Positions 1 through 64,000 of a stretch of 64,000 nt of DNA are shown piece by piece (positions within the stretch are counted from its first letter, which is position 1; every line of letters starts with the position of its first letter). The DNA is from Ectocarpus siliculosus (Eukaryota > Sar > Phaeophyceae > Ectocarpales > Ectocarpaceae): assembly GCA_000310025.1 (NCBI GenBank), contig FN649728.1, positions 7,164,704-7,228,703 of the forward strand. Direction: 5' to 3'. The notes beneath the pieces are model-generated. The model was given only the letters and a program-made list of their open reading frames with translations. It searched no databases and was not told the DNA's origin. A program made the translations under genes and the position numbers.

Positions 1-474
1 GATCTTCGTGCTATGCAGCGGGCGCATATCTAGCCTTAAAAACATGTTTCAGCGACGGCTGGCTTAACCCCAAATGAGGTCAAAAGTAGTAGCAGCTGTA
101 GCAGCAGCAACAGCAGCTTGGAGGAGCAACAGGTACAAGAACAGCTCGCACAAAATTCACCAAGGAAGTACGCCACCACCGTCGATGGCCGTTGTCACCA
201 GCACGAGCCCAAGGGCGCCAATCTCAGCGAAAGCCCAGACGCTCCGAAAGCTGGTACCGTTCCAAACTACAGCCCACACGCGCGCACGGCACTCGCGAGG
301 AACCCATCAATGCTCAAGATACATCAAACCCTCAAGCAAACAATGCCACAATCTATAACACACCAACCAAACTTGGCACACCTAACAAACGCACGCGCCA
401 AAGCAACTACCCACCCAACACGAGGAAATCAGGTCAACTATCCCTCAGATAGATGCGAAACACAAAACACCAAC
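1..474. other. No recognisable gene
   Basis: Left edge of the window. The sequence is CA/AAC-rich with overlapping short open frames in several phases and no recognisable protein motif. If the minus-strand gene ending its last visible exon at 475 continues, further 3' exons would lie here, but none can be pointed out. Confidence 0.4.
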
Positions 475-2540
475 CCTAAGTTGCATTATCGGGCCCATTC
501 TCTGGCGGATAGCGGCGTGGAACATGAACTTGGCATTGGAGCGGTGCTCCTTGACGACGCCGGTGGCTCCCATTGACTCGGCCACTGTATTCTGGAACGT
601 GGTCGAGCCCAGATGGATTTTGGAGGCAAACAACCAAGACGGGGGAACAGGGGAATTTGTCACAAACGGAGAGGGGGGGGGGGCGTGGTGGCGGGGCGGT
701 GATTCTGAAAGACCCATGTCATACTTGAGTGGAAAGACGGGTGCCATGGCCACCGCCAAAAAAAGCAATCGAAGAAGGGGGGGCGGAGCGGTTAACCTCA
801 AGACAGCCACCCTTGCTTGGGAGGCAAAGACGAGCAATCACCTCTTGCCCTAACCGACCGACCGTGGTCACCCCGCTGCATGGACTATATTTGCTACCGA
901 ACAGCCCGACGCATCGCCCACGCAACCAACACCACCAATACTCACCGAAATAAAAGGTGCCCATCCCCAACCATCGCTACCACACGTCTCGAACCAACAC
1001 TCAAGTCGCATTTATCTCTACCTCACGACCCACCCCCCCAAACAATCTGCACACCTAACGACACCACCGCCAAAGTCACGGGTCAACCTACCTTAGCATG
1101 GGTTTTTCTGACCGCGGCGGAGTCCATGGACAAGAACTCGGCAACCTTTTTCGAGGCTGTCCTTCTCGTCCACCGTGATGATGCGTTTGGCGCCGGCCCA
1201 AGCGGCGAGGGTCTTCTTGTACACGTCCTTCGCTTGGTCGACAGTAACCATATACGGGATCTGGGCCAGATGGCGGTGAGATGACAGGCGTGAGAATAAT
1301 GTTTTCAAACAACGTCTTCATCGCCTTTCCAAGGCGTAAATTTGTTGCGGGCGGGATCTCACACACCGAATACGCCCTAACCATGACGGAATTGAACCGA
1401 CAGTGAGGCGTGCGCACTGTCACCGCAATGTACGGTGTGGAATCTACCCTCAACCCCTTAACACAACCAATACACACATGGAACATGCCCGCGAAAAGGT
1501 GGGATGGAAACGGCAGTTCGGTCGTGCGCAGTGACACACCGGTGTGCATGGTAGTTTCTGATTTCGTACCATGTATGTATGCGAACACACAAGCATACGG
1601 AACACGTCGCGATAAAAAAAACTCGACGGCACCGGCAGTCCGGTCGTAGCCACTGACATATGGATTGCAGCAATTTTTTCCGTACCATATACACACAATC
1701 GATACACACACACCTTGAAGCAATCATATTCTCGAGGAATATCCAACACACAATCGACATCCACGCCGAAGCCAGCATCTATTGTCGCCCATCTAAAATA
1801 CAATCGACAAACTAACCCACTAGCACGCACACCCATGACGCCTCCCTACCGGCGCCCGAGATAATGCAAAGCTTTTGGAAGCTTTTTCTGTTTACAATCG
1901 CGCTGAGACTGACGTCATTTAATTGGTCAGCCCATTAGCGTGGTCGACGTAAACCCAAATGTACCTAGCATACACAGACAGACACGAACACACCTTGAAG
2001 CTCGCAATGAGGGCCTCGTTAGCGTCCATGGGCTCATGATGGAAAGTGCTCGTCTCGAGGCAAAACTGCACGCTCTCCGTCAGCTGGTGGAGCACGCGGG
2101 ACCCCGCCGCATCGCCGTACGACTTGACCTGGTAAATGAAGGGGGGGTAGAGAGAGGGAGGAACCGAGAGAAAGAGAGGGCATGAGAGACAGATAGAAAG
2201 ACAGAAAGACATGAGACATTTTATACAGATGGAGTTTGGTGTCGTGTCGTACTTGCTCAAAATCTCGTCCAATTCTAAATTTTATATATGCTAGTGAAAG
2301 GAAGCACCTAGAAGGCCAGATTGCAGACTATTCGTGGTATTTGTCGTTTTTTTTCGTATTCGAACTTAGTAATTAGAAGTATGAGCGAGCTGGATGCTCG
2401 ATTCGAAATTTGGGGGCTACAGGTTCTCCGTCTAAGCAATCGGTCTAAGCACAAACACATGAGCAACACCCGAAACTGCAGCTCCAAGTGGTCCTCGTAG
2501 AGAAGGGCATCCATGCGTACGTGTCGCCTCGACGCTATTT
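475..2540 (-). CDS. Multi-exon gene of unknown function (partial; one exon frameshifted)
   Basis: Four minus-strand exon candidates are visible: about 2540-2470, 2128-1994, 1260-1092 and 591-475. Each later exon has an AG acceptor (ccag|gtcaag, cccag|atcccg, ttccag|aataca) and each has a GT donor (cgg|gtgttg, aag|gtgtgt, aag|gtaggt, agg|gttggt). The last three are in phase 0 and encode 45, 56 and 39 residues, with landmarks VKSYGDAAGSRVLHQL, IPYMVTVDQAKDVYKK and NTVAESMGATGVVKEH. Exon 1260-1092 is 169 bp. Its donor-side frame (ending RKTHAK) differs from its acceptor-side frame, and one extra A in the A-run near 1156-1160 (after codons for DSLEK) would explain it; removing it gives 168 bp. 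This is either a disabling insertion or a sequencing error. I do not recognise the protein. The first and last exons of the gene are not identified, and a foldback element lies just upstream at 2648-3971. Confidence 0.5.
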
Positions 2541-2647
2541 CTCGTGACCCTAACGCCATCTGGGGCGGCACTCGCGACCACGCCCCTGCTCTTGGGAAAC
2601 ACAAAAACACACCATCACGAGGTCGATCACTTTTGTCTACAACGGAT

Positions 2648-3971
2648 AATTTATAAAGGGAAATAGACACAAGTGGGTATACCCACCCCTTTCTCGGACA
2701 AAAGTGGGTACTCGAAAATCCAGCGCGCGCGCACTCCATAGGCGACACCCCCAAACGACTCAAAACCCCATTCTGACACCTGGGCGACACAGCCAGGGAC
2801 CATACACAGCACGGGCATCGTTTTTTCCCCACTTTTAGGCACACCTTTGGCCCTAATACCGCCGACGCGCGCAAGGCCTCACCAGAGTGCCCACTTATGT
2901 CCGACATCGCGGTGGGTATACCCACCGGCGTCAACTAATTTTTTCATGTACCCACTTGTGTCTGTATTTTGACCCACTTTTGTCCAAATTGTACCCACTT
3001 TCGTCCACTTACGGACGGCGGAAATCGAGCGGAAATCGACCTCCACGTCACCGCACGGCAGAACATCGAATAGCCTCGGAACGTCTCAGAACCTCCCAAC
3101 ACCGTATGTATCCATGGCTGCCGACTGCGGACCGACCACGGAGGAACATGTCAGAAACATGCCAGACCCCTTCGGTACCGGCACGGGAAGATACCAGGCA
3201 CGGGAAGATACCCGCGGCAAGCCCGGCAAGCAGCGCACTAACGGCACGCCACAAATAAATGCGTGACACACAACGGACAACACAACCAACGGGTCGCGCA
3301 TACAGAACAAAAAAGACGCGCAAACAGCAACAACACACATACAAAAACACCAACCACCACGACGAGTGCACACCGACTCGTCACGGCAACAGTAGGCTTG
3401 CCGCGGGTATCTTCCCGTGCCTGGTATCTTCCCGTGCCGGTACCGAAGGGGTCTGGCATGTTTCTGACATGTTCCTCCGTGGTCGGTCCGCAGTCGGCAG
3501 CCATGGATACATACGGTGTTGGGAGGTTCTGAGACGTTCCGAGGCTATTCGATGTTCTGCCGTGCGGTGACGTGGAGGTCGATTTCCGCTCGATTTCCGC
3601 CGTCCGTAAGTGGACAAAAGTGGGTACAATTTGGACAAAAGTGGGTCAAAATACAGACACAAGTGGGTACATGAAAAAATTAGTTGACGCCGGTGGGTAT
3701 ACCCACCGCGATGTCGGACATAAGTGGGCACTCTGGTGAGGCCTTGCGCGCGTCGGCGGTATTAGGGCCAAAGGTGTGCCTAAAAGTGGGGAAAAAACGA
3801 TGCCCGTGCTGTGTATGGTCCCTGGCTGTGTCGCCCAGGTGTCAGAATGGGGTTTTGAGTCGTTTGGGGGTGTCGCCTATGGAGTGCGCGCGCGCTGGAT
3901 TTTCGAGTACCCACTTTTGTCCGAGAAAGGGGTGGGTATACCCACTTGTGTCTATTTCCCATTTATAAATT
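2648..3971. mobile_element. Foldback (long-TIR) element with 577-bp near-perfect arms
   Basis: Left arm 2648-3223 and right arm 3395-3971 are almost exact reverse complements, with a unique 171-bp centre (3224-3394). The outermost inverted sequence is AATTTATAAA followed by GGGAAATAG. Each arm carries about six copies of GACAnAAGTGGGTA in both orientations (for example near 2664, 2697, 2888, 2947, 2969 and 2992) and the palindrome GTGGGTATACCCAC (near 2675 and 2912). Repeated subterminal motifs of this sort are typical of transposase binding sites. No transposase is encoded, and the open frames in the arms are mirror images of each other and non-coding. High arm identity implies recent origin or conversion between arms. 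The element sits between the unknown gene and the ATPase remnant. No clear target-site duplication was found. Confidence 0.85.
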
Positions 3972-4474
3972 CTCACTTTCCCATGATGCTGCTATGTCCA
4001 TGCCTCGATCGCCCTCTCTCCATCCAGTATGGCGCAAAGTCAGCTTACTGAATGGCATTGATACGAATGCGGGGGGAAGGGGAGGAACGTCATCAAGCGC
4101 GAGTCCAGTCAGCTTCATCCACGAAGCACCGCGTAACGTTTCGACAGCTGTCCCAATGCCATGTCGGCCGATGGGTTTTACGGCTTAGGGTGGCTAACGC
4201 AAAAACGTTTCCACAGCAGAGAGAGATACAAGGACTACCTCCCCACGAAGGCTAGCCCCTCGATATTCGCGCGAAGAGAGGCTTCTTCATGTCTTCATTA
4301 CCCTTTAAGGCTGGCGCAAGTGTACCAACCAAACGCTCACCATGTGCTTACAAAGCAGCAACTGCTGTAGTACGATTCTTCGGCACCGTTCTTCACTAAC
4401 CTATCGTCATCACGTGCGTCCGACGACCTTAACCCAAAGGGCCTTGACGGTCAGCCAAATAACAACGCACTCAC
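3972..4474. other. No recognisable gene; missing 3' part of ATPase remnant expected here
   Basis: No exon with the expected downstream P-type ATPase motifs (TSPQQK, TGDGVND) could be found in this stretch on the minus strand. The open frames present show no motif. The ATPase copy may have been truncated here. Confidence 0.35.
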
Positions 4475-6647
4475 CGTTGCTCAGGTGTGAGGTCATCTAT
4501 GTGGTCCCCCTGCAAGATGGCGCAGTCGTGGTCACCCTCGCCCACCTTCCCTGAGCAAAGAAAAAAAAAACGAACAATTGTTCGGCGGTCTAAGCAGGGA
4601 CATGCACATGGACAGGGGTGGGCACGTCACCACCCGAATCAGGGAGATACGAACCCGAACAGCGCAAGGAAAACCTCATGGCCACCAAAATGGGGGTAGG
4701 GCAACACTTTCAGCAGGACTCACCCTAACAAAATAACACGCCCCAAATGAAGTAAGCTATTGTAGAGCCGCCCAAACCTTGGTAAGTTGAGGCCTATGTT
4801 TTCAGCGGAATGCAAAACAAAACAAGCCTACAAGCGAAAACAGCCGGCAGTGATTACGGCCAACACACACAGACAACAGAAACATCCGGAGATACTGTGA
4901 GATACCGCGTGCTAAGACACCCACCTCCGCTTCGGACACAATTAGCCTCGCTGCGCTCGCTGCCTCAGACGCCCTCTTGATGATGCCCGCCTGAACATTT
5001 TTCGCGATATTTCGTTACTTTCTTTTTCAACAATGGGATGGTAAACTGTGTTTTCTCGGAAACGATGGATGTTCCATTTCATTTCAACGAAAACGAGACT
5101 AACACCTCGGACGGCGGACAGCAACAAATATACAAAAAACACCGTCAAACAACAGAAGCCTACGTCACGACGACGACGACGACGAGTAACCCTACAACCA
5201 CGATTAAGGCGGAGAAGAATCACCCCGAAACCCAACAAACGACGCAAGACAAGAACGATAAAACAAGACACACAGCGACACCAACACCAACGGCAACGGC
5301 AACAGCAACAGCAACAAACAACAAACCTGTCGAGCGATCGCCCTAACCGATAGCGGGCGGTCCCCAATGACCATCACCACATGCACCTAACCCGCGTTGC
5401 ACTCGTGCATGACCTCCTGCACCGCCGGCTTGGGCGGGCTTGGGCGGATCACGTAGCCCCACGAGGCTGACGAAGGACCACCGTGTCAAATACCCTCCCA
5501 ACCCCAACCCACCCCACCAATCCGCGAACGATACCCACATAGCATCACAAGCGAGCGGAAAGCGAACAAACACTCGTGTGAAATGAACGGTGAAAGCTCA
5601 CGCCTGTTCTTCACAAGCGAGCGAAACATGTGCATGCAACCGAATCAACCTACCCGAAGCCCTACAGAGTCTGACAAGCGGTATTCGCGTTCTATTTACA
5701 ACCGTGGTGATTGAGCCGCTAGTTGAATACCACGGACCGAACGCAGTTGAGGTCGCGGGAAAGGCAAGCACGCAGGGTTAAGAAAGGGTATCAGAATGGC
5801 GGTGACAAGCGTTAGGCCTAGTAGGAGGCCGGAGGTCCGCCGCAAACAACGACGGAGGGCGAGAGGAAGAAGGGGTTTGATTGCGTCTAGGTTAGACGGA
5901 GGAACTATAATTCCCAACCTAACCTCGACTTCGCCACGGTAGCAGCATGTCCCGTGTCCTCCACCAATCACGATACATCGGGTTAACCCTACTCATCGGT
6001 CTATCCACCTTAACAACAACATAAACATGGGAAAAAAATACACGGCTCCCTCGCTCGCAGCGAAAGCACCAACAACGCCGCCATCCTCCCACTCACCTCC
6101 GGCGCGGAGCCTAAGCTGGCCTCCGCGATGATTGCCCCCTAAGCCGAAAGGCGCTTCCCGTTCATCCAGACATCCTCCACGCTCATTCGGTTCACGCCAA
6201 GGGTGCCGGTCTTGTCCGAGGCGACCAGGGTGGTAGTGCCTACAAGTTCACGTTAATGATGAGCGAGCAATGACGAGCGAGCGAGACATGGGGAAAACGC
6301 GGGAGGGTCTCCGCACCATCAGAAAGTAGGAGAGGATCGGGGACGCGACATGGAAGCACACCGTTAATCGTTCAAGTCCTTTCTATTTTTTCGGTTAGCG
6401 ATCGGTCATAACCACTCGCCTCTTCCATGAACCTCCCCGTAGCATTTCTCTGTTTCTCTAACTAACTTCAACTTGCACTATCGAAAGCAAAAGGACATAA
6501 ACGACAACAAAAAACGACGACAAAAAATCAGATGAGCTACAAAAGGCATTTTTTAATTTTTTTTCTTAACGCGGTAGGGCCCTTCGCCAGCACATTCCTG
6601 TCCTTGAGACTCATGAACACAAAGGTCCAAAGCATGGTCACTAAACT
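4475..6647 (-). pseudogene. P-type cation ATPase (Na+/K+-type, IIC-like) pseudogene fragment
   Basis: Several minus-strand exon remnants line up in the order of a type IIC P-type ATPase alpha subunit, the membrane pump that forms an aspartyl-phosphate. Remnant 6647 to about 6570 carries NVLAK, the segment before the phosphorylation site. Exon 6239-6097 (acceptor tgtag|gcact, donor gag|gtgagt) carries SDKTGTLGVNRMSVEDVW, where the family has TLT. Exon 5466-5327 carries LVGLRDPPKPAVQEVMHEC and MVIGDRP in place of MVTGDHP. Exon 4990-4925 carries AGIIKRASEAASAARL, and exon 4550-4475 carries CAILQGDHIDDLTPEQ, matching the IIC-specific segment after TGDH. Lesions: in-frame TAG at 6141-6139 and 5389-5387; a 10-bp tandem duplication near 5430-5450 that shifts frame; a phase mismatch between the last two exons; and no visible nucleotide-binding domain, TGDGVND hinge or C-terminal membrane segments. 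Identity rests on the motif series; death of the gene is seen directly. Confidence 0.75.
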
Positions 6648-7404
6648 CTGTTTACCGCACGGTAGTCGCCCGAGGCTCCGCTGTGCTTCTAGCGCAGAGA
6701 GAACCCTTGGTGTATCGTGACTCGGTGAGGTGCTACGCTGTGGTGGAGTTGGCACGCTGTGGTCCTGTCTAGGTTTAGGCTGTGTAGTGCCTGGGCGCCT
6801 AACTTAATGTGCAAAATCCCCTGAGCCGCGCGTCCCCTGCAGGTGGTATAACTGGTACACAGCCTAGTTCTACTCTGTGGTAGAACTGCTGCATTGCCTG
6901 GTCCCAAAAGGGTCTACACTTCTGTGATAAAGCTAATCTAGGACGCATACCCCCCCCCCCCCCCCGCCGGCCCCAGAGGTGATCTCCAGCAGCAGTACTC
7001 CGTTGCGCGGTATTCTTCCGTGTGTCTCGCTGTGTTAGTATAGCCAGCCAAAACATCTGCCCAAGAAGCGGAAGCTTTTCTTACAGGGAGAAATCATGAG
7101 TAATTGGCGACACTCACCTGACACCCCCTACGGCGTACACATAGCAGCATGGGCAGAGAGGACTTCCCACGGCATCGAAGAGAGTCACACTTTCGGCCGA
7201 GCCGCTGGGCTGCTGTAAGTTACGAAACAAACAAGCGGGCGAGGCCGGGCAACAACAGGGTGTATGCATACATATGTCAAGAAAGCATCATGCAACCTGA
7301 GCCAATATGATACATAGTTACTAGCTGACATTACGTACATAGGGTAGGACATTACATACGACCCTAAAACACTCCCAAGCACCCAAAACACTGCCTGCAC
7401 TCAG
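6648..7404. other. No gene; contains poly-C tract
   Basis: A run of about 15 C lies near 6950-6965. A diverged copy of a local repeat (core CCTGACAYCCCCTACGG) lies near 7110-7160; related copies recur at about 9.09, 9.30 and 9.79 kb. No coding sequence was recognised. Confidence 0.5.
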
Positions 7405-8880
7405 ATATTGCATACTAGGGGCAACGATTGGCCCCCCGCCCCCAATGGGGCGGGTGGCCTGACTCCCCTAGCAAGACATTAGTGATGGATGGCGGATGGA
7501 TGCCGGACAGTATCATGACGGGATTTCGGCGTCGCTAACTTTCAACGGTTGACGCTATGTTGAGCCTGTGCCTCAATAAAGGAGTTTGCCTACTGTAACC
7601 CAATATGCAGACGATAGTGGATGTGAAACTTCCACTGCGTAGATCACAATTAGTTGTTGGCTGCACGGGTCGGGGCGTGGTGCGAAATCTCCAAGAGGAA
7701 AACAAGTGCGCGTGCCGTTGGTTGTGGCAGTCGGACACAACGGAATGAGGGGTACGTATGTGGCAACCAAGGAGTAATACTTGTGTCGCATGGATACAGT
7801 CAAGCAGTAACATTGTATAGTCTAAGAGCAACAGTAATACGGAAAGTGCAGACTCTGCGCAGGAGCAGTTACGAACAAGGCAGATTGCACGCCGGCGTAC
7901 AGTTCTGCAGAGCCAGCGGCAGTGGATGTAAATTGTGTTTTGTGAAGAGATTGGCATGATGGCCGCAGTGGAGGTGAGCAGACGTCATGTTCGAGGTTGC
8001 ACATAATGTGGGCGGACTACGTCCTGGTTTCCCGCAAGCATGCCCTCTAGGCAACATCTATACGCCGGATCAAAGCTGTGTGTTGTTGTACTCTACATAC
8101 AGTACAGCAGGTGAGGTTTGAGTTTGGCAGGAGTGGAGTCGGTGTTGCAGAGCGCACGCGACACGTGACGTAGCCGAACTACACTGCTGCACAGCTGTAC
8201 ATGTTCGTGATGGCTGCCACACGCAGTACGTGATCGCAAAAACGTTAAAAAAAACAATACCGTACACCAAACGTGAACAGTCGTTTCGAAACTAGGTACA
8301 CTGCAGCACAGCAGTAGCTGATAGCCCCGTGTTGGAGAGCGACATGCCGTAGACGAAGTACATACTCCGATCGGTGCCGCACGCGTGCATGTGGTCGCAA
8401 CGACAGTCAAACCGAAACAAAACAGAACGTGAACCGTCGTCTAATGCATCCATGACTGGGTGTGACGATAGCACGCAAGGCTGCACTACACGCTGTTGTT
8501 GCTGCACCAAAGTCCGTTCGATATGTGGTGGCCTCAACGCTAGGCATTCCGTCGCAACGCATGCTGAGTGGCGCGAACAAAATGCAGACGACACCGATTT
8601 GGTGCTAACCCAGCAAAAGCACGTGGTCGCCACAATATCAAAACAACGCGCACTCAGCAAAGGGTGCGACGAGGGCACCTTAAGGTTCGAAACACGTTGT
8701 CGTTGCTGCACGAAGTTCGTGAGATACGTGGTGAGTGGAGGCCACAAACCTAGGCATTTCGTCGCAACGCGTTACTGCTGTGTGGCACGTGAAAAATATA
8801 AATAAACGGCAGCACCAATTTTGGGGTACTTCTTACTGCTGTAGATAAAAATCAAGTCAAGGTCTGACGACGAAATCTTT
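7405..8880. repeat. Dispersed repeat, paralogue of 38.2-40.4 kb
   Basis: The block opens with TACTAGGGGCAAC, then a GC hairpin (7435-7454), TTTCGGCGTCG and GTTGACG, and runs through TATGTGGCAACCAA, CAGACTCTGCGCAGGA and GTCGCAACGCATGCTG to AAATCAAGTC followed by GTCTGACGACG. The same landmarks occur in the same order and strand at 38196-40430. Within it a unit of about 200 bp (GTTGCTGCACnAAGT ... GTCGCAACGC) is repeated imperfectly, at about 8500-8570 and 8700-8775. No protein frame is conserved between the two copies, so this is a non-coding or long-dead element. It is too diverged to assign to a class. Confidence 0.7.
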
Positions 8881-10597
8881 AGAGTATTTACATAATCAGC
8901 AAAAGCCCATAGTTGGCCACGCCCTTCCCGTTCCATGTCCGCCTCTACTGTTAAAACAGGTTTAACCTTCTCACTCCGACACGCCTCTACACTGGTGATG
9001 TGAAATTGCACATGCCCGACATGCACCCATGCTAAGGATCTAAAAAAAACAAACTAAATTGATCAAGCCGTGACGCTCTCTGGCAACCCTTACCTGACAT
9101 CTCCTACGGAGTGCACCCAGCACCTACCCGCAGACGGAGCAGTAAGGAATCTTCCGGCGCCCGACCATATGTTTGCTGCGGTGATTTTGTCATGCTGCGG
9201 TGCTGGTGACCTGGTTGCAGATGTCCGACATGCAACCATTTTCGGAAAAATAAACAAACGAAAATTAAAATTCGGAAGTCGTCGCGCTCTTTGGTGACCC
9301 TTACCTGACACCCCCTACGGGCTGCCCTTGGACGCAGGCGCAGCAGAAGGACTCTTCCGGCACCCGAGAGGGGAACACGTCCGGCCGAGCGAGTGGACTG
9401 CTGTGACATCCAAAATCGAGCGAGAGAGAGAGAGGGGTGCCCTGGAGCAAGCGTGTACATGTATGTACAGGTCTACGCATAGTCTAGAGGGTCGCAACCT
9501 TGAGCCAGGTATATGAGACATGACTCGAACCATGAGATGCATACAACCAACCATGAACACACTGCCTGCGTTCCGACACTACATATCAGCGATATCGACG
9601 AAGTTGGGCCACGTCTATACTCTTCCAGCCTTGCTTTTGAAACATATGTTCTTGGCTTCTCACTCCCAGACATGTTTGCTGCGGTGATGGTATCATGATG
9701 CGGCTGGCGGTGAGATGCGCACAGAACAAGAGGAGCGGAAAAAAAGGGGCGCGAAGTATGTTGCGGAAGTCAGAGGCGCAATTTCGTGAACCTCACCTGA
9801 CATCCCCTGCGGGATATGCACAGCAGAAGCAGCAGCAGCATTGGCATCGAAGAGAGGCACAATTCCGTCCCAGCAGAGACGCTACTGTGAAACCGGAAAG
9901 CAAGACGAGAGAAATAGGGGCGAGCGCCAGCAGGGCATACATACGTTAAAAAAAAAAATGCGGATACTTTAAGAATCGAATAAACAAAATACCTGCAACC
10001 CTGGAGCCAGATATACGACACAACTTCTAGGCATGACACGGGAACACAACCACTTTACCAGGCAATATCGATGAAGTCGGGTCACGAAGCTACTCTATAT
10101 GCCTCGGTATTGAAACAGCGTCAGGCTTCTCATTCTGACACATATTATGTTTGCTGCGGTTATGGTGTCATGCTGCGGTGGTGCGTCAATACGAGCAGCC
10201 CAGACACGCAACAGTGACTGCGAAGACTAACCGCGAAACAGCAGTGCTCTCGGCCTTGAAGAGAACGACACCATCACCGATAACAACGGATGAGAAAACG
10301 ACGTTGGCGAATCTTGCTTGTACTGCTGTACATTGGGTACGGCTCGAAGGAAATGTACGAACATATCACGCCAATTCAAGCGGCCCTAACCCTAACCCTT
10401 TTTTTTCTCTTTGTCCTTTTTTTTCTCTCTTTTTTTCTCTCTTTTTCTGTGCCAGATGGACTTGTCTCTGCTTGCGTTGTCAAGTACCAAGATTGAACCA
10501 AGGGAGTGTGCCTCTTTCTCTCCGGCCCATGATAGATAGTGACTGCTATAATCTCAGTTGATACCCCGCATAGCGTGAAGAGGGAGCGGAGGATCCC
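8881..10597. repeat. Diverged local repeats around TTACCTGACAYCYCCTACGG
   Basis: At least three imperfect copies of a roughly 200-300 bp unit begin near 9085, 9295 and 9783. They share CTGACATCTCCTACGG-like cores, CAGCAGAAG and TTCCGGC, and a second conserved block (ATGTTTGCTGCGGT, then GTCATGCTGCGG) near 9168, 9670 and 10148. An isolated CCCTAACCCTAACCC is present at about 10383-10397, followed by a T/C-rich tract (10398-10447). No gene was recognised. Confidence 0.5.
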
Positions 10598-11900
10598 AGA
10601 ATATCTGTCGTTGATTTCTATTGACTTGCGGACCCCTCGGGGCCAGTTTATTTGAGTGTACCTTTTTAGGGTAAGTTAACCTGTGACCACGGGAATCGAC
10701 CGCGTCGAGTGTTGGATCAGTTTGTTTGTTTGTTTGTTTTTCTTCACATTAAACTCGTGTCAGTTGCTAATCCCAAAATCTAGCAAAGACTCGGCCCGTG
10801 GTCACAAAAATGCTAAAGCCATCAGAAGATCTAAAGAACACGCACACTATTAGCAAGAAAAGGGTACACAAGCCCGAGGAGGTACACCTACAATCCCTGC
10901 AGCACGTTTGCGTGCTCACAACTGAACTACACGCCCACACACTACAATTCGACTACAGCAGGCGGCATCACCCCCCTTGTCCCGCACTTACTTCACCAAA
11001 ATGGATGTTTGTCGACTACAGCGTACTGCTGTCTGAAGTGCTGTCTGTACAAAATAACACCATGGTGTATGGTGCACAACAAGCTCGGGGCATGCAGCTG
11101 CTGTCTGAAGTGCTGTCAGAATGGTCCCGTGGACATACAATGAAGAAGAGCAACCAACCAAAGCCATCATTGCAATCGACAATTGCCCGAATCTATCCAG
11201 ATCATCTGTGTTAGACACAGAAGCGTAAACATCGGCACTGACTAGGAATCGTTCCACATTGAAGGGGTCTTCCACGATGCAGGTACACAATTAAGGCACC
11301 CGGGTTATCCGCGCCATCTCTGCCGCGTCTCTCTACAAAACCAGTGACGTCATTACACACACCTAACACCTATATTCAGGAAAAAAAACGGAAAATAATT
11401 GACAACACAAGAGATGTTTGTCCGTGCGACACGGTTCGATGCCGTCCGCATGCTCCGGTTCCGCTGCTGCTCCGGTTCCGCTGCTCCGGTGCCGCTTCTC
11501 CGGTGTCGCTGTGGCCAGTCCTAGCACGACCAAATTCGACCCGCTCCGCTTCGTACACGCTCTCGTTGCTGTCCTTCCCAGTCGGTTCCTCGCTTTCTCC
11601 CTCGTTGCACTTAGGGTTCTTGGTCTGAAAATTCTCGCGCCGAAGGGTCAACCAGCCCAGTCAGCTCGTCACCACCTGTCCCCTCCTCATTTGATGGCAA
11701 AACCAGGTTACTGAGACAGTACAGCTCCCTCTAGCAAGCATAGGGCCGTGTACATAGTGCCCGTCCACCTTTCTGATGGCATCTGCCTCCGCGCACAAAG
11801 ATCAGTACGGACATACGAAGGTACTGGGTAGAGAGAGATCGGAACGGTTTTTAATGTGAAGACAACAACAACAACAACAACAACAACAACCAAATCACGA
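10598..11900. mobile_element. Dispersed repeat interrupted by a 1,078-bp insertion
   Basis: The block 10598-10721 plus 11800-11890 matches the uninterrupted copy at 17896-18110. The uninterrupted copy reads GTTGGATCAGTACGGACAT. Here the same sequence is split: GTTGGATCAGT ends at 10721 and GATCAGTACGGACAT restarts at 11800. The inserted segment 10722-11799 is therefore flanked by a 7-bp direct repeat, GATCAGT, the expected mark of a transposition event. The insert starts TTTGTTTGTTTG-like and ends ACAAA, which gives at most a 5-bp inverted end (TTTGT/ACAAA). It encodes no recognisable protein. Its class is unknown; a non-autonomous DNA element is the simplest reading. Confidence 0.7.
11861..11891. 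repeat. (CAA)n microsatellite
   Basis: About ten CAA/AAC triplets follow TTTTTAATGTGAAGA. The same junction and triplet run recurs at about 18074-18100, so the microsatellite is part of the dispersed repeat. Confidence 0.85.
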
Positions 11901-12337
11901 TCAAGCCACCTCATCCACGACCCATCCAGCTAGTTGAGCAGCAACGGAAGCACACGCCACCGTGAGCGAGCGACCAAAGCGCGGACAAAGCGCGGACAGT
12001 TTCAAAGCAATGGAGGTGACAGCTTCTACTTCACAGGGGTTGAGCTGTTGGGGTTGATTGAGCTTTTGGGGTTCGTTGGACACAGCTTTGCACTTCCGAT
12101 AGGACATTTGCGGTGTTGACCTACTGCACGCTTGCATACCGATGGACTGGTGGAAGAAACTTAACTAACGACCCATCAACACACGAAACACACGAAAGTT
12201 ACTTACCCGAGTACAAGGTCATGAAGTACCGCAGTACATCGTGTTTGGTTCATCACTGACTTTCAAACCGTCCGTGATGTGTGTGTGTGTGACCAAAAAA
12301 GAACCACCCGCGTGCGTAGTTCGTTCGTCGTGTGTTC
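11901..12337. other. No recognisable gene
   Basis: Only short overlapping open frames; a GT run at about 12279-12291. Nothing supports coding. Confidence 0.45.
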
Positions 12338-12406
12338 ACCAAATAAGAAACTTCATGGGCCCCGCGCAAGGCCAAATAAGAAACTTCATGGGCCCCGCGC
12401 AAGGCA
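12338..12406. repeat. Two-copy 34-bp tandem repeat
   Basis: The unit, with core AAATAAGAAACTTCATGGGC followed by CCCGCGCAAGG, occurs twice head to tail with no change. Two copies without a spacer are a simple tandem duplication, not an array. Confidence 0.9.
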
Positions 12407-12974
12407 CATCTACCCGCGCCCGTGTACCTGCGAGGGTGGCATGTCCGACACAGCTAATCATGCATGTGGGGGGTAGACATGCGGGGCAGGTGCTGTGTAA
12501 CATGATGTTGTGCGAGATGGTGGGAACAGGGCGTATCAACGAACAACCCGCGCACGCGGGCTGTGTGCGTGAAACACAGCAGTCGAGGAACGCATCTCTT
12601 GAAGTCTCTTTGTTGGCATTGCCGTACCTGTTTAGCGCTCCAGCCCAATCCAACCAGAGTAGTCGACGCCGCCAATGGTACGTTTTTGTCTAGATGGTAC
12701 TGGACGTCGAGCAGAAAGGATGAGTGGGTGAGGTTCTATGGACAACGTGAAACGTGAACAAGGGCTCGCGGTCGTTTTTTTTTTTTGGCAACAATTCTCT
12801 CCGCGCGACAAAGAGAGCGAGGCGACCCGCAAACGTTCGTTCTTCTCGGCTCCGAACAAGTAAGCCATGCCTAACCCACGAACGATGGTATCGACAGCGC
12901 AGGCCTTGGCGATTTTGGGTGCTCTCCCGACGTCTGGCGGGCGTTTGGTGTTCCAAAACGCGTTTTTTCGACGG

Positions 12975-13345
12975 ACAATCTGAGATCCTGATTTGAAACC
13001 CCAACCCTGATTTCTGTGACACGTGACAAAAAGGGGGCCCTAACCCTAACCCTAACTGGGGGTATATCTGAGATCCTGTTTGTGATCTTCAACCCTGTTT
13101 TCTGTGACACGTGACACAAAGGGGGCCCTAACCCGAGCCCCTCTGCATGAAAAGTGGTTCCGTCTTTTTCGTCGTGCTCGGAGGGTACGGTTGGGTGCGT
13201 GTTTGGAAAATCGCAACAAGCAAATTCTTTATAGTGGAGAAAATTTGTCAATACAACCCGAACCCTAATCCTGAGATCCTGTTTCGAATCTCCAACCCTG
13301 TATTCTGTGACACGTGACAAAAAGGGGGCCCTAACCCCATACTTG
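12975..13345. repeat. Minisatellite with embedded CCCTAA telomere-type repeats
   Basis: Three diverged copies of a unit of roughly 90 bp share TGAGATCCTG, CAACCCTG, TTCTGTGACACGTGACA and AAAGGGGGCCCTAACCC. They lie at about 12981-13060, 13065-13135 and 13270-13345. In the first, the end of the unit expands to 3.2 tandem CCCTAA repeats (13038-13056). The middle gap (about 13140-13265) is unrelated. The long minus-strand open frame across this block is repetitive and not coding. Confidence 0.75.
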
Positions 13346-14130
13346 GGGCGCCACGACACGACACTTGCACTGTAGCTCGAGATCAGCATTTGAGACCGGG
13401 TCGGGCAAGGGGTGGGGCATGCGAATAAAAGTTCCACCGACGGATATTAAAATATGAGACTGAAGCTAAAGCTTCAGAACTGTGGATCAGCATTTGACAA
13501 GGTTCGGGCATGGAGTGGGCTATGCGAATGAAAACGACAGGGACATAAAGTGAATTTTGGTTGATAGAGACCCAAGGACCTGCCGTAGCATCTATTGACG
13601 GCTCGCTCTATATGGTTCGGTCCTTGCCATCGTCGCCTCCACTGCGGGAATTCGAAATTTTGAATCGGAAACCGTCTGCGAGTCAAATTGGGTGTTCGTT
13701 GCAACGCCCAGCTGGCAAAGTCGCTGTTCCTTTCAAAGAGTCACTGGACCTGTACGTTATCGGCCATCGCTCCTTCATGTTCGCATGGTTGCTCAATGCT
13801 GTGTTGTTGGTTGACCTGATGACGGCGTGTTGGCGTTCGAATGTCACCTTCGCTCTGTAATGTTGTGGCATTGTTGTAATAAAGTTCACCAGTGTGCTAG
13901 GTGTTCGAAAGGCCCTTGGCTACATTGCACATGTTTGAAGCCTCCCTGTTTCACCACTAACGTTCCCGTGGGCATTCCAAGCCCTTTATTAATCCGTCGG
14001 ACATGCGTGGACAAGCTAGGAGCCACTACTAGCACGTTCGTGAGTAGGTCGAGCAAACAAACCTAACCTAGCGCCGACTGTTGCAACAAACCCCCATGGA
14101 CCGCCGGGACAGCGACATAAAATAGCGAGA
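13346..14130. other. No gene; small diverged direct repeats
   Basis: GATCAGCATTTGA...CGGGCA occurs at about 13382 and 13485, and a related segment lies near 19845-19880. No recognisable protein. Confidence 0.45.
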
Positions 14131-14592
14131 TCAGCCGCAGTAGAGGGGTTCAAACGCATCCAGCTTGCGCTGAAGGCGCGAAACTACGGCGTCGGCGTCC
14201 TCAAACGGCAGCGGGTTGGTGTTTGACGATTTTTTCCTGGCCGTCTGAACCAGCGATGACTCCACCAAGCCGGCAATTTCATCGTTCGGAGCGATGAAGT
14301 GAGCAATTGTTGATGCCTGCTCCTTGTCTCCCAAACGGTCCCAGTCATGACACACAATAAACTCCGGTCCAATCTCGCTCAGGAAGGACTGTAGCACAGC
14401 GATGTCGGTAAAGAGCACCCTCATGTACTCCAAGAAGAGCCTCTCTTCACCCACAGTTTCTTCGTCACCACCCATTAGGCTGCCATTAGAACACAGGTGG
14501 GCATGGACGGGAACGAGGCACAGACTTTGGGCATATACAGCATAATAGGGTGATGCATCGGCCTCCCCGCCTTTATTGGGCGGGGAGGTCAC
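14131..14592 (-). CDS. Hypothetical protein, single exon or 3' exon
   Basis: An open minus-strand frame of up to 153 codons ends in TGA after LDAFEPLYCG. Its C-terminal two thirds has balanced, protein-like composition (landmarks EERLFLEYMRVLF, SEIGPEFIVCHDWDRLGD, ADAVVSRLQRKLDAFEP). No family is recognised. The first residues come from a perfect 10-bp-stem GC hairpin (14562-14588) that belongs to a recurrent repeat motif, so the ATG at 14592 is probably not the true start. A possible acceptor (ctaatggcag) near 14477-14486 would make this the last exon of a longer gene. No upstream exon was found. Confidence 0.4.
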   Translation of the reverse strand: MTSPPNKGGEADASPYYAVYAQSLCLVPVHAHLCSNGSLMGGDEETVGEERLFLEYMRVLFTDIAVLQSFLSEIGPEFIVCHDWDRLGDKEQASTIAHFIAPNDEIAGLVESSLVQTARKKSSNTNPLPFEDADAVVSRLQRKLDAFEPLYCG

Positions 14593-15898
14593 GAGGTGAG
14601 AGATGTCGAGTAGGTCTGCGAGAACGGCCGACGAGTACTTCGCGTCTCTCTCGGTCCATGCTGTCAGTCATTAAGTTCGAGATGTACATATGTCAACTAT
14701 TTCATTTCGTGGGTAAAGCAAACTTGGTGTCCAAAGCATTCCAACCCACGCGTCACCAAAATATTCTGCATTCGGTGCGCAGTCCATCTATACACTAATT
14801 AATCCTTTTCGTGTCAATATTTGCTTAATACAGCAACAATTGTAGCATGTATGTACAAGCTGTAGAAAGAGGAAACAAAATGTGACCCAAAAACACGAAA
14901 AAAGGAGGACAGACATTCGAATGACGTGGCTCCCATGGGGATGAAGTAACCGAAGAGAGCCAGCATTAAAATGTGCATGAACAATGGTCTGACGATGCGC
15001 GAAATCTGGACAAGTCTGCAAATACCTTCACACAACGAATCACACGAAAAATAAATCTTTTGGACAAACACTCTGGACGTATATGTGCGGGGGCGGAAAC
15101 GGGAACAAATGGACGTAACGGAACTCGAGCACGGGTGGGGTCGTTTCAGCGAACGGCGCCCTAAGAGCTCCTCCATTCTGTGTTCATTCGTGAGGTAGGT
15201 GTGGGAAAACATGCATCTAAAGTGGTCAAATTGAAGACTGTATTTTCAAGGCGTGTGTGTGGTTTGCAGATGGATGTCCTGGGCGCAACACAACGGCCGC
15301 ATCAACTGCCTTGATTTCGTTGTGATGGATAGCAACACACTAGCAGTAGATCAAGTGCTTTGCCTTGTATCATGCGGAGAGTTATTGTCGCGACCACACC
15401 GAAAATGTCGCGGACTGTTGTCAGCTGTCGAGCGTGCTGATGCTGTGGGTATGCGTCAGTGCTACCAAAGCTGCGCTGACCCTTATTGGCTTGCGGTAGG
15501 TCTGGAAGTACAGCAGACGTGTGCTGGGCCTAAATTACTTACGGCGTGTGCCGGCCTTGATCATGTCGGGTGCGCGTGATTGAACGCGTTTGTTTTACGA
15601 AGAACGAATAAATTCGAGGGAACTCTATTTTCTGGTCAACATATACATATGGAGGGGACCCCATTCCCTTGTAAAAACGAACTCGGCGGTAATCTATATT
15701 ATTGTTGAAAGCAAGCCGACGAATATCGTCGGCGTTGCTAGTCCCAAGCTTTTTTTATTTTAGTCGCGTGTTGCGCGTGTGCTGACACCACGAACGGGAA
15801 GGACCTTAATTAGCCGACACACTACGCAACCCCTATACTCTGTTCCACTCTGTCTGTCCCTTGTACACACGGTAGGCACTCTGTCTGTCCCTTTAACA
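14593..15898. other. No recognisable gene
   Basis: A plus-strand open frame of 108 codons (15253-15579) has no motif and unremarkable composition. Nothing else is supported. Confidence 0.4.
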
Positions 15899-17631
15899 CG
15901 GTACGTACTGCTTTTGCCTACCACTCTCGTCCTCTCGTCCGCATCAACAACAAACAACGCAACTTGCCGCACACCAAGAGCCATCCCTGCAGGAAAAGCT
16001 GTACAAACAAGCAAAAAGCAGCTCCTGCTGCTGTGAACTGCTGCTGTATGTACCATTTTTCAGCACGAACGAACAACAGATACAGCACAGGCGAAGGAGC
16101 TGAGTCTGCCTGTCTGTGTCTGCGTCGGTGTGAGTGAGTAGGGGTGGGTGTGAGGTATCGATAGAGTAACGACAGGATGCTTTTTTTTTTTTATTCTTCT
16201 TAATATGACACAACGAATCCATCTCCATCATAGAAAAGAGTCTGAGACAGATTAGCAATGAATTCATTGTGTATGGCATCTCGACGAGTATCGTCGCGTT
16301 GCCTGTCTGAAGCTTTCGATTTTTGCAGCGGGTAACAATCAAGGTAGACACCAAGAAGACGCCCGATGAGCACACAGGAACCGGGGGACCCCAAAAAACA
16401 AAGCATGAAAAACAAAAGAAAGAAAGAAGCGAGAACAAACGAGCCAGACGCGACAGGCTTCAGGGAGGAGGCAAAAGAGCGCATAGAAGAAAAGCACCGT
16501 CGCCGCTCGCTCCGGACCGCTGGAAACTCTCACATAGCACTACATATGGAGCAAATATTAGGTAGGGCCCAAGTCCATTGCTTGGCATAACGCCCATCGC
16601 TTAACATGCAGCAGCCGGATGCACGGGTAGCCTCTTACTCAGCAAAAAGCGAAACGACTGCGGTTGGTTGACGTTCGATGTTGTTGGGACCCTACCGGCG
16701 AAAGGCGAGAGAGAGAGAAAGAGAGGTAGACAAAAAGAAGAGAGCGGAGAGAAGACAAGGCATTGACTGTCTCGAGAAAAGAAGGCATTGACTCTCTCGA
16801 GAAGACACTCACTCTCGTCCCTCTGGCCCACCGCAGGCCGTCAGACATGATGTCACGCTGTGTATCGAACGGCGATATCCGATGTCGGCTCAGCAACAGC
16901 AAACAAGCACAACAACGAACAAATGTAGTCGTCGTTTGCGAGCTGTGACTATCTTGTTGTAGGAAGTGAAACCTAAAAAGAGCATGACGACTACATAGCA
17001 CCACCGACGAACTATTATCGCAATACGCTTGCCGTCCGCCATAGATGCGCACCGCTGCACGAACGAGCTGTTGGTTATCATACCTCACTACGTAGTATCT
17101 AAGATTGTGCTGCCATCTACCTTACTTATCGCTCAAATTACGACCACGCCGCAGACTCAAGGCAAGGGAGCAACATGCGTGCCGATGCATACCACCCATG
17201 CATGCAGCAAAACAAAATAAACTAAGGCGGACCGTCTGTTGTTGTTTGTCTCTTCAACTAACTCAAATTACGACCACGCCGCAGACTCAAGGCAAGGAAG
17301 CAACATGCGTGCCGATGCATACCACCCATGCATGCAGCAAAACAAAATAAACTAAGGCGGACCGTCTGTTGTTGTTTGTCTCTTCAACTAACTGTGCTGC
17401 CGACAACGACACTAAAAAAAAGTAGGAGACGCGCATCGCCTACGCGAGCAACGCGTGCAGCCCAAAGCAACAGAGACGATAACCTTACGACCTTTCTTTT
17501 CAGCACATTCCGAGCATATACTGCAGCAACCGCAAGTAAGTATGTGTACAGCAGCAGCCGCACGTTGTGTACAACAGTCACTCAGGAAGAAAATCACAAT
17601 AACAAACGCAAAAAAAAAAAGGTGGTGGCGC
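15899..17631. repeat. Segmental duplication, copy 1 (paralogous to about 18.15-19.5 kb)
   Basis: Shared landmarks with copy 2 include GTACGTACTGCTTTTGCCTA (15902; 19356), GAGCCAGACGCGACAGGCTT (16441; 18225), GTAGCCTCTTACTCAGCAA and TTCGATGTTGTTGGGACCC, and the ACGACCACGCCGCAGAC-type block. Order is partly rearranged: the first landmark lies before the rest here but after them in copy 2. Identity is moderate, so the duplication is old. No conserved reading frame is evident. Confidence 0.7.
17132..17391. repeat. 130-bp tandem duplication
   Basis: The unit starting CTCAAATTACGACCACGCCG at 17132 is repeated at 17262 with about one substitution (AAGGGAGC versus AAGGAAGC). A single diverged copy lies in the paralogous block near 18925-19060, so the tandem duplication happened after the segmental duplication. 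Confidence 0.9.
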
Positions 17632-17895
17632 GCAGCACGCAGGACCCTCTTTCGCTGTTCATCAACCGGCCATTCCCATGGCGAAACAGACAAGGTACAG
17701 CAGTGAAGGCCGACTCTTCCCGGCCACAGGAGGCGGAAGCTGCTCAAACTCGGGGACGGGTCATGATTTGCGGTTGATTCCCCACGGAACGGATATCGAA
17801 CGATGACACTACCGTTTCAAATAGGTTCAGAAAAGATTCAGAATTGTGAAACTTGCAGGGCCCAGTCATAGACATGGCAAGTAAACACCCCCTTC

Positions 17896-18110
17896 CAAAG
17901 AATATCTGTCGTAGATTTCTATTGACTGGCGGACCTCTCGGGGCCAGTTTGTTTTAGCGTACCTTTTTAGGGTAAGTTAGCCTGTGACCACGGGAATCGA
18001 CCGCATCAAGTGTTGGATCAGTACGGACATATGAAGGTACTGGGTAGAAAGAGATCGGAACGGTTTTTAATGCGAAGACAACAACAACAACAACAACAAC
18101 ATTTAAAACT
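17896..18110. repeat. Uninterrupted copy of the 10.6/11.8-kb dispersed repeat
   Basis: Runs from AAGAATATCTGTCG through CTCGGGGCCAGTTTG and CCTGTGACCACGGGAATCGA to GTACTGGGTAGA and a CAA run. This copy supplies the empty site that reveals the 1,078-bp insertion at 10722-11799. Confidence 0.8.
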
Positions 18111-18149
18111 GAACTAATGGGTGGTGGGCGGATGACCGGCGAACCCCAA

Positions 18150-19510
18150 AAAGCAAGCTGAAAAATAAAACATAGACTATGTTAAGAAAAAAAAGAAAAA
18201 AAAGAAGGGACGACAAAGACAAGTGAGCCAGACGCGACAGGCTTCAGGGAGGTGGCAAAAGAGAGCATACGAAAACCACCGACGCCGCTCTGAACCGCTG
18301 GACCCTGTCACATAGCACAGCATGCAGCAAACAGTATAGGGGCCATGCCCCCGTTGCTTCAAGTAAAGAGGCAGCGCCCATCGCCTCACATACAGCAGCC
18401 GGGTACGTACTACACAAATAGCCTCTTACTCAGCAAGAAGCAAAACGATTGCGGTTGACGTTCGATGTTGTTGGGACCCCAACGGCGATAATAGGCGAGA
18501 GAGAGACAGGTGCTACTACTACTACTACGTAGACCAACAGAAGAAAGAAAGCGTAGAGAAGGCATTAATTAACTCTCGAGACCCTAACCCTAACCCTAAC
18601 CCTAACCGAAGACACTCACTCTCGTCCCTGTGGCCCACCGCAGGCTGTAACGAACGGCGACATCCGATGTGCGCTCAGCAACAACAAACGCAACAAACCA
18701 AATATAGTCGCCGTTTCCGAACTAACTGTGGAGACTCTCTTTCATCACTTGTGGTATGAAGTATGAAGTGACAACGAAATAGAAAATGATGACGAGAAGC
18801 ACCACGGACGAACTATTTTCTCAATACGCTTGCCGTTGCGATAGACGCGCACCGTTCCACGAACGACCAGTTGTCAAACCTCACTACGGAAATAAGATTG
18901 TCCTGCCATCTACCCCTTGTCGCTCAAATTACGACTACGCAGCACACTAAAGGTAAGGCAGCAACACGCTTCCGATGCTTTACCACCCATCCATGCATGT
19001 AAGGGAAGAAAAAAAAAAACTATGGCGGACCGTCTGTTGTCTGTAACTTCAACCGTGCTGCCGTTGCTTTTCTTCATGGATATCGGCACAGAGAAAAAAT
19101 GAGGAATGCGCATCTCCTACGCGAGCACGGCGTGCAGCCCGAGCGACAGAGACGATAACCTTATGACCTTTGCAGCATCTTCCGACCATAACAGCAGCCA
19201 CCGCATGTGCACAACGGTCACTATAGACTAAGGAAGAAAATCACAATATCACTGGTTATCGCCCCACAGCGAGCGATAGCTGCTCAAACGACTGTGAGAG
19301 GTCTTGAAATCGTCTCAGCTACCCAGACCTGCTGGTAGTTGCCGGAGATTTGCAGGTACGTACTGCTTTTGCCTACCACTCTCGTCCTCTCGTCCGCACA
19401 TCAACAACAACAATAAATGCTAATTTTCGCACCACAAAAGGGCCATGCAGAAAGCTGCAACAACAGAACAAAAGCAGCTCCTGCTGTATGTACACAGAAT
19501 GTCCAGCTTT
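18150..19510. repeat. Segmental duplication, copy 2
   Basis: Diverged paralogue of 15899-17631 (see landmarks there). It differs by carrying a block of telomere-type repeats at 18583-18608 that is absent from copy 1 and by having a single copy of the 130-bp unit. Confidence 0.7.
18583..18608. repeat. Interstitial telomere-type repeat (CCCTAA)4
   Basis: 4.3 perfect CCCTAA units. The paralogous site in copy 1 (about 16790-16810) reads CTCTCGAGAAGACACTCACT with no telomere repeat, whereas here the repeat splits that same sequence, so it is an insertion and not an ancestral feature. Confidence 0.9.
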
Positions 19511-19820
19511 GTGCTGAGGTCGGTCAGCATCTCGAGAGAAGCGTGGCCAGCAAGCAAGGCTTGGCGCGGGACACGAGAGAAGCAAGCAAGGCTTGGCGCG
19601 GGCGGCGAAAAAAATGAAGACGACTCTTATACAAAAAGATCTATAAAAAGAGGACCCTCAACGACAAGTCAACCAATCTGGTGGTCCGATGTGACGATGT
19701 AACGCAGATCTTCTTGTCGACGGAGAAACTGGTTATCGCCCCACAGCAAGCGATAGCTGCTCAAACGACTGTGAGAGGTCTTGAAATCGTCTCAGCTACC
19801 CAGAACTGCTGGTAGTTCTT
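19251..19820. repeat. Direct repeat pair (about 80 bp, 477 bp apart)
   Basis: A segment beginning ACTGGTTATCGCCCCACAGC and ending CTCAGCTACCCAGA occurs at 19251-19328 and again at 19728-19805 with very few differences, in the same orientation. The spacer holds CAGCAG-rich sequence and no gene. Confidence 0.85.
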
Positions 19821-20601
19821 GGAGGTTCGAAGTGTGGGCTGAGATCGGCCTTTTCGACCCGGTCGGGCAAGGGGTCTGCTATGCTACTGAAAACTCCACA
19901 GACGGAAAAAAAAGACTTTTGATCGACTGAGACCCAAGCTAGAGCTTGGGAATTAGTTGAAGGACAGACAAAGACGACCACTTCTGTCTAAACATGATAT
20001 TGTACTGTAGTTGTGTTGAATCTTCTTGGTCGCCTACCCTTTTCGTGCTGCAGAAAGAATATGCGATGCCTCGTTTTCGTTTTTTGCATAGCACAGTATA
20101 GTTTGTCAAGCACAGAACGATGTAGCTCCCTGCCCCTACCGAAAGGAGAAATATATGTTTCCGGGGAACAGGAACTTCAATGTCAATGTCAGTGTCAAGC
20201 TTGTCCGACCTAAGGCGGCCTCCTGGTGCACGCTTCTGCGACTGCACACGTTATATTTTTGGGATAAAGAAGGTGTCGCAACTTGAGTCCGGGAATACCA
20301 AAGAGGAGAGAACACCCTACTAACAACCAGTGTCGTCTTCTTCAAGTGTAGCGCACCATCCTAGGTAGACGGACAGAAAGCTTGGCAAAGTGTCTTAACC
20401 GTTTATACTGCAGGGAGTGTGTCTGATTACACATGATATGTGTTTCTTCATAGTTGATACTTTCTGGAGCAAAAGGGAATGCACGAACACGTGCGCCTTG
20501 CGGCACACCGCATGTCATGGCGCAGTCTGTAAGTCAAATTCCTGGCGGATTTTACTACGAGGTCTTCATCTGACGTTCACAGCCCAAGGCACAATACTCA
20601 C
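19821..20601. other. No recognisable gene; expected downstream exons of the sulfotransferase-like gene not found
   Basis: The minus strand was inspected for a continuation of the gene whose visible exon ends at 20602. No exon with a sensible C-terminal continuation was found, so the intron may be long, the gene truncated, or the 3' end displaced by the repeats at 15.9-19.8 kb. Confidence 0.4.
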
Positions 20602-21995
20602 AGGTGGAACTTGCGATGAACAGTATTGGCGATGACCATTTCCTTCGCGGACCGGCGCAGGTACAGTACTCGAAAATCGATGCCTTCGCGTTCTGCAGTT
20701 TCAGCCATCATTCCCAAGTCCATGTACTGCATCACTTTTAACGGACCGGAATTGACCGGATACGAGCACGGAATCGAGAAGAATTCAAGGGTCCCTGGCG
20801 ATGATACATTGGCTGCCCACTCCGCCAAAAGCCGCATGTTTTCCACGGAGTTGTTACTCGACATGGTAAACCTCTTGACTTTTCGACCCATCTTCAGAGG
20901 AGCGTAGTACTCATATATTTCCTTGCCGTGGCCGTCACGGCGAGGAAGGTGCATGTTGTCACCAAACAGAGATGCGTTAGCCCACATTATGTAGTGGTGT
21001 CCAGTTCCTTCCATACCGGCGACGAACACTAGGCGAAATACATCGCTGACGTGGGTTTTAGGGAGAACTACTGTTGAAGAGTTGGAGGCGGTGGTTGAGG
21101 GTTGGAAGGCCACATCTGGAGAATCGGAAGGGTCGACTGAGGTAACGTTGATACGAACTTCATGAACATCGGTCGTCCTTCGCCCTCCATGGGTAAAAGT
21201 TTGCGACAAGGCTGCGCGGTCAGACCCTACATCTCGAAGCTCCTCTCCACACGGGGATGCGCTGACTGCAGGAAACTCAAAACCTGCGCACCACGAGAGG
21301 AAACAATTGTACAACGGCAATGGGCGTTACCCGTCCAAGGCCGAATGTGAGACCTCCACTCGTTGACATCATACCCGGATATCCGTATCATCGTCGTTGG
21401 CGGGGGCGTGCGCAAGCCCATCTGTGCGTGTCCAAAGAGACACATTGTGGTGTGCACTCTAGGATTTTGACGATTGTCGAAAGGCAAGCTCACCAGTGCG
21501 CGGATTACGGTGGGGGCGGTCGAATTTCCAATACTTTCGTAAAGCCAAGATTGCCCGTTTACCCCTCCCGTTCAAGAGAATAGCAGAGCTTAGGTACAGG
21601 TGACCATCGATGTGGGAGTGAGTAACCGGTAGCAACGCGTTTTCTCGTGCTCCACGCCAACAAGAGGAACCCCCTAGAGGCTCGGATGCCACGGGTTATG
21701 TGTCTTGAAGGCACACATCGGATCGCTTCGCCCTACACCAACCTGTGTGTCTCCCACTCGCCGTCCCCAGAGTCAGAAGAACGACCGCCACCCCAGAGAA
21801 CAAGAGCGACCAAACACGGCGTAGCTCCAGGGCCCACCATTTCGTAGGGCTGACCGTTTCAGTCAGGATGTTCGATAGGCGTGGAGGCAGGACCTGTTCC
21901 CCGTTCCGGCGGGGGTGGTGAAATTCAGGCTTTCCGGCGAACTCTTCGGTTGAACGAAGCTGCGCTTTCATGTTCGCGAAAATAATGTTTGACAC
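20602..21995 (-). CDS. Sulfotransferase-like type II membrane protein (two exons, 3' end not found)
   Basis: Probable Golgi sulfotransferase-like enzyme that would transfer sulfate from PAPS to a glycan or similar acceptor. Exon 1 is 21995-21743 (donor acag|gttggt). It starts with ATG and contains one hydrophobic segment (WSLLFSGVAVVLLTLG, about residues 63-78) preceded by Arg residues, a signal-anchor topology. Exon 2 is 21283-20602 (acceptor gcgcag|gttttg, donor cct|gtgagt). The phase-1 junction restores one frame. Exon 2 holds a P-loop-like FVAGMEGTGHHYI, matching the 5'-phosphosulfate-binding site, and LYLRRSAKEMVIANTVHRKF, matching the 3'-phosphate-binding region. It also has several N-x-S/T sequons (NVT, NSS, NAS, NNS, NVS), expected for a lumenal domain. 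The intron is 459 bp. The C-terminal exon(s) are not identified. Motif placement is seen; the reaction and substrate are inferred from the family. Confidence 0.7.
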
Positions 21996-24900
21996 GGCCT
22001 CGGTAGTGCTGCGTCGCTGGTCGCCACTTATTTCTCAACAGCACCTGAATACAGACAGAAGCAACATTGTGAGCAAGTGTCGGGACCGAACAATACGATA
22101 GATACGTTGCCCGGTCGGCCCTGTGGTCTGGCGGTAACCTCGAAACCGCCACACCGTACATACACTGAACAGTGTGGTACACGTCTCACCACGAAAAATA
22201 AACGCATATCGCCAAAGTAAAAGGGACAATAAATCCCAAACATATATTCGCGACTATTACCTTCAAGTTTAGGGGAAACATTGCGTACTACACCTCTAGA
22301 CAAAGAACCCAAGGGTGGTGCCGGGCTTGCCTGTCACTGCCGGATTTCCTAACAATTTACGTGCAGTAGTGAACGTGGATACATTGTCGGCGGCCATGAC
22401 GTACGGCGGTATTTTTTTCGGTGGTCGGAGGCGATGACATCGATTTGGCGGAGGCGATTGAAAATATCTGGCGGTGACGTTTCGACGGTAGGTGGTTCAT
22501 GCGTCGTTGGTGGTAGCGACTTTGGCGGAAGAGGTAAAACCAAACGCCGACCGTAAACCGGCGGTAAAGTGGTGCGGCCTACCAGGGCGATATTTTTAGC
22601 GCGGAAACGAAGGCCTCATGGTCGCAAATTCAAGCGACAGGAACAAGGCGGCCATTAATACCATTGGTACGTTAGGGCGGTAATCCGTACACATGGCATC
22701 ATCGCCGGTGATTTTCATGGTTTAGCATCCAAATTTAGCAAAAACTGAAACATATTTCCGGGGTTGAGAGTATCCTGACATTTCAAGTTTTGTGTCTTAA
22801 TGTGCTCCGTGCTGGTAACGAGGGTAATATCTACGACACGGAGACTTCGACGCAGTCTCTACACACGGATTCGGAGGTCGATTCATCCACTAAGGCAGGA
22901 CGGTTCGACTCAAACGGTTTCGGTAGCATCCATGCAAAACTCGCCGCTCCATGGAGAAAATTGCAACATGAAAGATGGCCCGGAGCCTTCTTAACAGTCT
23001 TCGTCAACTTCACAGAGAAAAAATCGTACTAGGTTGCTCGGGGAATCAAAAACACACTGCCAACATTTAGTCGTCGGGGGTGTGGGCCGACACCAGCACT
23101 GCAAATTGGTATTGTTCCTACGTACGATTGTGCACGTTGCCCGAATATAATCGCAACAGAAAGAAATGAGCAAACAACAGCGACAAAAATACACTCCCCG
23201 AACCGTTGTTGTTCCGGCGTTGGCGCACAGACATTTTAACGTAGAGTAGAGCTTCCGCTGTCAGGTACGCCTCAGCCTCGACATCCGCACGCACCCATCT
23301 ATCTGTGCCTCTGAAACGTACTAGTTTAGTGATGATTGTGACTGGAATTCGGCCTTGCATGCGCTCAGTATATCACCCAACAAACGTGTTATGAGGTGTA
23401 ATCTCCGTACACGTCCATTTAATTCCCTTGAGTGAACCTCAGTGGCCGCGAAGCAGTTCCCGGGTGCAAAATATCATCGCCAACCCGAAAACAAGACCAA
23501 AAGCGGAGTACCAGGCTTTCAGAACAAGGCATGGTGCACAAGATCCAAGTCGCCTGCATGCGTATGTACATGTACATCCGCTCTTCAGCAGAGTCAAGCC
23601 ATTGGGTCGAAATTGAAGGTTCGTGACTGAAATTCCAACTGCCGAGCGAACATCACACGTGCATGTGCCCGTCATTACACTCACACCTGAGATGCGTATG
23701 GCAGCAGGTCACCATGAATACCATCCTCTGCTTGGAATCCCATGTCTTCACATAGTTGGAGGTGCGATCATTCACTTGTCCCACCACAGTCGTCACTGAA
23801 ATATGCGTCGAGGACACAATATATTGGCATAGATTCGACCGTTGCCAACGCACGAACGTTGCTTGTCGTGCAAGAAGGCTCGAGTTTTCACTGCACGTTT
23901 TTGGGCCTGTGCGGACGGACAACGGCCTGACAAGATCCAGTTTTACTCAAAGCTACACGTCCAGCATACCTCCACCGGTCACAAACAAACACCGCCAGCC
24001 GGTAGCGGAATCTGCACTGCAATTTCGGCATCACCACGGGTTCCACGGTGATAGTCCTCGCAGAAAGCGAGATCAAAGGGGTGGAGAAGCAAGGCTGTCT
24101 GGTGGATATGGACGTTCAGGACTATCCAGGCGGTTTGAACTGCCCCGCTCCGGGACATTTCCCAATGAAAAAACGCGCTCCGCTCCGCTTCGTAAACTAG
24201 TGAGAAATAATGATGACCAGGGCATGAAGGGCTTCTCCACCCCCACTGGGCGGCGAGGCCCGAACCGCAAGGCGAAGGAGGTGGGTGCGCATGAAACAAA
24301 GAGATCAACCAAAATCGTTTAACCAATACGTGACAGGGTTAATTTTCTAAGTTTTTTCCGACAACTGGCTCTCTGCGGTCAAAGATCTTTAAAGCATGGG
24401 TGTGCACCCATAAATCACGGCGGCAAGGGTGGTGCATCAGTGGGTCCATGTGTGGGGCTCACAGGGATGGGGACGCTGTATATGTATGGTTGACGAACAG
24501 GACTGTTGTACAGCAATGTAGCAGCTACGCGGAGAGAAATAGACTGTACAGCAGCAGGAGGTTCTGAGCAGGTGTGCATGCCTGTCTCCGACAGCAACCG
24601 TCCGCACAGAGGATGTGTACCTGTGAAAGAAATACCTGTGGGCACATCTTCTCCAACTCATCCTTGGAGGATAAGGCAAGCGCATATGCTAGCAGCGCTA
24701 GATTCTGTACTACAAAGACAGAGCGTTGATCGGACCTGTAGTCCCGAAAACCCTTGCTTTTGAGCGAAATTTTGCACACAGCAGACGAACCACCCGTCAC
24801 TCCCAATTCTGGGAACCACACGCACCGCAATCACAACATCAAGCACCGAGGCAGTACGTTAGCATCGGCTCCGGTGGGCGCTTTCTCTGCTCTTCCCCGC

Positions 24901-25945
24901 GGATGCGGCACCGGGTTGATCACATGTTCAGGGCGCTGTATGTACGCTCCGGTGGTATTTGCGTGTGAATCTTACACTACCGGTAGGCAGTAGATTGGAT
25001 CTGGAAAGGATATCTGCCCCACGTCAGAGAGATTAGGCATGGGTGAAAAGTATTGTACTATGTGAGTCCTGTGCGCATTGCTGATAAGCGTACTTTTGGT
25101 GTGGGCTGCCTGTGTCTCCCTGCTGGTCTCTATGTATGTTTTTTTGCTCTTAGCCGAGGCACAACGGCGATCTTTCCGCACGCAAAGTGATCGGAGCTTA
25201 GAACAAAGCTGAATCGGTCTGTAGTCACGCAAGGGTTAATGTAGGAGCGTAAGGACTGTTTGAAAGGTGAAATAATTATGCGCATGACCGAGGCGGAAAA
25301 CGGTAGTTTGAGCCGGTCTAGAAACCTGCTGACGTCTGGGCTTTCGCAGTTTTCTACCCCAACAACGTACTGCAGTAATATGTCGAACGACAAAGTATAA
25401 AGCGTGAGTGGACTGGGAGCGTGTAAGGCAGGAGGGCTCACGACACAGCAATGTAGGCGAACGGAACCGCACGTGGTAATACATTGAACGTAGTATCAAA
25501 AGAGAATGTCGCAAGAATATGAGGTGGAAACGAAAAACATGAGCTAGCGGGTTATAGGAATGCAAAAAGGTCACCAAACAATTTAGAGGCAGAAACGTGA
25601 TGAATACATAGTTGGTGCCTTGAATGTTGTAAAACCATAGCGTACCAGGTTACCCGAAAGACCCCCCCGCCCGTTGGGGGCGGGGGGGGGGCCGTGTACT
25701 CATAGTCTTGCATGCCGTAGACATTAGATTAGACCATTGACCTCGCATTCCTACCCAGCCGGGGCGGAGCACGTCGGGTTCTAACCGGACCAGGCTCTCA
25801 AATCACCAAGTGCGAAGCGCCGTGAGGCATTCGGCGAGTCGCATCAAGGGTGCGCTGCATCCCGCTAAGGGTGTTCGGCATTTTGTGCATACTTCCTTGC
25901 GTACGGATGACAGCTGCGTATGCCTTAATTTGTTTTCTGGTGCTT
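21996..25945. other. About 4 kb without recognisable genes
   Basis: No exon with a known motif was seen. The stretch 22380-22560 is unusually rich in GGCGGT/GGCGA. A 188-codon plus-strand frame at 23756-24322 has compositionally odd, Arg-rich content and no motif. A GC-rich hairpin lies at about 25662-25691. CAGCAG-rich sequence is common throughout 24.5-25 kb. Confidence 0.4.
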
Positions 25946-27851
25946 TCACTCCAGAGAGAGTTGTAAGCACTGTGTAACTGCCTCGAGGATGCTTGACCAA
26001 TTTGACACAACGTGGTGCGATTTCCCCCGCTGTTCGTCGTTTGTCAAAGAGGACATGCCAAGACCTTCCGGAAAAAACACTTTGTATTTCGGGAGACTGA
26101 GCTCAACCCCTTTTTGGGAGAGACGTTCCTGAATCCAATCCGTTACAGTGGATATGGCCTGCATGTTCCTAGCCAAACCTGGTGGAAGATGCGCTTGGAG
26201 GTCGTCGACGTTATTGATAAGTTTGACTCCTGGCACTGGTGGCTTGTTGTTGAACTCTTTCATTATATCAAAGAGTCCTGCACAGCAGCCTAACCCTCCC
26301 AAACTACAGCCTTGTTGAACTCCGCGCTGTGAAAGAATAACCAACCTCGATCGAACCATCTTCCATTTTGAACAGAAGTTTCGCCTTGGTTCGAGCGTAG
26401 ATGTTCCCGAAGTATATCAGTGTGGCGTATGAGTGGCCACTGCTGGCAAGATGGAAAATCTGCGCATGCTGTTGTAAGCAATTTTCCCATTGAAGGATAG
26501 AATGGTGCTGCCTTTCTGGTGGCTAAGGGCTGCTGTGAAAGCCACTATCTCAACTCCTCCTGGAACACCACCTCCGAACTGGTTTGCTGCCTCGAAGATG
26601 TTGGCAATCCCTCCCTTGTTTGCCGCTGATGACGCGACGCAAAACCCCTCCAACTGCAAAAACGGCCGTTTTTTCTCTCCCAGCGCTGAAAGGTTGGCAC
26701 TGGTGTGGAGTTTCCAAAGAAATCCGGAAGCTCGTCTCCATAGGAGACTTCAAGCTGAAGTTCGCCAGCTTAGAGATACGAAAAACGAAGAACATCAGGC
26801 CCCGGAGCACTCTGAGGGTTGGGTTTGTTTACCGTCTACTTGATGAACTTGATATCGAATGGTTCATCAGCTTCGGCGTCGGAGTCTATCTTGTGCGTTT
26901 TACTAGGATCTCCCGCAGCTTTGATGCTGGAAGCCCACACAACAGCACCATGGTCAGGATCTTCGTTAGGGTGTAGGTTGCGAACATGCTCCAGCGTGTC
27001 GTTGCTACGCGGTGAAGATGCTGGGGAGATTAAGGCACTGGCAGCTTTCGTGATGCCTCCTCTTTCATGCGCAAGTATTGTGGTTCTTTGTTGGCGATTG
27101 TCTTCAGTATCCGCATAATACTGAAGTCGACGATTCTTCTCGTACATCATGAGCCAGGCGATAGGTTCACTCAGATCACCATTTGCAGAGCGGTTAAATC
27201 GGGATACCCTGTTCATCCTTCCATCAGCCGATTCGTGCAATGCTCGGAGAAGTTTGAGTTGTCTTTCAACACGTGCAGATTCTGTCTTTCTGCAGATCCA
27301 TGTGTACAGCTCCAAACGCTTGCACGAAGAGAATGACGACATGTTGGAAGTGTTTGCAAAATACTTTCGCCAGTTTCGGATCGACGTGTTTGAATGTCGA
27401 AAAAATGACGTTTCAAGAGTATCTTGATGAACCTGATCCAGGGCACTGCTGACGTCGTTGATGTCCCACGGTAATTGGAGTTGCCGCCTGTCCTCATCAT
27501 CCTCTTGCGACGATTGCAACGACTCAGAGAGAGATGGAGACGATGTAGTACGTGATTCGCAAATATGCTTGGTGCGTGCAGAGATAAGGTCGCTGCATGT
27601 GCCACATGCGGCGTAATCGGGTGCTTGGCTGCTCGAGCGTAAGGATCCAGGGACAGACAAACTGAGTAGTAGCTCCTTTCCTCGACCTTTATGCTGATGT
27701 TTTGCTGTGTAGCCAGATTCCTCGCCGTCAGGTTATTTGATCCTTTGCTGATGCAGAGGGGACATGAATACCGTACTTCCGTTGGGCATCGTGGCGCAGG
27801 TCCAGGTCCGGGTAATGGTGGTGACAAATCTTGATTGATGACACCACTCAT
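25946..27851 (-). pseudogene. LINE-type non-LTR retrotransposon, ORF with reverse transcriptase, decayed
   Basis: A minus-strand frame (27660-26836) contains a Cys-His element (CGTCSDLISARTKHICE). Upstream, in another frame, lies CPLCISKGSNNLTARNL (from 27851), so the N-terminal zinc-finger region is already frameshifted. After TAG (26838-26836) the same frame continues with SAPGPDVLRFSYL and a second stop, TAA (26772-26770), which is the region just before the RT palm in LINEs. Further on, in three different frames, are GFCVASSAANKGG with SFNGKIAYNSMRR (motif A region), LIYFGNIYARTKAKLLF, and RGVQQGCSLGG with NNVDDL (motif B and the catalytic box). The motif A aspartate position reads Asn, and the YxDD box reads NVDD. 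At least two frameshifts and two stops make it inactive. The RT family assignment is from motif order; the exact clade is not assigned. No endonuclease was seen. Confidence 0.75.
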
Positions 27852-29616
27852 CGCCGATGCGACTGGAGGCTACAGTGCAAAGCGACTCCACGTCAGTCCA
27901 TCAGTCTACCGCTGCTGCTGCTCCTACCTTCAACCACGCTACTGAGCGTGCGAGGTGGAAGTGGTGATCTCACACGAATTGGCCAAGGGCTGTGGATTTA
28001 TGTGTGTACTTGTCATAGCTTCCCGCGAGACTGTCGGGAATGTTATGCGGAAACCGAGAACGATCTTGACGTTCGTTCGAAATTTTCAGTTGTTTTCGGG
28101 TGGTGTGCTGGATGTACCATGGAAGGCACGATTCTCACCCATCCTTGCTACAATGTCCCACATACCGTGTGTACTCGTGTCGTTGTCAATTGTCACGTGA
28201 GGCCTCCTGTACGAACCTACAGTGTAGTGGGCACACCCTCGCAGGTTCTGTACGCAGTGTTCCCGGCATGCCGCGAAGTGTGCTGGTGCTGCTGTTCCCC
28301 GTGTTGGTGTTCAGCAACATACTCACACGCGTACGTCATCTGGGCGCTACCATAGCTAAGGGAATGCCTAGGGTTGTATCATGAGGCGCATGCGCGGCTG
28401 TGCCGTATCGTGCTGTGTGGGCAATTGCTGCAAACCTGCTGCTGCTTAGAGTACAGCATATGCATTTGTATGTCCTGACCGCAACTACTGCTGACAGACG
28501 TCCTTCAATGTATCTCCTGGACTGCCGTCCTCTGCGACGCTTAATGCAGTATGGGCGCGCTCCTGGAATCATGGCTTGGCGTCTATATATGGTGGGCACG
28601 GTAGTCATATTTCCGCCAAAGACTCCACCCAGTCACACAACAACAAACTCATGTCCGCCAAGACTCCACCCAGTGACACAACAACAGCAAAAAAAACGTC
28701 GTATACTTGTTGCATATTTTACGAAGTCTGCCAGTAATTAATTAACATGTGCAATCGGCTAGCTAAAGGGTATGCATGGGTGCGGTTTCACATGTATAGG
28801 TGGCATGGGTGCCATCCACGGTTGATCGTCATTTGTTTTTATTCGGGGGAGGACGATACTGAACCATCCCGAGCCTACACCGCTTTTTTAGTGGCGAACC
28901 TTGCGCCGAGTGGAATGCTACGCCCCGGCGAGTGGCCTTGCTATTGCTTTTGCCTAGTTCTTGGGAACGTTATCGGAGGAAAACCTGTGCGTGCAGCACG
29001 AGCATATCGATGTGTCCACGAAGGCACAGGAACAGCTTCGCGAAAAAAAAATAAAAGATGGCCACATCTGCATATATATTGTGCCGGAGGGGGAACCTTC
29101 CTCACCTACGGCTTAACGTGCTTCGTCTACCACGGGACCATCCCGGCCAGGATGATCGCCCTGTCTCTCAAGATCGCGGAGAGAAGTGAGTGCGTGTCTG
29201 GATTCATTTCAAGTTGGTTGTGTGCCGCGATTGGGGTGTGGATGGAAACATACATGTAGTCTATCTGTTGCCTGTATTCTATCCTCGGTGTGTTCCGACT
29301 TTCCTATTGCACCCGACCGGTGCGTCCACAAAACAACACACGCTACTACATGCACGCCATCATGTACAGTCACACAGCAGTCCCCACCGGGTCCACCTTT
29401 GCTGCCATAAGAGCAATGATGGTGCATCGTGAACAGCAGTCGTGGACTAGAAATTGTTCATATGTTCTTCGTTTTTAGATCATCGGTGTTCTATGTTTCA
29501 TCAGTATGACCATAACGAATCTTTGGTTGGTATGGTCTATTTTGATGTTCGATATATTTTCCCATGCGGTCGTTCGTGCGTCCTAACCGCTCCACACGCT
29601 ACTCCTATACTGCAAA
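27852..29616. other. No confidently recognisable gene
   Basis: A 170-codon plus-strand frame (28747-29259) contains a hydrophobic protein-like stretch (LTYGLTCFVYHGTIPARMIA, about 29100-29160) followed by a GTGAGT donor at about 29187, which may be a lone exon, but no partner exon was found. A short two-copy repeat (TCCGCCAAAGACTCCACCCA-like) lies at 28610-28690. Confidence 0.35.
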
Positions 29617-29975
29617 GGCCCGTGCACATATATATACAGGAATCCAAACATCGTTGTGTATGCGGAAGCCCGTGTGCACACACGCTGTGCCAAATATAAG
29701 ACTCAGGCGGTGCAAAGCCCGTGCGTCCGTGGCAGGCAATGAGAAAATACGGCTGAAAAAATGCTTGTCCTATTGAGCGAAACTCCGCCTACCTGTGTAT
29801 TTTGAATGTGAGCAATTTTACCGCTCCCCAAGCTACTGTTGCAAAAGCTCGTGCTCACAGTACAAACATCGTTGTGTATGCGGAAGCCCGTGCACATGTA
29901 AGACTCAGGCGCGTGAGTCCGTGGCCGGCAACGAGAAAATGCGCCTGAAACATTCTGCCTGTGTATTTTGGATGT
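29617..29975. repeat. Two diverged tandem copies (about 200-bp period)
   Basis: Both copies share CAAACATCGTTGTGTATGCG, GAAGCCCGTG, TAAGACTCAGGC and GTCCGTGGC..GGCAA.GAGAAAAT (near 29647-29750 and 29862-29945). Non-coding. Confidence 0.7.
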
Positions 29976-30377
29976 GAGCATATTTTCCCGAAGGCTGCGG
30001 CAGGTGTTGAAAGTTTCAGCTGGTGGAGTGTTCTGTGTTAGTGGCACTTTGGATATGTGTCTGATCTACATGCGCTGTATGCGCCTGATGGGGGGTATGT
30101 GAATGGGTATGAAGAATATGGGGAGTGGGAGAAGACCCCTGGTGCAAGAGAGAGAAAAAGCCCACGAGCTCATTTGCCTGAGGGGCTTGTGTGACGGATA
30201 CATAATACATGGTCCTCCTTCATATGTTGTTCCTGGGATAACATAGCACCCAGTCTCAACACCACAGACCGCTGAGGGCGGCAGGGCACACTCACACGAA
30301 ATGTCGCGTGGAACCTAGCCAGGCCAGGTGTCGGTTCAGCGATGACGGAAGCACGAAAGAAATAATTCAAAGAAGCG

Positions 30378-31887
30378 ATGGAGAAGATGAAGCAGGAAGC
30401 CGAAAGTGCAGCCGAGAGTGCGGCGAGGGAAGCGGCAGCCGCGGCAGCCAAGATGGCGGATCTGCAGAGGAGAGTTGAGGAGGCAGAGGAGAGGAGCTCA
30501 GCAGGGGACGCTACTTGAGATGGGGTGGGTGATGCCGGTTACACGGCTGGTAACTTTAGGATGGACGGCGCCAGCTATGCGCCTGGGTACCGTAGGGATG
30601 GAGTCGCTGGGGGGGTGGCCACTCTTGGAGCCGGGGGAGCGGCCACTTATTTTCAAGATGATCGCATGAAGCGTAGAGACCAGAAGCCACCGGTGAACGA
30701 CAGCAAGTTGAAGCTGTTTAAGAGGGTGTTCGAGGTCTTCCTCAGCCGTGAAGGTCTTGTGCACACACTCGCGAAGCCGGCGAGTCCTGATCCACGCATC
30801 TGGCTCATCCACACGTCAAGGAGCGAAAACGTCCGCTTTCACGGTGAGCAGCGCGTGCGTGACCATGAGTGTGCTTTTGAGTACCTGACGCGCGCCACGA
30901 AGGGGGCCAAACTTCAAGCTAAAATCTTGGAAGCTAGGACTGTGTTTGGGGCGTAGGAGGCTGCCCACGAGTTCTGCCTCCCGATGAGTGATCCCGAGAA
31001 GGAGGCTCTGAAGCTGTCTCGGACCAACATTTCTTCGCCGATCTGGCGGGACCGCTGCCGCGCTCGGCGGGCGGTTCCACCTACGTCTTGTGCATCGTCG
31101 ACGACGGCACCAACTTCGGTGTTCTGAAGTTTCTCAAGGCCAAGAGCGCCCCCGCCGTGTGCACAGCACTCCGTGGGTTTTTCGTCCCTTATCAGGGTCT
31201 GTGCTCCACCCACGGCAACTTCCAGCTGCTTCGCACGGACTTCGCGAGTTCCTGAACGAGCTGGTTGATGATCGCCTCCTCGAGTTCGGCATCACGCGGA
31301 AGCTAACCTCTCCGGACAGAGGCCAAAAACGCAACGGCAAGGTGGAGCGGTGGGTCGGTCTCATCAGGGAAGGGGGGCGAGCGGCGGTGGAGGAGGCTGT
31401 GCACCTGTTCCCCGACATCCAGTTCCCCACGAAGGCCCTCACGTTCGACGCCGTCTAGCCGGAGGCCTTTGCGTGGATGTCTGACTGCATAGACGTTCCC
31501 GCACGGCTTGACCAGAAGCCTCACATGCGGTGCCCGTATGAACGGCTCTACGGCAAGCGCCCTTTCCGCCCCCCGCTGCCGTTTCTGATGCGGGGTTTTC
31601 ACCATGCCCGGCGCTCCCCCAAGATCGAGGCCAAAGCGGAACGCTGCTTCTTCCTCAACAGCGGCGTCGGCCACTCGCGGAACTCGTACAAGGTCCTCTA
31701 CCCCTCGGGCCTTGCAGGATACACCACGGATGTTGTCTTCGGCTACAGCAGGCGCCCGTGTTTCACCGGTGCTTTGGCGGCGTACGGCGCCGCCGCCGCC
31801 CGGGATCCGTGGGCAAACGGCGGCCTTCACAAGGGGATCGCAGCCGTTCGCGGCGATGGACGCAGCAGCGATGGAGCGGGCGCCCGC
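30378..31887 (+). pseudogene. Ty1/copia-like retrotransposon gag-integrase remnant
   Basis: A plus-strand reading path starts near 30378 with an Ala/Glu/Lys-rich coiled coil (EKMKQEAESAAESAAREA; RRVEEAEERS). It is interrupted by TGA at 30516-30518 and continues in frame as a gag-like region to TAG at 30954-30956. Past a frame change it carries integrase-core sequence: FFADLAGPLPRSAGGSTYV, CIVDDGTNFG (catalytic Asp context), LLRTDFAS, then after a second frameshift (about 31235) FLNELVDDRLLEFGITRKL and NGKVERWVGL (the NG..ER catalytic Glu region). TAG at 31456-31458 lies in frame before AFAWMSD. The downstream part has the copia-typical YERLYGKRPF, RCFFLNSGVGHS and GYTTDVVFG. Protease, RT and RNase H are absent; the frame runs directly into the foldback element at 31888. 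No LTR was identified. Confidence 0.75.
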
Positions 31888-32958
31888 TGTAAATCAACAA
31901 TGGCCGGGCAATGCCCTGCACAATTGTTCCGTTTGGAAACATGCATACAAGCGTACAATACCCCGTGGACTATACTGCATTCGGCAGTCTATATGCGAAA
32001 TGCACGGGACACGCTCTGAAATCGAGACCGATCCAGCATGGTTGACATGCATCTGCAATGTATGGCGCTGTGCTGGCGGCGAGCTCGCGCCCGCAAAGAG
32101 GGCGGAGGGGAGAGGCAGGACCAGCTCACACAGAAACGCCGTTGACATCAATCACGCACACACCATCTTATCCTTACTTTATCTAACAGCAGGACACTGC
32201 TGTGTCGTCCGACTCAATCACCCTTCCTGTCGGTAGGGAGAAGAAAGAGTGCTCGCGTTCTTTTTCATCGGCTCGTACGGCTGGAGCCTGACGTCTTCTT
32301 ACTTGATTGATTGGTCGGCTTGGTTGGCTGGCAAGCGTGACCGCTGCTGCTACAGCAGTAGTTCAAGCAAGAACACATCGCATTGAGACACAGCAGACAA
32401 CAAACGCACGCACACATGCATGTGCATGTCAACCATCCTAGATCGGTCTCGATTTCATAGCGTGACCCGTGCATCTCGCATACAGACTGCCGAACTGCCG
32501 AATGCAGTATAGTCCACAGGGTATTGTACGCGGTTGCACATTTCCAAACGGAACAATTGTGCTGGGGCATTGCCCGGCCATTGTTGATTTACAGCGGAAG
32601 AGTTGATTGTTGGTAGGGGCGGAGAATGATTCCTGCCCCGTTGCCATGGTTGTTATTGGGCGGGAAGATTCGCCTTTTTGCATCCTTTTGTTGGAGGGGA
32701 AAAGGAGTTGAGAAGATTCCTGCGGGGGAAATGATTGATGAAAGGGTCTCACTTCCCGTCAAGAAAGGGTATATTTCCGAAAACAAGATACAGTTGTTGA
32801 GAAAAGTAGTCACAGCAGGGTGAACCCTGCGCCTTTTCGGACGTACCGGGATGAAATTGGCGCTGACCAATGATATGTGTGCATTTACAGTTGTTAATGA
32901 CTTTGTACCCAGATGAGTGGCTTTTCGACCAGGGTATACCCTGTTGTGTCGTTTTCCC
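31888..32958. mobile_element. Foldback element, family 2, left-truncated copy
   Basis: Right arm (about 32427-32958) is homologous to the right arm of the complete copy at 46505-47039, including GGAACAATTGTGC, GCCCGGCCATTGTTGATTTA, CCCGTTGCCATGGTTGTTAT, CAGGGTATACCCTG and the terminal CGTTTTCCC. The left arm survives only from 31888 to about 32052, where CTGTAAATCAACAATGGCCG is the reverse complement of the right-arm block. The outer half of the left arm is missing, replaced by the copia-like remnant, so either the copia element was cut when this arrived or both were joined by deletion. Confidence 0.8.
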
Positions 32959-34455
32959 AAAATACAGGTCGCGTTATGATGAGGATGTACCGGTATGTAT
33001 ATAGGCACAGCAGTAGCCCTCAATTGCTGTTCGCCTGCCGCTCGGTTGCAGAAACTGAACGTTGGCGGAGGCAGATGAGAAGTAAAAATGGGAGCACACA
33101 GCAGACTGCTGTCGAGCAGACTGGGCGAACTGCGTGATCTCATTTGGCGGCGTCCTATGCATACCACATGACGGAGTTGCACCGCGCGCAAGATGACACG
33201 GTGACGGCACGGCTGTCTACTGATAACGATCGCGGTGGATGAGATGTGATTAGCCAGCCCTTGATGAGACTTGACACGAAGGCACATACCACGCGGGTTG
33301 TCAAGCCCCCAGAGTAGGTAGTAGTCCCCTCGTAGTTCCAGGGCTGGTCGCTCCAGCCGAGCGTGTTCCATCATCATCCTGCCCTCGTCCCGCCGTACTC
33401 ATTTCTGCTAGCTACGGGTCCAACTTCGATGTAGCTAGCTGCTGCCCTCCTTCCCGCGTGACCCTCCGACGCGGGCTACGTGTTACACACTGTGCATTCC
33501 TCAACACGTGGCCCTTGGTCCAGTAGACACGCGTCTACCAAACTCTTGATGCAGGAGCAGCGAGGCAGCAGAATGAGAACTCCGTGAGACCTTTCTTTTT
33601 GTACGACCCCAGAAAACCAAACCAAGACAACCCAACCAACACGCCTCCGGGGCGGCACAACAACAACAACCCAAATACAACCGTAGATCTGGGAGATGTT
33701 CCGAATTCTTCCGTGCACAATAAACTACAGTTTATTCGGTCTTCGACAACAAACTTTCATAAAAAAAATCCCCTCTAGTTTTGAAGTGCCGTTTGTGTCT
33801 TGTAACGAGATGGCGGCGTGACGGCGAGGGTGGATCAGAAGAAGGTGGTACATCATGTGTTGTGTTGTTGATTCGTGTTGTCGTCTTCATGCAACTGTTC
33901 CGAACCTTCTTCAGTACGCTGAACTATAGTTGGGCTAACACTCGGGGTCGATTCTCCCGTGGTCACAGGCTAAATGGCCCAAAAAAAGGTATATTCCCGA
34001 AGGGTCCGCAAACCAATAGAAAAAAAAGTCAAGGACAGATTCGAGAGTGATGGCCACTCACTCCGCTCGACTGTAGACGCTATGGACATGCCGAAAGAAG
34101 ATAAGAATACTGCCGCAAGTGTTAACACGAACCAACCGAGCTTAGGAGAGGGGGAAACCGTACTGTACTACAAGGTCTGCCTTCGGGACGTGGGTTTCTA
34201 CCCTCCCTCAGGTGACGCAAGACCACCTGAGCATCGACCGAAGAAGGACTGCGTGTCTTCCAACGCTTGGATTTCCCCACAAAACATCGCGCACGTTGTT
34301 ATTCTACATAGGAGCCAGCTAATAGGGACAATATTTTGGCAGCGAAAACTCAGACTTCCATGATGCCACTAATTGATCATGGCAGATTTCCGATGAGAAC
34401 CGAATTTGAAGGCGAAACAACACCACAGATGGGTCATGTTCAACACTGCAGCTTG
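32959..34455. other. No recognisable gene
   Basis: A plus-strand frame at 33974-34363 (129 codons, Lys-rich start KKVYSRRVRKPIEKKVKD) has no assignable motif or convincing splice partners. CAACAACAAC lies near 33659. Confidence 0.35.
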
Positions 34456-34975
34456 ATGCATGCTCTCACGCACCCATACATATATGGAGATCAGGCATCT
34501 CTTCGCGTCTACACCCGAGACTCGGCACGCTCAGAGAGATCCTTATCACACCAGTGTCCTGGTGATCTAAGATGAAATGGTTCGGCCTTTGTGTCATACC
34601 GGTGCTGTCACATCCATGCCTGTGTATTTGTCTCGCACGGCCGTTGCTTTTTTTCTTCAGTCTTGCTTTGTCAGCTGGAGACCTGCATGATGCGTGTGTG
34701 TGTGTGATGTGTGATGTAATGTCGAACATATTTGTGCCACACTCAGCTCGCTCCAGAGCTCACGCATCTTGTCGCGTCTACACCCAAGACTCAGTATTGC
34801 CAGAGAGATTCCTTCTACACCAGTGTCCTGATGATCTGGGATAACATGGTGCAGCCAGTGTGTCATACTGATAGGTGCTGTCACATGTCCATGCCTACTG
34901 CTGCTGTGTATTCGTCCCACACCGCCGTTGGCTTTTTTTCTGGCGTTTGATGGCTGGCGGACCGCGTGCAGCTCA
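34456..34975. repeat. Two diverged tandem copies (about 270-bp period)
   Basis: Shared landmarks in both copies are TCGCGTCTACACCC.AGACTC, CACCAGTGTCCTG.TGATCT, GTGTCATAC..., GCTGTCACAT and a closing TTTTTTCTG/CTGGCG tract. Non-coding. Confidence 0.7.
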
Positions 34976-36275
34976 CAACCATGCTCACACATGCACACTC
35001 GTGCGATACAAATATGTCAGAACCATGTAGCTTCACTTCCCGTTGCTCTGCACCCTCTCTCCTGACGCCACCACAGTTCTTGATCACTCTGCCCACCTCT
35101 GACACCGCCATGGCATAGCTCAACTGCTGGTTACTACATGCGGGAGGCTGGTTCAGAGGCAGTAGACATTTGGCTCTCCAGGAATCGTACGCCTGTTCTA
35201 TTCTATCTTCCAATAAATAATCTCACTCTCAATTTCATGCTTCGCTCTCAATATCACGAATAGAGGGAATCCACGTGTTGTTGAAATGACGTGAAAGATT
35301 GACATTTCAGGAAGTTTTGACGTGAAGAGGTTGCGCCGCTTTTTTGGGGGCAAACTCTGACGGCGAAATTTTTGTGAGGAAGCGTCAAAATTAAATTTCA
35401 CCCAAACTTAAACCGACGCGAAAAGATTGACGCTTCAAACATCGCCAGACTGTGGCTCACACACGCTTGCTCTGCTGCGGTCTGCTGTGCGCGGTCAGCA
35501 GCGAACACATTGGCCATGCCTATACTGATTGCTCCTAGCTGTCCTGCACCCACGCGTCTCGGCAGTTCTCACGGCGGCCAAGTGGCCAGACGCGCGTGTT
35601 CGGCGCGCGCGTTCGGTAGATGCGCCGTCGCGATTGCGCACGGGCTTTCAGGCAGCAAAAAGGGGCATAGGCAGGGGAGTGATTGGGTGAGTCTCGCCCT
35701 CGAAGGGAGCACATGGAGAGGAGTAAGGGAGGGTACACGGACTTTGCCAGTCAGTAGGTGCATTTCGCCCGCCCCCTCACGGGGTTCGGTGCTCTGCTGC
35801 CGCAGTGACATCGGTATATACACAGCAGTGCAGCGAGCAGCTGCCTTACTCATCAGCAACGAACGGCAGTTTGACGCCTGGGAAGTCGCAGTTTGACGCC
35901 TGGGAAAAGTCGCCGCGGCAAAGGAGGGAAGGTCGGCGGGATGAGGCGAAGGGGTACACCTAGTCTCCTGGGAGCCTGGGGGTGTGAGTCTTCGCTTCGG
36001 AATGTCGACCCTGGGTGGCAGCCCGAACCAACCTTGAACTCTACCTCCACCAATTTTTTTTTTTCACCTCTCACGTGTCAACGGGCACACGCGGTGCGAA
36101 TTTTTTCCCGTCAAAACTCTCAACCGTCACTTTATGTTGGCGTCAATCCTCAAAGGTCAAAATTCCGCGTCAATCCATAGTGGATACCCTATAATATGTT
36201 GTTATATTCTAGCATGCCCACTTGTGGGCACCAAACCAAGAAAGTGTTACATGTTTTCACAAGTGTTACATGTTT
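34976..36275. other. No recognisable gene; short duplication at about 35870
   Basis: CAGTTTGACGCCTGGGAA is present twice head to tail at about 35868-35907. Scattered TTGACGC/GTCAAAATT motifs occur near 35300-35440 and 36110-36175. No gene was recognised. Confidence 0.4.
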
Positions 36276-36710
36276 TCATATTTTGCAACTACTTGAGTTT
36301 TTTTTTGTGCGTTGTTGAACGATTGGCGCAGCCTCGGCGGCTTGTAGCTTCTGCTGCTGGTTTCGTCTCGAACGAGATGTACCCGCTGCTAAGGTGGCTT
36401 TTGCCTCGTCGGCCTGTCGATTCTGCTGTTGGTTCCGTCTCGAACGAGCCTTACGAGCTTTAGCCGCTGCTAGTTTCCTCTACGATTGTAATTCCATCCT
36501 CGCGTTTTCCGCTGCAGCAGTCGCCGCTCTATCGGCGGCCTTGCAAGCTGCCGTGGAGGGTGTCTTGGGCGCTGGGCCTGGGGGCTTGTCGCGGGCATCG
36601 CGCGCTGCCCGACCTCCCGCAGCAACTTGTGCGGCAATTTCTATTTGAGATTTTTTTGTGCGTTGTTGCAGGTCAAAACAGTGAATTTCGAACGTCAGGC
36701 AACCACTCAA
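36276..36710 (-). pseudogene. Ala/Lys/Arg/Gln-rich coiled-coil ORF split by one TAG
   Basis: A minus-strand frame from 36710 reads through QQRTKKSQIEIAAQVAA, is interrupted by a single TAG (36482-36480), and continues in the same frame to TGA at 36278-36276. The peptide is rich in A, K, R, Q and E and repeats SRRNQQQ twice (KARSRRNQQQNRQADEAK; SRSRRNQQQKLQAAEAA), consistent with a long charged helix. The DNA for QQRTKK plus a following A tract is present at both ends (about 36640-36665 and 36291-36317) as direct repeats. No family is recognised; it could be an exon of a gag-like or structural protein. Confidence 0.4.
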
Positions 36711-36897
36711 GGAAGTGTGGCATGTTTAACTTGATTCAAGTATCCGTTCCGATCGCATTTTTCACTTGATTAAAGATCAATTCCGATCACATTTTTCAAT
36801 TGATTAAAGCTTCGAAATTTCGGACAAGATTTCTTTGTTGCTTTTTGCGGGATTGGGTTGGCTAAAACCCCAATTTGCATTTGGGGGATTCTTGGGT

Positions 36898-38143
36898 CTG
36901 AGTCTTACGGCGTGATTATTTCGGAGATTTTGTTTTTCTCTCGGAAGGGGGGGGGGGGGTGGCCTGCACGGAAAAAAATATCAAGATCCAAACGACCGTC
37001 TTACGGTTCCTCGAGGAATATTTGTTTCTGATGGAAAAAGGAGGCTGATTCATGTTCTTGTGGGTCACAACATGCTTCAGTACACGGTTTTGGCTCGTGT
37101 GCGACCACAAGACACGGAGCACCCTGTTTATGGGTCGCGTGCAGAGGGCATGTGCATCATCGTACGCTATCGGCTGCAGTTTGTGGATGTCGTCGGCCAA
37201 AGGCCTCTCTCTTTCTCTGATGGCATGCGTTGTTCACTGATCACACTTGACTCGGAGCAAAGCAGCAAATAAAAAGGGCAACGTCCAAAGGGCAACACCG
37301 AACCACACCTGGGTTCACGTTTGCAGACCGTGTGCAATCGAAACTGGACACCACGCTCTGTTTCTGGGACGCGAGAAGAGGGTATGTGTGTGTATGACCA
37401 CACGCCACTGGCTGCAGTTTGGGGATGTCGTCGGCCAAAGGCCTCTCTCTGGCACGCGTTTTTGACTGGTCGTGGGTAACACACAGAGTAAACACGCGGC
37501 GGAACAAAACAAAAGCCCAAAAAGTCAACACCACAACACACCTTGGTTCACGTTTGCAGGCCGTGTGCAATCGAAACTGGACAATACGCTCTGTTTCTGG
37601 TACGCGAGGAGAGGGTATGAGTATGACCACACGCCATTCGCTGCAGTTTGTGGATGTCGACGGCTCTAGACCTCTCTCTGGCGTGCGTTTTCAACTGGTC
37701 ACACATGCAGCAGGCGAAAAACGGCTATTTTAGGCCGAAAAGCAAGAACGTCAGCAGAGCAATGTGGCAGGGTTGACGTTTTCGGCTCGTGTGCGGCCAA
37801 CACGACGCAGAACGCCCTGACTTTTAGATACCTGCATAGGGTTTGTGCATGACCTCATGATACAGGCCTCTTTTTGGCCAGCAGACGGTGTAGTTCCTCG
37901 TTCTGGCACGATCGGGTTGTAACCAGGGGGTACCCCCCCCCCATTTCTAACAGCGATATTCCGACAGGATCGCTGTTGGAAAATGGGCCAATTTCCTAAC
38001 AGGCCGGCCGGAATCGCTGTTGGAATTTGGGTTGTTGGGTTTTGCCATTTTCCTACCCGCAAAACGCCCAAATTATGATTTTCGCTCAGAAAAGGACCCC
38101 CCTCCCGAATCCAATCCGGAAATAATCACGCCGTAAGACTCAG
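36898..38143. mobile_element. TIR element (25-bp perfect ends) with internal tandem satellite
   Basis: CTGAGTCTTACGGCGTGATT plus ATTTC at 36898-36922 is perfectly inverted at 38119-38143. The 1,246-bp interval contains three to four imperfect copies of a unit of about 235 bp (near 37070, 37310, 37545 and, weaker, 37770). They share CACGTTTGCAG/CGTGTGCAATCGAAACTGGA, GCTGCAGTTTGTGGATGTCG and GGCCTCTCTCTGG. A G-run lies at about 36947-36959 and a C-run at about 37936-37943. It encodes no transposase, so it is a non-autonomous DNA element carrying a satellite. No clear target duplication flanks it. Confidence 0.8.
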
Positions 38144-38195
38144 CCTTTTACTATTAGTAAAAAATGTGTCACGACACGACCGCCATACTGTGAGT

Positions 38196-40430
38196 ATATA
38201 TACTAGGGGCAACAATTGGCCCCCCGCCCCCCAATGGGGCGGGCGGCCAGACTCCCTTGGCAAGACGCTATGGAATGATGGATGGCAGATGAATGTCGGG
38301 ACAATGTCATAACCGGATTTCGGCGTCGATACAATTAAGGGTTGACGTATTAATAGAGCGAATCACGTCCGAAATGCAGATATTGTGGATGTGAAACGTC
38401 CATTGCGTATGTACACCACAATTGTTTGTTGGCTACATGAGTTCGGGCGTGGTGCGAAGTCTCCAAGAGGAAAACAAATACGCGTGTCGCTGGTTGTGGC
38501 AGTCGGACACAACGGTATTTTGGGTACGTATGTGGCAACCAAAGAGTAATGCAGGCGGTCGTTGATACTAATGTCGGCCCCGACGAAGATGTGGTGGGTG
38601 GAAAATGTAGGACGGCCGAAGATACAACGGGTGGAGTACGCGGGGTTGCGGAACGTGTTGTACTGTGGTGCCGACAGTGGTACTCAAATGTTCATGCTTG
38701 TGACGATTATGTAGATTACACGGCATGATTACAGTAGCACCAGGTAGGTGTGGACCGTGTGATGTCTTGTGGCGATAGATGTCGAAGGATCTGATGCAAA
38801 ATATCGCAGACGAAGTCCTATTGAAGGCCAGCGTGAAATGTTTCAAAGCCAACAGGGAGTGGTGGATGTCAAGTCTATTTTCGGTCGAAAATGTTGGTCA
38901 ATAATGTAGGACGGCAGAAGAAACAACGGGTGGAACGGCAGAAGCAACGCGTGGAGTACACAGGCGCGGGTTGCGGAACGTGTTGTAGTGCCAACAGCCG
39001 GGAATTCAAATACTTCATGCTTGAGACGATTCCTGTACATTAGCATAATTACATGTACGTGATGGATCAGTCTCACAGAATCTTCCGCCGGTGTCGCACG
39101 GATGCAGTCAAGCAGTATACATTGTAGTCACAGAACAGCAGTAATACGCATAACGCAGACTCTGCGCAGGAACAGTTACGAATAAGACACATTGAAGGCC
39201 GGCGTACAGTGCTGTAGAACCAGCGGAGCCAGCGGCAGTGGATGAAAACTGTGTTTTGCGATGAGATTGGCATGATTACTGTACCGCAGCAGAAGTGAGC
39301 AGACGTCATGTTCGAGGTTGCCGTGGACTCCGTGCATGCTGGTTTCTGGCAAGGATACAGGCAACCTCTCTACGCCGGTTCGAAGCTGCGTGTTGTTGTA
39401 CACTACCTGGTGCAGGACAGCAGTAGTTGAGGTAGGAGTTCGGCAGGATGTTGCAGAGCGACACGTGACGTAGACGAACTATGCCACACGCAGCACGTGG
39501 TCGCCACACAAAGAACCAAACGTGAACTGTCGCCGAATGCACTTTTGACAGGGTGTAGCGATACCACGAAGTATTTATAGAGGGCCGCGTGCAATGCTGT
39601 AGAGCCAGCAGTAGTGGATGTAACGTAAATTGTTCTTAGTGAGGAGATTGGATGTAAACAGATTGCCATGATAAACCGCAGCAGGGGTGGGCACACAGAC
39701 GTGATGTTGATGTTCGAAGTTGTAAATATTGTGGTTGAACCCTAATGCGGGTTTACACCCACCAAGGTCACGCTGCAACCAGCATCTGTACGCCGGTTCG
39801 AAACCCGGTATCGTTTTACACTACAGTACAGCAGTAGTTGATAGGAGTTCGACAGGAGTGAAGTCGGGGTTGCAGAGCTTCATGCCGTAGACGAAGTACA
39901 TCGTGATCGGTGCCGCACACATTGCACGTGGTCGAAACAATATACATACAAATATAACTTTACCAAAACCAAACATGAACCGTCGTCAAATGCATCCATA
40001 GCCGGGTGTGACGATAGCACGGGAGGGTGCAGCACACGCTGTCGTTGCTGCACCAAAGTTCGTTCGACATGTGGTGGCCTCAATCCTAGGCATTCCGTCG
40101 CAACGCATGCTGCGTGGCGCGAACAAAATACAGACAGCACCGTTTGGTGTACGCGCACCAAGAGCACGTGGTCGCCACAACATCAAAACAACACTTAAGA
40201 AAACGCGAGTCGTCGAAAAGGGCACGCATGACAGGGTGTGATGAGGGCACGTCAAGGTTCGATACGCGTCGCCGTTGCTGCACGAAGTTTGTGAGACATG
40301 TGGTCGCCACAAACATAGGCATTTCGTCGCAACGCATGCTGTGTGGCACACACAACAAAAACCAACGCCCTAATGTCCGTGTACACTAAAATCAAGTCTT
40401 ATGTCTGACGACGACATCCTGTGACTATAT
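38196..40430. repeat. Dispersed repeat, paralogue of 7405-8880 with extra internal sequence
   Basis: Same landmarks in the same order as 7405-8880, starting TACTAGGGGCAAC with a GC hairpin (38223-38243). Between TATGTGGCAACCAAAGAGTA (ending about 38549) and GTGTCGCACGGATGCAGTCA (about 39091) lies some 540 bp absent from the 7-kb copy. That extra segment contains its own repeated block (GTAGGACGGC.GAAGA.ACAACGGGTGGAG) near 38607 and 38905. No coding frame. Confidence 0.7.
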
Positions 40431-41039
40431 ACTGTAGTTAACGTGATAATCTACAGGTGAACGTCTCTTCCAGCTTCGTGCCCTTGGTATGCTTGCACAG
40501 TCTTTACTCACCACCCTTCCTTTCAGCGTAGTGCTGAGCTGATTGCGAGGGCGCCTGGCGCCCCAGTCTATAGACCTTGTATTGTGACATGATACATAAT
40601 GTGCCCTCGCTTTCTATGCCTGTGCAACCTTCCACCGAGATTGTCTAGTAAGTAAGGTAAGGTGTTCCCAGCTCGCGCAGCTCTCAAGGGGCTCATTGGC
40701 AGTGGCCCTGTCTCCTCACATCGACACACCCAACTGCCGGCCCTCGCAGGTCTCAAGGAGGCCACTGGCCATAGCCCCAGCTACCCATCTCCACACAATT
40801 GGAAACCAACACCTCAACACCTCCTCCGCCTCTTCGTTGTTATGCCGACCACTCAACTCAAACTCTGGGTCTGGTTTTGCTACAAAGCGGTTAGGACCGG
40901 TCACCATTTTACTCCCACAGTTCTGTGGATCGTCCTGTTCTAGCTGTTGGTGTGGCTGTGAAGTGTGGGAGCACCGAAGTGGTTCAGAACACGCCTGATG
41001 TGGATGACAGAGGTGTAGAAGTGCTGTAAGCATTGTTGC
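40431..41039. other. No recognisable gene
   Basis: Only short frames; imperfect internal repeat CTCTCAAGGGGCTCATTGGC / GTCTCAAGGAGGCCACTGGC near 40680 and 40750. Confidence 0.4.
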
Positions 41040-41530
41040 TCATTGTTGCACATACAACGGTAGGACCGAGATACGATCCGAGCGGAGGATCTTACTGATG
41101 GTTGATCAGCAAGCAACTCGACTATGGATGCGTCCCTCTTGGTGAAACATGCGAAGCTGGGGTATAAAATACCTTCGGGCTTGGTCTCCCTCGCCCCTCC
41201 GGCGGTACCCTCTTCCCTCTCTCTTCGGAGACCCTCTCTTCTCGAAACGTCAACGAAGAAAACTGCCAGCCCTTAGTAGTGGGTGAAGACTACTACGACC
41301 TGGGCCTCCCTACACGAGGGAAGCCGGTGTCCTTACACACACACGAAATAAATCTGAGGGGCTTTCCCAGAAGGTTTTTGCCTGTCGCCCATACACAGCC
41401 TACAAGGAAGCGTATAGCGGCGATGACCTCCAGGCGGTACGTCGCGAAGCGCCCTTGTAGTATGTTTACTTTTCCGCCTTCGTCTGCTCCCCGGTAAAGT
41501 CTAGTAACCCCTTTGGGTCTAGGCTGGAAC
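41040..41530 (+). promoter_or_regulatory. Possible LTR-like or promoter segment with TATA box
   Basis: GGGGTATAAAATACC at about 41159-41173 is a good TATA element, followed by a pyrimidine-rich tract (CCCTCTTCCCTCTCTCTTCG) and, about 170 bp downstream, AATAAA in ACGAAATAAATCTG (about 41345-41350). This spacing is what an LTR (U3-R) would show, but no second LTR copy, primer-binding site or coding region is visible, so a plain host promoter is equally possible. Confidence 0.25.
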
Positions 41531-42065
41531 CGATTTGCTTTGCGCCAAAAACAAATATGAGAGCGAGAGAAGTGCAGAGAGAGACACCAGTGTACTTCTG
41601 CACACGCAACAGCTATCTCCACCTTTAGGCCATGAGGGAAGCCGGCGACAGGGTGTTGGCCACAGACAGGGTCGTAGAAGGGTTGATGGGTGGTCGCGTG
41701 GCGGTCAGTAGGGCAGGTTTGCTGTGTAGACTTTGAAATGATCAGTCGTCTAGCTGGCTCAACTAGTCCATTTTCGGCATATTGTGAATGATCAGTCCAG
41801 AGAGGGTAAAATGATCAGCGAAGACCCATAGCTGGTATTTCAAGGGGCCCTCCATATGGAAACCGTAGGACTCCCCTGGGCTACGTTTCAATTTTGGTCG
41901 CTGGGGGGGGGGGGGGGGGAGATGGGCCTTTTATGTCTCCGGAGGGGACGTTTTGACCAAATCCCCGGGGTTTCGACACTTTTCGCGCGCTTTATGCACC
42001 GCGCTCGCGCGCACGGCAACCTACACACAGCCAGTTTGCGCCTGTGCGCCCGTATCTTGGCGGCC

Positions 42066-45000
42066 ATGTCTGCCACCAAACGACCACTGCTCGAGGAAGA
42101 GGGTAGTGCCACACATAGTAGCATTCCTGAGGTCTTACGAGGCGTTGATGGCATCAGACCTGTCTTCAAGAAAGGACGGACACACTGGGTTTGTCCCTGC
42201 AAGCACGACTTCAAACAAGCAGCGGGCCTGCTACCGGAGAACATGGCTGCCCACGTCGCTGGCGGAGAAAACAGGTGTGAGAGAGCCATACACGTGCTCA
42301 ATGTATGCGGGTGCCCGTGATATAGCGTGGTTAGATGCACTGCAAGACGAAGAGGATGTCGACACCAAACAGTACGTTTTGGGAAAGCTCTCGAGGAGAC
42401 GGTTCCAATACCGCAATTTCCGGCACCGTCACTGGTTGCACTCCAGAGTAATCGGCCTTTCGCGTTCAGTTCAGGGGGTGATATATCGGGTGCAACCTAC
42501 ATAAGTTACCACACCCCCTTTAATGTTTGGCGCCCCCCACAAGGCCCTTTACAGCAGTAGTACTTGAAGTTCGATAAAAAAAAAAGGTGCCAAAGACCAC
42601 CTTACCCGTACCACACAGCCGCTCACACGGTATCCTTATTTTTTTCTCGAATACATTCATACTTCGTATACATCATGGACGTGTCATACGTCGCATTAAG
42701 TTATCCCTTGTAGCGTGTACCTCGTGTCGAATAGACAGATCGAATTCTCTCCTAAAACCCATGACAGCTCCCAGCAGTCGGAGCAATCAGGACGCAAACT
42801 GCTGTCTGTCCTACACAGTACGACAGGATCCCGCAGTGCTAACTGAACTCTACAAGCTCTCGCCGCGTGTACAGGAAGTGGGAGAAGGAACGGAAGGACG
42901 CGGCGACTACCCCAGGCATCGCATCGTTCTTTGGGCGTCCGCAAGCAGAGAAGCCCGAGAAGCTCGACGTGGACACGGGGTCCAACAGGCCTTTGGGCGT
43001 CCGCAAGCAGATAAGCCCGAGAAGCTCGACGTGGACACGGGGTCCAACAGGCCGGTACCCGCGTGTACTGTGGTACTCTCGGACAATGAGAGTGGACCTG
43101 CGAGTGATCCCGCCGCCGGGGACGGCGCGGGAGAGCACGGGGGCGGCTGAGTGATGGCGGCAGCGATGCGGGAGAGTATGTCGGGACGGTGCGGAAGAGC
43201 AAGGCGGTAAGGTGGACGAGATGGAGCAAGGCAGCTACGGCGGGGGTGGCAGCGTCGACGATGTAGACAACAGCCAACTCCCTCCATGCCCAGCAGTCTT
43301 GTATGTTCTGCCCGACTCCAATCGACTGCCCGTCGCAGACGTCCGTTCCTTTCTGCCTGCATGGCAAGGGGCAAACGTCATTGCCATGGTCCTGCACTAT
43401 CCTTGAACGCACCGTGTCGCTGCACGTCCGTTCTTCCAGGTGGGGTTTTCCACATGCGCTATGGGTGACTCCTCCTCCATAGAAGCAGCGGTGGGGGCCA
43501 ACATCCATGCCTTCATGGCAACGCTGAAGCCTGGCAAGCATTTGTGGTCTCTCATGGTAGACGAGATTGCGGTGAATCCGCAGCCCCAACGGAAGCGCGG
43601 GGACGGCACATACACAGGCGACAACCAGGTGAATACATTTGCACGCAACTCTGGAAGCAGTATTTCGCGATCGTAGCCCCCAAAATCGAGTTGAAACAAG
43701 CCTGTCACAAGGAACATTTGTTTCATATCCTGCGTGTCTTGAGAAGTGTGGAGATAAGGAGGTGAGCGTAGCTGTGGTGCTGCTGCTCACGTAAGGCTGT
43801 CGTTGCCATGAATTAAGATTTTGCTTGGAGACATAAAAGGCGCTTCGTGTGGTGAAGGGACTTGGCATCCTCTTCCCATCACTAGGAAAACAGAATGACC
43901 TACACTGGTCGCCCAACCACTGTTTTTTTTTTTCCCATACAGGTGTCGAAAGGGCGCGCACGCAGGGCCATTCTTGGCCCACAGGGGGGGGGGAGCTTCT
44001 GGGTGACCGTCTGCGGCGAGTAATGGCCTATCCTCCAGTTGTGACCGCGACGGCCTCTGTTGCGCCCGACCTCGAGAAATCGCTTGTGTCTCGTTTACAA
44101 TTAGGTGACCCTTTCGTGTCTGCGGCACAGGTCATGCGAGCCAGAGGCGACACGAGAACGTTGGTTCTGGCGATCTTCGTTGCCGCCGCCCCCAGGTTTG
44201 CGACGCCACAACCGGACTTGCACAGCGCGTGCACGAAAGGCTGATTCACCTCGTCGAGGTCCTGCCCGGAGATGGAGATTCTGCCGATGTAGTGCCGGGA
44301 TGGGACTGGGATGGACGTTTAATGGGCGAAGACATGACCCGGCATGGAACCTAAGGAAAGGGGGGCGGCGGTAGCAACGTAGGAACGAGCAAGAAGGTCA
44401 ACAGAAGCAAGACCTACTCTTTGTTGCCGGCGGACGTACACCCTGTGAATCCACCGAAGAACAAGAGACTAGCCGGCTTCTTCTTCGACCTGCCGTAGCT
44501 GCAGGACCTGTAGCAGCTGGTCAACAACGTGGTGGACTACGAAAGGTCTGACGCAGCGGACAACCTACCCGTCATTGTCAAGGACGAGTCGGCTGCATTC
44601 CCGTTTAAGCTTAGTCTCATGAAGAACGTTGGGGCCTCTGCGAAGGGTTCCAGCGTTGCTCTCACTAGGAAGCGAGGAGCGATGTAGACTGTCGAATGCT
44701 TCTTGTGCGGGAACACGTCGCTCAACATCACCTGCTGCAATCTCCACGGAGGGTGAGCGACCGTTTTTCCGTGGATTATGATGGTAGGTCACCATTGGGG
44801 CATATTTGTTTGCTTCGGGTCTTTGCAATATGCAGTTGTGGGCATACGGTGGTACCGTGCTTGTCTCTGCGCAGGCGCTCGTTTGCCTTCTTCCCCCTCA
44901 AGGACATGCCAGAATCCTGGCTTTCCCTTTGTCCACCGATTGTTTTTTACCAGAGTACTGATTGGGACACGCGGACTTGCCGGCACGTGCGCGGTCGCCT

Positions 45001-45343
45001 TGGTCGGGGAGGGCGACAAAAAAGAGGCAAAGGAGGTATCCACGCAGTGCAGTTACGCCCCGAGGAAGGAGCAACGCTGGCCAACGACGTTCAGTTGAGG
45101 CTGTCCTCGGCGGCAAAGTTCTACACCACGAACCCGTGCACGAACGTGCCTATGGAGTGCCCGGCTTGTCGTTTGCGAAACCAGACGGTAGTCGTGTGGA
45201 AGTACTGCATGCTGGATCTTGCCACGGTGGCGATCTACGATACCAGGTTGTTTTGGCGGGCGGCATTTTTTGAAGCCTACAAGAATGATTGCCGATGCCA
45301 TTCACAGCGGATGAGTATTGTCGTGCCGAAACCAAAGGTTTGA
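42066..45343 (+). pseudogene. BED-finger transposon-type protein gene, heavily mutated
   Basis: Exon 1 (42066-42302, donor aat|gtatgc) encodes MSATKRPLLEEEGSATHSS and a BED-like finger, HWVCPCKHDF...ENMAAHV. Exon 2 from 42875 encodes RKWEKERKDAATTPGIASFF, resembling the SFF motif near BED fingers of hAT-like proteins, then a 62-bp tandem duplication (42930-43053) that shifts frame. Exon 43440-43628 (acceptor ttccag|gtgggg, donor ccag|gtgaat) encodes GKHLWSLMVDEIAVNPQ. A long exon from 44196 encodes VCDATTGLAQRVHERLIHLV, GWDWDGRLMGEDM, KTYSLLPADVHPVNPPKNKR and ECFLCGNTSLNITCC in one frame, broken by TAA (44352-44354) and TAG at 44496, 44511 and 44685. Near 45120-45200 lies KFYTTNPCTNVPMECPAC then VVWKY, a Cys-rich signature I recall from uncharacterised fungal and stramenopile transposon-type proteins. 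The role as transposase is inferred. Confidence 0.6.
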
Positions 45344-45615
45344 AACGATAATAACAGCACAATGCACATCAACACTCGAGAGTAGAAGCGCGTCAAACTT
45401 CTTTGGAGGTGCTCTCAACTCAAGGCAACTATTTTTGATCCTGTTCTCACACGGTGTTTAACAAATAAATACTTCAACCCGTGGATGAATAGGTCCCTGT
45501 ATGTTGCTCACCGAACTTCGTAACCCTTGGTGTCGTGTGAGACCCTCAACAGGTTACATTCTCCTTGGGTTTGTATTTTGTGTGACCAACCGCTGGCGAG
45601 AAAATGAAAACAAAT

Positions 45616-47039
45616 GGGAAAACGACACAACAGGGTATACCCTGGTCGAAAAGCGACACACCTGGGTACACAGTCATTAGCAGCAGTAAATGTAATCATA
45701 TGATTGGTCAGCGCCCAATTTCACCCTGGTGCGTCCGAAACGGCGCCGGGTATACCCTGCCGTGACTACTTTCTCAACAACCATACCCTGTTTTCGGAAA
45801 TGTACCCTGACCTGACAGGAAACGAGGCCCTTTCATTCATCATTTACACCGCAGGAATCTTTCCAACTCCTTTCCCCCTCCAACCATGGGATACCAAACG
45901 GCGAATTAACCCGCCCAATAACAACCATGGCAACGGGGCAGGAATCAGTTTCCGCTCCTGCAAAACAACACCAACCATCAACTCTTCCGCTCTAAACAAA
46001 ACCCCAGTACAATTGTTCCGTTTGCAAACATGCACACGCGTACATTACCCCGTGGACTACTGCTGCTGGCTGCAAGTCTATATGCGAGACGCACGGGTCA
46101 CGCTATGAAAGCGAGCAGCGAGACCGATCCGGCATGGTTGACATGCATATGCATGTGTGTGCGCGTGTGTTGTGTGTTGTCTGTTGTGTCTCAATTGCGA
46201 TGTGTTTCTTGCTTGAACTACTGCTGTAGCAGCAGCGGTCACGCTTACCGCCAACCAAGCCGACCAACCAATCAATGTAGTAAGGAGACGTCAAGCTTCA
46301 GCGGGATGAAATACAACGCGAGCACTCTTTCTCTTCTCTACCGACAGGGAGGGTGATTGGGTTGGACGACACAGCAGTGTCCTGCCTCTAGAGTAAGGAT
46401 AAGACTCGTGTGTGCATGATTGATGTCCAGGGCGTGTCTGTGTGCGCTGGTCCTGCCTCTCTCCTCCACCCTCGCCGCCAGAACAGCGCCACACATTGGT
46501 CCCTGCATAAGCATGTCAACCATGCTGGATCGGTCTCGCTTTCATAGCGTGACCCGTGCGTCTCGCATATAGACTTGCAGCAAGCAGTAGTCCACGGGGT
46601 ATTGTACGCGTGTGTGCATGTTTCCAAACGGAACAATTGTGCAGGGCATTGCCCGGCCATTGTTGATTTACAGCGGAAGAGTTGATGGTTGGTGTTGTTT
46701 TGCAGGAGCGGAAACTGATTCCTGCCCCGTTGCCATGGTTGTTATAGGGCGGGAAGATTAGCCGTTTGGAATCCCATGGTTGGAGGGGGAAAGGAGTTGG
46801 GAAGATTCCTGCGGGGTAAATGATGAATGAAAGGGTCTCATTTTCCCGTCAGGTCAGGGTACATTTCTGAAAATAGGGTATAGTTGTTGAGAAAAGTAGT
46901 CACAGCAGGGTATACCCTGCACCTTTTCGGACGCACCGGGGTGAAATTGGGCGCTGACCAATCATATGAGTGCATTTACTGCTGCTAATGACCGTGTACC
47001 CAGGTGTGTCACTTTTCAACCATGTTGTGCCGTTTTCCC
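45616..47039. mobile_element. Foldback element, family 2, complete copy
   Basis: Left arm about 45616-46157, right arm about 46505-47039, inverted with respect to each other and ending GGGAAAACG / CGTTTTCCC. Subterminal sequence contains CAGGGTATACCCTG-type palindromes and CAGGGTA/TACCCTG motifs (near 45632, 45750 and 46905) and CACCTGGGTACAC (45660). The centre (46158-46504) is unique and CAGCAG-containing. There is no coding capacity. The left arm lacks about 30 bp (ATCAACAATGGCCGGGCAAT region) present in the right arm and in the 31.9-kb copy. It is nested within the candidate transposon at 41843-47412. Confidence 0.85.
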
Positions 47040-48184
47040 AAAACAGATCAACACACCACGGATATCCGATTTATCGACAGGATTGTGTTCCCACAAGAAG
47101 AGATAGGTCTTATATCCAAAACATTTTCCCTCCAACCATCCATGTTGGTCGGATAGAATAGACTGGTACACATATATATATGTGCAGCAGTAGGGGGGCG
47201 ACTTGGCCAACACCCTCCCAAACGATGTGTCCAACGTGTTGCTGTGTACTCACTTCACCGTAGTTGACCGCCTGACTTCGTCAGGTCGACGCTCTTCTTG
47301 CACACGGCGCCATTAGGGTGCAGCCTAAACCCCCTTATACAATTGCGCTGCAATCTTGGCCGGGGGGGGGGGGGGGCGGGGTTATACGGTTTCCATATGG
47401 AGGAGGCCCCCTGGGGTATTTGTACTTCTGTAGGCGATTTTTCACTGGTGGTGCATGAAAAAAAATAGAAGGCGATTTTTTACTGGTGGTGCATGAAAAA
47501 AAAAAGAAAAGGAAAAGGAGGAAACCCCGGGTTTTGTAGGAAGAGTTCTGCGATCCGTCACGTGTTTGACTCAACCTTACCCGACCATCCCGCCCTCGAT
47601 TAACTCGCGAGTTTTTGCACTAGATGCGCAAAGAAAGCCAGTACCCTGGATCGACTGCTGTGAGTCGTTTAGGCATCCTGACACATAGTCCTGTTTGATT
47701 TTGACGAGCCACCTCTCTACATACCACATGGCATGTCATCACACACACATACATGCAGGTACGGTGTGGCTTTCTCTCTATCCAACAGAACCGCGTGACC
47801 ACCAGTATCATTACGGTATTCGGATAGCATGCAGAGAGCCCACAGCCCGCACTGCATGGCAGTAATAGCTGTCGCGAGCAGAGCACAGGACAATGGCGGC
47901 CGCTGCCTCGACAGATCATGCAGAGGATGAGAAAATATCCAAGCAAGTTAAAAACTCTCCAACGGCCACAACTAGTCTCGCTTCTAAAACTCAGCAGACC
48001 AACCCAGCGCTGCGTCGTAACTAAATAAGCAGCAGGGCAAGGAACAAAGACCTGCTTGGGAAAGCGTGTGTATTGGTCTGAAAGGGTTCGTTCGGCTGCC
48101 AGACTCTCTGTTTAGCCCAGCGGCGCACCCTCTCTCTCTCTGTCATCAGCTGTCTGTCAGCTTCGAGGCTCTCTGGTGGGCGGG

Positions 48185-48187
<3 letters not shown>

Positions 48188-48228
<41 letters not shown>
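48188..48228. repeat. (CT)n microsatellite
   Basis: About 20 uninterrupted CT units. It produces artificial Arg-Glu or Leu-Ser repeats in the overlapping open frames. Confidence 0.95.
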
Positions 48229-48229
<1 letters not shown>

Positions 48230-48357
48230 TCTGGGTCGCTGTTGTTGCGGCAGCAGCAACCAGATGCTAACACTCTTCATTGTTGGCGTGGTGGCTGTTC
48301 TGTAGCGGCTCTGTCTGTGGCAGCTGTGAGGTAACACGTCAAAGAGTGAGTGATGCT

Positions 48358-48408
48358 GTCGGTATTGGACATTTCCCCCTCTCTTTTCTCTATATGTCCA
48401 ATACCGAC
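48358..48408. repeat. Perfect 15-bp-stem hairpin
   Basis: GTCGGTATTGGACAT (48358-48372) and ATGTCCAATACCGAC (48394-48408) are exact reverse complements separated by a pyrimidine-rich loop of 21 nt. Confidence 0.85.
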
Positions 48409-48716
48409 AAAAACGTGCACCACCAGTAAAAAATCGCCCTTCTGTTCTGCTCTGTTCTCTGTCCCCCCCCGACATATACCCTGCCATCTCTCTCACACTC
48501 GTGTGTTTTTCAAACAACAAGCACATCCACCAGCACACCAGCACACACCTGTACTCTGTGGTTTCCTAGGTTCGGGCGAGGGTATGTGTGGCGCTACGAG
48601 TGTGGATGTGTTGCTGATAATTTTTTCTCGTCTACAGCAGTAGTAGTAGTGTTGTTGTAGAGTTTGTTGCAGCTGCTCACACAATGGCTTCTGGATCTTG
48701 AGAACAATTTTCATAA

Positions 48717-49412
48717 AAGCTGGGCCAGCCAAGAAGCTCACTTTCGTTGTTTCGCGTCTCACGCTGCCAATTCCACGAGTTTTGGATTGAAATTTTGTGC
48801 CTTAGAAGACAATAGAGGATGCGCCGGTGCCAGAATTTTTCGAATCTGAGTTGATTTGGGTATTAAATGCTCAATTGGCGGTGTAGTGGGGGATGCTTCC
48901 GGTACTGAAACCAGTATAAAAAACGTTTTTACAGATTAAGCCGAAATTTGGTGTGCACTTACCTGGGAGCATTGCGAGAACAATGATGGTAGTAACAAGG
49001 CTCAGGTCATCTTCCATCGAAAGTTATGGCCTCGTAAAATATCCTCTACAATACAACATTTTCCTGTATATTCCTATATATATTTTCGTCCCTGCGCCCA
49101 GGTGTAGAGGCCAGTAAGCAATTTTCTATTTACACCACGATTTTTACGAGTTGGAATCTGAAATTGTGACACGTGGTCGGTGTTAGTATAACGAAGACCT
49201 TGACTGGCCGTACTTTTTTTTATTGCGACCAATCAAGACGCCATTTTCCTTTTAATAGGGCTACCTCGTGAAAAAAAAGAAAAAAGTACGTCTAGTCAAG
49301 GTCTTCGTTATACTAACACCGACCACGTGACAAAATTTCAGATTCTAACTCGTAAAAATCGTGGTGTAAATCGTTTTCAACCATTTTGTAGGCGTCTTGG
49401 CTGGCCCAGCTT
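48717..49412. mobile_element. TIR element family 3, copy A
   Basis: AAGCTGGGCCAGCCAAG (48717-48733) is perfectly inverted at 49396-49412. A strong internal palindrome (arms about 49130-49222 and 49281-49372) contains GTCAAGGTCTTCG/GTTATACTAACACCGACCACG. The left half is collinear with copy B at 54281 (GGATGCGC.GGTGCC, TTGATT, CAATTGGCGG, TACCTGGGA.CAT, AGTTATGGCC). No protein is encoded. About 696 bp, the same length as copy B. Confidence 0.8.
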
Positions 49413-50184
49413 GTATTGTTGGGAGATGCAGCATAGCATGATATCCTCGATATCTGAGCTTCGGCAGGGCTTGCAATACCCCTCCCTTTTGCTGCCCTCT
49501 GCTCTTTACGGCAGAGAATACGTTCGGGCGAGTGGGTGTGTGGTGCTGCAAAATAACACATATATATATGCATGTATTTATGTACTGTATGTATGCACAC
49601 ACACGTCCATCTACATACGTTGAAATATTCATGATTTGGCATTGATTGGCCCTATTCCCGAGACCTTGATAATACCCGCTGTCACTGACGTCTCTTCATC
49701 GGTCAGTCGGTTAGCGCGGGTGCTAATAATCTAGACACACCTGCCTATGGACTTGCCAATACACAGCGCGAAGGGCTACAGGGCGGCAACTCCACGACTT
49801 GCCACTACACCAGCATTGCAAAAGATCAATAAATGATCAGTCAGAACGCCTCAAACCCAAAAGGGTTACAATATCGCAAAGCCAAATGAAGAGTCTAATC
49901 GACACTTTCACACCTCTCTCCGTCGACGACGATTTGTTCCTGTCGATACTCCACGAGGGTGCCACTGCTCCTCTAAGTGGTAGCTTGGGCCGAGCCAATC
50001 ACGCCTCTCTCGGGTGGATAGACAATATTGTGCTGGGGTTGGGCTGGCTCAGCGCGGGGGTGGTGGTGCCTCTGTGGAAGCTGTGTGCGTGCGTGTGCTC
50101 ACACCTTCTACTTGCGGCCCTGCTTGCGGCCCGAAATTACAACAATATTGTTGTTGTTATTGTTGTTGTTGTTGCTGGCTTCAG
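49413..50184. other. No gene; tRNA-like half and GTT microsatellite
   Basis: A 155-codon frame (49799-50266) has no motif. (GTT)n lies at about 50146-50176. See the separate entry for the tRNA-like segment. Confidence 0.4.
49695..49736 (+). other. tRNA-Ile-like 5' half (probable SINE head or pseudo-tRNA)
   Basis: CGGTCAGTCGGTTAGCGCGG followed by TGCTAATAATCTAGA resembles the D-arm and anticodon arm of tRNA-Ile(AAU): GGTTAGCGC in the D-loop and GGTGCTAATAA at the anticodon. No T-arm with GGTTCGANTCC follows, so it is not a functional tRNA. Confidence 0.25.
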
Positions 50185-53100
50185 GGCGTATATTAACGAA
50201 GTGCCGAAAATCAAAATCCAAATGGGCACAAAATCAAAATCAAAATGCGTTATCGTGGAAAACTGAAAAACGAGGGTCGTCTAGGTTAACGAGGATAGGA
50301 GACAGATGAGGCAAAATATCAAAAAGACCTGGCACCAGGGGAAGACCCAGCAGCGCAGCGGTGATTTTTCTAGGGTGCGTTTTACGCTCTTCTGTTCACG
50401 TGTTAGCCGATATCTCGCCAAATACTGAACGAGTTGCCTCAAGAAAGGTATCCGGAAGGAGCTGGAAACATGGGCTGTTGGGCAATGCCAAGGTTTGGGG
50501 CCGTGAGGTGCTGAATGCGCCGGAAAAAAAAAGGTCGTGTTGAAGCAAAAATGCCAACGGTTGCGAGCGGTCACTTCAAGTTGGGTGTTTTGGGCCGCCA
50601 CGGGTTGTGATATCCACCAATAACTTCCCGAAGAAGGAAGCAACAGCAACAGCAACCCTTCGCGGCAGGAGGTACGTATCTCCTTCATCTTTCAAGCCCA
50701 AGGTCTGCTACCGTGGGGTATCGTGCGTGTAGGGAAAAACGTTTTCGTTAACCCTAAAAAATCCACGTCAGAGAGCGGCTAGTTCAAGGTCGCGCCGAAT
50801 GTCTGCTCACAGTTAAGGTTTTCAGCGATAACTCTTCGAAAAGAGAAAGCAACAGCATTAGCAATGCCACGCGACGGGAGGTAGCTTTACCCACCATCTG
50901 TCTCGTAGAAGATTAGATGCCTTGGGGTATCGTGAGTGTGGAGAAAAAGGTTGCAACTACCCTCTCCCGCACGGAATAGCCCGAAAAAGGCGCGCAGCCC
51001 TGTTCTGATCGTCAGTCCGTTCACCGCTTGTCACGATCGGCATTTTCTCTTCGAGTACCCAACGAGCCGGCCTGTTTTGTGGCTTGCCGGCGAGCAGAGT
51101 CTTCTGGCTACAAATAATGGCCATGTTGTCGGTGGTAGGGTGCCGATAGCCCCTCTATAAGCAGTGTGCAGCAGGTCGTGTAGTACACATGCTTTGCAGC
51201 GGCCGCGCGGCACGTGCTCCAACCCTTCGAAGTGTTGAACTCCTTTCCTTTTTGAGATTGATTTTGATAAAAAAAGTCCCCCGGGGACTTCTTCTCAGGG
51301 CGTGTATTAACGAAGTGCCGAAAATCAAAATCCAAATGGGCGCAAAATCAAAATCAAAATGCGTTATCGTGGAAAACTGAAAAAAGAGGGTCGTGTAGGT
51401 TAACGAGGATAGGAGACAGATGAGGCAAAATATCAAAAAGACCTGGCACCAGGGGAAGACCCAGCAGCGCAGCGGTGATTTTTCTAGGGTGCGTTTTACG
51501 CTCTTCTGTTCACGTGTTAGCCGATATCTCGCCAAATACTCAACAAGTCGCCTCAAGAAAGGTATCCGGAAGGAGCTGGAAACATGGGCTGTTGGGCAAT
51601 GCCAAGGTTTGGGGCCGTGAGGTGCCGAATGCGCCGGAAAAAAAAGGTTGTGTTGAAGCAAAAATGCCAACGGTTGCTAGCGGTCACTTCAAGTTGGGTG
51701 TTTTGGGCCGCCACGGGTTGTGATATCCACCAATAACTTCCCGAAGAAGGAAGCAACAGCAACAGTAACGCCACGCGGCAGGAGGTTCGTATCTCCTTCA
51801 TCTTTCAAGCCCAAGGTCTGCTACCGTGGGGTATCGTGCGTGTAGGGAAAAAAGTTTTGGTTGACCCTAAAAAATCCACGTCAGAGAGCGGATAGTTCAA
51901 GTTCGCGCCGAATGTCTGCTCACAGTTTAGTTTTTCAGCGATAACTCTTCGAAGGAGGAAGCAACAGCATCAGCAATGCCACGCGACGGGAGGTAGCTTT
52001 ACCCACCATCTGTCCCGTACAAGGTTAGATGCCTTGGGGTATCGTGAGTGTGGAGAAAAAAGGTTGCAACTACCCTCTCCCGCACGGAACAGCCCGAAAA
52101 AGGCGCGCAGCCCTGTTCTGATCGTCAGTCCGTTCACCGCTTGTCACGATCGGCATTTTCTCCTCGAGTACCCAACGAGCCGGCCCGTTTTGTGGCTTGC
52201 CGGCGAGCAGAGTCTTCTGGTTACAAATAATGGCCATGTTGTCGGTGGTAGAGTGCCGATAGCCCCTCTATAAGCAGTGTGCAGCAGGTCGTGTCGTACA
52301 CCTGCTTTGCAGCGGCCTCGCGGCAGGTGCTCCAAGCCTTCGAAGTCTTGAACTCCTTTCCTTTTTGATATTGATTTTGATAAAAAAAAGTCCCCCGGGG
52401 ACTTCTTCCCAGACAGAGGAACTTATCAAAAATCAAAGGGCGTCGTCAGGAGGTAGCAGATATTCGACCAATCAGATCTCGATTTTGATTTTGATTTTTT
52501 CGATTTTGATTTTCGGCACTTCGTTAATATACGCCCTCAGACAAAGGAACTTCTCAAAAATCAAAGGGCGTCGTCAGGAGGTAGCAGATATTCGACCAAT
52601 CAGATCTCGATTTTGATTTTGATTTTTTTCGATTTTGATTTTCGGCACTTCATTAACATTCACTTGCACACGCACAGCGTNNNNNNNNNNNNNNNNNNNN
52701 NNNNNNNNNNNNNNNNNNNNNNNNNNNNNNNNNNNNNNNNNNNNNNNNNNNNNNNNNNNNNNNNNNNNNNNNNNNNNNNNATCAAAATCAAAATCGAGAT
52801 CTGATTGGTCGAATATATGCTACCTCCTGACGACGCCCTTTGATTTTTGATAAGTTCCTCTGTGTCTGAGAAGAAGTCCCCGGGGGACTTTTTTTTATCA
52901 AAATCAATATCAAAAAGGAAAGGAGTTCAAGACTTCGAAGGGCTTGGAGCACCTGCCGCGAGGCCGCTGCAAAACAAGTGTACTACACGACCTGCTGCAC
53001 ACTGCTCATAGAGGGTCTATCGGCACTCTACCACCGACAACATGGCCATAATTTGTAGCCAGAAGACTCTGCTCGCCGGCAAGCCATAAAACGGGCCGGC

Positions 53101-53803
53101 TCGTTGGGTGCTCGAAGAGAAAATGCCGATCGTGACAAGCGGTGAACGGAATGACGATCAGAACAGGGCTGCGCGCCTTTTTCGGGCTGTTCCGTGCGGG
53201 AGAGGGTAGTTGCAACCTTTTTTCTCCACACTCACGATACCCCAAGGCATCTAACCTTGTACGATACAGATGGTGGGTAAAGCTACCTCCCGTCGCGTGG
53301 CATTGCTAATGCTGTTGCTTCCTCCTTCGAAGAGTTATCGCTGAAAACCTTAACTGTGAGCAGACATTCGGCGCGACCTTGAACTAGCCGCTCTCTGACG
53401 TGGATTTATCAGGGTCAACGAAAACGTTTTTCCCTACACGCACGATACCCCACGGTAGCAGACCTTGCGCTTGAAAGATGGAGCAGGGACGTACCTCCTG
53501 CCGCGAAGGGTTGCTGTTGCTGTTGCTGTTGCTTCCTTCTTCGGAACGTTATTGGTGGATATCACAACCCGTGGCGGCCCAAAACACCCAACTTGAAGTG
53601 ACCGCTCGCAACCGTTGGCATTTTTGCTTCAACACGACCTTTTTTTTCCGGCGCACTCGGCACCTCACGGCCCCAATCCTTGGCATTGCCCAAAAGCCCA
53701 TGTTTCCAGCTCCTTCCGGATACCCGTTTTGAGGCAACTCGTTCAGTATTTGGCGAGATATCGGCTAATGCGTGAACAGAAGAGTGTAAAACGCACCCTC
53801 TTA
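50185..53803. repeat. 1.1-kb unit in tandem and inverted array around an assembly gap
   Basis: Unit 1 (about 50185-51295) and unit 2 (about 51296-52405) are direct copies of over 95% identity by eye, each starting with GGGCGTRTATTAACGAAGTG and ending TCCCCCGGGGACTT. Two direct copies of a 127-bp piece follow (52412-52665; GGCGTCGTCAGGAGGTAGCA, GATCTCGATTTTGATTTTGA). After the N gap the unit recurs inverted (about 52860-53803) and stops short of its full length. The repeated minus-strand open frames inside the units arise from copying and show no motif. Class unknown; the inverted arrangement suggests a foldback or TIR element with tandem arms. Confidence 0.8.
52681..52780. other. Assembly gap (100 N)
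   Basis: Exactly 100 N placed between inverted copies of the same repeat. The true distance and arrangement across it are unknown. Confidence 0.99.
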
Positions 53804-54280
53804 ACCCCTCCCCGAGTTTGAGCATCAGCTTCGGCCTCCTGTGACGGACAAGACGACCGGAAATTTGACGTGTTTGCGCAGAACAAAATTTGGCTCGTAA
53901 CGACCAGTTCGGGGTACATCTAAAGTTCCTCCGACGTGACTTCTGCCTAAATATGTCTTGAGATTTCGCCATTTAGAGAAATTTGCAAGCGAAATTTGCC
54001 GCCCGAACGACCACGCGCGCTGGTTGGTCCACGTCAGTTTGGGCCGCTTGCTGCGCCGTTGTGGCACGAGACGGCACGAGACGGCAACGGGCTATGGTCC
54101 ATGACATTAAAAAAAAAAGTTGGACGCTAACTGAGATTCTCCCTCTTCTAATTTCAGCATAAATTGGAGGTAGACTTGTGGGTGTTAGTCTGAGGAAGCT
54201 GGCGGGTCTCATTCTACGTAGGCGTGCATGGCACATGCGGGGACGGATCAGGACAGGGCCCTCTCCACAAGCCCTTCATC
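53804..54280. other. No recognisable gene
   Basis: Unique sequence between the array and the TIR element; short frames only, no motif. Confidence 0.45.
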
Positions 54281-54973
54281 GTACAAGCTGGTCTGACCAA
54301 GAAGATAACTTTCGTTCTTTCATGTCCCACTCTGCTGTTTCAACGAATTTAGACTTCAAATTTGGCGGGTGCTCGTATAAGACCATAGGGGATGCGCGGG
54401 TGCCGGAATTTTTTGGATCTGAGTTGATTTTATGTATATAACTATCAATTGGCGGCATAGTTGGGATACTTCCTGTACTGAAATCAGCATGAAAAAACGT
54501 TTCTCAGATCAAGCTGAAAATTGCTGTGCATGTACCTGGGAACATCGCGAGAGCAAAGAAGGTAGTTTCAAGGCTCACGGCATCTTCCATCAGAAGTTAT
54601 GGCCTATTAAAGAATCCGACACAACACACGAGATACCTGAGGCAACGTAAGGATCTCGCGATTCCCACGCTGTTTTTTCGAATTAGAAGCTGAAATTTCG
54701 ACACGGCATCCCCATGAGTACAACAAACAAAAAAGCCACTGCGCCATTTGACTTTTTCTTTTTTCTGCGACTTTTTGGCATAGCAAATATTCCCATGAAT
54801 ACTAATATCAGCCCAACTTACGAAATAAAAAATAATCCAAATAGCGCAGTGGTCTTTGTGTTTAGAGTACTCATGCAGATCCCGTGTCAAAATTTCAGGT
54901 TCTAACTCGAAAAAACCGCGTGGGAAATCCGCTCCAAGCTTCAAATTTGCATCTTGGTCAGACCAGCTTGTAC
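54281..54973. mobile_element. TIR element family 3, copy B
   Basis: GTACAAGCTGGTCTGACCAA followed by G at 54281-54301 is perfectly inverted at 54953-54973 (21 bp). The interior is homologous to copy A at 48717-49412. Total length is 693 bp. Palindromic GTAC lies at both extremes. No coding capacity. TIR sequence differs between copies (GGGCCAGCC versus GGTCTGACC) but is matched within each copy. Confidence 0.85.
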
Positions 54974-56039
54974 ACCCATCCGATTGCTCGAGCGTCTACT
55001 GGACTCGCACTCGGCGTGCGCTCTAGCAGCATCACAGGCGGGGCTGGTGGCGAAGGAAGGAGGCCCGATCATCAACGGTGAGTCGAGAAAAATTGAAACA
55101 TGACCATCGGAGATCTGGGGTGTTTGGGTCTAATCGTCGAGCATGCCCTCCGTGTCGCCCTCACGCTCGACTCTCAGCGTAGGGGCAGGTAGGCCCCGAG
55201 GCCTACAGCTATCAGTGTGTAACGCTGGCTATCTCGGACAGAAGTCCGTTTGTCAAATGGTGTAGTGTACACAGAGCAATGTCCAAACTCCGCACCCACA
55301 TCCGCCACAGGTCAACATCCGACCGCTTATGCACGCTAAAATGGCCTGTTTTTGCACCCTAAAATGGCCTGTTTTGTCATGCGGTGCCGCACACATGGGA
55401 ACGCTGTTGCCCTGCGGTCGAACAGCTGATCCCCGAAGCACAACCTCCCTAACATGGTGCGCAGCATCACCCCAGTAGAACTACCACCTAGTGGTGCACA
55501 CCTTGTCATGAAGCCGCAGGCGTCTGACGCTTTAGTTGTTACTTTGTGTCTCAATGTTGCCACACACATACCGTCTGCGACTCAAGATATCACCCCCCCA
55601 CACCTATTCTAAAATCAACAATAGTACTTGACGACGAAGCGACGACGAAGAGGACGCAACAACGAAACGATACGTTAGCTGTGAGCTCACGAACAGACGG
55701 TTTCAACGTCTATGTTTTCCGCGCTACGGCTCTTTCTGCTGCTGTTGATAAATCGAGCTTTGAAAATGGTCCAGAAGGTGGTGTGTTATCTTGCATCGTG
55801 TACGGTAGGCGTATCACACCTCGGGCGGCAGCTGCTGTTCTCTTACATACATAGGGACGCACCTGCTACTTCCGGCGTCCATTCAAGTGTTCTTCAGCAG
55901 TCCTTGTGCGGCGTTGTCATCTACTATTAGGGAGCATGAAGCGTTGGGTCTACACGTCATAGGCATGCAGCCGCCTTCATGTAATGACGTCTCCCTCCCC
56001 GGGTTGATATTGAATTTTCTGGTTTGAACAGGGTGTGAC
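54974..56039. other. No recognisable gene
   Basis: Short frames only. GCACNCTAAAATGGCCTGTT occurs twice in direct orientation near 55332 and 55354. Upstream exons or the promoter of the gene starting at 56040 may lie here, but no TATA box stands out. Confidence 0.4.
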
Positions 56040-59000
56040 ATGGAAGCGACTGCTCTGCGCGATGTGGTCTCCGGATCGAACGAGGGAACAGGACCATCGC
56101 CAGTCAAGCCAAGAGACGTCTTCATGGTGAGCTTACATATACCCTCCTTTTTTTGCGTTAGTCGTATCTACTGCTTCTGTTCCTCGTCTGGCGTTTCAAG
56201 AGGTTGTAGAGGAAGACGATTTGTCAACTTTTCCTCTTCAATCTTTTCCAAGCGCTTTCTTCTCCTTCTGGGAGAGATAAAAGTACTCCTGTAGTCAGCC
56301 CATGTGTGTCATGTAATTACTTCCCCTCCCTTTGTTGTATGCTCTCTCTCTCTCGTAGGGAGTGGATTCACCCGCAGAGGATAGCGACGACCGCGCGCAT
56401 GGCGGTGACTCCCCAACGCCTATCCAACGTACCTAGCGTCATTTTAGTTTTGCTTTACACACTAAGGGTTATGACCCTTTTCAACGCCTGCTGTGGCCCT
56501 CGTTGTTTGTCCCTTCATAAAACAAAAAGATGAATTCTTGTCCCTGCTCGGTACCTCACAGCATCTCTGCCGTGGTCTCGCCGCCGCGGACGTCGTGCAT
56601 GGCGACAGACTTGGTCAATATATCGAGGAGAAAAATGAGGGACACATTAAAAACGAGGGACACATTCTTCAGAGCACGATACAGCAGATAACCAGGTCTT
56701 CGAGTTCATGCGACCGCCCACTGGCTGTTCGTTCTTATTCTAGGTTTCTCGGAGGATTTGGACGATGACGACATGGTCGGAGAAGACTCGGAAGATGAGT
56801 TGGAACAGGATTTGGAGATTATTTCCCCCGTGGCTGCTATGCTGAACGAGCACTCTGGCCAGGTGAGACCAAATATCTAGGTGTGGTAGGTATGCGGATC
56901 GGCATGCAAGGTAGGGTTACGCATTGTGTCGTGGCAAGCGGGTTCGAAAACATCGTCTTTTATCTACCAATAGATGATCCGGACATGTACTAGTTCAGAG
57001 ATCCGCCTGGCGCCGTCCGCTAGCTGCCTGCGAATGCCCATAGACTCTGGACAGCAACGTCACCAATGTGTCGCTTCGATCTGCGAAGATACGCACTTGC
57101 TCGTACTCTCTCGTGCTTGTTTTCCTCAAAACCCTCCATGTCCGATTTTCAGGAAGCCGCTGTTGAAGTGCGGGACGACGCCGTGGAAAACCTACGACCG
57201 AGTCCTCGTGATGTAGCGGTAGTGAAAAAAAGCGTAACCGCCGAGCTAGACCATTTCCCTTGGCTGCAAAGTATTTGGGGTATATGGTCATCGACCTCCC
57301 CCCTACAAGAGAGATGATTATGACCTCCTGGACATACCTTGTAGAGCTTCTAGCCGCCGGCAGAGCACGCAAGCCTACGACAAGGACAGCGTCCACTTTC
57401 ACCTTGTCACGCTTCCAGACATGGCCCGACCGGCTAAGAACGTGGATCAACCATGAAAGCGTTCAGGAAGTCGCGCGCACACGGCAGGGCGACCAGGGCA
57501 GGCACTATCTGTGCTGCATCATCAACGTAGTGGATGAGGTACGCACGCAAGGCGGCACTCACCGAGTACAACTCGCATGACCGCGGTGTTTCGTCTGCAG
57601 TGTTGGGGAAAAGGAGTAAAAACAATTACAGCAGGGTTTGATGACGGGGCGGGTTATATAAAGTTACGTCAACTATCTTAGAAGCTCGTAGTCCTCCTTA
57701 GTTCGCTCTAGTTAGCCTTCCTTCGGCATCCCAATTTATACTTTTTTTTTTCTCGTTCAAATAATATTCTTAATCCGTATCCCCTCTGTGCACGCCAGGG
57801 GCTATACCGCGTGTTCGTGAAAGAGAGGGAGAAATCGAACACGGTGGCTCTCACCTATCCTACGGAAATCCACAAGATCTCAACGGCGCGTGGGAAGGTC
57901 CTGTATTACATTGCGGGGTGGTTGCTAAGCAAGGCGTGGTCGCGTAAGAGAAGGCACAAGATACCCGACCAGGAGTGGGACTTCATAGTGCAGCACAATC
58001 ATTCCCCCTCTAGTGCGGGCGCCATTGAGAGAGATCCGATCCTCCAAGATATGGTTGGGGGGGTCGATGCGAGGAATGATCCCGTTAACGGTGCGGGGCT
58101 CCTCTTTCCTACACTGGCGTGGTACGAATTCGTATTCCACGTCGAGAACGGGATATACCATTTCCTCCGCGACCCTTACTTTCTAGGTACTTATCTCGGG
58201 GACTTATCGGCTGAGATCTTGAGGGTAGTCACCGAGTCATCAGAGGTACGGAAGGCATGGGCTAAATGCTGCCCTTCCGCCGTTGCCCCCCCCCGGTCGA
58301 AGCGCAACCTGAGATTCTCGACGACATATACAAATTTGTCTTGCAGAAGTTTCACAACGTCCGTATGGGGGATTTCGCACGCCGATTGAGTCAGAATTCC
58401 ACGCTCAGGCTGTCGAAGGGCGAATTGGCCCTGCGACAAAATCTGAGAGCCACCAGCGCGAAGGGGGAGGCCACAGCGAAGGGGGTGGCTCCAGTTGGTG
58501 GAGGGATTGATGGAACGAGCCAGTTGGCGGGTAGTGTCGTGGCAGGTTCGGGGACTGTGACGAATGAGGGTCTAGCTGTTGAGACGGTGAGAAAGATGAC
58601 CAAGCCACAGTTGTTTGAACTGACCAAGGGCACATTAGTGGACCTCATTAAAGCTGGGGGTGGCGACGCCAAGGTGTGGAGGAAGAAGGAATTTTTAGTC
58701 AACGCTTTGCTTAGCGTTGTCGGCGGCTCTAGCGAAGACGGCGAAGGAGGGCGGGTAGATCATGGGTCGGAAAATGGGCCAGTCGATGTGGCGCGGGACG
58801 GCGGTGATGGCGAAATATCGAACGTCCGGGTTAACCAGGTCTCGTCGACGGGCGGCGAAGGTCTTGAATGGATCGATGCTTTACCGTTAGAGGACGCCGA
58901 CATGTCGAACCTGCTGCAAGAATTGGCTCTGGGGGGTGGGGAAACTGACGCATCTCTCGGAGACTTCGACGAAGATTTTTTGGGGCGGTCTATCGATTTT

Positions 59001-59060
59001 GAGGAGGTATTTCCGTCGTCGCCGAAAACGAACCTGGCGGGTGTCCATGGTCCAACTTAG
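56040..59060 (+). CDS. Multi-exon protein of probable transposon ancestry; two frame breaks
   Basis: Exons by sequence: 56040-56126, 56359-56428, 56744-56862, 57153 to about 57540, 57799-59060. The first three junctions are in phase and use tctcgtag|gg, attctag|gt and ttttcag|ga acceptors with gtgagc, gtacct and gtgaga donors. The N-terminus is acidic (SPAEDSDDRAHGGDSPTP; EDLDDDDMVGEDSEDELEQD). The large last exon has VLYYIAGWLLSKAWSRKRR, like the Y.AG segment near the C-terminus of several eukaryotic transposases, then GLLFPTLAWYEFVFHVENG. It continues with a SAP-like helix pair (KPQLFELTKGTLVDLIK...KKEFLVNALL) and an acidic tail (DFDEDFLGRSIDFEEVF). Frame breaks: one within exon 4 (before about 57400) and one at a 9-C run (about 58285-58293), where one more C would join the frames. 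Either errors or decay. No catalytic residues were identified. Confidence 0.5.
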
Positions 59061-59279
59061 AAAGAGTTATCCTTTGACCATAGCTGATGTTGCGGGCGAT
59101 ACGGCAGTCTATGGGGTGGGTGAAACCAAGGGATGAGGGTCAGAGTTTACAGCCCTTGCAGGTCTCGAGAATTGGACTGCCTGTATCTGTGGGTTTGGTG
59201 TATCTGTTGAATCAATCGAATAATCGAATGGACTGCATCGTGTGCTGTTGGTCATCCCTGGTGTCCTGTTGTTGATGTA
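59061..59279. other. 3' flank of the 56-59 kb gene
   Basis: Short intergenic sequence between the stop codon and the MITE. No AATAAA signal stands out. Confidence 0.4.
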
Positions 59280-59281
59280 TA

Positions 59282-59788
59282 CTCCCTCTGCTCCCCAATA
59301 TAAGGCCGGTTCAAGAATTCATGAATATAAGGCTGGTTCGTAGTTTAGGCGGTTGGGTGTTCCTTATCGAGGGATTTTTTTTGCATGATGCTCGGACAGG
59401 ATAGGCGCTTCGTTAGGAAAAAAAAAACGGGACATTATTGTATCATCCCTACCCGTGAGAAATTAACTCCGGCGATGGTCGCAAGCGGAAATTGTAGGTA
59501 AGGATCTCTTTTTGTGTTTGTTTCTCCCGTACGGCCAACAAAAAAGAGTCGACCACCGTTTTCAATTGCTGAACCTTTGCCTTTGTTTTTGACCGGGAGA
59601 AAATGTCAGGGTGGCGATAATGAGACACTTGGAAGAACAGGAACGATGAGAAGAAATATTCATATTTTTTCGAGAAAAAAAAAATGTTTCTTACGAAAAA
59701 AAAAAGGGTCTTCTGACCGGGAATCGAACTCATGACCTCTTGCTTACAGGTTTGTCCGAACCGGCCTTTTGTTGGGGAGCAGAGGGAG
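59282..59788. mobile_element. Stowaway-like (Tc1/mariner-type) MITE with TA target duplication
   Basis: CTCCCTCTGCTCCCCAATAT continuing AAGGCCGGTTC (59282-59312) is inverted at 59758-59788 (GAACCGGCC...GGAGCAGAGGGAG) with two to three mismatches over 31 bp. Both ends are flanked by TA (59280-59281 and 59789-59790). The terminal CTCCCTC and AATATAAG match the well-known Stowaway pattern (CTCCCTCCGT...) of Tc1/mariner MITEs. The 507-bp interior has two A-runs and no coding capacity. A subterminal ATATAAGGCYGGTTC is repeated directly inside the left end (59325-59340). Confidence 0.85.
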
Positions 59789-59790
59789 TA

Positions 59791-60870
59791 CGAGTTGTTC
59801 GATGTCATGTTGCGCATACTTGTCGTTTGTAACCGTCGTTCAAACATATAATGTTACTCCCCTGACGCCTTTTCGGAGAGCTCTTGAAGAGACTGGTGAA
59901 CGCCTCGATTTTCGGCACGGCTGATGTCTCAGCTGGCGAGTAGTTTCGGAGGTTTTCACACATCTCAGGGGGAAGGGGAGGGGGGGGGGGGGGGGTTTCT
60001 TGTTGCACGTACGGGGTGTTGCAAAATCATGTTTCTCAGCATTGATATGTTGTAAGGTGTAATAAGTCCTGCATCGTCGCGGACGAGTGTGGTGCTTATC
60101 CTCTCGCGAAATGTTTGGGTTAATAATCATGGATTCTGAGCATTGGACGGTTTATTTCCAGGTGTCCATTGGAGACAGCCACGATAATTTGTTTTCGGCA
60201 TATATATACGTTTTACAGCACCCCCCTACACCCCCCCCCCCGCCCGAAGAAAAAACAATAGATATGGCCGGTTTGTGTGGGTAGGTGTGGGACGACATGT
60301 TCTACATCCAGGCGATCCCTTCATCTGAGGAACGTGACCAGGCCTCTGATACACCCATCACTTCATGCGACGCTTGAACAAAGTATGCCTATCGTAGTAG
60401 GTCTATATCTGTAGTCTCGCGCGCTGGAATGCACAACAAAAAATAAAGAGGGAACCAAATACTTCCTTAAACTGCTGGGTAGTCTTGCTCGCTAGAAGCG
60501 ACCCAAGGCACCCACGGTTACGGCCGCACCAACCCCGCTTCTACCGTGCACCACAAAATCGAAAAATAAACGAGTGAAGGTTACGTGTCTGCAACTCGAT
60601 ACCGGCTCATTATCCTCGTCCTTCATTCGTGTCTCCACACTCGATACCTCCATCGCTCATCACTACAAAACGACACAATCACACCGGAGTCCGATTGCCT
60701 CTCCCCACAACTGCTCTGTCATGAGCATGTGTCTCCCTCCCAATCCCATGCCGTGAACTTGTCACTACCATCTCGGAATGACGTGGGGACGTCCTAACAC
60801 AACATTATAAAGGCTTCCACATAGCCCTTATCCCACGTCCCCCAAGAGCCTCTATTTGGGCGGCATACTT
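59791..60870. other. No recognisable gene; poly-G tract
   Basis: A G-run lies at about 59980-59997 and C-runs at about 60222-60241. 3' flank of the P-element transposase pseudogene; no terminal inverted repeat could be paired because the other end lies outside the window. Confidence 0.4.
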
Positions 60871-63800
60871 CTACTTCGACGACGCGTATGGGTTGACTAT
60901 CGTCGACGAGCCCTGGGCGGCCGGGACGGAGGTCTCTACCACGGGGGTCGCCGCAAGGGGTTCGACGGAAATGTAACGCGGGCACAAAACGGCGTTCGGC
61001 GAATTCCTCGATCGCGAGCGCACGTTCTCGGCGGCCACCGCCTGTGTTACTGCCAACATGATTCTGCCCCTGTAATCGGAGACGTTGAAGTCATCCCCGG
61101 ACCGCGCGTTGCGGTTGAAGTTCGCCCGGGAACCTCCGTGTAGACCTCGGTTGAGGTCGCCACGTACAGACCTCTCTTTCGCCTGCGCCGCCGTGGGGTT
61201 CCTCAACGTCCCCAAGCCCGCACGGATGTGTGCGCAAACCAGTGTTCGAGAATGTCCTGTGGCGGTATGGGCGGAGGGGGTGGCGGTGGGCGGTGGGGGT
61301 GCAGACGGCATCTATTAGTTGCTTGATGTACGCATCTCCTGTGTGCTAAGGATTACATGGGCGCCTTCCGCTATCAAACGTTCCAGGCTCTGTCACACGG
61401 AGGAATCGGATCAAAACTAAAACGCCGTGGTTCGCTGTCAAACGTTCGAAATCGGCGCCAAAAAAATCGGCTCACAACAAAAAAAAACATCATCACCTGC
61501 TCCTCGAATATTTGTTTGTTTGGTCGCCCCGTCAACAGACCCCGCCAGGACGAAGTAGGGGGGGGCGTAGGGCCCCTAAGGAAGGTATCCGGACCCCCCC
61601 CCCTACAAATTCGTTGCTAGGTCGGCAACGGAAGGCGCCTATTGAGTTGTGCTACCTACGTTTCGTTACTAGCCTAACTTGGCTGAACGTGCGCGGGTTG
61701 ATGAACCGGTTGGCATTGGAGGAGAGATCGTCGACGCCGAAGCCCTCGGGGTGCTCGAAGAAGTAGCGGCAGGTAGCCACGAGCCCGAGGATGGTCAGGC
61801 GCAAGTCGAACCAAGACTCACGCGTGATGAAATGCTTCTTCCATCCCACGTCTCCGCCGCCGGTCGGGGGAGGGAACTCCTGCAGCATGTCGTTCCAATC
61901 GTCGAAGTACCTCAGAATCTCCATGAGCCTCTCGAGGATGGGGTCCTCAGCCGAAGTCACGTATCCCTTCATCTTGTTGATTTTCGCGCGACGCTCGAAC
62001 TTCGTGCGACCGTAGTCTCCTGTGTGCACGGCGAAATGAGCGGACGGTGTAAACGGAACATATAAATAGATGGCCAACACTTCAAACCTGCACCTGACGA
62101 GCCTTCCCGATACGAGATATCGGTCTATTTTAGCGTCGTCCGTGGATACCGACACAGGGGGAGACAGAGATCGATCATGATACCGACTGCGCCCATGCGG
62201 CCAGACCCAAGACCCCACGACCGGATGGTATACTCTCAATATTGCACACATGCCGTCGTTTTCGTGCCGAACCGCGTGTGGTTTCCTCACCGTTGAAGAT
62301 ATCTACGAAGTCGTTGAGGTGGACAGCCAGGCCCTCATAGCATCCCAGTGCAAGGTCCGGGGATTCGCCCCTCGTCTCCTGGTTGGCCCGAACTTCGCGG
62401 ATAGCTCGGACGATGGTCCCCGACACCACCTGACGAACAACAGCAAAATAAGAGAATAAGTCGGGATTGTACGTTAGGTCTTCGTGATGGTGGAAAACTT
62501 GCTGCCAAGCATGAACGTAATCATCCGGAAAAATAAATCCCATAGCCTGAACTTCCTTTTGCATCAAGAGGCTTAACGTTCGTGCTCCGAAGATTCCGCA
62601 ACTTTGAACTCAACCTTTCATCACCTTCGCAGAAAGCTTGACGTTCATGCAGGTGAAATTAGTCCTGTTGAACGCGCCCACTGGCATGCCTGGGAAGATG
62701 GTCAAGGTGGCAGCTCGTTCCTCGGGAGTCATGCTGTCGTTGTCGTACTCGACGTCGTTGTACACTCGTTGCGCGGTCTTCAGGGAAAACTGAGAAAACT
62801 TCAACTCGTCCTGGTCGGTGACGCACCACATCCCCAGCTGGCGCTGCTTGGCGGGGATGTCGCTGTGCCAAAGGGCGTTGACGATCTTCTTGAGAATGTG
62901 CATGGGGTCGCTCATGTTGAATACCTCGTGAAGATGAACGGGGTGCAGGAACCCGACCTTGAAGCCAGCGAACGAGCCCTCCTTCGGCCCCTTGATCCAA
63001 TGACAGAACCCTAAAATTGCCGCGTGTGTCTGAAAAGAACGGCTGCCGAGAGGCGTTCGCGAGGGCGCAATCGAGGGGAAAAGGGCATATCGTCAAGTAC
63101 GGCTCCACACACGGTCTTTCCGAGGTCATTCACTCGGACATCAACAAAGTGACCTCTCCGAGCCTACACACTCCACTCAACCCTTTCGATATCGACGCAA
63201 TATGTGGGACAACCCGCAGTCACTAGATAGCAACGTCGACAAAAAAAAAAAAAAACACTCACTGCTCAGGTGCACCATCGCATTCGGTGGCTATGACGTC
63301 GAAGGCCTTGTCCGGGTGGGCCATCGCAAGATAACGCATGGCCCGGATCAACATGCGTTGGATGTAGTCCGTGCTGAGAGAGCGGACAGCCTCGCGCCAC
63401 ACGACGAACTTGTACTCCGGCTTGCCGATGCTCACGAAGAACATCTGTGTTTTTCGAATAGAGTGGGCAGGGATGAACGACCACGTGAGCGTGTCTCAGT
63501 GTTTGGGGGTGTGCGACTGCCTCGTCAAGAACGATGAAGGCAAAAATCGCGAAGGCAGATCCGTCGCGCGTCACCGGATCGGGCAACGATACGAAGCCAA
63601 ACTCAGTCTGTGAACTCGACACCCGGTACGAATTCGACACAGCACGATTACACTAAACCCGACCGAGAGGTATCTGGTTCCCTACCTCGACGTATTGCGT
63701 GGCGACAATCTTTTCCAGAATTGGCTCTACTTCCTTTACAACCCCCCCCTCGTGCTTGTAGATGGGGTTGAAGAACGTCGTCTCGTCCACGAGGCCCGTG

Positions 63801-63922
63801 AACCCCCCCCCATTGGGTGCGAAACTAAAACCGTTCTTGTTGAGGTGCATGAGGTCCCACGTCAAGACCCCCATCAGGTCGACCTTGTCAGCGTCTTGCG
63901 TGGCCGCGAGCTTCCCGTATTT
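60871..63922 (-). pseudogene. P-element-superfamily (THAP9-like) transposase, decayed; 5' end outside window
   Basis: Six minus-strand exons in order: A 63922-63686, B 63607-63518, C 63444-63263, D 63042-62291, E 62019-61679, F 61256-60871, all with GT-AG borders and matching phases. They encode, in P-transposase order, LMGVLTWDLMHLNKNGFSF with GFTGLVDE; YLAMAHPDKAFDVIATECDG joined across the C-D intron to APEHRSF; FNMSDPMHILKKIVNAL (the D-P-H-x-L-K motif of the GTP-binding/RNase H region); CMNVKLSAKVM; FITRESWFDLRLTILGLV; and DILEHWFAHIRAGLG...NPTAAQA. Lesions: in-frame TGA at 62612-62610 (a CGA-to-TGA change would explain it) and a CA-dinucleotide gain near 61226-61233 that shifts frame in exon F. 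The N-terminal THAP DNA-binding domain would lie to the right of the window. Family by motif series; inactivity seen directly. Confidence 0.8.
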
Positions 63923-64000
63923 CTGGACACAACGGGAGTAAGGGGTAGAGTTAGAAAACAATTGCATCTAACCCACAATCCTCGGAGGCGAATGCAGTGC
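63923..64000. other. Window edge inside an intron of the transposase pseudogene
   Basis: The acceptor tgtccag|aaatac at 63922 implies that an intron occupies this edge and that 5' exons continue beyond it. Confidence 0.6.

What the first reader, a model, noticed from the sequence alone, without database searches (positions are those of the whole stretch)
41843..47412. Candidate new DNA transposon: BED-finger gene framed by 17-bp perfect inverted ends
A 17-bp exact inverted pair (41851-41867; 47385-47401) with related flanks encloses one plus-strand gene carrying an N-terminal BED-like finger, an SFF motif, MVDEIAVNPQ, and a C-terminal Cys signature NPCTNVPMECPAC...VVWKY. The finger and ends are seen; the same Cys signature is, from memory, found in uncharacterised fungal and stramenopile transposon-type proteins with no assigned superfamily. 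If the ends are real this links that protein family to specific termini.
Basis: partly seen in the sequence, partly recalled or inferred. Interest (0 to 1): 0.75.

Follow-up and report, generated by a model that had tools for sequence, protein, structure and literature searches.

The report
Unclassified P-like DNA transposon

Summary
The window carries a DNA transposon at 41841-47414 (5574 bp) flanked by a 7-bp target duplication, GGTATTT; five of five fetched empty sites show one copy of that 7-mer. The end sequence occurs at 46 places in the genome (this element's left end included); of 23 end pairs, 11 have identical 7-bp flanks and 15 at least 6/7, against 1 of 506 crossed pairs. The window copy is defective: 2.65 kb with the catalytic core is missing, and a 1424-bp foldback element is nested in it. 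Three other elements with the same Cys-signature protein also end in CAAGGG...CCCTTG with perfect 7-bp duplications; one (8191 bp) has a gene model of 12 exons open for 1,564 aa. Its transposase shows a DDE triad plus DxxH (the hAT/P/MuDR/Kolobok/Dada group). The D2-E spacing and local motifs fit the P superfamily best, but there is no THAP domain, no Pfam P-domain hit, and direct comparison with the P-element sequence is not significant. I file it as a new variant: P-like, finger-bearing, possibly its own superfamily. Nine paper searches showed no name for it; Repbase and published repeat libraries could not be tested.

The parts
41834..41840 (.). left target-site duplication GGTATTT
   Evidence: identical to 47415-47421; single copy in 5 of 5 fetched empty sites
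41841..47414 (+). whole DNA transposon, 5574 bp, defective copy
   Evidence: borders set by the 7-bp duplication and empty sites
41841..41874 (+). left terminal inverted repeat, begins CAAGGGGCCCTCCATATGGAAACCGT; a G-tract follows at 41903-41919
   Evidence: end pattern at 46 places in the genome
47378..47414 (-). right terminal inverted repeat; a G-tract precedes it at 47362-47376
42180..42278 (+).
42915..42962 (+). segment with the SFF motif; a 62-bp tandem duplication lies at 42929-43052
43407..43673 (+). frame with the first catalytic Asp (SLMVDEIAVNPQ, 43548-43583)
   Evidence: family profile match E 6.7e-18, profile positions 144-196
43742..43744 (.). junction at which 2.65 kb of the better-kept C211 copy (with second Asp, DxxH, Glu) is missing
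44757..45340 (+). C-terminal Cys-rich region with NPCTNVPMECPAC...VVWKY; the His pair that follows in relatives is lost at 45215/45216
   Evidence: profile matches E 7.3e-20 and 1.6e-6; 475-482 bp more in 3 and about 460 bp more in the fourth of 4 aligned relatives
45616..47039 (.). nested foldback/MITE-like insert, 1424 bp, arms about 559 bp at 93% identity, ends GGGAAAACG, flanks AAAACAAAT/AAAACAGAT (9 bp, 1 mismatch)
   Evidence: absent from 4 of 4 aligned relatives; ends and arms
47415..47421 (.). right target-site duplication GGTATTT

Best explanation
It is a cut-and-paste DNA transposon of an unclassified group. A member with an open gene model encodes a roughly 1,560-aa, multi-exon transposase: N-terminal Cys/His fingers (inferred to bind the ends), an RNase-H-type DDE core with a DxxH motif (inferred to cut at CAAGGG...CCCTTG and join the element to a 7-bp staggered target), and C-terminal Cys/His fingers. 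The window copy is a non-autonomous derivative that lost the core and carries a foldback insert; the 299-1439-bp end pairs look like further deletion derivatives, inferred to move in trans. Shown: termini, duplication, empty sites, and the protein lying inside such ends in four elements. Inferred: the fold, the cleavage chemistry, trans-mobilisation and the role of the fingers. Within the hAT/P/MuDR/Kolobok/Dada group it works most like a P-superfamily element.
For: Ends and duplications: (11 of 23 pairs 7/7, 15 of 23 at least 6/7; crossed control 1 of 506; exact 5-, 6-, 8-, 9-bp matches 0 of 23). Empty sites: (5 of 5 fetched; 3 alike well beyond the junction on both sides, 2 alike for only about 11 bp past it). 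Protein inside such ends in three further elements: C27:4217533-4225723 (TSD AGGAACT), C9:5832799-5837758 (TSD GCTCGCG, ends 24 of 25 alike), C30:3227790-3231293 (TSD ACACAGC, ends 23 of 25 alike). Open 12-exon model in C27, 1,564 aa; C27/C53 dN 0.35, dS 1.03. D, D, DxxH, E in 3 of 3 aligned cores. D2 to E: 226 (C27) and 235 (C53; 10 fewer with the next-best splice site) residues; P 228, hTHAP9 239, Galileo 227 from residue numbers in PMC8230255 and PMC4168063; Dada 176. Ordered P-like motif string present in C27 and P, 0 of 50,000 shuffles (pattern chosen after seeing both). 7-bp duplication also in Galileo, a P-superfamily element.
Against: No Pfam transposase model is matched by 28 scanned protein pieces, at E up to 1 or 10. 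hhalign of the 3-sequence core profile against the P element gives probability 0.1%; Smith-Waterman is no better than 60 shuffles, z -0.4, and P read backwards scores higher than P. D1-D2 is longer (115 in C27) than in P (73) or Galileo (88). Of the GTP-contact residues listed for P, only the D528 equivalent was recognised, in 2 of 3 sequences. 8 of 23 end pairs fail the 7-bp test by script, and 17 of 40 loci gave no pair. Of 7 further loci scanned for ends plus duplication, 2 had them. No fold of the core was modelled; no transcript was seen.
Confidence: 0.78

Rival explanations
1. It is a member of the hAT superfamily (hAT7-like): N-terminal BED-type finger, 7-bp duplication, DDE core with C/DxxH.
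For: Finger-like N-terminus; hAT families with 7-bp duplications exist in rust fungi (PMC12730594, passages); hAT shares C/DxxH (PMC9587614, passages).
Against: No hAT or zf-BED Pfam match. The Glu lies in a DxxExxFxxxR context like P, not in a hAT-type one (hAT context recalled). D1 context is DE(I/L), unlike hAT (recalled).
Confidence: 0.12
2. It is a Dada element (6-7 bp duplication, DxxH, long intron-rich gene; Dada is reported from Ectocarpus).
For: Duplication length; an 11-exon 1402-aa Dada protein with N- and C-terminal zinc motifs (PMC3706591, passages).
Against: In that paper no terminal inverted repeats were found in Dada, and those with clear termini sit in small RNA genes; here inverted ends are present and 20 loci gave 0 Rfam matches (some of these loci hold only about 50 bp of flank). 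D2-E spacing 176 in Dada, 226-235 here.
Confidence: 0.07
3. The ends are an unrelated MITE family into which a gene fragment happened to fall.
For: The 23 end pairs scored are 0.3-1.4 kb, too short for the gene.
Against: Four separate elements with the Cys-signature protein (window, C30, C27, C9), from at least three diverged families, end in CAAGGG with perfect 7-bp duplications (the window's right end reads CCAGGGGG).
Confidence: 0.03

Closest known systems
P superfamily (P element, Galileo, 1360, THAP9 elements)
   Same: DDE plus DxxH; D2-E spacing 226-235 against 227-239; DxxHxxKxxR and DxxExxF contexts; 7-bp duplication as in Galileo; termini begin CA (P end recalled)
   Different: no THAP domain found, Cys/His fingers instead; long C-terminal Cys-rich region; no significant sequence similarity; most GTP-contact residues not recognised; longer D1-D2
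hAT superfamily, incl. hAT7
   Same: C/DxxH group; finger-like N-terminus; 7-bp duplication in hAT7
   Different: no hAT or BED Pfam match; Glu context differs (hAT side recalled)
Dada superfamily
   Same: 6-7 bp duplication, DxxH, multi-exon gene, zinc motifs at both ends
   Different: no terminal inverted repeats and small-RNA-gene targets reported for Dada; spacing differs

Membership tests
Cut-and-paste (class II, TIR) DNA transposon | terminal inverted repeats shared by many copies | tested here: met
   46 places up to 3 mismatches, control 0; 23 of 40 loci with an inverted pair within 1.6 kb
Cut-and-paste (class II, TIR) DNA transposon | fixed-length target-site duplication and empty sites | tested here: met
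   7 bp; 11 of 23 exact, crossed 1 of 506; 5 of 5 fetched empty sites
Cut-and-paste (class II, TIR) DNA transposon | DDE transposase in an RNase-H fold | tested here: inconclusive
   conserved D, D, DxxH, E in relatives; fold not modelled; the window copy keeps only the first D
P superfamily | DDE with [C/D](2)H after the second D, P-like D2-E spacing | tested here: met
   against PMC8230255 and PMC4168063 (passages)
P superfamily | N-terminal THAP domain | tested here: not met
   no THAP match in the N-terminal frames scanned of the window, C27, C53 and C9
P superfamily | significant homology to P transposase | tested here: not met
   hhalign probability 0.1%, z -0.4, no P-element chain in the PDB profile search up to E 10; profile of 3 sequences, so weak power
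P superfamily | GTP-binding insertion domain | tested here: inconclusive
   D528 equivalent in 2 of 3 sequences; others not identifiable without alignment
hAT | hAT C-terminal dimerisation domain and BED finger by model | tested here: not met
   no Pfam match
Dada | no TIRs; insertion in small RNA genes | tested here: not met
   inverted ends present; 0 Rfam matches in 20 loci
KDZ | KDZ transposase domain; 8-bp duplication (Zisupton) | tested here: not met
   no KDZ Pfam match (that the library holds a KDZ model is recalled); duplication 7 bp against 8 bp (PMC12730594, passages)

The most novel reading that the evidence does not exclude
[quoted passage not shown] it would show that the P-type core is not tied to THAP domains or to animals.
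Probability: 0.4. Interest if true: 0.7.

Novelty: new variant of a known kind. Interest (0 to 1): 0.5.

Why it matters
It ties an uncharacterised transposase-type protein family to specific ends, a target duplication and an element with an open gene model, so that repeat libraries could classify elements now filed as unknown in this kind of genome (and, if the recalled homologues hold, in fungi). A P-like core with a different DNA-binding module would bear on how P, hAT and Dada are related. For comparison, the published Ectocarpus survey lists 51 unknown DNA-transposon families and no P superfamily, and curated mainly families over about 100 kb, which a group of low copy number could escape (PMC12477816, sections 5 and 15); whether this genome is Ectocarpus was not tested.

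Tried and rejected
Sequence-level proof of P kinship failed: hhalign, Smith-Waterman against shuffles, where reversed P even scored higher, PDB profile search, PF21787 in the own genome (its 14 control genomes also gave 0, so uninformative). Relatives in viral contigs and prokaryote genomes: pattern matches, none confirmed by tblastn. PDB search with the C-terminal profile: only a zinc-finger chain at E 0.14. AlphaFold on the window's own C-terminal frame without alignment gave pLDDT 30, unusable; no fold search was run. Five other long frames of the window have no Pfam match at E 0.01 and the window no Rfam match. The left ends of the C53, C130, C65 and C9:4145500 copies and the ends of the C24 copy were not found. 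C3:639567-643054 has two degenerate ends but, by eye, no 7-bp match. C340 and C211 show one end in the stretches fetched. The C130 copy aligns to C27 only from C27's second finger exon onwards. End pairs L007, L013, L017, L040, L042, L045, L057, L058 failed the 7-bp test by script; L013 and L040 show a 7-mer if a border is moved by hand, which I did not count. No call identifies the organism; that it is a brown alga is a guess from genome size, composition and intron-rich genes.

Considered and dropped: chance pairing of the inverted arms; capture of a gene fragment by an unrelated MITE.
Full report
Observation. The inverted pair is present and exact over 19 bp (41849-41867 / 47385-47403, read), within 26-bp arms that are 88% complementary. 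The 17-mer with at most one mismatch occurs at 17 places in the 189-Mb genome in which the window lies, two of them this element's own ends; the pattern read backwards occurs at none. A 25-bp end pattern with at most three mismatches occurs at 46 places, this element's left end among them and some being the two ends of one copy; control none; the counts are lower bounds. Sequences outside CAAGGGG differ from copy to copy, sequences inside are alike, so this is a transposon end, not an arbitrary dispersed repeat.

Borders and target duplication. I examined 40 loci (L003-L017, L038-L062). A script found a matching opposite end within 1.6 kb in 23; 17 had none. Of the 23, 11 have identical 7-bp flanks and 15 have at least 6 of 7; left and right flanks crossed between copies give 1 of 506 by either criterion; exact 5-, 6-, 8- or 9-bp matches are 0 of 23. 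The window copy, not among these 23, has GGTATTT at 41834-41840 and 47415-47421, hence borders 41841 and 47414. Its flanks, joined with one copy of the 7-mer, gave 41 matches in the genome, two of them its own flanks, most of the rest crossing the junction by about 11 bp and three by over 40 bp. Five places were fetched; all five read CATAGCTGGTATTTGTACTTCTG without an insert. In three of them both sides are alike well past the junction, in two only about 11 bp on the right. The element sits in a dispersed repeat whose empty copies remain.

State of the window copy. Aligned to a better-kept relative (C211), the window lacks 2.65 kb that hold the second catalytic Asp, the DxxH motif and the Glu; in the window a family profile of the core finds only the first-Asp frame (43407-43673, E 6.7e-18), and a C-terminal profile finds 44757-45340. 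It also lacks sequence at 45215/45216 that four of four aligned relatives have (475-482 bp in three, about 460 in the fourth), which removes the His pair that follows WKY in C211, C340 and C3:640k. An insert at 45616-47039, absent from the same four relatives, has ends GGGAAAACG, arms of about 559 bp at 93% identity and a 9-bp flank repeat with one mismatch, like a Mutator-type foldback element (label recalled). So the window copy could not move on its own.

Linking the protein to the ends. Searches of the genome gave 24 matches for the Cys-signature region (E up to 0.01, several pieces per locus, the window included), 4 for the MVDEIAVNPQ frame (E up to 1, the window included) and 6 for the Glu region of C27 (E up to 0.1, C27 included). 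Three matched loci lie in elements with both ends and a perfect duplication: C27:4217533-4225723, 8191 bp, TSD AGGAACT, left end CAAGGGTGCACAATTTTTTTTTTTCCGACACCTAACC; C9:5832799-5837758, 4960 bp, TSD GCTCGCG, ends alike at 24 of 25; C30:3227790-3231293, 3504 bp, TSD ACACAGC, ends alike at 23 of 25. The last two are 2 of 7 loci scanned in that call. Counter-cases: C3:639567-643054 has two degenerate ends without a matching 7-mer (by eye); for C53, C130, C65 and C9:4145500 no left end was found, for C24 none; C340 and C211 show one end.

The transposase. In C27, twelve exons joined at GT-AG sites read 1,564 aa to one terminal stop (splice sites chosen by consensus score, no transcript seen). 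Order of parts: two Cys/His finger-like segments, an FF motif and a C..C segment, a conserved stretch, D521 in VVILEIDEIA, D636 in IVLVASDGD, D677 in CFDLKHNLKRLRT, E862 in GTDALENLFAVVRT, then Cys-rich segments ending in PCTNVPLKCLFC...WKYSMSHHVDQEH. D, D, DxxH and E are conserved in all three aligned cores (C27, C53, C211), the last two being 66% and 36% identical to the first. C27 and C53 differ by dN 0.35 and dS 1.03 over 1420 aligned codons, as expected for a gene under constraint; dS is high and rough.

How it most likely works. Shown: ends, 7-bp duplication, empty sites, protein inside such ends in four elements (window, C27, C9, C30). Inferred: fingers bind near the ends; the DDE core cuts at the CAAGGG ends and joins them to the target with a 7-bp stagger; repair makes the duplication; deletion derivatives move in trans.

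Which superfamily. [quoted passage not shown] Residue numbers for P (D230, D303, D339, E531) and hTHAP9 (D304, D374, E613) are from PMC8230255 (passages), for Galileo (D327, D415, D449, E642) from PMC4168063 (passages): D2-E is 228, 239 and 227; here 226 (C27) and 235 (C53, or 225 with its next-best splice site). D1-D2 is longer here (115 in C27) than in P (73) or Galileo (88). Dada-U6_DR has D567, D635, E811; no terminal inverted repeats were found in Dada and those with clear termini lie in small RNA genes (PMC3706591, passages); none of that fits, and 20 loci gave no Rfam match, though some hold only about 50 bp of flank. Galileo makes 7-bp duplications, P 8-bp (PMC7776569, passages). Against P: no THAP domain, no Pfam match, hhalign probability 0.1% with a profile of only three sequences, Smith-Waterman z -0.4 against 60 shuffles with reversed P scoring higher, and GTP-contact residues not recognisable except D528. 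The ordered motif string occurs in 0 of 50,000 shuffles, but I chose it after seeing both proteins. I therefore say 'works like P', not 'is P'.

Literature. Table 1 of the Ectocarpus survey (PMC12477816; abstract, sections 5 and 15 and passages seen) lists DNA/Unknown with 51 families, Dada 1, hAT 4, KDZ 8, and no P; its supplements were not available. Whether the genome here is Ectocarpus was not tested. Nine searches for a named superfamily with such features (listings only, apart from the papers cited) showed none.

Noticed in passing
45616-47039: Nested 1424-bp foldback element with long arms, GGGAAAACG ends and a 9-bp flank repeat (one mismatch); probably Mutator-like, family not traced.
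   Followed up: partly
41731-41840 and 47422-47531: Flanks belong to a dispersed repeat (aatgatcagt motifs) with dozens of copies, mostly about 95% identical on the left side; the target of the element.
   Followed up: partly
L030 (C9:5832799-5837758): Third family with the same Cys-signature protein: 4960 bp, ends CAAGGGGGCTCGTCAAGTGCACA, TSD GCTCGCG; the core profile found nothing in it.
   Followed up: partly
L026/L033 (C211:14500-30000): Best-kept close relative of the window copy is split by an inserted element with a 1077-aa frame that looks like a Copia polyprotein by eye.
   Followed up: no
L028 (C65) and L029 (C9:4145500-4151500): Deletion derivatives of the C27 family: L028 joins N-terminal and C-terminal coding parts in one frame, L029 keeps only the 3' part.
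   Followed up: no
41903-41919 and 47362-47376: G-tracts lie just inside both ends; a G-tract is also near the right end of C27-family copies. Possibly part of end recognition or only slippage.
   Followed up: no
42929-43052; 47432-47507: A 62-bp tandem duplication inside the gene (98%) and a 38-bp one in the right flank (95%).
   Followed up: no
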